Assembly (NCBI GenBank): GCA_008015455.1
Contig: SSFP01000076.1
Span: 1 to 44,218 of the forward strand
Origin: Polynucleobacter sp.
GTDB lineage: Bacteria > Pseudomonadota > Gammaproteobacteria > Burkholderiales > Burkholderiaceae
Length of the DNA: 44,218 nucleotides
Direction: 5' to 3'
Shown here in pieces: positions 1 through 44,218 of this stretch (the stretch's first letter is position 1; each line of letters begins with the position of its first letter). The notes under the pieces are model-generated. The model did no database searches. It was not told the DNA's origin and worked only from the letters and a program-made list of their open reading frames with translations. Made by a program: the position numbers and the translations under genes.

Positions 1-143
1 GCTGGAGTGTCGAGACGCTCTAATTGAAGCTGCATGTATGCGCTGTCATTGTTAGCCTCAAAAACTTGATTTTCTTCTTCAAAGTTAAATAAAGCTCTTG
101 AAGAGATGGCGACAACGAGTTTGCCTTCGAGTGAGAATGCCAT
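1..143 (-). CDS. 5'-nucleotidase-like protein (PF06189-type), N-terminal part only, truncated by window edge
   Basis: Reverse complement of 143..1 reads MAFSLEGKLVVAISSRALFNFEEENQVFEANNDSAYMQLQLERLDTP without a stop; resembles the N-terminus of the PF06189 5'-nucleotidase family; start lies 2 nt past the ilvA stop. Confidence 0.6.
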   Translation of the reverse strand, partial: MAFSLEGKLVVAISSRALFNFEEENQVFEANNDSAYMQLQLERLDTP

Positions 144-145
144 GC

Positions 146-1666
146 TTATGCCAAAAACAATTTATACGCTGGATTATTGCTTTCATCCCAGTGTGGGTAA
201 CCCAAGCCTGCTAAGAATTTCTTCAGATCTTTTTTCTCATTATTAGGCACTTGGATGCCAACCAAAATGCGGCCGTAGTCCGCTCCGTGATTACGGTAGT
301 GGAAAAGGCTGATATTCCAGTTAGGCGCCATGCTGGTTAAGAACTTCATCAAGGCACCTGGTCTTTCCGGAAATTCAAAACGATAGAGAAGCTCATCTTT
401 TGCAAGATGAGAACGTCCTCCAACCATATGTCTTAAATGAGACTTCGCTAACTCATCGTGAGTCAAATCGATGGTATCAAAGCCTGCTTTAGAAAATGAT
501 TTTGCAATTTGTTGGCTATCGCTAGCTTTCTGAGTGGCGATACCAACAAAGATGTGCGCTTTAGATGCATCAGCAATACGGTAATTAAATTCAGTCACGT
601 TGCGGTCGCCCAATAATTCGCAAAAGCGTCTAAATGAGCCACGCTCTTCAGGGATGGTGACCGCAAAAACAGCTTCTTTAGCTTCACCCACTTCTGCGCG
701 TTCTGCAACAAAGCGCAAGCGATTGAAATTGATATTGGCGCCACATGCAACAGCAATCAGCGTTTTATCTTTGCATTTTTCACGCTCAACATAAGCTTTC
801 AGACCGGCAAGGGCGAGGGCGCCTGCAGGTTCCAAAATGCTACGCGTGTCTGTAAAAACATCATTAATGGCAGCGCAAATAGCATCGGTATCCACGGTGA
901 TGATTTCATCAACCACCTCTTGGCATAACCTAAATGTTTCTTTGCCCACCATTTTGACTGCTGTGCCATCTGAGAATAAACCCACATCTTTGAGCTCTAC
1001 TCTGCGACCTGCTTCAAGAGATTTTTTCATGGCATCTGAGTCAACAGTTTGTACGCCGATCACCTTGATGTCAGGTCGAACTGATTTGATGTAAGCGCCC
1101 ACTCCTGCAATAAGACCGCCACCACCGATGGCTAAGAAAATAGCATCGATAGGTTCTTGGTGTTGTTGCAAGATTTCCATGGCAATCGTGCCTTGTCCTG
1201 CAATCACATCTGGATCATCAAATGGATGAACAAATGTCAGCTTATGCTTCTTTTCTAGCGCTAGGGCATGTTGGTAAGCATCGCTATAAGAATCACCATA
1301 AAGAACGATTTCAACAGAATTGCCGCCACGATCTCTGACGGCATCAATTTTGAGTTGAGGGGTTGTTTTGGGCATCACAATGATCGCCTTGCAACCCATT
1401 TTGGCAGCTGATAAAGCAACGCCTTGAGCATGGTTACCAGCTGAAGCAGCAATCACCCCCCGTTTAAGTTCAACAGGGCTCATGTGAGCCATCTTGTTGT
1501 ACGCTCCTCTTAACTTAAAGGAGAAAACAGGTTGATTGTCTTCTCGCTTAAGCAAAACATTGTTTTTTAGACGAGCGGTGAGGTGTGGCGCTAGATTCAA
1601 CTCGGTTTCACGAGCAACGTCATAGACCTTCGCAGTTAGAATTTTTCTTAAATAATCTTTTGGCAT
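146..1666 (-). CDS. ilvA: Threonine ammonia-lyase, biosynthetic (PLP domain plus two ACT-like regulatory domains)
   Basis: 506 aa ORF with KLRGAYNKM PLP-lysine motif, AASAGNHAQGVA, GGGGLIAG, and C-terminal regulatory region (GRSHLAKDELLYRFEFPERPGALMKFL). Confidence 0.95.
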   Translation of the reverse strand: MPKDYLRKILTAKVYDVARETELNLAPHLTARLKNNVLLKREDNQPVFSFKLRGAYNKMAHMSPVELKRGVIAASAGNHAQGVALSAAKMGCKAIIVMPKTTPQLKIDAVRDRGGNSVEIVLYGDSYSDAYQHALALEKKHKLTFVHPFDDPDVIAGQGTIAMEILQQHQEPIDAIFLAIGGGGLIAGVGAYIKSVRPDIKVIGVQTVDSDAMKKSLEAGRRVELKDVGLFSDGTAVKMVGKETFRLCQEVVDEIITVDTDAICAAINDVFTDTRSILEPAGALALAGLKAYVEREKCKDKTLIAVACGANINFNRLRFVAERAEVGEAKEAVFAVTIPEERGSFRRFCELLGDRNVTEFNYRIADASKAHIFVGIATQKASDSQQIAKSFSKAGFDTIDLTHDELAKSHLRHMVGGRSHLAKDELLYRFEFPERPGALMKFLTSMAPNWNISLFHYRNHGADYGRILVGIQVPNNEKKDLKKFLAGLGYPHWDESNNPAYKLFLA

Positions 1667-1706
1667 CCTGTGAGCGTATCACGGCAAGAGCCTAAAATGA
1701 CCAAAC

Positions 1707-2228
1707 ATGGAAACCGAATTACATAATTTTTTAGTTTGGCTATCACTACCAACCGTTGGTTTGCCCGCGGTATTTTTGGTTTCTTTTATTTCTGCCACCC
1801 TTTTACCTCTTGGCTCTGAGCCAGTTTTATTTGCATACATCAAGTTAAATCCAGACTTATTTTGGTTAGCAGTTTTGGTGGCGACGGTAGGTAATACATT
1901 AGGTGGCATGGTGGACTGGTTGCTAGGCTATGGTGCTAGCAAAGCCCATGAAAAATTAACGGGACCGCACGAGCATAAGTTATTGAAATGGTTCGAGAAA
2001 TTGGGTCCCCCAGCGCTGCTATTGTCTTGGCTTCCAGTAGTTGGTGACCCTTTGTGTGCCGTTGCGGGTTGGTTAAGGCTGCCTTGGTTCCCCTGCCTCA
2101 TCTATATGGCTATTGGAAAATTCTTGAGATATGTCGTGATGACCTATGTGCTTTTGATGATTCCTGATGGGTTTTGGTCGTACATCGCTGATACCTTTAT
2201 GACCACAATCGGGACATGGTTTCAGTAG
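1707..2228 (+). CDS. YqaA-family / VTT-domain small membrane protein
   Basis: 173 aa hydrophobic ORF; FISATLLPLGSEPVL, GNTLGGMVDWLLGYG and LSWLPVVGDPLCAVAGWLR are typical of the YqaA/DedA superfamily. Confidence 0.8.
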   Translation: METELHNFLVWLSLPTVGLPAVFLVSFISATLLPLGSEPVLFAYIKLNPDLFWLAVLVATVGNTLGGMVDWLLGYGASKAHEKLTGPHEHKLLKWFEKLGPPALLLSWLPVVGDPLCAVAGWLRLPWFPCLIYMAIGKFLRYVVMTYVLLMIPDGFWSYIADTFMTTIGTWFQ

Positions 2229-2295
2229 GCTAAATAAGAATGAGGCGCTAAGTCTCATAGTCCTTTAAAATGGCGTTTTAGTTAAAGCTAGCGAT

Positions 2296-5200
2296 ATGAA
2301 CGCCCCTTTGCCATTAAACAGCCTTGCAGAGCCGATCCAAAATGCTCCGCGTTTGCGTGAAATTCCCTACAACTACACATCCTTCTCTGACAGAGAAATT
2401 GTGATTCGTTTGTTAGGTCAAGACGCATGGCAAATTTTGGATGAGTTAAGGTCTGGTCGTAAGACGGGTCGTTCTGCTCGAATGCTTTATGAAGTTTTGG
2501 GTGATATCTGGGTTGTGCAACGTAACCCGTATTTACAAGACGATCTTTTGGACAATCCCAATCGTCGTAAACAGTTAATTGAAGCTTTGCATCACCGTTT
2601 GGGTGAGGTTCAAAAGCGTATGACAACTGATTTGGCTGACAAAGTTGGCAAATTGGTATCAAAGGCAAAAGAAGCGATTGAGCATTTCAATAGTGAATTT
2701 GATCGTATTGCCGCTTTGCGCAAAAGAGTTCGCAAAACATTAGGTAAATACACGGCTGCAGACAATATTGCCTACGATGGTTTGGCTAGAGTGTCCCATG
2801 TGACCGATGCTACAGATTGGCGTGTTGAATATCCTTTTGTAGTTTTAACCCCAGATTCAGAAGACGAGATACCTGCCTTAGTTAAAGGGTGTGTTGAGCT
2901 TGGATTAACCATCATCCCACGCGGGGGTGGTACCGGTTACACCGGTGGTGCTGTGCCTTTGTCACCGATGTCAGCTGTTATTAACACAGAGAAGCTAGAA
3001 ACATTGGGTGCTGTTGAGATGTTGCAATTGCCAGGTTTAGATCAACCTGTTGCAACTATTTACTCCGGTGCTGGCGTTGTTACAAAACGCGTTTCTGATG
3101 CTGCTGATAAATCTGGTCATGTCTTTGCAGTTGATCCAACCTCTGCGGAAGCTAGTTGTATTGGTGGCAACATCGCCATGAACGCTGGCGGTAAGAAAGC
3201 TGTTTTATGGGGAACTGCATTAGATAACTTGGCTTCATGGCGCATGGTTGACCCTGAGGGTAACTGGCTTGATGTTGAGCGTATTGGTCACAATATGAGC
3301 AAAATCCATGACGCGGATTTTGCTGTTTTCAAATTAACTTGGTCTGATGGCAGTAAAGCTCCCGGTCAGAAAGTATTAAAAACTGAAGAGTTGAAGATTG
3401 AAGGTAAGCGTTTCCGTAAAGAAGGTTTAGGTAAAGACGTTACCGATAAGTTTTTGGCAGGCTTGCCAGGCGTACAAAAAGAAGGTTGTGATGGTTTGAT
3501 CACTAGTGCGCGTTGGGTCTTGCATCGGATGCCTAAGCAAATTCGTACAGTTTGTTTAGAGTTCTTCGGTCAAGCCAGAGAAGCCATCCCAAGCATTGTT
3601 GAAGTGAAGGCTTACCTTGATCAACAAGCAAAGCAGGGCGGAGCAATTCTTGCTGGCTTAGAACATTTAGACGAGCGTTATCTCAGAGCAGTCGGTTACG
3701 CCACAAAATCTAAGCGCAATGTGTTGCCAAAGATGGTGCTCATTGGCGACATCGTTGGTGATGATGAGAATGCTGTGGCTACAGCAGCGAGTGAAGTCAT
3801 TCGCATGGCGAATACACGAGTTGGTGAGGGCTTTGTGGCTGTCAGTCCTGAAGCGCGTAAAAAATTCTGGTTAGATCGTTCAAGAACGGCGGCGATTGCT
3901 AAGCACACCAATGCGTTTAAGGTAAATGAAGACGTGGTGATTCCTCTTGATCGTATGGGTGAGTACACCGATGGTATCGAGTTAATCAACATTGAACTGT
4001 CTCTTAAAAATAAATTGCAATTGCTGGATGAGTTAGAGACATTCTTTAAGCAAGGTCAATTACCTTTGGGTAAGGCAGATGATGCCAGTGAAATTCCTGG
4101 TGCAGAGTTACTAGAGGATCGCGTTGCGCAAGCTTTGCAATTAATTGCAGAAGTGCGCGCTCGTTGGTTGAACTGGTCCCATCATATGGATCAGTTTTTC
4201 TCTGGCTTGCAAGACAGAAGCTTGAGAGCTTCTTGGAAGTTAGAGGTTCGCGCTGAACTAAGAAAGATTTTTAGTGGTGTTGCTTTTGAACCTATTCTGA
4301 AAGAATGCGAGGCAGTTCATAAGCGTGTGTTGCGTAGCCGAGTATTTGTGGCTCTTCATATGCACGCTGGTGACGGTAACGTTCACACCAACATTCCAGT
4401 GAACTCAGATAATTACGCCATGTTGCAAGATGCGCATAAAGCGGTTGATCGCATCATGACTTTGGCTAGATCATTGAACGGAGTTATCTCTGGTGAGCAC
4501 GGCATTGGTATTACAAAGCTTGAGTACTTAACTGAAGATGAGATCAAAGACTTTAGATCTTATAAAGAAAAAGTAGATCCAGAAGGTCGTTTCAATAAGG
4601 GCAAGTTAATGCCTGGTGCTGATTTAAGAAATGCCTACACGCCAAGTTTTGGCTTGATGGGTCATGAATCTTTAATCATGCAACAAAGTGATATTGGCGC
4701 CATTGCATCTAGCGTGAAAGATTGTTTACGTTGTGGCAAGTGCAAGCCTGTTTGTGCAACGCATGTACCAAGAGCTAACTTGTTATACAGCCCAAGAAAT
4801 AAAATCTTGGCAACATCTCTATTAGTCGAAGCCTTCTTGTATGAAGAGCAAACAAGACGTGGGGTGTCCATTAAACATTGGGAAGCATTTGATGACGTAG
4901 CGGCACATTGCACGGTGTGTCATAAGTGCGTCACACCATGTCCGGTGAAGATTGACTTTGGTGATGTTTCTATGAATATGCGTAATTTATTGCGCAAGAT
5001 GGGGCAAAAGAAGTTCAACCCAGGTGCTGCTGCAGCCATGTTCTTTTTGAATGCTACTAATCCAGAGACTATCCAGTTAACTCGTCAGTTAATGATGTCT
5101 TGGGGTTACAAAGCGCAACGCTTAGCGCATGATCTCTTGAAGAAATTTGCGAAGAAGCAGACGACGCAACCGCGTTCTTCAGTTGGTAAGCCACCGATTC

Positions 5201-6132
5201 AAGAGCAAGTTATCCACTTCATTAATAAGAAGATGCCAGGTAATTTGCCGAAGAAAACCGCGCGAGCATTATTGGATATTGAGGATTCTGATGTAGTACC
5301 TATTATTAGAAATCCAAAAACAACCTCTGTAGATACGGAAGCTGTTTTCTATTTCCCTGGTTGTGGTTCTGAGCGTTTGTTCTCTCAAGTTGGTTTAGCA
5401 ACTCAAGCGATGCTTTGGCATGCTGGTGTGCAAACTATTTTGCCTCCAGGCTATTTATGCTGCGGTTACCCTCAACGTGGATCTGGCGATTTTGATAAAG
5501 CCGATAAGATCATCACGGATAACCGTGTGTTATTCCATCGCGTTGCCAATACTTTGAACTATCTTGATATTAAGACAGTGGTGGTTTCTTGTGGCACTTG
5601 TTATGACCAATTAGCTGGTTACGAGTTCGAGAAGATTTTCCCGGGATGTCGAATTATTGATATTCATGAATTCTTGTTGGAAAAGGGTATCAAACTTGAA
5701 GGTGCTAAAGGCGTGAAGTACATGTATCACGATCCTTGCCACAGCCCTATGAAGTTGCAAGATCCTTTAAAGACAGTTAACAGCTTGGTGACGACTGAAG
5801 ATGGTGCGGCTATTCTTAAGAATGACCGTTGTTGCGGTGAGTCAGGCACTTTGGCTGTGACTCGTCCGGATATTTCTACGCAAGTTCGTTTCCGCAAAGA
5901 AATTGAAATGCGTAAGGGTGCTGATGCCCTCAGAGAAGGTTTTGATGGTCAGGTGAAAGTATTAACAAGTTGCCCATCATGCTTGCAGGGATTGTCACGA
6001 TATAACGATGATGCAGGCACTCAGGCTGATTACATTGTGGTTGAAATGGCTAAGCATCTCTTGGGTGAGAACTGGATGGCTGATTATGTGAAGAGCGCCA
6101 ACTCTGGTGGAATCGAAAGGGTATTGGTTTAA
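2296..6132 (+). CDS. Large FAD/FMN-binding oxidoreductase with 4Fe-4S and CCG domains (DUF3683-type; D-lactate / D-2-hydroxyacid dehydrogenase-like)
   Basis: 1278 aa ORF: PCMH FAD motif [18 protein letters not shown]-oxidase C motifs [14 protein letters not shown] and [10 protein letters not shown], two ferredoxin motifs [11 protein letters not shown] and [15 protein letters not shown] motifs PGCGSERLF...CCGYPQ and HDPCHSP...CCGESGTLA. Confidence 0.9.
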
Positions 6133-6134
6133 AG

Positions 6135-6542
6135 ATGACAACATCGACTAAAGCACCTATTCCTGAGAATATTGCTGTACACCAACAATCTAAAGTTTTG
6201 GAGTTGGTATATCCAGGCGCCCAAACTTATCAATTGTCATTTGAGTTTTTAAGAGTTTGGTCCCCTTCTGCTGAAGTGCGTGGTCATGGCCCAGGACAGG
6301 AAACATTACAAACGGGTAAGCGCGATGTGATGATTACTGGTGTTGAGCCGGTGGGTCATTACGCCATCAAGCCAACATTTTCTGATGGGCATGATTCAGG
6401 TATTTATTCTTGGGAATACCTTTATGAGATGTGTCTTCATTACGATGAGATGTGGCAGGATTATTTGGATCGATTAAGTGCTGCGGGTGTGGATAGAGAT
6501 ACACCTATGGTGAAGAATGCAGGGCACTCTTGCGGACATTAA
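6135..6542 (+). CDS. DUF971 (gamma-butyrobetaine hydroxylase-like N-terminal) domain protein
   Basis: 135 aa ORF with LSFEFLRVWSPSAEVRGHGPGQ and GHYAIKPTFSDGHDSGIYSWEYL, characteristic of DUF971. Confidence 0.85.
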   Translation: MTTSTKAPIPENIAVHQQSKVLELVYPGAQTYQLSFEFLRVWSPSAEVRGHGPGQETLQTGKRDVMITGVEPVGHYAIKPTFSDGHDSGIYSWEYLYEMCLHYDEMWQDYLDRLSAAGVDRDTPMVKNAGHSCGH

Positions 6543-6551
6543 AAAAATACT

Positions 6552-7295
6552 ATGGCACAAACACACTTTGGTTATAAAACTGTCGATGAAAAAGAGAAGG
6601 CTGGCAAGGTTGCCGAAGTTTTCCATTCAGTAGCAAATAAATACGACATCATGAATGACTTGATGTCTGGTGGTTTACATCGCGTTTGGAAGCATTTCAC
6701 GATCAGTAAGGCTGCTGTTCGCCCAGGCCAAAAAGTTTTAGATATTGCTGGTGGTACTGGAGACCTTTCTTTAAGTTTTGCCAAATCTGTTGGTTTAGAG
6801 AGGGAGACCGGTGGTCAAGTTTGGTTAACTGACATTAACGCATCTATGTTGGGGTACGGACGCAATCGATTGTTAGATAAAGGCTACCATTTGCCATGCG
6901 TGCAAGTAGATGCTGAGCAAATTCCTTTCCCTTCTAATTACTTTGACCTAGCAACTGTCGCATTTGGTTTACGCAATATGACGCACAAGGATGTGGCGTT
7001 AAAGGAAATGTTGCGAGTAATAAAACCTGGTGGAAAAGTGATGGTTTTGGAGTTTTCTAAACCAGTTGAAATGCTTAAGCCTATTTACGATGCCTACTCA
7101 TTCAAGATTCTGCCATGGTTGGGTGAGAAGGTGGCAGGCGATGCTGAAAGTTATCGCTATTTGGCTGAGTCCATCAGAATGCACCCTGATCAAGAAACCC
7201 TAAAAGCCATGATGGAAAAAGTGGGTTTTGACAAGGTTGAGTACCACTCCTTAACTGGTGGTATTGTTGCACTACATATTGGTTATAAGTACTAA
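6552..7295 (+). CDS. ubiE: Bifunctional demethylmenaquinone / 2-methoxy-6-polyprenyl-1,4-benzoquinol methylase
   Basis: 247 aa; [79 protein letters not shown]. Confidence 0.97.
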
Positions 7296-7317
7296 TCATT
7301 TTTAAAAGAGGTATTCA

Positions 7318-8220
7318 ATGATGATGAAGAAAAGTTTGCTTGGCGTGGTTCTTTCTTCTTTAGTTTTGCTAGGTTCTTCAATGGATGTGGATGCTAAACG
7401 TCTTGGTGGATCTAGGAGTATGGGTAAGCAAAACAGTAGCGTTACTCAAAAGCAAGCAGCTCCTGCTGCGGCACCTGCTGCTCCAGCAGCGCAACCTGCC
7501 CCAGCTGCAAAACCAGCTCCTGCAGCATCTCCCGCTGCAACTCAGCCGAAAAAAGGTTTTGGCATGGGCGGTATTTTGGGTGGTTTAGCTGCTGGTCTAG
7601 GCATTGGTTGGTTGCTTTCTCATTTTGGTTTAGGTGAGGCAGCCGCTTCATTCTTTATGGGTCTTTTGATCGTGATGGCTGTAGCAATGGTTGCTATGTT
7701 CCTATTTAGAAAATTCGCAGGCTCACAAGCTAAGTACAAAACAAGCCCAGCGGGTGGTCCACAGTGGGATACGCCCCAAACTTATGAAAGACAAGAACCT
7801 GTTGTGACATCAAGTTCAGCGCCTGTAGCAGACACACCAAGATCAAACATTCAAAACTTTGATCAAGAGTCATTCTTGCTTAATGCGAAAAAGCATTTTG
7901 TTCACTTACAAGAAGCTTGGGATAAGGGTGATCTTTTGAAGTTGCAAGAATTTGCAACGGTTGAAATGTTTGAAGAGTTACGTCAAGATTTGGCAGCGCG
8001 CGCTAATGTTAATAATCGTACTGAGGTATTAACACTGGATGCTGAACTATTGGGCATCGAAACAGCAGAAGATGTTTATTTAGCTAGCGTGAAATTCTCA
8101 GGAATGATCCGCGAGCAAGCCGACGGCGCTGCTGAATCATTTGTAGAGGTGTGGAATTTAACTAAGCCTGTTAACGGTCAAGGTGGTTGGGTGTTAGCTG
8201 GTATTCAACAACTGGTTTAA
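7318..8220 (+). CDS. Tim44-like domain membrane/periplasmic protein with Ala/Pro-rich linker
   Basis: 300 aa; signal-like N-terminus, DAKRLGGSRSMGKQ motif, A/P-rich linker, GMGGILGGLAAGLGIGWLLSHFG, Tim44-like C-terminal domain. Confidence 0.85.
   Translation: MMMKKSLLGVVLSSLVLLGSSMDVDAKRLGGSRSMGKQNSSVTQKQAAPAAAPAAPAAQPAPAAKPAPAASPAATQPKKGFGMGGILGGLAAGLGIGWLLSHFGLGEAAASFFMGLLIVMAVAMVAMFLFRKFAGSQAKYKTSPAGGPQWDTPQTYERQEPVVTSSSAPVADTPRSNIQNFDQESFLLNAKKHFVHLQEAWDKGDLLKLQEFATVEMFEELRQDLAARANVNNRTEVLTLDAELLGIETAEDVYLASVKFSGMIREQADGAAESFVEVWNLTKPVNGQGGWVLAGIQQLV
7457..7548 (+). repeat. Low-complexity Ala/Pro-rich coding tract in the Tim44-like gene
   Basis: Encodes QAAPAAAPAAPAAQPAPAAKPAPAASPAATQP, rich in imperfect GCT/CCT/CCA repeats. 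Confidence 0.8.
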
Positions 8221-8221
8221 T

Positions 8222-8809
8222 CTGAAAACGATCGTTCACGCTCTTAACTACTTACTGGCCCAAGAATCTTGGGCCAGTGATCTTTTGCGCAAGCATATTG
8301 GTAAAACAATTCAAATCAAGTTGCCGATTACACAAATTTCTTTAGTGATTGATGAGCAAGCTAAATTCTCCTTATCTAAGGATGAAGTCAAAGATGCTAA
8401 TGTGACTTTAACCATCGGCTCTGATGTTCTTAATGCCTATATCGCTGGCGGTAAAGATGTGGCCGCTCAGCATGTGAAGGTTTCTGGTGATGTTGATTTG
8501 GCGCATGCTATGTCTAAGCTCGCTGGTCAGTTACGTTGGGAAGTTGAGGAAGATTTATCGAAATTGGTGGGTGATGCATGGGCTCATCGAATCGTGGAGT
8601 CAGCTAAAAAGACTCGCAGATACGGTCAGTCAGCGGTAAAAGATTTGGGTGGTAGTGTTCTTGAATATTTGATTCATGAAAAACCAACCTTGGTACAAAA
8701 AGAAGAATTAGATAGCTATAAAAATAATCTACGCCAATTGCGTGACGATGTTGAGCGTCTTGAAAAAAGAATTGAGCGTTTAATGGAGAAGTTGGAGAAA
8801 GCCTCGTGA
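8222..8809 (+). CDS. ubiJ: UbiJ-like SCP2-domain ubiquinone biosynthesis accessory factor (start codon uncertain; ORF track starts at TTG 8285)
   Basis: SCP2-like fold region plus C-terminal coiled coil [22 protein letters not shown], directly upstream of ubiB. The in-frame extension [29 protein letters not shown] upstream of the TTG resembles the UbiJ N-terminus. Confidence 0.75.
8254..8278. repeat. Perfect inverted repeat, 12-bp arms around a single central A
   Basis: ACTGGCCCAAGA-A-TCTTGGGCCAGT, followed on + by GATCTTTT. Confidence 0.95.
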
Positions 8810-10383
8810 GACAGTTTTTAAGATTGTTGAAGATTGTTTTTACGATCTGGCGTTTTGGCGTATTACGAATTGTTAGCCAAAGTCTGAAGCCTGGTTTTTT
8901 CAAAATTCTTCTAACCGTCTTATCTTGGTTGACACCAGGATCCTACACTCGTGGTCAAAGTTTACGCTTGGCTTTAGAAGCTTTGGGACCCATCTTTGTT
9001 AAGTTTGGACAAGTGTTATCTACTCGTCGCGACTTACTGCCAACAGATATTGCTGATGAGTTAGCGAAGTTGCAAGACCAGGTGCCTCCTTTTTCTGAAG
9101 ATAAGTCTTTGGCTTTAGTGGAGGCTTCCTTAGGCAAAAAGATTTCTGAAGTCTTTATTTCTTTTGATCGCAAGCCAACCGCTAGCGCATCAGTGGCTCA
9201 AGTGCACTTTGCGGTGCTTAAGGGAACGACAAAATATCCAGAATGGGAAGGGCGCGAAGTCGCTGTGAAGGTCCTACGTCCTGGAATTTTGTCCGTCATT
9301 GAGAGTGATTTAGCCTTATTACGAGTTTTGGCAGGCTTGGTGGAAAAGCTTTGGCGTGACGGTAAACGTCTAAAGCCTAGAGAAAACGTTGATGAGTTTG
9401 ATACCTACTTACATGACGAATTAGATCTCATGAGAGAAGCGGCAAATGCTAGTCAGTTACGTCGCAACTTTGAGGGCTCCAAAAAGCTCATGATCCCTGA
9501 GATGTATTGGGACTTATGTGGCATGGATGTCATGGTCATGGAAAGAATGCATGGCATTCCTATTTCTAGATTAGAGGAGTTGAAGGCTGCGGGAGTTGAT
9601 CTAAAGAAATTAGCTTCTGACGGTGTTGAGATTTTCTTTACCCAAGTGTTTCATGATGGTTTCTTCCATGCAGACATGCATCCGGGCAATATTTTCGTGA
9701 GTGTTGCTCCAGAAACTTTTGGACGTTACATCGCTTTAGATTTTGGCATCGTGGGTGCACTTTCCGATTCAGATAAAAATTATTTGGCACAAAATTTCTT
9801 AGCTTTCTTTAATCGCAACTATCGACGAGTTGCTGAATTGCATATCGAATCAGGTTGGGTGCCAAAGGAAACTCGTGTTGAAGAATTAGAAGGTGCGGTT
9901 CGAGCAGTTTGCGAACCTTATTTTGACCGTCCTTTGAAAGAAATTTCCTTAGGTATTGTCTTGATGAGACTTTTCCAAGCATCAAGACGCTTTAATGTTG
10001 AAATTCAGCCGCAGCTGACTTTGTTGCAAAAAACACTCCTCAATGTGGAAGGTTTAGGTCGCCAACTCGATCCTGATATGGATTTATGGAAGACTGCCAA
10101 GCCAGTTCTTGAAAAATGGGTAGATCAACAAATTGGTATTAGGGGCTTTATTGATCGCCTCAAAGATGAGGCTCCTCACTGGGCTAAGTTAGTGCCTACT
10201 ATCCCCAGACTTCTTGTAAAATGGTTGGAAAATCATCATGAGAAGCCTGGGAATGGCGTTGAAGAGTTGATGCTAAAGTTAGTCGCAGAACAAAGACAAA
10301 CCCGAAAACTCATTTGGGGAAGCATTCTTTTCTTAGGTGGCTTAATCAGCGGAACCTTATTTACGCTCACTTGGCTTGGCTAA
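8806..10383 (+). CDS. ubiB: Ubiquinone biosynthesis regulatory protein kinase-like UbiB
   Basis: 525 aa; [51 protein letters not shown]. Confidence 0.96.
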
Positions 10384-10404
10384 GCCCTTATAATTTAAGG
10401 CTTC

Positions 10405-11040
10405 ATGAAAAAATATTTTATTGCCGGCATGCTCATTTGGGCTCCATTAGCCATCACTATTTGGGTGATGACTTGGGGCTTATCCGTCTTGGACGGTGTT
10501 TTTGGCTCAGTCATGATGGCTTTGATGACTATTTTGCCCTCAGGGCTAAAGCCTGCATTACAGTCTTTTAGAGAATTACCTGGTGTTGGGATTCTGATTG
10601 TTTTGGCGATTATTTTCGCGACAGGTATTTTGGCTGCCAATTTCGTTGGGCAATGGTGGATTCGTTTATGGGATCGCATCATTACTCGCATTCCCATTGT
10701 TAAATCTATCTATTCAAGCGTTAAACAAGTTTCTGGCACTTTATTCTCAAGCAAGGGAAATGCCTTTAGAAAGGCAGTATTGATTCCATACCCACGTAAT
10801 GGATCTTGGACGATTGCTTTCATTACAGGTAACCCAGCTGATGAAGTAGCTAACAAATTAAATGGTGAGCATGTGAACGTGTTCTTGCCCACCACACCTA
10901 ATCCAACCTCTGGATTCTTTATGATTGTTCCGCGCGCGGACATCATTGAACTAGAAATGAGCGTTGAAGAAGCGCTTACACATATTGTGTCGATGGGATC
11001 AGTTCCCCCTTCATCTCACCCAGAATCATCTGCAAAGTAG
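10405..11040 (+). CDS. DUF502 family membrane protein
   Basis: 211 aa; [14 protein letters not shown] and [28 protein letters not shown] are typical of DUF502. Confidence 0.88.
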
Positions 11041-11048
11041 GAAGTTTT

Positions 11049-12848
11049 ATGTCAATGCGTAGCCATCAGTGTGGGCAAGTAACAGAAGCCCTTGTCGGAC
11101 AACAAGTCACATTAGCCGGTTGGGTTAATCGTCGCCGCGATCATGGTGGGGTTATTTTTATTGATTTACGAGATCGCGATGGTTTCGTTCAGGTTGTTTG
11201 CGATCCAGATCGCGCTGATATGTTCAAAATGGCTGAGCAGGTGCGTAATGAGTACTGTATTCAGATCATTGGCTTGGTTCGCGCTCGTCCGGCTGGCACA
11301 GAAAATAATGATTTAACCAGCGGCAAAGTGGAGATCTTGTGTCATGAATTGAATATTCTGAACGCATCGGTGACTCCTCCATTCCAGTTGGAAGATGACA
11401 ATCTTTCAGAGACCACACGTCTAACGCATCGCGTTTTGGATTTACGTCGTCCGCAAATGCAAAAGAATTTGCGTTTGCGCTACAACGTCGCCATGGAAAC
11501 GCGTCGTTATTTAGATCAAGCAGGCTTTATTGATATCGAGACACCGATGTTGACGAAGAGCACGCCAGAAGGTGCGCGTGACTATTTGGTGCCTTCACGT
11601 GTTCATGATGGTCAATTCTTTGCATTGCCACAGTCGCCTCAATTATTTAAGCAGTTGCTCATGGTGGCTGGTTTTGATCGTTACTACCAAGTAACAAAAT
11701 GTTTCCGTGATGAAGATTTGCGTGCAGATCGTCAACCAGAATTTACACAGATCGATTGCGAAACAGCTTTCTTAGACGAATTTGAAATTCGTGATTTGTT
11801 TGAAAACATGATGCGTCATATTTTCAAAACAGTGATGAATGTTGAGTTGGATAACCCATTCCCAGTGATGCCTTACTCTGAAGCTATGGCTCGTTTTGGC
11901 TCTGATAAGCCAGACTTGCGCGTTAAATTAGAGTTCACTGAATTAACAGATGTGATGAAGGATGTTGACTTTAAGGTGTTCTCTGGCGCAGCCAATATGC
12001 CTAATGGTCGTGTGGTGGGTCTCTGTGTGCCCGGTGGCTCCGTGATTAGCCGAAGCGATATTGATGATTACACTCAATTCGTAGCTATCTATGGTGCCAA
12101 AGGTTTGGCATGGATTAAGGTCAATGAAGTAGCTAAAGGTCGCGATGGTTTGCAATCACCGATCGTTAAGAACTTGCATGATGCAGCAATTCAAGAAATC
12201 TTGGCAAGAACTAGTGCTAAAGATGGCGACATTATTTTCTTCGGCGCAGATAAAGCTAAGGTAGTGAATGATGCTATCGGAGCTTTACGTTTGAAGATTG
12301 GTCATTCTGCTTGGGCTCGAGAAAATGGCTTGATGGAACAAGTTTGGAAGCCAATGTGGGTGGTTGATTTCCCCATGTTTGACTACGATGAAGATGATGC
12401 ACGTTGGGTAGCATGCCATCACCCATTCACAAGCCCTAAAGATGAGCATTTGGATTATTTAGAAACAGATCCAGGTAAGTGTCTAGCTAAGGCTTATGAC
12501 ATGGTTCTCAATGGTTGGGAAATTGGTGGTGGATCTGTTCGTATTCATAAAGAGTCTGTCCAAAGCCAAGTATTTAGAGCTCTAAAGATTGGTCCTGAGG
12601 AAGCGCAAGCGAAATTTGGATTCTTGTTAGATGCTTTGCAATATGGCGCACCTCCGCATGGTGGTATTGCTTTCGGTCTAGATCGTATCGTCACAATGAT
12701 GACTGGTGCAGAATCTATTCGTGATGTGATTGCCTTCCCTAAAACTCAAAGAGCGCAGTGTTTGTTGACACAAGCACCAAGCCCTGTTGATGAAAAGCAG
12801 TTACGCGAATTGCATATCCGTTTGCGTAATACGCAAGTTCCTGCATGA
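11049..12848 (+). CDS. aspS: Aspartate--tRNA(Asp/Asn) ligase
   Basis: 599 aa; [74 protein letters not shown]. Confidence 0.97.
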
Positions 12849-13285
12849 AGATCCCTATCTCGGTCTTAGTTGTTATTTATACAGCTAAGAACGAGGTATT
12901 ACTTCTTGAAAGAGCTGATCACCCTGGTTTTTGGCAATCAGTAACTGGTAGCTTAGATACTACGGATGAGCCACTTATAGAGGCAGCGCGTCGAGAGCTA
13001 TTCGAAGAAACTGGTATTGATAGCCGACTTCTCAATGATGGGGCAGTAGTTTCTATGAACCACTCTGTGACTTATGAGATATACCCAGAGTGGCGTCACC
13101 GCTATCCCCCAGGTGTTACTCAAAATGTAGAGCATTGGTTCAAAGTTTGTTTACCTGATCGCGTGCCAGTGAAGCTGGCTCCGCGAGAGCATCTATCTTA
13201 TCGCTGGGTGGCGCTTCAAGATGCTCCAAAGATGTGTTTTTCCCCAAGCAATCAAGAGGCGATCCAAAAATTAAATTCTATTTAG
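12845..13285 (+). CDS. nudB: Dihydroneopterin triphosphate diphosphatase (Nudix)
   Basis: 146 aa; Nudix box [24 protein letters not shown]; overlaps the aspS 3' end by 4 nt, and nudB next to aspS is a known arrangement. Confidence 0.88.
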
Positions 13286-13293
13286 AATAAGGT

Positions 13294-14508
13294 ATGACAC
13301 TGTTACGTAAAAATCGTTGGCAGACTATCGATTCTTTAGAGTTATTAGAGGGTGGGAAAAATTATTTCTCTGCGATAGAGGCAGCCTTAATACGTGCTCA
13401 AAAAAGTATTTACCTAGAGGTTTATATTTTTTCGGCTGATACCCAGGCGCAAAAAATTTGTGAATTATTATCAGCTGCCTCCTTAAGAGGGGTTGATGTG
13501 AAGGTTATTATTGATTGGTTTGGATCATCCCCCTTCAAATTTGAAAATCAATTAAAGCAAGCGGGAGTGCAGTTTCATTATTACAACCCTGGTTGGTTTG
13601 GGCGTTTTGGATTTTCAAGAACTCATCGTAAATTGCTTGTCATTGATGAGCATGAGGCATATTTAGGTGGCATTAATATTTGCGATGATGCCAAAGATGC
13701 CTCAGGAAATTCTCTGGCTGGTCTTCGTTGGGATTTAGCTCTTAAAGCAACGGGTCATATTGTTGAAAAAGTACATGCTACGTTTTTAAGACAATGGCAG
13801 CGCTTGCAACCTGATGCATTACATCCAAGAAATATTCTGAAAAGAATCTTTGAACAAGAATCCCCCTGGAGTTCTAATCATTTCATGGGCTTGCGTCATG
13901 GGAGTAAACCCAGCTTAGCTCTAGTGGCTAGGGATAATTTGCATCATCGTCGAGACATTGAAAGAGCGAGCTTGAAAGCCATTGGTCAAGCTCAAGAAGA
14001 GATCTGGTTGGTGACTCCATATTTCATGCCAGGTAGGCGACTGAGAAAGGCATTGATTCATGCGGCTGAGCGTGGTGTATCAGTGAACCTATTGCTGGGC
14101 AAAGATGAATTCAAGATGTTGAATTGGTCTGTACCGAGTTTGTATGGACAATTTTTAGCATCCAATATTGCGATATATGAATATCCTAATGGTTTGCTGC
14201 ATGCTAAATCCCTAGTGGTTGATCGTCGTTGGGCTACCTTGGGTTCATCAAACTATGATCACCTTTCATTTTTGTTAAATCATGAGGCGAATTTGATTAT
14301 TCGAAATCATGAGGTCATTAAAGAGATTCGGTGGAAAATCGCTGATCAAGCAGCGGAGATTGCAACACAAGTTGATCGACGCTCTTTTAGTCAGCGTCCT
14401 TTAGGCGAGAAAATGTTGAACTGGGTGGTGTACGGATTGGTCAGATTTTTATTATCCTTAATCACTATAGGTGCTAAAGATAAAGCCTTACCAAGTATTA
14501 GAGACTAA
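13294..14508 (+). CDS. clsB: Cardiolipin synthase B-like phospholipase D family protein
   Basis: 404 aa; two HKD regions: THRKLLVIDEHEAYLGGINI and HAKSLVVDRRWATLGSSNYD. Confidence 0.85.
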   Translation: MTLLRKNRWQTIDSLELLEGGKNYFSAIEAALIRAQKSIYLEVYIFSADTQAQKICELLSAASLRGVDVKVIIDWFGSSPFKFENQLKQAGVQFHYYNPGWFGRFGFSRTHRKLLVIDEHEAYLGGINICDDAKDASGNSLAGLRWDLALKATGHIVEKVHATFLRQWQRLQPDALHPRNILKRIFEQESPWSSNHFMGLRHGSKPSLALVARDNLHHRRDIERASLKAIGQAQEEIWLVTPYFMPGRRLRKALIHAAERGVSVNLLLGKDEFKMLNWSVPSLYGQFLASNIAIYEYPNGLLHAKSLVVDRRWATLGSSNYDHLSFLLNHEANLIIRNHEVIKEIRWKIADQAAEIATQVDRRSFSQRPLGEKMLNWVVYGLVRFLLSLITIGAKDKALPSIRD

Positions 14509-14547
14509 GCAGTAATATTTTTATAAATTTATTCGAAAAGTTAAGGC

Positions 14548-16371
14548 ATGCGACGAGCCGCTCATCATTCAGAACAGATTCCTAATCAACGCCCCAGCAG
14601 CAATGATTGGAAAGTGATTGCTAATTTATTGCCTTATCTTTGGGAGTTCAAAGGTCGAGTCATCTTAGCTATGAGCTGTTTGATTGCCGCCAAAGTTGCC
14701 AATTTGGCTGTGCCCATCTTATTAAAAGAGCTCATCGATGCCATGTCTTTGCCGCAGGGTGCACAAGTTTTATTAGTGGTTCCTGTGGCTCTCATTATTG
14801 CCTATGGCTTATTGAGATTGTCGGCTTCGCTATTTACCGAGCTAAGAGAGTTGTTATTTTCTCGAGTAACGGAAAGCGCGGTCAGAACTGTCGCTTTAAA
14901 AGTGTTTCAGCATTTGCATGCCCTGTCGTTACGTTTTCACTTGTCTCGACAAACTGGGGGTATGACACGTGATATTGAGCGGGGTACGCGAGGTATTCAA
15001 TCCCTGATTTCTTATTCTTTGTATAGCATTTTGCCTACTCTCGTTGAGTTAGGTTTGGTGCTTGGTTACTTCATTTGGGCATATAACTATTTATTTGCAG
15101 TAATCACTTTTGTAGCATTAGTTTTTTATGTCATCTTTACCATTCAGGTCACAGAGTGGCGCACGCAATATCGTCGCAAGATGAATGAGTTAGATTCAAG
15201 AGCGCATCAAAGAGCTGTAGATTCTTTGATTAATTTTGAGACTGTTAAATATTTCAGCAATGAGTCTTATGAGGCGTCACGTTATGACGACAACTTGCAT
15301 CGTTATCGTGAAGCTGCCATTAAATCCCAACGTTCCTTGGCGCTATTAAATGGCGGGCAGCAAACGATTATCGCTATCGGGTTAATTTTGATCTTGTGGC
15401 AAGCCACGCAGGGGGTGGTTGATGGTGTCATGACTATTGGTGATTTGGTCCTAGTCAATGTCTTGATGATTCAGTTGTATATCCCTCTTAATTTCTTGGG
15501 AGTGATTTATCGAGAAATTAAACAAGCTCTGACAGATATGGATCGTATGTTTAGCTTGTTGCAAACTGATCAAGAGATTGCTGATTCCCCAACGGCAACA
15601 GATTTAATTGTTCATCAAAAAAATTTAGGTCCACAAGTTGTTTTTGACAATGTTTCGTTTTCATATGAGCCTAACAGAGATATCTTAAAAGACTTAAGTT
15701 TTGTGATTGAGCCAGGACAAACAACTGCGGTGGTGGGGCATAGCGGTGCCGGGAAGAGTACCTTGGCAAGACTCTTGTTTCGTTTCTATGATGTTACGGG
15801 TGGCGCGGTTTTCTTGGACGGGCAAAACATTAAAGATGTCAAGCAGTTAAGCTTGCGTCAAGCAATTGGCATTGTTCCTCAAGATACGGTTCTATTTAAT
15901 GACACGGTTGCCTACAACATTGCTTATGGTCGACCAGGAGCTAGTCAAGCAGATATTGAATCTGCTGCTAAGTCAGCTCAAATTCATGACTTTATTATTT
16001 CGTTGCCAGATGGTTATCAAACTATGGTCGGTGAGCGTGGTCTTAAGTTGTCAGGTGGCGAAAAGCAGCGCGTTGCCATTGCAAGAACTTTATTAAAAAA
16101 TCCATCTCTACTGATTTTTGATGAAGCAACTTCTGCCTTAGATTCCGAAACAGAGCGAGCGATTCAAAAAGAATTAATGGAGCTTGCGCAAAACCGAACG
16201 ACTCTGATCATTGCACATCGTTTGTCGACCATTATTCATGCGCAGCAAATTCTTGTGATGGATGCAGGGAGAGTGATTGAAAGAGGTACACACGAATCCT
16301 TATTAAGCTTGCAGGGACGCTATGCTGAGATGTGGCGAGTGCAACAATCTCAAATCGAGCTAATATCTTGA
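14548..16371 (+). CDS. Atm1/HMT1-type ABC transporter, fused permease/ATPase
   Basis: 607 aa; TGGMTRDIERGTRGIQSL and FNVLMIQLYIPLNFLGVIYREI-like TMD signatures; Walker A VGHSGAGKSTLARL, LSGGEKQRVAIARTLL, LLIFDEATSALD. Confidence 0.92.
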   Translation: MRRAAHHSEQIPNQRPSSNDWKVIANLLPYLWEFKGRVILAMSCLIAAKVANLAVPILLKELIDAMSLPQGAQVLLVVPVALIIAYGLLRLSASLFTELRELLFSRVTESAVRTVALKVFQHLHALSLRFHLSRQTGGMTRDIERGTRGIQSLISYSLYSILPTLVELGLVLGYFIWAYNYLFAVITFVALVFYVIFTIQVTEWRTQYRRKMNELDSRAHQRAVDSLINFETVKYFSNESYEASRYDDNLHRYREAAIKSQRSLALLNGGQQTIIAIGLILILWQATQGVVDGVMTIGDLVLVNVLMIQLYIPLNFLGVIYREIKQALTDMDRMFSLLQTDQEIADSPTATDLIVHQKNLGPQVVFDNVSFSYEPNRDILKDLSFVIEPGQTTAVVGHSGAGKSTLARLLFRFYDVTGGAVFLDGQNIKDVKQLSLRQAIGIVPQDTVLFNDTVAYNIAYGRPGASQADIESAAKSAQIHDFIISLPDGYQTMVGERGLKLSGGEKQRVAIARTLLKNPSLLIFDEATSALDSETERAIQKELMELAQNRTTLIIAHRLSTIIHAQQILVMDAGRVIERGTHESLLSLQGRYAEMWRVQQSQIELIS

Positions 16372-16372
16372 A

Positions 16373-17713
16373 ATGACAGTTAAAAATCCCCAACAATTTT
16401 TGCAAGAAGCTTTTGCCCAAGCACTCAAAGCTTCTAATCCTCAAGCCATCTTGCCTGATGGTTTAAAGCGCGCCTTTCCGGTTGCCCCAACTGGTCGTTG
16501 TCTCGTTTTAGGGGCTGGCAAGGCAGCAGCTTCCATGGCTGTTGCAATGGAGTCTTATGCAAAAGCTCATTGGCCAAAAATTAAATTAGAGGGAATGGTT
16601 ATTACCCGTTATGGGCATGCTTTAGCGACTGAGCATATTCGTGTGGTTGAGGCATCACATCCGGTTCCTGATCAAGCGGGTATGGATGCTGCCAAAGAAA
16701 CCTTGGCTCTTATTAGAACGCTACAACCTGGTGATCATTTAATTGCATTGGTATCTGGCGGGGGCTCCAGCTTATTAACTTTGCCAGCAGAGGGTTTAAG
16801 TATCGAAGACCTTCGCGCAACCACTCAAGCTTTGTTGAGGTCAGGTGCTCCGATTGGTCAAATGAATGTTGTGCGCAAACATCTGTCTGCTATTTTGGGT
16901 GGGCATATGGCTCGTGAAGCAAGTTTGCGAGGCGCGGTTGTAACTGCGTTTTTAATCTCGGATGTCACTGGAGATGATCCATCAAGTATCGCTAGCGGTC
17001 CTTGTGCACCTGATGATTCAACGTTTGCTGATGCGCTAGATATTTTGAGAGATTATGATCTTTTAAATGGTGCCATCCCTCAGGTAGTCATTAAGTATTT
17101 AGAGGGTGGTCTTCAAGGAGTTCATCCAGAAACGCCTAAATCAAATGATCCTATTTTTCAGGAGACCAAGAATTATTTATTAGGTTCGGCTCACGCCAGC
17201 CTAGAAGCAGCAGCTAAATACTGCCAATCTCAAGGGGTTACGCCAGTCATCTTAGGAGATACCGTCATGGGAGAAGCACGCGATGTTGCATTGATGCAAG
17301 CGGCTATTGCTCGTGAGATTGATTTATATGGCGCCCCCTTTAAAAAGCCTGTGGCACTTTTATCCGGTGGAGAGTGCACAGTCACGATTGCGCCAGGCAT
17401 AAAGGGTCGAGGTGGTCGTTGCAGTGAGTTTTTATTAGCTTTATATAACGCGACTGATGATTTAAGTACTTTATCTGCCTTAGCTGCAGATACTGACGGA
17501 ATTGATGGTAGCGAGGATAATGCAGGTGCTTACTTTTCTAAAGCTACTAGGGAAGAAGCCCAACAAAAAAAATTACAAGCAAAAAATTATTTAAGTGCAC
17601 ATGATAGTTATGGGTTTTTTAAAGAGTTAGATGCTTTAGTTCATACGGGTCCCACACTGACCAATGTGAACGATTTTAGAATTTTATTAATTGATGAAAA
17701 AAGTGGATCTTGA
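16373..17713 (+). CDS. Glycerate 2-kinase (MOFRL/TtuD family)
   Basis: 446 aa; LVLGAGKAAASMA, HPVPDQAG, ALVSGGGSSLL, LLSGGECTVTI, GRGGRCSEFLLAL. Confidence 0.88.
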   Translation: MTVKNPQQFLQEAFAQALKASNPQAILPDGLKRAFPVAPTGRCLVLGAGKAAASMAVAMESYAKAHWPKIKLEGMVITRYGHALATEHIRVVEASHPVPDQAGMDAAKETLALIRTLQPGDHLIALVSGGGSSLLTLPAEGLSIEDLRATTQALLRSGAPIGQMNVVRKHLSAILGGHMAREASLRGAVVTAFLISDVTGDDPSSIASGPCAPDDSTFADALDILRDYDLLNGAIPQVVIKYLEGGLQGVHPETPKSNDPIFQETKNYLLGSAHASLEAAAKYCQSQGVTPVILGDTVMGEARDVALMQAAIAREIDLYGAPFKKPVALLSGGECTVTIAPGIKGRGGRCSEFLLALYNATDDLSTLSALAADTDGIDGSEDNAGAYFSKATREEAQQKKLQAKNYLSAHDSYGFFKELDALVHTGPTLTNVNDFRILLIDEKSGS

Positions 17714-18768
17714 TCATGGGTGCTGTCCATACAATTGAAATTACTCAACCAGATGATTGGCATTTACATGTACGAGATAGAGATGTCTTACCTGATTTGA
17801 TTCGTCATACGGCACAGCAATTTGCCCGTGCCATCATCATGCCTAATTTGAAGCCGCCTGTGACTACTGCTGATATGGCAGTGGCGTATCAGCAACGTAT
17901 TTTGGCTGCTAGACCTGCAGGTAGCTCCTTTCAGCCTTTGATGGTGCTGTATCTAACAGACAATACAAGCGCTGAGCAGGTGAAGAGTGCTGCTGCTGTG
18001 GGGGTGGTGGCATTTAAGCTATACCCAGCAGGAGCCACAACGAATAGCGATGCTGGTGTAACTGATTTATCCAAATGCTCTGCTGCATTATCTGCCATGG
18101 AAGCTTGTGGCATGCCTTTGTTAGTGCATGGTGAAGTGACGCATGCAGATGTCGATGTCTTTGATCGCGAGGCAGTATTTATTGATCAAGTGCTTGAGCC
18201 ATTGAGAAGAAAACACCCAGGTCTAAAAATTGTTTTTGAGCACATTACAACTAAGCAAGCAGCTCAGTATGTGCGTGATGCGGATGCCAGTAGATTTGGT
18301 GCCATTGGAGCCACGCTAACACCACAACATTTGCTCTACAACAGAAATGCGATTTTTACAGGTGGTGTTCGTCCTCATTACTATTGCTTACCAATTCTGA
18401 AACGAGAAGAGCATCGCGTAGCATTAGTTGAGGTTGCTACATCTGGTAACCCCAGATTTTTCTTAGGCACCGACAGTGCACCTCATGCAAGAGGCACAAA
18501 AGAAAATGCCTGTGGCTGTGCTGGCTGTTATACGGCTTGGCATGCAATGCCTTTATATGCTGAAGTGTTTGATGCTGCCAATGCTCTAGATAAGTTGGAA
18601 GGATTTGCCAGTCACTTTGGCGCTGATTTTTACGGCTTGTCGCGCAACACCAACAAACTCACTCTCAAGCGTGAGCAACAAATGATTCCTGCGGAATTCC
18701 CCATGGGAAGTTCTACCGTTGTGCCATTGCGAGCTGGCGAAATGCTTGCTTGGTCAATAGTCGGTTAG
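17710..18768 (+). CDS. pyrC: Dihydroorotase
   Basis: 352 aa; DDWHLHVRD, MPNLKPPVTT, KLYPAGATTNS, LVHGEV, FEHITTKQAA, LGTDSAPHARGTKE. Confidence 0.95.
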   Translation: MIMGAVHTIEITQPDDWHLHVRDRDVLPDLIRHTAQQFARAIIMPNLKPPVTTADMAVAYQQRILAARPAGSSFQPLMVLYLTDNTSAEQVKSAAAVGVVAFKLYPAGATTNSDAGVTDLSKCSAALSAMEACGMPLLVHGEVTHADVDVFDREAVFIDQVLEPLRRKHPGLKIVFEHITTKQAAQYVRDADASRFGAIGATLTPQHLLYNRNAIFTGGVRPHYYCLPILKREEHRVALVEVATSGNPRFFLGTDSAPHARGTKENACGCAGCYTAWHAMPLYAEVFDAANALDKLEGFASHFGADFYGLSRNTNKLTLKREQQMIPAEFPMGSSTVVPLRAGEMLAWSIVG

Positions 18769-19090
18769 ACTAGCGGGGCAGAGTCGGTAAGGCAATCGCT
18801 GCCTTGGTAACAAGGGAGAGGAAAGTCCGGACTCCATAGGACGGGGTGATGGCTAACAGCCATCCGCGGTGACGCGAGGAATAGGGCCACAGAGACGAGC
18901 GTATTTAGTTACGGTGAAACGCGGTAACCTCCACTCGGAGCAATCCCAAATAGGCAAGCGTTGAGGCGGTCCGCTGAGCTTGCGGGTAGGGAGCTTGATT
19001 CTACTGGTAACAGTGGAACTAGATGAATGGTTGCCCCCATGCGTCAGCGTGGGCGACAGAATCCGGCTTAATAGCCGGCTCTGCACTTTT
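18769..19090 (+). ncRNA. rnpB: RNase P RNA component, bacterial class A
   Basis: Conserved GAGAGGAAAGTCCGGACTCC, AGGGCCACAGA, GGTAACCTCCACTCGGAGCAATCCCAAATAGGCA, GACAGAATCCGGCTTA. P1 helix GCAGAGTCGGT (18778) pairs with GCCGGCTCTGC (19074-19084). P18 hairpin CTACTG-GTAA-CAGTGG. Exact ends approximate. Confidence 0.95.
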
Positions 19091-19091
19091 C

Positions 19092-19514
19092 TTAGATTTC
19101 TAAAATTTCGATGCTGTGGGTGATTTCAGCTGTTTTGCCAAGCATGATCGTTGCTGAGCAATATTTGTCGTGAGAGAGCTCAACAGCCTTTTCAACACGA
19201 CTTTTATCCAAGTTTTTACCGGAAACAGTGAAAGTCATATGAATCTTTGTAAAGATCTTGGGATCTTCATCAGCACGTTCAGCCTTGAGGGCGACCTTGC
19301 AGTCATGAACATCTTGTCTAGCTCGTTTCAAGATCATGACAACATCAAAGCAGGTACATCCACCGGCACCTACGAGCATCATTTCCATGGGGCGGGGGGC
19401 TAGGTTTTTACCTCCAGCTTCTGGGGCACCATCCATATTAACTAGGTGTCCACTGCCTGTTTCAGCGCTAAATGCCATACCATCTTTACCTAGCCATTTG
19501 ATAGTTGCTTCCAT
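19092..19514 (-). CDS. OsmC family protein
   Basis: 140 aa; NMDGAPEAGGKNLAPRPMEMMLVGAGGCTCFDVVMILKRARQ; OsmC-type cysteines and C-terminal SHDKYCSATIMLGKTAEI. Confidence 0.92.
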   Translation of the reverse strand: MEATIKWLGKDGMAFSAETGSGHLVNMDGAPEAGGKNLAPRPMEMMLVGAGGCTCFDVVMILKRARQDVHDCKVALKAERADEDPKIFTKIHMTFTVSGKNLDKSRVEKAVELSHDKYCSATIMLGKTAEITHSIEILEI

Positions 19515-19647
19515 TGTTTTCTTTCTTTAACTCGATATGAATTGGTATTAAATGATAATGCTGTTGGTTATTTATTTCAAAAATACCTAATAAAAACAGA
19601 TGTCTATTTGATTTTTAGTGAATTTTATAAAAATTATTAATTCTTAT

Positions 19648-19676
19648 TTGCTAAATTCTCGAGATTTTCATAAAAT
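19648..19676 (+). promoter_or_regulatory. Predicted sigma70-like promoter for an orphan short transcript
   Basis: TTGCTA (19648-19653), 17 nt spacer, TAAAAT (19671-19676); no protein gene lies between it and the terminator at 19716-19747. Confidence 0.55.
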
Positions 19677-19682
19677 GGTTTT

Positions 19683-19747
19683 ATGTCTCCTCCACCCTCC
19701 AAAAAGGTGGATTTCAGCCCAGGAAGTGCTTTCCTGGGCTTTTTTTT
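19683..19747 (+). ncRNA. Candidate small RNA (~65 nt) with anti-SD-like CUCCUCC/CUCC segments and its own intrinsic terminator
   Basis: Promoter as above; 5' hairpin TCCACC (19691-19696)/GGTGGA (19706-19711) with loop CTCCAAAAA; terminator AGCCCAGGAA-GTGCT-TTCCTGGGCT plus T-run. Confidence 0.5.
19716..19747 (+). terminator. Rho-independent terminator
   Basis: Perfect 10-bp stem AGCCCAGGAA (19716-19725)/TTCCTGGGCT (19731-19740), 5-nt loop, followed by 7 T. Confidence 0.9.
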
Positions 19748-19755
19748 GCTACAAT
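19747..19755 (+). promoter_or_regulatory. Extended -10 promoter candidate for rplM-rpsI
   Basis: TGC-TACAAT (19747-19755) directly after the terminator T-run; the corresponding -35 position falls inside the terminator hairpin. Confidence 0.5.
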
Positions 19756-19889
19756 GGAGAGCTTCCCAGTTTGCCCATGGGGAAATTTGTACCAGTCTTT
19801 AAATTTACACTGCGAGCCTGCAAGCATAAGCGGAGCCAAAGGAAGAGTTTAGAAACTGTTTTGATAGGGCTTAACAATTTAAGGTAATC

Positions 19890-20318
19890 ATGAAAACTTT
19901 CTCAGCAAAACCGCTTGAGGTGAAGCGTGAGTGGTTCGTGATTGACGCTACGGACAAAGTCCTCGGTCGTGTCGCCAGTGAAGTGGCACACCGTCTACGC
20001 GGCAAGCACAAGCCAGAATTCACCCCGCACGTTGACACAGGTGACTACATTGTCATCATCAATGCTTCTAAGTTGCGCGTAACTGGCACTAAAGGCTTGA
20101 ACAAAAAATACTACACGCACAGTGGCTATCCTGGCGGCATCTACGAAACTAACTTCGACAAGATGCAAGCCCGTTTCCCTGGTCGTGCTCTTGAGAAGGC
20201 TGTTAAAGGCATGTTGCCTAAAGGCCCACTTGGCTATGCAATGATCAAGAAATTGAAAGTTTATGCAGATGCTGACCACCCACACGCGGCTCAACAGCCA
20301 AGCGTTCTTGAGATCTAA
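19890..20318 (+). CDS. rplM: 50S ribosomal protein L13
   Basis: 142 aa; [59 protein letters not shown]. Confidence 0.98.
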
Positions 20319-20327
20319 GGAGCCGAT

Positions 20328-20720
20328 ATGATTGGAAACTGGAACTATGGTACTGGCCGTCGTAAAAGCTCAGTAGCTCGCGTATTCATCAAGGCTGGTA
20401 AAGGCGACATTCTTGTTAATGGTAAGCCGATTGCTGAATATTTTGCTCGTGAAACATCACGTATGATCGTTCGCCAACCTTTAGAGTTGACTAACCATGC
20501 TTCAACGTTTGATATCAAAGTCAACGTTTCTGGCGGTGGTGAGACAGGTCAAGCTGGTGCGGTTCGTCACGGTGTGACACGTGCTTTGATCGACTATGAC
20601 GCAGCATTGAAGCCAGCTTTGTCTAAAGCAGGTTTCGTGACGCGTGATGCTCGTGAAGTTGAGCGTAAAAAAGTTGGTTTGCACGGCGCGCGTCGTCGCA
20701 AACAGTTCAGCAAACGTTAA
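20328..20720 (+). CDS. rpsI: 30S ribosomal protein S9
   Basis: 130 aa; [21 protein letters not shown] and the C-terminus [14 protein letters not shown]. Confidence 0.98.
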
Positions 20721-20739
20721 TTTTTTTGCTGTTCTACGA

Positions 20740-20766
20740 AAAGCCGCGCACTGCGCGGCTTTTTCT
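20740..20766 (+). terminator. Rho-independent terminator of rplM-rpsI
   Basis: AAAGCCGCGC (20740-20749)-ACT-GCGCGGCTTT (20753-20762) followed by TTC/TTTT. Confidence 0.9.
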
Positions 20767-20797
20767 TTTCTACAATAGCGATATTGGAGGACATTAA

Positions 20798-21856
20798 ATG
20801 ATCAAAGTTGGCATTGTTGGTGGAACTGGTTATACGGGGGTTGAGTTACTCCGTTTGTTGTCTCAACATCCTGAGGTTGAGTTAACGGCAATTACGTCTC
20901 GTAAAGAAGCCGGAATGCCTGTGGCTGAGATGTTCCCATCTTTACGTGGTCGCGTTAATCTTTGTTTCTCAACTCCAGAAGAAGCTAAGCTCACTGAATG
21001 CGATGCAGTCTTTTTTGCAACCCCTCATGGCGTGGCTATGGCGCAAGCAAAAGAGTTGCTAGCGGCTGGTGTGAAGATTCTTGATTTGGCTGCAGACTTC
21101 CGTTTGAAAGATACCGCTGAATTCGAAAAGTGGTACGGCATGCCTCATGCTTGTCCAGATGTATTGGCTGAAGCGGTCTATGGTTTGGCAGAAATTAATC
21201 GTGAAGCGATTAAAAAAGCGCGCGTGGTTGGTTTAGCGGGTTGCTACCCAACTTCTGTTCAATTAGGTTTTGCACCTTTATTAGATCCAAAATCAACGAG
21301 TGGCAAAAAGCTGATTGATTTAAGTTATTTGATCTCTGATTCCAAATCAGGTGTATCAGGTGCTGGGCGTAAAGCTGAAGTAGGTACTTTACTGGCTGAG
21401 GCAAGTGATAACTTTAAGGCTTATGGTGTGAAAGGGCATCGCCACCACCCTGAAATTCGTCAAGGCTTATCAGCGATTGCTGGCGGTCAAGAGGTGGGTT
21501 TAACTTTTGTACCTCATTTAACGCCAATGATTAGAGGTATTCACTCAACGCTATATGCACGTATCTTGCCTGAGGGTAGAGATGTTGACTATCAAGCCTT
21601 ATACGAGAAGTTTTATGAGGGTGAGCCGTTTGTAGATGTGATGCCAGCAGGTAGCACCCCTGAAACACGTTCAGTTAGAGGTAGCAATGCTTTAAGAATT
21701 GCTATTTACCGTCCTCAGGGTGGTGATACTTTGGTTATTTTGGTGGTAGAGGATAACTTGGTTAAGGGAGCTTCAGGTCAAGGCGTTCAGTGCTTGAATT
21801 TGATGTTTGGTTTGCCTGAAAATACGGGTTTAACGCACATTGCTTTAATGCCGTAA
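20798..21856 (+). CDS. argC: N-acetyl-gamma-glutamyl-phosphate reductase
   Basis: 352 aa; [56 protein letters not shown]. Confidence 0.96.
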
Positions 21857-21918
21857 ATCCCCTACAGCAAATATTGATTTAGAAGCCTACAATAGGCATA
21901 TGTAACGAAAAGGAGTCC

Positions 21919-22296
21919 ATGATGACGACAGCACAAACAGCACAAGCAACAGACAATTTAGAGCCCCCAATGCCACTAGTTTTCACAGATAGCGCTGTGG
22001 CAAAAGTAGCTGATTTAATCGCCGAAGAAGGTAATCCTGATTTGAAATTGCGCGTATTCGTGCAAGGTGGTGGTTGCTCTGGTTTCCAATATGGCTTCAC
22101 ATTTGATGAAGCGGTGAATGAAGATGACACGTTGGTCACTAAAGGTAACGTTACTTTGTTGATCGATTCAATGAGCTTCCAGTATTTGGTGGGCGCTGAG
22201 ATCGATTACAAAGAAGATATCAATGGTTCACAATTTGTGATCAAGAACCCTAATGCCACAACAACTTGTGGTTGCGGTTCATCTTTCTCTGCTTAA
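21919..22296 (+). CDS. erpA: Iron-sulfur cluster insertion protein ErpA
   Basis: 125 aa A-type carrier; [21 protein letters not shown] and C-terminal [11 protein letters not shown]. Confidence 0.95.
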
Positions 22297-23436
22297 TTAA
22301 GCGGGGTAGTGCGCACCTAGTATGCGCAGATCTTTTGCACCAGTAACAGCCGGCAAATTTGCTGGCTGTTTTGCTTTATGAGCCCAAGCTAACCAAGCAA
22401 ATGCTGTGGCTTCAACGGCTTGTGGATCAATACCAACCTGCTCAGTCGTCTGAATCTCTTTTTCCAGAAAAGGACAAAGTCTTTGTATAGCCTTCAAGAG
22501 GGCTTGGTTTTTGGCTCCGCCGCCACAAACGACTAATTGTTTGGTCTCTGGGGCGCCTTGTTGGAGGGCTTGGGCTACGCTCTGAGCTGTTAATTCAAGA
22601 AGGGTGGCTTGGATATCTACTGCAGCGTTGTGTTCGCATCCAGAGGCTTTTAAGTGCTTTTTAAGCCACTCAGGATTAAAGAGATCTCTACCAGTGCTTT
22701 TGGGGGCTGGTTTTGAGAAATAAGGCTCATTCAGGAAGCTATTCAAGAGCTCTTGAATCACCTGACCTTGACTAGCCCATTGACCATTGTCATCAAAGTT
22801 TTTCTGAAGATGTAGGTGTGTCCAGTAATCCATCAGGGCATTCCCCGGACCGCAATCAAACCCAGTTACTAAGGGATGGTTGGTTGACGATTCTTTGCCA
22901 GGCAGTAGACTGAGATTTGAGATCCCGCCAATATTAAGAACTGCTAATGCTTTTGCCTGAGCAAATTGTGCCCAATGGAAAGCAGGGACTAAGGGGGCGC
23001 CTTGTCCGCCTGCTGCAATGTCACGACTACGAAAATCTGCGATGACATCAATACCTGACTTTTCAGCAAGTAAGGAGGGGTTTAGTGATTGGCGTGTGTA
23101 ACCAATTCCATCATGAAGACCTGGCTGATGCCGAATAGTTTGTCCATGCGCCCCAATCGCCTGAATATCTTGAGGGCTTAATGTTGTCTTCGCCAAGCAC
23201 TTTTCAACGGCTTGAGCGTAATGAAGGGCTAGTTGATTGGCTGCCAATGCCTCAAGATGTAGTTCGTTTTCTGAGGGTTTTTGGAGCTCAAAGTAGGTCT
23301 TTCTGAGGGCGGAGTCCATCGGAATATCCACGTGTTGAAGAACTTGAGCTTGGCCCGTGGCGGAAATTTCTGCCAAAACGGCATCCACCCCATCGAGGCT
23401 GGTGCCAGACATGATGCCAATGTAGTAATTCTTCAT
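22297..23436 (-). CDS. anmK: Anhydro-N-acetylmuramic acid kinase
   Basis: 379 aa; YYIGIMSGTSLDGVDAVLAEI, GAHGQTIRHQP, GFDCGPGNALMDYW, VVCGGGAKNQALL. Confidence 0.95.
   Translation of the reverse strand: MKNYYIGIMSGTSLDGVDAVLAEISATGQAQVLQHVDIPMDSALRKTYFELQKPSENELHLEALAANQLALHYAQAVEKCLAKTTLSPQDIQAIGAHGQTIRHQPGLHDGIGYTRQSLNPSLLAEKSGIDVIADFRSRDIAAGGQGAPLVPAFHWAQFAQAKALAVLNIGGISNLSLLPGKESSTNHPLVTGFDCGPGNALMDYWTHLHLQKNFDDNGQWASQGQVIQELLNSFLNEPYFSKPAPKSTGRDLFNPEWLKKHLKASGCEHNAAVDIQATLLELTAQSVAQALQQGAPETKQLVVCGGGAKNQALLKAIQRLCPFLEKEIQTTEQVGIDPQAVEATAFAWLAWAHKAKQPANLPAVTGAKDLRILGAHYPA
22345..22377 (+). terminator. Candidate intrinsic terminator for erpA, antisense inside the anmK 3' coding region
   Basis: AACAGCCGGC (22345-22354)-AAATTT-GCTGGCTGTT (22361-22370), one G-U pair, followed by TTGCTTT on the + strand. 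Confidence 0.5.
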
Positions 23437-23497
23437 AGGAGTGAACTCTTAAGTGGTGCGACAATACGCCCTAGGAAATAAATGTAACCGATAGATT

Positions 23498-24745
23498 ATG
23501 TCTTTAGATAACGAGAATAAAACAGAACAAACGAAATATCCAATAACTGATCGAGTTTTGGAAGCCTTAGCGGTGACCAAGCGCGGATGTGAAGAATTAT
23601 TGGTGGAGTCTGAGTGGGTGGCTAAGTTGGCTCGTAGCGAGGCAACCAAGACCCCATTGCGCATTAAGTTGGGTTTAGACCCCACAGCGCCTGATATTCA
23701 TTTGGGGCACACCGTTGTTCTCAATAAGATGCGTCAGTTACAAGATTTAGGTCACACCGTCATTTTCTTGATCGGCGACTTTACAAGCATGATTGGTGAT
23801 CCATCTGGCAGAAATGCTACGCGCCCACCATTAACAAAAGAAGAAATCGCTGTTAATGCGCAAACTTATTATCAGCAAGCCAGTTTAGTTTTGGATCCAA
23901 ATAAAACTGAAGTGAGATACAACAGCGAGTGGTGTGATCCATTAGGTGCTCGCGGCATGATTCAGTTGGCTGCTAAATACACTGTGGCTCGCATGTTAGA
24001 GCGTGATGACTTTACAAAGCGCTATCGTGGCGGAATTCCAATTTCGGTTCATGAATTTTTGTATCCATTGATGCAAGGTTATGACTCTGTTGCGCTCAAG
24101 AGTGATTTGGAGTTGGGTGGTACAGATCAGAAATTTAATTTGTTGGTCGGTCGCGAGTTACAAAAAGAATATGGTCAAGAAGCTCAATGTATTTTGACTA
24201 TGCCTTTACTTGTTGGTACCGATGGTGTCGATAAGATGAGTAAGTCTAAAAACAATTACATCGGCATTAGCGAAGCGCCTAGTGATATGTTTGGCAAGCT
24301 CATGAGTATTTCTGATGACTTGATGTGGAGTTACTTTACTTTGCTTTCATTTAAGCCTTTATCAGAAATTGCAAAAATGAAAGAAGAAGTTCAGGCTGGG
24401 CGTAATCCGCGAGATTTCAAGGTGGCATTGGGTCAAGAAATTGTTGCTAGATTCCATAGTGAAGCGGCTGCTACAAAAGCGCTTGATGACTTTAATCACA
24501 GAGCTAAGGGCGGTGTACCTGATGATATCCCCGAAGTTTCTCTCTCCGGGGCGCCATTAGGTATTGGGCAACTTCTCAAGCAAGCTAATTTAGTACCAAG
24601 TACATCTGAAGCCATGCGTAACCTAGAGCAAGGTGGCGTCAAGATTGACGGTGCTGTGATTAGCGATAAAGCCTTAAAAGTAGAAGCCGGTACTTATGTG
24701 ATCCAAGTTGGTAAGCGCCGTTTTGCAAAAGTAACTTTGGCTTAA
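23498..24745 (+). CDS. tyrS: Tyrosine--tRNA ligase (TyrZ-type)
   Basis: 415 aa; [19 protein letters not shown] (HIGH-like) and [12 protein letters not shown] (KMSKS), C-terminal S4 domain. Confidence 0.96.
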
Positions 24746-24756
24746 TGAATAAGTAA

Positions 24757-25425
24757 ATGATGACGACCATTTATCTGATTCGCCATGGTGAGACGATGTG
24801 GAATCGAGATAAAAGATTGCAAGGGCATATCGATATTGGTTTGAATGAGCGCGGCTTTTGGCAAGCCGAGCAAGTAGGGCAATACTTATCTCGTCAACCC
24901 ATCAAGGCTGTTATTTCAAGTGATTTGAGTCGTGCAGCAGATACGGCTAAGGCGGTTGCTAAGCATCATCAACTGGATTTGATTTTGGATGAGGCTTTAA
25001 GAGAGCGCCATTATGGAATCATGCAAGGCCTTAGTCACTCTGAAATTGAACAAAACCATCCTAGGAATCATGCTGCCTGGAAAAACCGTGAACTAGATTT
25101 TGTTCCTGAAACTGGTGAAAGTTTGCAGCAGTTTTATGATCGTGTTGTCGCATCTGCGAAGAAGTGGGCTGAGCAGTTTGCAGGGCAAACGATTGCGATG
25201 GTGGCTCATGGTGGCGTTTTAGATTGTTTAAATCGTGCAGCTACAAAAAGATCATTAGATGTTGCTAGAGATTTTGAAATCCTCAATGCCAGCTTGAACA
25301 CCCTATCATTTCAATCGGGTGAATTTGGACTGATCGAATGGGGTCGTGTGAGCTATCTTCAGTCTAATGAAGATGGCAATAACTATTCTTTAGATGAAAT
25401 GGACGGCAGCCCTAAGTGGGTGTAA
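24757..25425 (+). CDS. Histidine phosphatase family protein (phosphoglycerate mutase-like / GpmB-type)
   Basis: 222 aa; [41 protein letters not shown]. Confidence 0.88.
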
Positions 25426-26432
25426 GCCATAGCAGTAGCGACTCGTCCGCGAGGGGTTCTCTGTAAAAAACCTTGTTGAATTAGATAAGGCTCAATTACA
25501 TCTTCGATGGTTTCTCGTTCTTCGCTAATAGCAGAAGCCAGGTTATCAACACCAACCGGTCCACCATCAAATTTATGAATAATGGCTTCAAGGAGTTTTC
25601 TATCCATGACATCAAAACCAACAGAATCAACATCTAGCATTGACAGTGCGCTATCAGCGATTTCTTGAGTGATTTGACCATTACCTTTAACTTCAGCAAA
25701 GTCTCTTACGCGTCTTAATAAGCGATTAGCAATTCGTGGTGTGCCACGTGAGCGCTTAGCAATCTCTATTGCGCCACCATCGTCTAGGGAAGCATTTAAT
25801 AATTTAGCAGAGCGCTTCACAATTAAAGACAGCTCTTCAGTTGTATAGAACTCTAGGCGAGCCACAATTCCAAAGCGATCACGTAATGGATTGGTTAGCA
25901 TGCCTGCTCTTGTTGTTGCTCCAATCAAGGTAAAAGGCTTGAGATCAAGTTTGACGCTACGTGCTGCTGGACCATCGCCAATCATGATGTCAATGGCGTA
26001 ATCCTCTAGAGCTGGATAAAGAATCTCTTCAACCACAGGAGATAGTCGATGAATCTCATCAATAAAGAGAACATCATTTTCTTCTAGGTTGGTAAGAAGT
26101 GCAGCTAAATCCCCAGGACGATCAATGACTGGCCCGCTAGTTTGTCTTAAATTAACACCCATTTCTTTAGCAATAATGTGCGCTAAAGTTGTTTTCCCTA
26201 AACCTGGCGGCCCAAATAAAAGTACATGATCTAAAGCTTCTTGGCGTTGCTTGGCTGCGGAGATGAAAATCTCTAATTGCCCGCGAGCTTTTTGTTGACC
26301 AACATATTCATCTAATTGCTTAGGGCGTAAGGCACGCTCTAGCAAATTATCATCGGTGCTAGCAGTGCCAACCACTAGGCGCTCTTCATGGGAGTCCGAT
26401 GATGGGGAAATGTCGTCAGTTTTAATAGCCAT
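25383..26432 (-). CDS. ruvB: Holliday junction DNA helicase RuvB
   Basis: 349 aa; [67 protein letters not shown]. Confidence 0.98.
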
Positions 26433-26464
26433 AGCGAGAGTTTATATCGGTTAGCAAAATATGC

Positions 26465-27043
26465 TTAGGCTTTGGAAAGTGCTTTGAGTGCTAAACGAAT
26501 ACCATCGGATACCGAAGTGTCAGATGGCACATGTTTAAGTGCTGCTTGCGCTTCTTTATCTGAATATCCCAAAGCAGTTAGTGCTTGAAGAATCTCAATC
26601 TGACTATCAGGTTCAGCTTGGGAGCTCACGCTACCGATATCGGCGCCTAGTTTGCCTTTTAGCTCTAGTAAAAGTCGCTCAGCAGTTTTCTTTCCAATGC
26701 CTGGCACTTTTGTTAAACGCGCTGATTCTTGCAAAGTCACTGCCTGCGCTAATTCTTGAACGCTCATACCTGATAGCAATGAAAGTGCTGTTCTTGCCCC
26801 AACACCACTAATTTTGATGAGAGCTCTAAAAGATTCGCGCTCTTGTTCGGTCGCAAAACCAAATAGTTGTTGAGCATCCTCACGAACCACAAAGTGCGTG
26901 AGTAATGTAACTGTTTGACCAATGTTGGGCATCTGATAAAGAGTGCTCATGGGTACATCGATTTCATAGCCAACGCCGTGGCAATCAACAATGACTCTAG
27001 GTGGGTTGTTGGCAATCAAAGTGCCCTGGATTCTTCCAATCAT
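26465..27043 (-). CDS. ruvA: Holliday junction DNA helicase RuvA
   Basis: 192 aa; [60 protein letters not shown]. Confidence 0.97.
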
Positions 27044-27058
27044 GTCGATATCTTAAGC

Positions 27059-27559
27059 TTATAAGTGTAATTGTTGTAAACGTTCGTTAAGTTCACGATG
27101 GTGAGCTGCACAAATAGCCACAGCCAGAGCGTCAGAAGCATCTGTTCCTGCGACTTTATTGAGTTTTAATAAGCGCTTGACCATCTCTTGAACTTGGCTT
27201 TTGGTAGCGCGACCTGTGCCAACGATGGCTTTTTTAACTTCAAGAGCGCTAAATTCAACCATGGGAAGTTGATTAGCCACTAATGAAGCAATCGCAGCAC
27301 CTCGTGCTTGCCCCAATAAAAGTGTGGAGCCAGGATTAACGTTGAGGAATACTTGTTCCATTGCTGCTGCTTGTGGCTGGTATTGACCCACGACCTCACG
27401 GATGCCCGAGTAAAGAATAGCCAAACGTTGAGGCACTGGAATTTCAGTGCCTCCTGTTTCAATAGTGCCTGATGCGACATATTCCAAGCGTTGGCCATGA
27501 ACATCGATCACACCAAAACCGGTGACTCGAAGTGCTGGGTCAATGCCTAGAATGCGCAT
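27059..27559 (-). CDS. ruvC: Crossover junction endodeoxyribonuclease RuvC
   Basis: Start set at ATG giving [19 protein letters not shown] (codon 27559-27557); the longer ORF to 27661 would overlap purH. Contains [22 protein letters not shown]. Confidence 0.95.
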
Positions 27560-27569
27560 AGCGACTGCA

Positions 27570-29153
27570 TTAATGGCGGAAGTGACGTGTGCCTGTGTAA
27601 ACCATGGCGACACCACGTTCGTCTGCAGCTGCCACGACTTCATCATCACGCATGCTGCCACCTGGTTGAATCACACAAGTTGCACCAGCATCGACAACCA
27701 CATCAAGACCGTCGCGGAATGGGAAGAAGGCATCACTAGCGACAGCAGAGTTCTGCAAGCTTAAACCAGCGTTCTGAGCTTTGATGCTAGCAATTCTGGC
27801 GGAATCGATGCGGCTCATTTGTCCTGCACCTACACCAAGCGTCATACCATCGCCACAGAATACGATGGCATTAGATTTAACGTATTTAGCAACGCGCCAA
27901 GCAAACATAAGGTCTTCCATTTCTTTAGCTGTTGGTTGACGTTTAGTCACAACACGCAATTCGCTTGGTAAGACATTCTTGAAGTCAGGCGTCTGAACTA
28001 AAAGACCGCCACCCACACGTTTAATGTCTTGAGGATTAATCGTTTCTGCTAATTCAATTTCAAGAACGCGTACATTTTGCTTAGTAGCAAAGATGGCTAG
28101 AGCTTCAGGTGTAAAGGCGGGAGCGATCAAAACTTCAACGAATTGTTTTGAAACAATCTCAGCCGTTGCGCCATCGCAAGGACGATTAAAAGCAATGATG
28201 CCGCCGAAAGCTGAAGTTGAATCAGTCTTAAACGCTTTTTGATAGGCTTCTAAAGGAGTGCTTCCAACCGCAACGCCACAAGGGTTGGCGTGCTTGATGA
28301 TCACGCATGCTGGTTGTCCGCTGGTCACTGTGTTACCAAAACTCTTCACGCATTCCCATGCTGCATCAGCATCAGCAATATTGTTATAGGACAACTCTTT
28401 ACCTTGGATTTGGCGGTAGTTGGCAAGTGCGCCAGGAATCACTTGAGTATCTTTATAGAATGCGGCGCCTTGATGTGGGTTCTCGCCATAACGCATATCT
28501 TGAACTTTATTAAACGCTAGGTGAAGCGTTTGTGGATATTCACTACGTGTTGTGTGGTTGAGGTCTTCACCTAAGCTAGATAGATAGTTAGCAATGGCGC
28601 CATCGTATTGAGCTGTGTGAGCATATACCTTTTTGGCTAACGCAAAGTTAGTTTTGAAAGAAACTTCATTTTTATTTTCTTTCATTTCTTTAAGAACTGC
28701 ATCGTAGTCAGATGGAGAAATCAACACCGTGACATCTTTGTGATTTTTGGCAGCTGCGCGCAGCATAGCTGGACCACCAATATCGATATTTTCAATCGCA
28801 TCTTCAAAAGAACATTCTTTTTGCGCCACAGTTTTTTGGAATGGATAGAGATTAATGACCAACATATCAATAGCGCCAATACCATGTTCTTTTAAAGCTG
28901 CCATATGCTCAGGGAAATCTCTGCGCGCTAACAAGCCACCGTGCACCATAGGATGTAGGGTCTTAACGCGACCATCCAACATTTCTGGAAAGCCTGTTAA
29001 TTCAGCAACTTCAACAACAGGTAAGCCATTCTCGGCTAAGAGCTTGGCTGTGCCACCAGTGGAAATAAGCTTCACGCCACATTCGTGAAGTGATTTTGCA
29101 AACGGCACGATGCCTGATTTGTCTGAAACTGAGAGTAGGGCTATACGGATCAT
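27570..29153 (-). CDS. purH: Bifunctional AICAR formyltransferase / IMP cyclohydrolase
   Basis: 527 aa; [74 protein letters not shown]. Confidence 0.98.
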
Positions 29154-29205
29154 GATAGTTAAATGTAAAAAATTAAAAGATTAATAAATGGTGAAAATAA
29201 ATTTC

Positions 29206-29448
29206 TTAAAGCAAGCCGTGTTCTAACAACTTTTTTCTAAGGGTGTTTCGGTTAATCCCAAGATAAGTAGCAGCCAATGATTGGTTATTGTCTGCGTGCT
29301 TCATGATGAGTTCTAAGACGGGTTTTTCCATCACGGTTAGAACCATTTGATACACATTGCTTGGTGCGGTATCTCCTAAATCATCTAGATAACGTTTGAG
29401 ATGTTTTTCAATGGTTTGGCTAACAGGATGTTGTTGAGGGGCTTGCAT
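29206..29448 (-). CDS. fis: Fis family DNA-binding protein
   Basis: 80 aa; C-terminal HTH NNQSLAATYLGINRNTLRKKLLEHGLL; adjacent to dusB as in known dusB-fis operons. Confidence 0.93.
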   Translation of the reverse strand: MQAPQQHPVSQTIEKHLKRYLDDLGDTAPSNVYQMVLTVMEKPVLELIMKHADNNQSLAATYLGINRNTLRKKLLEHGLL

Positions 29449-29449
29449 C

Positions 29450-30466
29450 TTATGCGGCTTCTAAATAGATTAATTGTTCTGAGTCTTCTTTGAGTGAATC
29501 AAAAAATTGATTCACTGCTGCTAATTGTTGTTGGCAATCATCAATTGTATTCATATGGTGGCGGAAGGCATGAGAACCTTTAAGTCCTTTGCAATACCAA
29601 GCAATATGTTTTCTGGCGCTGCGAACGCCGGCATATTCACCATAAAACGTGTAGTGATCAAGCAAGTGATGATTCATGATTTCTTGAATTTCACTAATCA
29701 TCGGGGCAGGTAGGTGTTCGCCAGTTTTCAAAAAATGCGAGATCTCTCTAAAAATCCAGGGCCTACCTTGAGCTGCGCGACCAATCATGATGGCATCAGC
29801 CCCTGTGAGGTCTAAAACTTCTTTAGCTTTTTCTGGGGAATTAATATCGCCATTCGCAACAACTGGAATGGAGATCGCACTCTTAACGGCGGCAATGGTT
29901 TCATATTCAGCATGCCCATGGTAAAGGTCAGCCTTGGTGCGACCATGTATGGTGAGCATTTCAATGCCGCTATTAACTGCAATCTCGGCAATCTTGAGAG
30001 CATTTTTATTATTTCTATCCCATCCCGTTCTAATCTTTAAAGTCACCGGTACTTCAGGATGATCTTTCTTAACTTGCCCAACAATGGTCTCTAAGATTTT
30101 TCCAACTAAGACTTCGTCTTTTAAAAGAGCGGATCCAGAGGCGACGTTACATACTTTTTTCGCGGGGCATCCCATATTGATATCAATGATTTGAGCGCCT
30201 CGTTCAATATTTAAGAGAGCAGCTTCAGCCATCATGATTGGGTCTGCGCCAGCGATTTGTACTGAAATCGGCTCAACTTCACCATCATGATTAGCCCTTC
30301 GAAGAGTTTTGGCGCTATTCCAAAGCATGGCATTGGAGGCAATCATTTCTGATACGGCATAACCTGCCCCAAGTTTTTTGCAAAGTTGCCGAAAAGGGCG
30401 ATCAGTAACCCCCGCCATGGGCGCTACAAAAAGGTTGTTGGGAAGGGTGTGGGAGCCTAATTTCAT
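29450..30466 (-). CDS. dusB: tRNA-dihydrouridine synthase B
   Basis: 338 aa; LFVAPMAGVTDRPFRQLC, DINMGCPAKKVCNVASGSALL, TIHGRTKADLYHG, VVANGDINSPEKA. Confidence 0.96.
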   Translation of the reverse strand: MKLGSHTLPNNLFVAPMAGVTDRPFRQLCKKLGAGYAVSEMIASNAMLWNSAKTLRRANHDGEVEPISVQIAGADPIMMAEAALLNIERGAQIIDINMGCPAKKVCNVASGSALLKDEVLVGKILETIVGQVKKDHPEVPVTLKIRTGWDRNNKNALKIAEIAVNSGIEMLTIHGRTKADLYHGHAEYETIAAVKSAISIPVVANGDINSPEKAKEVLDLTGADAIMIGRAAQGRPWIFREISHFLKTGEHLPAPMISEIQEIMNHHLLDHYTFYGEYAGVRSARKHIAWYCKGLKGSHAFRHHMNTIDDCQQQLAAVNQFFDSLKEDSEQLIYLEAA

Positions 30467-30526
30467 CAGGGCGCCACTCTACCATGAGAAGCTTACTTTT
30501 GCCTAAATTTTAAGCAGATGAGCTGC

Positions 30527-31654
30527 TTATCTTTGACCAAACATCATCTGGCGAGTCAGACTTTGTTTAACGGGAACGAGTAGTTGTAGGCTGGATAGCG
30601 CAATACCTCGGGCGCAAATAACGGGCTTTGAGGATGAGGTAAAGATTCTTGCTAAAAAGTCAGTTGTCGCAATAGTGGTGTTTCTATCGGTTTTACGAAG
30701 TGTTTGGTAGTGCTCTAGAGCTTCAGTGATATTTCTATTGATACCAAGCCCGCTAATAGCTTCAGCCAAGGTATGAGCATCTCGAAGACCTAAGTTAAGA
30801 CCCTGTCCTGCAACGGGGTGCATAGTTTGAGCAGCATTGCCAATCCAAACTTCACGACCTTTGACAATTTCTTTGCGGGCATTGAGTCCAAGATCGTAAG
30901 ATCTCAATTCGCCTGCTTCTAAAAAGCGACCGGCTCTCGTGCCAAAAGATGTTTGTAATTCGCGTAAGAAATCATCAGGACCAAGCGCAAGACGCGCTTG
31001 GGTTGTTGGAGGGTGACCGCACCAAACTAAGTTGAGATATTCATGTCCTTTGTGATTAGGCAACAATGCTAAAGGACCTTCTTCGGTAAACCGTTCCCAG
31101 GCTAAATGTTGATTGGTTTTATCTGTTCGAACCCACCCAACAATCGCTGATTGATCATAGTCTCTATAAATCTCTTGCCATTCTTGTTGTTTGAATAAGC
31201 CCCCTTCAGCATGAATGATGACATCAGCTAATTGGGTTTTATCTAGTTCATCAATTTTTTGGTTGAAGTGCCAGTGAAACTGAGGGCAATTTTTTGAGAT
31301 TCTTTGAAGAGCTTGGCGAATAGATAAATGAATATCTGCATATCTAACGATATGACCTAAAGCATCTTGACCTAGTTCTTCGCGACGAACAATGGCTCGC
31401 CCAAAATGTCCTCGATGAGATACATGGATCTTGTGAATTGTTGGAGAGTTGGCAGGCCATGCTCCAATATTTTTTAAGAGTAGATGACTGCCTTGAGAGA
31501 CTGCGATACCACGACTATCGCCTTGAGTAATGGCATCGTTCGATTCCGGTAAGCGGTCATATAAATCTAGTGGCGTGTCAGGAGTTTTTTCAAGTATCCA
31601 TGATGCGCAAGCTAATCCGACGGGCCCTCCACCAATAATGGCAATTCTTTTCAT
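30527..31654 (-). CDS. UbiH/UbiF/VisC-family FAD-dependent monooxygenase
   Basis: 375 aa; IAIIGGGPVGLACASWIL dinucleotide-binding motif and IGNAAQTMHPVAGQGLNLGLRDAHTLAEAI. Confidence 0.9.
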   Translation of the reverse strand: MKRIAIIGGGPVGLACASWILEKTPDTPLDLYDRLPESNDAITQGDSRGIAVSQGSHLLLKNIGAWPANSPTIHKIHVSHRGHFGRAIVRREELGQDALGHIVRYADIHLSIRQALQRISKNCPQFHWHFNQKIDELDKTQLADVIIHAEGGLFKQQEWQEIYRDYDQSAIVGWVRTDKTNQHLAWERFTEEGPLALLPNHKGHEYLNLVWCGHPPTTQARLALGPDDFLRELQTSFGTRAGRFLEAGELRSYDLGLNARKEIVKGREVWIGNAAQTMHPVAGQGLNLGLRDAHTLAEAISGLGINRNITEALEHYQTLRKTDRNTTIATTDFLARIFTSSSKPVICARGIALSSLQLLVPVKQSLTRQMMFGQR

Positions 31655-33018
31655 GATGGATGCTTCATCAGATATTCGATTTCTGATACTTTAACTGGTA
31701 CATCACGGCTCATTAATTCACATTCGGCAGATGTGACCAAAGCATCATCTTCAATCCTGATGCCAATATCCCAGTATTGAGGATCAATATCATCAGATTT
31801 TCTAATATAAATACCTGGTTCAATCGTGAGAACCATGTTTTCTTGAAGTGAACGCCAAGGTTGTGGCGAGGACTTGCTGCTAGGCTCTCGATAAGAACCG
31901 ACATCATGAACATCCATGCCTAACCAGTGACTAGTTCTATGCATGTAAAAACGTTGATAAGCTTTTGTTTCAATCGCGTTATCGACACTACCAATCGTTT
32001 GTCGATTAATTAAACCTAGGTCGAGCAAACCTTGAGTAATGATCTTCAGGGCTGCATCATGAGGAGCTTGGAAATCGTAGCCAATCTTCGTCACAGCAAT
32101 GGCTGCTTCTTGAGCTGCTAGAACGATCTCGTAGACTGCTTTTTGCGCGGGACTAAATTGTCCGTTAATAGGAAAGGTTCGAGTGATATCAGAGGCGTAC
32201 CCGTCTAACTCGCAACCTGCATCAATTAAGCATAAATCACCATCTTTTAATTCTGCATTGCCTGCGCGATGATGAAGTACGCAAGCATTGGCGCCGCTCG
32301 CGACAATGCTGTTATAGGCAACACTTTGAGCCCCTGCGTGCCGGAATGCATGAAGTAATTCGGCTTCTAAGTGATATTCGCGCAAACCAGCACGAGAGCT
32401 TTGCATGGCTCTCATATGGCCTTGTGCTGCGATCTTGCCAGCTTGGTGCATGATTTGAATTTCATGAGCATCTTTGAAAAGTCTCATCTCATGAATGATT
32501 GTTTCAATATCAAATAATGCAGCAGGACTTGTTAAGCCTATGCGAGATTGAGACTTCACTTGAGCTAACCAATTTTGGAGTTGTTGATTTTGCTCAGCGG
32601 TATTGCTAAGACGGGCATACACCGCTGACTGGTTGCTTAGATACTCAGGGAGTTTTTGGTTGATTTCGGTATTAGCAAAAGCTACATCAATGCCTAAAGT
32701 TGAAGGTGCTGTTTCGGGACCTAATCGCCAACCATCCCAGATTTCTCGTTCAAGATCTTTGGGGCGGCAAAATAAAATGGATTGAGAGCTTTCTTTACTA
32801 ACCACCATCACCAATGTGGCACCCGGCTCACTAAAGCCAGTTAGATAGTAAAAATCAGAATCATGGCGATAAGGAAAATCGCTATCTCGGTTGCGATATT
32901 TTTCACCAGCAGTTTCAAGAATGACAACGCCTTGCCCACTTTGATGTCGAATACTTTGCGCTAGACGAGTGCGTCTGCTGGCATAAATATCTCGAGGAAA
33001 TTCCGGCGTTTGAATCAT
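31651..33018 (-). CDS. pepP: Xaa-Pro aminopeptidase P
   Basis: 455 aa; DSDFYYLTGFSEPGATLVM, LIDAGCELDGYASDITRTFPINGQF, HRTSHWLGMDVHDVG, LTIEPGIYI. Confidence 0.95.
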   Translation of the reverse strand: MIQTPEFPRDIYASRRTRLAQSIRHQSGQGVVILETAGEKYRNRDSDFPYRHDSDFYYLTGFSEPGATLVMVVSKESSQSILFCRPKDLEREIWDGWRLGPETAPSTLGIDVAFANTEINQKLPEYLSNQSAVYARLSNTAEQNQQLQNWLAQVKSQSRIGLTSPAALFDIETIIHEMRLFKDAHEIQIMHQAGKIAAQGHMRAMQSSRAGLREYHLEAELLHAFRHAGAQSVAYNSIVASGANACVLHHRAGNAELKDGDLCLIDAGCELDGYASDITRTFPINGQFSPAQKAVYEIVLAAQEAAIAVTKIGYDFQAPHDAALKIITQGLLDLGLINRQTIGSVDNAIETKAYQRFYMHRTSHWLGMDVHDVGSYREPSSKSSPQPWRSLQENMVLTIEPGIYIRKSDDIDPQYWDIGIRIEDDALVTSAECELMSRDVPVKVSEIEYLMKHPS

Positions 33019-33020
33019 TT

Positions 33021-33719
33021 CTATTTATTAAGTTCAGCTAATCGTTCGGGTGTACCAACATCAACCCACATAACATCTAATAATTCACCCATGACTTGTT
33101 GGGTTGCCATCGCTTGCCTTAAAAGGGGTGCTAGCTTGGCGACATCTCCTATCTTAATACCATTTAGTAAGTCTTGGTGGTAGATGCCGGCGCCTGAGAA
33201 TGTGTAACTTTGGTTGCTTGCTTTATCACTCACGATACCCTGATCTAAACCAAAATCCCCATCTGGATGATGGCTAGGATTTTGTATTAAAAATAGATAA
33301 GCCAATATCTTTTGTGGACTTTGTCGAAGGGTCTCAACAATTTCTTGAATTTTGGCAAAAGGAAATTCAGGACAAAAAACATCGCCATTAATAGCAAAGA
33401 AGTAGTCCTGAATTTTCATGAGAGCCATACCTTGCCTCAGCCCGCCGGCTGTTTCAAGCGCTGTATTTTCAGCTGATAGCTGGATATGTAGTTGTGGGAA
33501 ATTGGCTGACGCCACGTGAGCCACAATTTGTTCGCCTAACCAAGCATGATTAATCACAATCTCTTGAGCACCATTAGCCGATAAATGATGAAGGTGCCAA
33601 TCAATTAAAGCTTGCCCTTGAACTTTTAGAAGTGGTTTGGGTGTGTGATCAGTTAATGGGCGCATTCTTTCCCCGCGACCAGCCGCTAGAACCATGCAGG
33701 GAATTTGAATGTGAGCCAT
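33021..33719 (-). CDS. murU: Nucleotidyltransferase, MurU-like (N-acetylmuramate alpha-1-phosphate uridylyltransferase)
   Basis: 232 aa; MVLAAGRGERMRPLTDHTPKPLLKV; paired with the amgK-like kinase. Confidence 0.85.
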   Translation of the reverse strand: MAHIQIPCMVLAAGRGERMRPLTDHTPKPLLKVQGQALIDWHLHHLSANGAQEIVINHAWLGEQIVAHVASANFPQLHIQLSAENTALETAGGLRQGMALMKIQDYFFAINGDVFCPEFPFAKIQEIVETLRQSPQKILAYLFLIQNPSHHPDGDFGLDQGIVSDKASNQSYTFSGAGIYHQDLLNGIKIGDVAKLAPLLRQAMATQQVMGELLDVMWVDVGTPERLAELNK

Positions 33720-33721
33720 CG

Positions 33722-34747
33722 TCAGAAAGTTAAGCCGTCAGGATGATCTATTCCTTCAATACGATCTAAAAGACGTACTAAAGGTTTGAGTTGGATGTAT
33801 CGTTCAGCCACTTTTCTGGTGTATTTAAAGACCAAAGGCATATCCTTGAGATAACCGTCTTTTCCATCTCGGTGGTAAAGACGGGCAAAGATACCCAAAA
33901 CTTTTAGATGGCGCTGTAAACCCATCCACTCGAAATCTCGATAGAACTCACCAAATTCATGTTGAACAGGTAAGCCCGCTTTTCTAGCCATATCCCAATA
34001 TCGAATGAGCCAATCCATTTGCTCAGGCTCTTCCCATTCGATATAAGCATCTCTAAATAGAGAGGCTAAATCGTAAGTAATGGGGCCATACACGGCATCC
34101 TGAAAATCCAAAATGCCTGGGTTATTTGATTCAGTCACCATTAAATTGCGGCTGTGATAGTCCCGGTGAACAAAAACAGGGGCTTGAGCGAGGTTATTTT
34201 CAAGAATGAGACTAAAAACCTTCGCCAAATCCTGCTTTTCTGCTTCGCTCAGCGTCAGTTGGAGATGTTTACCTAAATACCACTCTGGAAATAGGTCTAA
34301 TTCGCGCTGTAATAGGGCTTGGTCGTAATTGGGGATCTGCCCAGGCTTGGATGCTAGCTGAATCTTAATCAGTGCGCTGGAGGCATCTTGATACAGTTTG
34401 GGGGCTGAATCTGGATTTAATGCTGAAAGATAGGTTTGATGACCTAAATCTGAAAGCAACAGGAAGCCTTTTTCAATGTCAGCCTCCAAAACTGTTGGAA
34501 CATTGACCCCTGATTGCCCCAGCAAGCCTGCTATATGGATAAATGGGCGGGTATCTTCTTGTGGCGGAGGGGCATCCATCACGATAAAACTCTTGTTTTG
34601 ACCGTTTTGACTCGCTAAAACTCTAAAGTAACGCCTAAAACTGGCATCGCTTGAGGCAGGATGGGTGGAACTTAGGTCAATAGACCACTTGGTAGCCAAA
34701 GTGGCTAACCAATTATTTAATTCAGATAAGCGGTTATCAGTCTTCAT
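33722..34747 (-). CDS. amgK: Aminoglycoside-phosphotransferase-like sugar kinase, AmgK-like
   Basis: FVHRDYHSRNLMV and ILDFQDAVYGPITYDLASLFRDAY; start set at MKTDNRLSEL (34747), the upstream ORF start (34768) is less likely. Confidence 0.87.
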   Translation of the reverse strand: MKTDNRLSELNNWLATLATKWSIDLSSTHPASSDASFRRYFRVLASQNGQNKSFIVMDAPPPQEDTRPFIHIAGLLGQSGVNVPTVLEADIEKGFLLLSDLGHQTYLSALNPDSAPKLYQDASSALIKIQLASKPGQIPNYDQALLQRELDLFPEWYLGKHLQLTLSEAEKQDLAKVFSLILENNLAQAPVFVHRDYHSRNLMVTESNNPGILDFQDAVYGPITYDLASLFRDAYIEWEEPEQMDWLIRYWDMARKAGLPVQHEFGEFYRDFEWMGLQRHLKVLGIFARLYHRDGKDGYLKDMPLVFKYTRKVAERYIQLKPLVRLLDRIEGIDHPDGLTF

Positions 34748-34754
34748 GGATTCG

Positions 34755-34761
34755 TATAATA
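34755..34761. promoter_or_regulatory. Shared divergent -10 element between amgK and lptD
   Basis: TATAAT on + (34755-34760); minus strand reads TATTAT over 34761-34756; only 30 bp separate the two start codons. Confidence 0.5.
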
Positions 34762-34777
34762 AAAGCACTTAAGTCAT

Positions 34778-37126
34778 ATGCCTAAAACTTTTATTGCTCC
34801 GAGCCTGATTCTCGATCGAAAAAGCCCGCTAATCAAGCAATTGTTAGTGGGTGTTTCTGTATCTTTATTTGCTGCCAATGGCGCAGTTGCACAAGAGCCG
34901 ACTGAAGTTCCAGATGAGACGTTAAAACTTCGATTAGAAGATCAATTACTCGTGCGCCCGGTTGTACCTGATGATCAGTCACCAACATTTACATCCTCTA
35001 AGAAGTTAGAGGGCGTGATGGATCGCCAAATGCGCTTGGAAGGTGATGCTGTCATTCGTAGAAGTCGCACGGTCATTAAGGGTGACACGATTGTGTATGA
35101 CCCTGACACTGACATTGTTGATATTGATGGCAATGCTACTTTGCTGAAGGACTCGACTTACTTTAAGGGGACCAAGGCAAAGTTAAGGGTGGATGCACAA
35201 GAAGGTTGGATTGATCAGCCTGATTACGAGTTAAGAGATATTGGTGGATTTGGTCATGCTAATCGGGTGGACTTTAAAGAAGACAATGAATTTGAGTTGG
35301 ACAAGTTAACTTACAGTACATGTCGACCAGATAACCTCGATTGGTATTTAGCTGCCAGCCGTATGGATGTTGAGCAAGATACAAAATCAGCTGTTGGTAC
35401 CAATGCTGTTTTACATTTTTTCAACGTCCCTGTTTTATATACCCCTGTATTTGCATTACCGGTCGGCTCTGAGCGCCGCTCAGGATTCTTGTCTCCCACC
35501 TATGGTACGGTGAGTCGCGGTGGTGTTAAAGGTTGGGATATCACAGTTCCTTACTACGTCAACATCGCACCTAATCGCGATATGACTTTATTCCCTCGAT
35601 ATATTGAGGGTCGTGGTGAACAGTTAGGTACAGAATTCCGTTACCTAGATCGTCAATATTCTGGCGTTGTGACAGCAGAGTCATTGGATGATGCTGCATA
35701 CGGAAAGAATCGCTGGGCATTTAGTCTTAAGCATACGCAAAACCTAGCCACTGGTTTAGTGGGATATACCGACTTTAGTAAAGTTTCTGACAACCTTTAC
35801 GTTGATGATTTAGGTAAGAGTTTGAATGGTGTGATTAATCGCCAATTCAATCAGGAGGTAGGTGCTCGATATAACTATGCCGGTTGGAATATTTTGACGC
35901 GTGTACAAAATTTCCAAACTCTTCAACCTGATCCTAACAATCAAGTTGTTTTGCCATATGACCGTGAGCCGCAAGTTAATGCTAAGTATGTTCGTAACAA
36001 TTGGAATGGCTTAAATTTCTCATTTGAGTCAGATGCCACTAGATTTACCTATAAAGGTTTATCAAGTATTGATCGAACATTTAGTGCTGGTAACCGTGCT
36101 TATGCTGTGACATCAGTGGCTAAACCTTTTATGACCCCAGGTTATTACCTAACACCTAAGGTCACTTTGAGATCGACTCAATATACGGTTGATCCGTTTC
36201 CAGGTCAGCCTGATTTAAACCGCAATGTGACTTTGCCAACCTTTAGTTTGGACTCTGGTTTAGTGCTTGAGCGTGATGCTTTAGAGCTCACCAGCCTATT
36301 TAATCGAAATATTCTGATGACACTAGAACCTAGGGCGTTCTATGTTTACACCCCATACAGGTATCAAGCGAATCTACCGCTATTTGATACTGGTGATGCT
36401 GGTTTTGGTATTTCACAGATCTTTAGTGAAAACACTTTCTCAGGTAACGATCGTATTGCTGATAACAATAAGGTTACTTTTGGTGTGACCTCTCGAGTGC
36501 TAGATGCCGATACGGGGATTGAACGTTTGCGTGCAGTGTTGGCTCAGCGTATTGATATGGAAGGTCAGCGTGTCACCTTAACAAGTCAGCCACAAGCTCA
36601 ATCTAAACGATCAGATTTACTGGCAGGCTTATCAACCCGTTTAGTGGGTAACTTTAACTTAGATGGTTTGTTGCAATACAACGAACAAATTAGTAAGTTG
36701 GTGCAACAAAGTGTGACTGCTAGTTATCGTCCAGAAGTGAGAAAGTTATTAAACTTAAGTTATAAGCGCACAGTGGACACATATAACCGTGCAACGACTG
36801 ACCAGTATGAGGCATCCGGTCAGTGGCCAATTACTCGTCAGTGGTATGGCGTTGCAAGATATAACTTTGACTTAATCTCCAATCGCGTTTTAAACCGAGT
36901 GGCTGGTCTTGAGTATGATGCTGACTGTTGGGTGATGCGTTTGGTTCAACGTCGTTATCAAAATACTTCAGTGATGGCGACCTCAGAAATTTATATGCAA
37001 ATTGATTTCAAAGGATTCTCAGGTTTTGGTAATAACTCCATCGACCTAATTCGTTTTAATATTCCTGGCTATGAACCAGTGAGCCCTAACCCTGCCCCAA
37101 TTTCACCATTTGAAAGTTACGAATGA
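34778..37126 (+). CDS. lptD: LPS-assembly protein LptD
   Basis: 782 aa; signal peptide, OstA-like region (VIRRSRTVIKGDTIVYD), YSTCRPDNLDWYLAASRM, ERRSGFLSPTYG, C-terminal beta-barrel. Confidence 0.95.
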   Translation: MPKTFIAPSLILDRKSPLIKQLLVGVSVSLFAANGAVAQEPTEVPDETLKLRLEDQLLVRPVVPDDQSPTFTSSKKLEGVMDRQMRLEGDAVIRRSRTVIKGDTIVYDPDTDIVDIDGNATLLKDSTYFKGTKAKLRVDAQEGWIDQPDYELRDIGGFGHANRVDFKEDNEFELDKLTYSTCRPDNLDWYLAASRMDVEQDTKSAVGTNAVLHFFNVPVLYTPVFALPVGSERRSGFLSPTYGTVSRGGVKGWDITVPYYVNIAPNRDMTLFPRYIEGRGEQLGTEFRYLDRQYSGVVTAESLDDAAYGKNRWAFSLKHTQNLATGLVGYTDFSKVSDNLYVDDLGKSLNGVINRQFNQEVGARYNYAGWNILTRVQNFQTLQPDPNNQVVLPYDREPQVNAKYVRNNWNGLNFSFESDATRFTYKGLSSIDRTFSAGNRAYAVTSVAKPFMTPGYYLTPKVTLRSTQYTVDPFPGQPDLNRNVTLPTFSLDSGLVLERDALELTSLFNRNILMTLEPRAFYVYTPYRYQANLPLFDTGDAGFGISQIFSENTFSGNDRIADNNKVTFGVTSRVLDADTGIERLRAVLAQRIDMEGQRVTLTSQPQAQSKRSDLLAGLSTRLVGNFNLDGLLQYNEQISKLVQQSVTASYRPEVRKLLNLSYKRTVDTYNRATTDQYEASGQWPITRQWYGVARYNFDLISNRVLNRVAGLEYDADCWVMRLVQRRYQNTSVMATSEIYMQIDFKGFSGFGNNSIDLIRFNIPGYEPVSPNPAPISPFESYE

Positions 37127-38451
37127 AGCTAACTAAAATTATTTTTTGTGCTGTTGGTTTTGCTTTCCTTAGCAATAGTGTTGTTGCTCAAAAATCTAGT
37201 CAGGCAATTGATCAGGTGGTTGCGGTTGTTGACACTAATTTAATTACAAAAGTTGAGTTAGATAGGCGTATAGCATTAATTGAAAAACAATTTAAAGCAG
37301 CTAATCGCCAGTTGCCTCCCGCTCCAGAACTTAGAAAACAGGTTCTTGAAAGATTAATTATTGAGCAGGTTCAACAAAATATCGCTAAAGAGCAGGGTTT
37401 AAAAGTTGTTGATTCAGAATTGGATCGTATTCTTGCCACCATCATTTCTCAAAGTAAGTTATCTGAAAAAGAATTTAAAGCTAAATTAGAAAAAGAAGGC
37501 ACATCTTGGACTAGATACAAAGAAGATCTACGCAAAGAGGTGGTTATTGCAAGACTCAGAGAGCGTGATGTTGATGCAAGAGTTCGTGTCAGCGAAGCAG
37601 AGATTGATAATTTTATTGCCGATCAAAATAGAGGTAAGTCTAGCCAAGAGCAAGTGAATGAAATTTATTTGGCGCAGTTGGTGGTGGCACTCCCAAGTAG
37701 TGGGTCTGATTCAGATGTTGCTACCATCCGCGAAAAAGCGGAATCTCTTTTAAAGCAGGCTAATTTAGAAAAAGATTTTTTGGCATTTAGTAAGCGTCTT
37801 GCTGTGGCTGGTTCGGGTATTCGTTTTGAAGATCTTGGCTACCGTCCATTAGAACGTTTGCCGCAGTTATTGGTTGATGCGACAGCTAATCTTTCCGTTA
37901 ATCAAGTGGTGCCAAAGCTATTACAAAGTGGCGCTGGATTTCATATTGTTAAATTGATGGATCGCAAAGGTTCTTCAAATTCATCAACAAAAACTGCTGA
38001 TATATCTGTAACGCAAACACAGGCAAAACACATTTTGTTAAAACATAGACCTGGAGTTACCGACCAAGAGCTTCAGCGTCGTTTAAATGGTTTTAAAGAT
38101 CAAATTAGAATTAAAACGGCTGATTTTTCTCAATTAGCCAAAAAGCACTCTGAAGATGGTAGCGCTCCAAATGGAGGGTTATTGGGTTGGATGTCACCTG
38201 GAGAATTGGTCCCTGAGTTTGAGCAAGCCATGAATCGTTTGGCTGTTGGCGAGGTTAGTGCACCCGTAAGAACAGAATTTGGTTGGCATTTAATTGAAGT
38301 TGTTGAAAGACGTAATGCAAAGATTTCCTCGGATAAGCAAAGAGATCAAGCTCGCGCAATTTTGAGAGAGAGAAAATTAGAGCAGGCTTATGAGGATTGG
38401 TTAAGGCAAATTCGAGATAGTGCAACTGTAGAGACTCGTCTGCTAGATTAA
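37123..38451 (+). CDS. surA: Periplasmic chaperone / peptidylprolyl isomerase SurA
   Basis: 442 aa; SurA N-terminal region and parvulin domain HILLKHRPGV...KKHSEDGSAPNGGLLGWMSPGELVPEFEQAM. Confidence 0.94.
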   Translation: MKLTKIIFCAVGFAFLSNSVVAQKSSQAIDQVVAVVDTNLITKVELDRRIALIEKQFKAANRQLPPAPELRKQVLERLIIEQVQQNIAKEQGLKVVDSELDRILATIISQSKLSEKEFKAKLEKEGTSWTRYKEDLRKEVVIARLRERDVDARVRVSEAEIDNFIADQNRGKSSQEQVNEIYLAQLVVALPSSGSDSDVATIREKAESLLKQANLEKDFLAFSKRLAVAGSGIRFEDLGYRPLERLPQLLVDATANLSVNQVVPKLLQSGAGFHIVKLMDRKGSSNSSTKTADISVTQTQAKHILLKHRPGVTDQELQRRLNGFKDQIRIKTADFSQLAKKHSEDGSAPNGGLLGWMSPGELVPEFEQAMNRLAVGEVSAPVRTEFGWHLIEVVERRNAKISSDKQRDQARAILRERKLEQAYEDWLRQIRDSATVETRLLD

Positions 38452-38453
38452 TT

Positions 38454-39422
38454 ATGATTCATCTTGCCTTAACCACAGGGGAGCCTGCAGGCATCGGTCC
38501 TGAGATTAGCGTTAAGGCAGCGCAGCAGTTTTTAAACGAGCACCCTGAGGTGGTGATCCATCTCGTTGGCGATCAAACCCTGCTCGGCTCTGGTTCTGAA
38601 AGATTGAGGATTGAACATTGCCCTTTGGAAGAGGCTGTTGCTCCAGGGCAACTCAATGTAAAAAATGCCTCTTATGTGATTGCTACTCTGGATCATGCAA
38701 TTGATGGTTGTTTGTCAGGAATCTATCAAGCGATGGTGACTGCTCCAGTTCAAAAGAGTGTGATTGCAGATTCAGGAATTTCTTTCACAGGACACACGGA
38801 ATACTTGGCTGAGCGTTGCCAGATTCCTTTGGTGGTCATGATGTTGTGTGGCCAACCAGTTTTTCAGTCACCCCTATTGCCAGACCAGTTACGAGTTGCA
38901 TTGGTCACAACTCATATGCCCTTAAGAGAGGTGCCTAATTTTTTATCTCAAGAGCTTATTCAAGATACAGTCAAAATTGTTGAGCGTGATTTGAGAATAA
39001 GATTCAGTATTCCTAAACCCATGATTTATGTCACGGGTTTGAATCCGCACGCAGGAGAGTCTGGTCATCTTGGTAGAGAAGAGATGGACATCATTGGGCC
39101 AGCAATTAAAGCTATGCAAGCTGAGGGTTATAGTTTGGTGGGTCCATTGCCTGGAGATACGATATTTAGCCCTCAAAATTTAAAGCAAGCGGATGTTATT
39201 TTGGCGATGTCTCATGACCAAGGCTTGGCGCCATTTAAATTTGTCACCTTCGGTGAGGGAGTGAACGTCACCTTAGGTTTGCCCATGATTCGTACATCTG
39301 TTGATCATGGCACTGCATTGAATATCGCAGGTCAAGGGGTTGCTGATATTTCCAGTATGCTCGCAGCTTTAGATCTAGCTCTCAATATGGCAAGGAATAC
39401 ACGTGGCACATCAGGCTCGTAA
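38454..39422 (+). CDS. pdxA: 4-hydroxythreonine-4-phosphate dehydrogenase
   Basis: 322 aa; LTTGEPAGIGPEI, MVTAPVQKSVI, SFTGHTEYLAE, GLNPHAGESGHLGREE, SVDHGTALNIAGQGVAD. Confidence 0.95.
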   Translation: MIHLALTTGEPAGIGPEISVKAAQQFLNEHPEVVIHLVGDQTLLGSGSERLRIEHCPLEEAVAPGQLNVKNASYVIATLDHAIDGCLSGIYQAMVTAPVQKSVIADSGISFTGHTEYLAERCQIPLVVMMLCGQPVFQSPLLPDQLRVALVTTHMPLREVPNFLSQELIQDTVKIVERDLRIRFSIPKPMIYVTGLNPHAGESGHLGREEMDIIGPAIKAMQAEGYSLVGPLPGDTIFSPQNLKQADVILAMSHDQGLAPFKFVTFGEGVNVTLGLPMIRTSVDHGTALNIAGQGVADISSMLAALDLALNMARNTRGTSGS

Positions 39423-40203
39423 AAGATTTGGACAACACTTTTTGGTCGACGATGGGATCATTCATGCCATCGTGAGAGCGATTGAACCTGCTTATAAAGA
39501 TGCTGTGATTGAGATTGGTCCTGGTTTGGGTGCTATGACAAAACCTTTGCTAGCATCCTTAGAGCAAATGGCAGTGGTTGAGCTAGATCGAGATTTAGTG
39601 AAACACTGGCAGTCTGCATCTCTTAGCAACTTAACTATTTTTGAAGCAGATGCTTTGAAGTTTGATTTTCAAGCTTGGGCTAAAGAAGCTAAAGCCAAAA
39701 TCCAAGCAAAGGGTGTTGCAGCTAGAGTCAAGATTGTGGGTAATCTACCCTACAACATTTCATCACCACTTTTATTCCATTTAATGTCAGCTGCTGAATT
39801 TGTTGATGAGCAAGTTTTCATGTTGCAAGCCGAAGTGATTCATCGTATGGTGGCAACTCATAGTGATTCTGAATACAGTCGGTTATCAGTGATGTTGCAA
39901 TCTAGATATCATCTAGAGAATGTATTAGATGTGCCTCCAGAGGCTTTCGATCCTCCACCCAAAGTAGACTCGGCTGTTGTCAAAATGATCCCAAGGAAAG
40001 ATATTGCTTTAACTCCACAGGAGTATGAGTCACTAGCTAGCTTAGTTTCAATGGCGTTCGCGCAAAGACGTAAAGTTCTTAGAAATAATCTATCCGCCGT
40101 GAAAGATCGTTTAGAACTTCCTGATGCTGTTTTATCTTTGAGGGCTCAGGATATCCCTGTAGGGGATTACATTAATTGGGCTTGTAAGCTGGCGCATCAA
40201 TAA
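39403..40203 (+). CDS. rsmA: 16S rRNA (adenine1518/1519-N6)-dimethyltransferase
   Basis: 266 aa from a GTG start overlapping pdxA by 20 nt; KRFGQHFLVDDGII, EIGPGLGAMTKPLL, VGNLPYNISSPLLFHL. Confidence 0.96.
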   Translation: MAHQARKRFGQHFLVDDGIIHAIVRAIEPAYKDAVIEIGPGLGAMTKPLLASLEQMAVVELDRDLVKHWQSASLSNLTIFEADALKFDFQAWAKEAKAKIQAKGVAARVKIVGNLPYNISSPLLFHLMSAAEFVDEQVFMLQAEVIHRMVATHSDSEYSRLSVMLQSRYHLENVLDVPPEAFDPPPKVDSAVVKMIPRKDIALTPQEYESLASLVSMAFAQRRKVLRNNLSAVKDRLELPDAVLSLRAQDIPVGDYINWACKLAHQ

Positions 40204-40912
40204 CGCGCATCTCTGCTTCAATCCAATCTTCAGTCGCTTGGTGAACCTGTCCGGCTGATTTGTCAGCTGAGCTAATAGCGGGTCCAATAGAAACGATAAT
40301 TTTTCCAGGATGCTTTAAGAAGCTATTCTTTGGCCAAAAATGACCAGCATTGTGAGCCACTGGGATCACCCAAGCATTCGTTGCGCTCGCTAAGCGGGCT
40401 CCACCTTTATGGTAGGTGGTTTGTGCGCCAACAGGCGTGCGAGTGCCCTCAGGAAAAATAATGATCCATAAACCCTGAGCTAAATATTTTTTACCTTGAG
40501 ATGTGATCGAAAGAGAAGCTGCTGCACCTTTAGAACGATCAATATGGATCATTCTCAATAAGCCTAAAGCCCAACCAAAGAATGGAATCCAAAGTAATTC
40601 GCGTTTAAAAACAAAGCATAGTTGCTTGGGCATAAACGCTAAAAATGCAATAGTTTCCCAAGCAGACTGGTGCTTGGATAAAAGAATAACGGGTTGATCA
40701 AGCATGGTTTGAATATTTTCCATGCCACGTACTTCGTATTGAATCCCACAGATTTTTTCAGCTAAGAAAACAACCACTTTGTTCCAAACTCGAGCGAGTT
40801 CATAACGTTTGGCGGCACTCATGAATGGAAACGCTAAAAAGCATAAGGTTGCCCAAAACGGTGTAAAAACCAACATGCAAATAAATAGAGCAATCGAACG
40901 AATAAAGGTCAT
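40172..40912 (-). CDS. plsC: 1-acyl-sn-glycerol-3-phosphate acyltransferase
   Basis: 246 aa; LSKHQSAWETIAF (HX4D/E-like acyltransferase motif region) and IIFPEGTRTPVG. Confidence 0.9.
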   Translation of the reverse strand: MTFIRSIALFICMLVFTPFWATLCFLAFPFMSAAKRYELARVWNKVVVFLAEKICGIQYEVRGMENIQTMLDQPVILLSKHQSAWETIAFLAFMPKQLCFVFKRELLWIPFFGWALGLLRMIHIDRSKGAAASLSITSQGKKYLAQGLWIIIFPEGTRTPVGAQTTYHKGGARLASATNAWVIPVAHNAGHFWPKNSFLKHPGKIIVSIGPAISSADKSAGQVHQATEDWIEAEMRVIDAPAYKPN

Positions 40913-41469
40913 GAGCGTTGAATAAAGTGGTTGGCAAAAGCCATGAGATCTTGATGGATGGCTGTATATGGTGGGAGCTCGCCACTTGAGCGAGCTTTTT
41001 CACCTTTGCCAGTTAATACAAGGTGAGGTTCAGCACCTACTGCAACACCCGCGACTAAGTCGCGAACGCTATCACCCACGATAGGTACACCCTTAATGGG
41101 AATGCCATATCTCTCAGAAATCTGTTGAATCATTCCAGGTAGAGGTTTTCTGCAGTTGCAGTGATCGGCATCTGTATGTGGACAGAAGAAAATAGCGTCA
41201 ATATGACCACCGACTTTAGCAACTAAGCGGTGTAATTTTTCATGGATGGCATTGAGTGTGTCCATGTCGTATAGACCACGACCTACACCCGATTGGTTAG
41301 TGGCTACAGCAATGTGATAACCCGCTTGATTGAGTTTCGCAATAGCTTCAAGGCTGCCAGGAATAGGTATCCACTCATCTGGTGACTTGATATAGAGGTC
41401 GCTATCTTGGTTGATAACGCCATCTCTATCAAGAATCACTAATTTGGTGTGAGGGGCTTTGGCTGCCAT
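40909..41469 (-). CDS. gmhB: D-glycero-beta-D-manno-heptose-1,7-bisphosphate 7-phosphatase
   Basis: 186 aa HAD; ILDRDGVINQDSDLYIKSPDEWIPIPGSLEAIAKL, ATNQSGVGRGLYD, CPHTDADHCNCRKPLPGM. Confidence 0.93.
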   Translation of the reverse strand: MAAKAPHTKLVILDRDGVINQDSDLYIKSPDEWIPIPGSLEAIAKLNQAGYHIAVATNQSGVGRGLYDMDTLNAIHEKLHRLVAKVGGHIDAIFFCPHTDADHCNCRKPLPGMIQQISERYGIPIKGVPIVGDSVRDLVAGVAVGAEPHLVLTGKGEKARSSGELPPYTAIHQDLMAFANHFIQRS

Positions 41470-41474
41470 AGTGC

Positions 41475-43610
41475 TTAAGACGCTAACTTACCAATATCAG
41501 CCACCTGATTCATGAGGCTGTGCATCTTGGATAGAAGTGCCAAACGATTATTTCTTAGTGATGTATCAGGATCCATCACCATGACATCATTAAAAAACTG
41601 ATCGACATCATTTCTCAAAGATGCAAAAGCTTGAAGTGCTGATGTGAAGTTACCCTTTTCAAAAGCCTGATTCACTTCAGGCATGATGCCTTCTAGTGCT
41701 TTAGCCAATGATTTTTCAGCATCTAGACTTAATAACTGGCTATTCACAGATGTTGGAATCTCAAAATCTACTTTCTTTAAGATATTGCCAATACGTTTAT
41801 TGGCGGCAGCTAGTGCTGGTGCTGCATCTAAATCACTAAATCGTCTTACAGCCTCAAGTCTTTGTAAAACATCATTGAGTACTTGTGGATTTTGACTCAC
41901 CACGGATTCAACTTCATTTGTTGAATAATTCTTACCATCTAATTTTTGATCTTTCAGATAAGCTCTGAGGCGATCCAAAATAAATTGATGAATCACTTCC
42001 ACCTGAGCAGTTTCTTTCACTTCGGCTTGGCTAAATTGATCTAACGCTCCTTGAATCATTGATCCAATGTGAAGAGGTAACTGCTTCTCAAGCAAAATGC
42101 GGCAAATACCTAAAGCATGACGGCGAAGCGCAAATGGGTCTTTTTCTCCGGTTGGGGCTAAACCAATACCCCAAATACCGACTAAGGTTTCAAGCTTGTC
42201 TGCAAGGGCTAGGATGGTGCCCGTATCTGTTTGTGGCAATAGGTCGCCAGCAAAACGAGGAGCATAGTGCTCCATACATGCAGCTGCAACATCAGGATGC
42301 TCTTTATCGTTCAGAGCATAGTAGCGCCCCATGATGCCTTGCAATTCAGGGAATTCACCCACCATATCAGTTAACAAGTCAGCTTTAGCTAATTGCGCAG
42401 CACGTTCGGCTAAAGCAATATCAATATGCTTGTTAGATTGCTTAAGTTGAGTAGCGATCAGGCGAGCAATCTTGGCGACGCGTTCTGTGCGCTCTAATTG
42501 GGTGCCGAGTTTATTGTGATAAACCACTTTAGATAACAAAGTAGTTCTTTCCATTAAAGTCTTTTTACGATCTTGTTCGTAGAAGAACTTGGCATCGGCT
42601 AAGCGGGGTCTGACCACGCGCTCATTGCCTGAAACAATAGCTTCTGGTGTTTTTGTTTCAATATTAGAAACAATCAAGAATTGATTTGAAAGTTTGCCAT
42701 CTGAATTAGTCATGGCAAAGTATTTCTGATTGGTTTGCATTGTCAGAATCAAACATTCTTGAGGTACAGTCAAGAACTCTTCTTCAAATTGGCATGTGTA
42801 GATAACAGGCCATTCCACCAAAGAGCAAACTTCTTCTAACAAAGATTCTGGCATCAAGACTTGTTTGCCTTTTGAGGCGGACACCAAAGCAGATCGAATA
42901 TTTTCTAAGCGCTCATCAAAGCTGGCAATGATCTTTCCAGCTTCTTTGAGAGTTTTTGCATATTCATCAGCGTGAGCAATTTTGATAGCCCCTGCTGATA
43001 AGAAGCGGTGACCTATTGTTGTGTTTCCAGAATTTAAGCCAAGAGCTTTGATGGATACAACTGCTGCACCATGTAAAGCAACTAAGCTATGAGCAGGTCT
43101 AACAAATTCAACATCTTGAACTTGAGGAGTGCCTGGCGCAATCTGATAGCGCATCACCTTAGGGATGGGAAGCTTACTGATGGTTTGCTCCACAGCTGTT
43201 TGCAAGCCATTCGCTAATTCAATACCGGCGACATCAACGCTTAAATAGAAGGTCTCTGATTTATCACTGCCTTGTCTCTCAAGTGATTCGATCGCTGCAT
43301 CTGGATGCCCTAGAGCTGCTAATTTTTTCAATAGAGGGGCTGTTGCTTTGCCGTTGCTATCAAGCGCAATCGATACCGGTAATAGTTTTTCTTGAACACG
43401 ACGATCGGGTGCTTTTGCAAGAACCTGAGAGATGTGAACAGCTAATCGGCGTGGAGTCGCAAAACTTGTGACAACGCTTGCATCTGTTAACAAGCCTTGG
43501 TTCTTGAGTGATTGTGCAATACCTTCAGAAAAGCTTTGACCTAACTTTTTCAGAGCCTTTGGAGGTAACTCTTCGGTTAGTAACTCTAGTAGTAAAGGTG
43601 CTTGACTCAT
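41475..43610 (-). CDS. glyS: Glycine--tRNA ligase beta subunit
   Basis: Start set at [24 protein letters not shown] (43610); FPKVMRYQ-like segment, [41 protein letters not shown]. Confidence 0.96.
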
Positions 43611-44218
43611 TGTGCACCTCCATTTTTCTGACACATAGGGAAACCAAGTTTTTCGCGAGATTCATAATAAGCTTGCGCAACGCTACGAGATAGGTTGCGA
43701 ATACGACCGATGTATGCAGCTCTCTCTGTCACTGAAATGGCTCCGCGGGCATCGAGAAGGTTAAATGTATGCGCAGCTTTTAAAACCATTTCATAAGCGG
43801 GTAGTGCCAATGGAATTTCCATTAAACGCTTAGCTTCATTTTCATAATTACTAAATTGCTGGAAAAGTAAATCAGCGTTGGAGTATTCAAAGTTATAAGT
43901 TGATTGCTCCACTTCATTTTGATGATAAACATCACCGTAGCTCACGCCTTCCGTCCAAACAAGGTCGTAGACGTTTTCAACTTTTTGCAAATACATAGCT
44001 AGACGTTCTAGTCCGTAGGTGATTTCACCCAAAATGGGTTTGCAATCAATGCCACCCACTTGTTGGAAATATGTGAATTGAGTCACTTCCATACCGTTTA
44101 ACCAAACTTCCCAACCTAAGCCCCATGCGCCAAGTGTTGGTGATTCCCAGTTGTCTTCAACAAAGCGAATATCGTGGACGAGTGTGTCGATCCCAATCGC
44201 TTTTAATGAGTCTAGATA
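43607..44218 (-). CDS. glyQ: Glycine--tRNA ligase alpha subunit, N-terminus beyond window end
   Basis: Frame stays open past the ORF-track Met (44092) to the window edge: [53 protein letters not shown]. 4-nt overlap with glyS. Confidence 0.96.

Follow-up and report, generated by a model that had tools for sequence, protein, structure and literature searches.

Small RNAs of the family RF02278 (Betaproteobacteria_toxic_sRNA) have already been described in Burkholderia (PMC4603805, PMC5688073) and in Herbaspirillum (PMC7011215), with the related S17 having been reported in Bordetella (PMC11722255). Burkholderia cenocepacia J2315 has four double-hairpin RNAs, and ncS27, which belongs to RF02278 together with ncS03/ncS05/ncS62, occupies the locus between osmC and rplM (PMC4603805, PMC5688073). 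By the published J2315 coordinates, ncS27 is 92 nt long and begins 317 nt from the start of BCAL3349, the osmC gene (PMC4603805); BCAL3348 is given as coding for a ribosomal protein (PMC5688073). Growth inhibition on cloning or overexpression has been reported for Burkholderia members (PMC4603805, PMC5688073); overexpression of ncS27 attenuates growth and antisense to its CU-rich end raises it (PMC5688073), and a review reports that this RNA balances the shutdown of metabolism when nutrients are withheld (PMC10987360). In Bordetella pertussis, S17S is Hfq-dependent and represses a reporter, its targets being complementary at or near the ribosome-binding site (PMC11722255). Since S17S shows no clear toxicity in E. 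coli (PMC11722255), the "toxic" of the family name need not describe function. Herbaspirillum seropedicae carries four RF02278 copies (Hsnc59/63/86/107), for which pairing with ribosome-binding sites has been put forward as a proposal only (PMC7011215).

The window analyzed here, a 44,218-nt stretch of Polynucleobacter sp. DNA, contains a short predicted transcription unit between a divergent osmC-family gene and the rplM-rpsI genes (Table 1). A first-pass annotation had regarded this unit as an orphan, possibly undescribed, small RNA directed against Shine-Dalgarno sequences. A cmscan against Rfam returned RF02278 at 56.6 bits over model positions 1-64/64, the curated gathering cut-off being 50 bits, and this agrees with a small RNA and not with a new family. 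Judged by its sequence, the unit is a member of this "toxic small RNA" or "double-hairpin RNA" family, with two hairpins of which the second is the intrinsic terminator, and with a C/U-rich 5' UGUCUCCUCC complementary to Shine-Dalgarno sequences. The idea of an undescribed RNA was accordingly rejected, given the Rfam match and the papers in print for Burkholderia and Herbaspirillum (PMC4603805, PMC5688073, PMC7011215); the anti-Shine-Dalgarno, trans-acting reading is the best one and fits the published family work. RF02837 (anti-hemB) scores 27.2 bits in the window, below its cut-off of 49.5 bits. One copy in the window genome exceeds the RF02278 cut-off, and six further matches in the same genome are weak (12.7-18 bits) and at chance level. 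No plasmid records were found to match the locus.

Table 1. Features of the osmC-rplM locus in the window.
Feature	Position	Strand	Basis or detail
osmC-family gene, divergent neighbor	19092..19514	-	NF008009 OsmC family, Pfam OsmC
Proximal promoter-like TTGCTA-17-TAAAAT	19648..19676	+	TTGCTA 19648-19653, TAAAAT 19671-19676
RF02278 sRNA, mature form ~64 nt	19684..19747	+	cmscan over full model
5' C/U-rich segment UGUCUCCUCC	19684..19693	+	complementary to GGAGGAGACA (anti-SD)
Hairpin 1, 6 bp	19691..19711	+	UCCACC 19691-19696 pairs with GGUGGA 19706-19711 (fold)
Hairpin 1 loop CUCCAAAAA	19697-19705	+	
Intrinsic terminator	19716..19747	+	10-bp stem 19716-19725/19731-19740, then U-run
Probable rplM -10 box TACAAT	19750..19755	+	TGCTACAAT, extended -10; abuts sRNA T-run
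rplM (L13)	19890..20318	+	TIGR01066, PF00572
rpsI, after rplM	20328-20720	+	PF00380

In its computed fold, the predicted RNA forms two hairpins and no others, at -26 kcal/mol (z = -3.5 to -3.7), with 0/200 shuffles equally stable. The short unit of approximately 64 nt, its perfect 10-bp terminator followed by a T-run (19740-19747) and its 6-bp hairpin had all been recognized correctly, and the terminator is strong. A single-stranded CUCCUCC had also been proposed. As a whole this does not hold, because its second UCC and the following ACC form the 5' strand of hairpin 1 (RNA nt 8-13), leaving only UGUCUCC free outside the loop. The absence of a plausible protein was likewise borne out: a coding reading, based on a 39-aa frame beginning with the ATG at 19683, was rejected, since the length to the T-run (57-61 nt) differs by 1-4 nt between relatives, so that no reading frame is kept.

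When compared with the described systems, the two hairpins and the family are those of the B. cenocepacia RNAs, although the window loop, CUCCAAAAA, differs from their CUCCUCC type and only one copy exceeds the cut-off where J2315 has four. S17S also has a 5' C/U-rich Site 1, a loop Site 2 and a terminator within 67 nt (PMC11722255), and the window 5' segment corresponds by position to Site 1. Unlike the window RNA, S17S lies between a glycosyltransferase gene and coq7 and is released from a 190-nt precursor by RNase E (PMC11722255), and the window loop site differs from the conserved S17S 2-28 sequence. As far as it is described in PMC5688073, NmsR of Neisseria meningitidis is alike in its two unpaired C/U-rich stretches complementary to ribosome-binding sites, a likeness by description, and differs in its tandem copies and TCA-cycle targets. 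Anti-Shine-Dalgarno logic is also followed by the alphaproteobacterial "cuckoo" RNAs and staphylococcal RsaE, and this logic alone is common to them and the window RNA. The cuckoo motif CCUCCUCCC is absent from 19684-19747, and cmscan, with matches up to E = 10 listed, returned no such family.

The RNA family is widespread around the window organism. Matches at E<=0.001 were found in 127/150 genomes of the genus, 94 of them over the cut-off, and nearly all of the genus loci tested in this score range have the sRNA flanked by rplM and a divergent osmC. The taxonomic family yielded 286/300 genomes with a match at the same threshold and the order 189/299, with up to 10 copies in large-genome relatives, while 14 well-known unrelated control genomes gave no match at E<=0.001. 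RNA positions 2-10 (GUCUCCUCC) show no variation among 53 distinct sequences linked to rplM. These were chosen by the presence of UCUCCUCC, with L109, which carries UCUCUUCC, being excluded, and part of the 5' invariance is thus due to selection; the Infernal search that supplied the loci did not demand UCUCCUCC. Within the genus, 99.7% of cells are paired, against 31-57% for slid structures, and changes on both sides occur in 6/15 pairs, compared with 1.3 in shuffles (0/500 shuffles reaching this). Hairpin 1 is paired in 100% of cells and has such changes at two pairs, the terminator stem at four; on these alignments both helices covary. The hairpin expected to be conserved across osmC-rplM intergenic regions is therefore retained, whereas the loop CUCC noted in the window is seen in 4/26 distinct genus sequences, most having AAACA there. 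Loops in other genera are mostly CUCC or CUCCUCC. The unit is real, and conservation of this kind makes it very probably functional. At one contig end beside the sRNA (L101, G041:C84), an apparent Nextera adapter truncates the 5' end of the sRNA.

The locus itself is conserved. In the window, osmC diverges leftward from the sRNA, as had been stated, and the order osmC (divergent)-sRNA-rplM-rpsI is also kept in five families of the order (f3, f10, f11, f18, f21), so the term "orphan" does not apply. To the left of osmC, an Rfam search places a bacterial class A RNase P RNA at 18780-19086 (236.6 bits). Five genomes of one related genus (g12), probably Burkholderia, have a TATAAT at the rplM-side copy and a predicted transcript of 91 nt; their sRNA starts lie 317-328 nt from the osmC start codon, the distance being 317 nt in 3/5 (L153, L156, L160). 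Location between osmC and rplM, orientation with rplM and the 317-nt spacing all coincide with the published J2315 coordinates of ncS27. BCAL3349 as re-annotated, by the coordinates in PMC4603805, encodes 140 aa, the same length as the window OsmC. With the spacing, the transcript lengths (91 and 92 nt) and the OsmC lengths in agreement, it is very probable that ncS27 of B. cenocepacia and the window RNA are positional orthologs.

Upstream, the promoter-like TTGCTA-17 nt-TAAAAT reads as annotated and lies 7 nt from the predicted first nucleotide, U19684. It has 9/12 consensus matches, a score matched by 35% of shuffled upstream sequences, which places it at chance level when taken alone. A chance promoter beside a chance terminator, with no RNA function, would account for this; such a reading is contradicted by the Infernal family match, the invariant 5' core, the covariation and the synteny, and has next to no probability. 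The near relative L111, the only one sharing the element, keeps it at 26/29 nt, whereas the segment immediately upstream matches at 45/74. In many relatives, a TATAAT-like box is found 33-51 nt upstream of the core (33-53 nt across several near relatives and other genera), and in L012 and L013 a TATAAT with TTGAAA at 16 nt lies approximately 50 nt above the core, with 11/12 matches. Such a box suggests that these relatives make a precursor which would need trimming, as in ncS27, which starts approximately 30 nt upstream and is processed, and in S17. It is possible, if rather less likely, that the window RNA is also cut from a precursor of ~100-110 nt, with a promoter ~45-50 nt upstream and TTGCTA/TAAAAT not being a promoter. 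The distal boxes and the longer, processed primary transcripts of ncS27 and S17L speak for such a precursor; against it, the window has no good -10 box at the distal position, L111 lacks the distal box too, and the proximal element is kept in L111. The simplest reading is that a promoter shift in the window and L111 would produce the mature 5' end directly, unlike in ncS27 and S17S. The question concerns the 5' end alone and leaves the identity of the RNA unchanged.

It is highly likely that this RF02278 member and ncS27 ortholog is an Hfq-bound RNA of approximately 64 nt which pairs with ribosome-binding sites to block ribosomes. By analogy with the studied relatives, it would be transcribed and accumulate as a ~64-nt species with the 5' end UGUCUCC, binding Hfq through the terminator U-run; an Hfq gene is present in the window genome (E 3.7e-29). 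The unpaired UGUCUCC, opening into UCCACC, would pair with the purine-rich ribosome-binding sites of several mRNAs, assisted in the window RNA by the loop CUCC, and pairing there would block ribosome entry and repress the targets. Its likely physiological role would be to restrain the import and breakdown of carbon and amino-acid sources as growth slows. A target search of the window genome for GGAGGAGA followed by RTG at 3-10 nt found seven places, against three for the reversed motif as control, and two alone precede ORFs of at least 100 aa. The best candidate is an amino-acid permease gene (L170; GGAGGAGACA-AATG, the 10-nt seed giving -18.5 kcal/mol), the only real ORF preceded by the exact 10-nt seed complement, and it is in keeping with the link of ncS27 to amino-acid transport. 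Of the seven nearest orthologs examined, one retains the site; the permease is consequently not supported as a target, and no target is backed by conservation.

Ribosomal protein leaders are often regulated in cis, and the unit shares the strand of rplM, ~140 nt upstream of it, a position kept across the order. That it should be a 5' leader or attenuator whose terminator acts on rplM-rpsI is nevertheless very improbable: rplM has its own -10 box past the terminator in 39/40 genus loci, larger relatives have several copies per genome at loci without rplM, the two hairpins dominate the predicted fold, and the relatives work in trans (PMC11722255, PMC5688073). The trans-acting reading is thus retained. 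The box concerned, a TAYAAT at most 8 nt from the T-run, occurs in 0/22 loci outside the genus; it is one of only two oddities specific to the genus, the other being the lost loop site. Transcriptional interference between T-run and -10 box (19740-19755) is possible. We consider it unlikely that the usually single copy of the genus has been remodeled as a whole, with the loop site mostly lost and the terminator fused to the rplM-rpsI core promoter such that sRNA and ribosomal protein transcription could interfere.

Other elements were observed in the vicinity and elsewhere in the genus. The rplM leader (19756-19889) contains strongly conserved blocks in 11 genus loci, GCGAGCCTGCAA..CATAAGC..GCCAA and ACAATTT..ATC, which have no Rfam match and constitute a candidate L13 autoregulatory leader. 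Past rpsI, a GC-rich hairpin with a T-run (20670-20767), weakly matched by several leader and RNAI models, is probably just the operon terminator. Some genus members have a second RF02278-like RNA away from rplM (AGUCUCCUCCAUA..UAUGGUU..ACCCGC terminator; L103 from 1501, L105 from 1049, minus strand in L104/L107), at 31-37 bits and below the cut-off. A third, possibly undescribed, type (UGUCUCCUCGGUACCCAGU..AAGUACC..CCCCCGC terminator, about 28-30 bits) occurs in 14/150 genus genomes (L106 1501-1575, L110, L114, L176-L185), being absent from the window genome; in L106 it is flanked by genes judged by eye to be phasin-like and lpd-like.

The window RNA is explained by a known family and opens no new class, and the osmC-rplM locus is now tied to a well-studied member, ncS27. 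Should the fusion of terminator and promoter be true, a brake on catabolism could be linked through it to ribosome synthesis. Several copies are kept in Burkholderia but one in a relative with a small genome, and this single copy would make the latter a simpler system for finding conserved targets.
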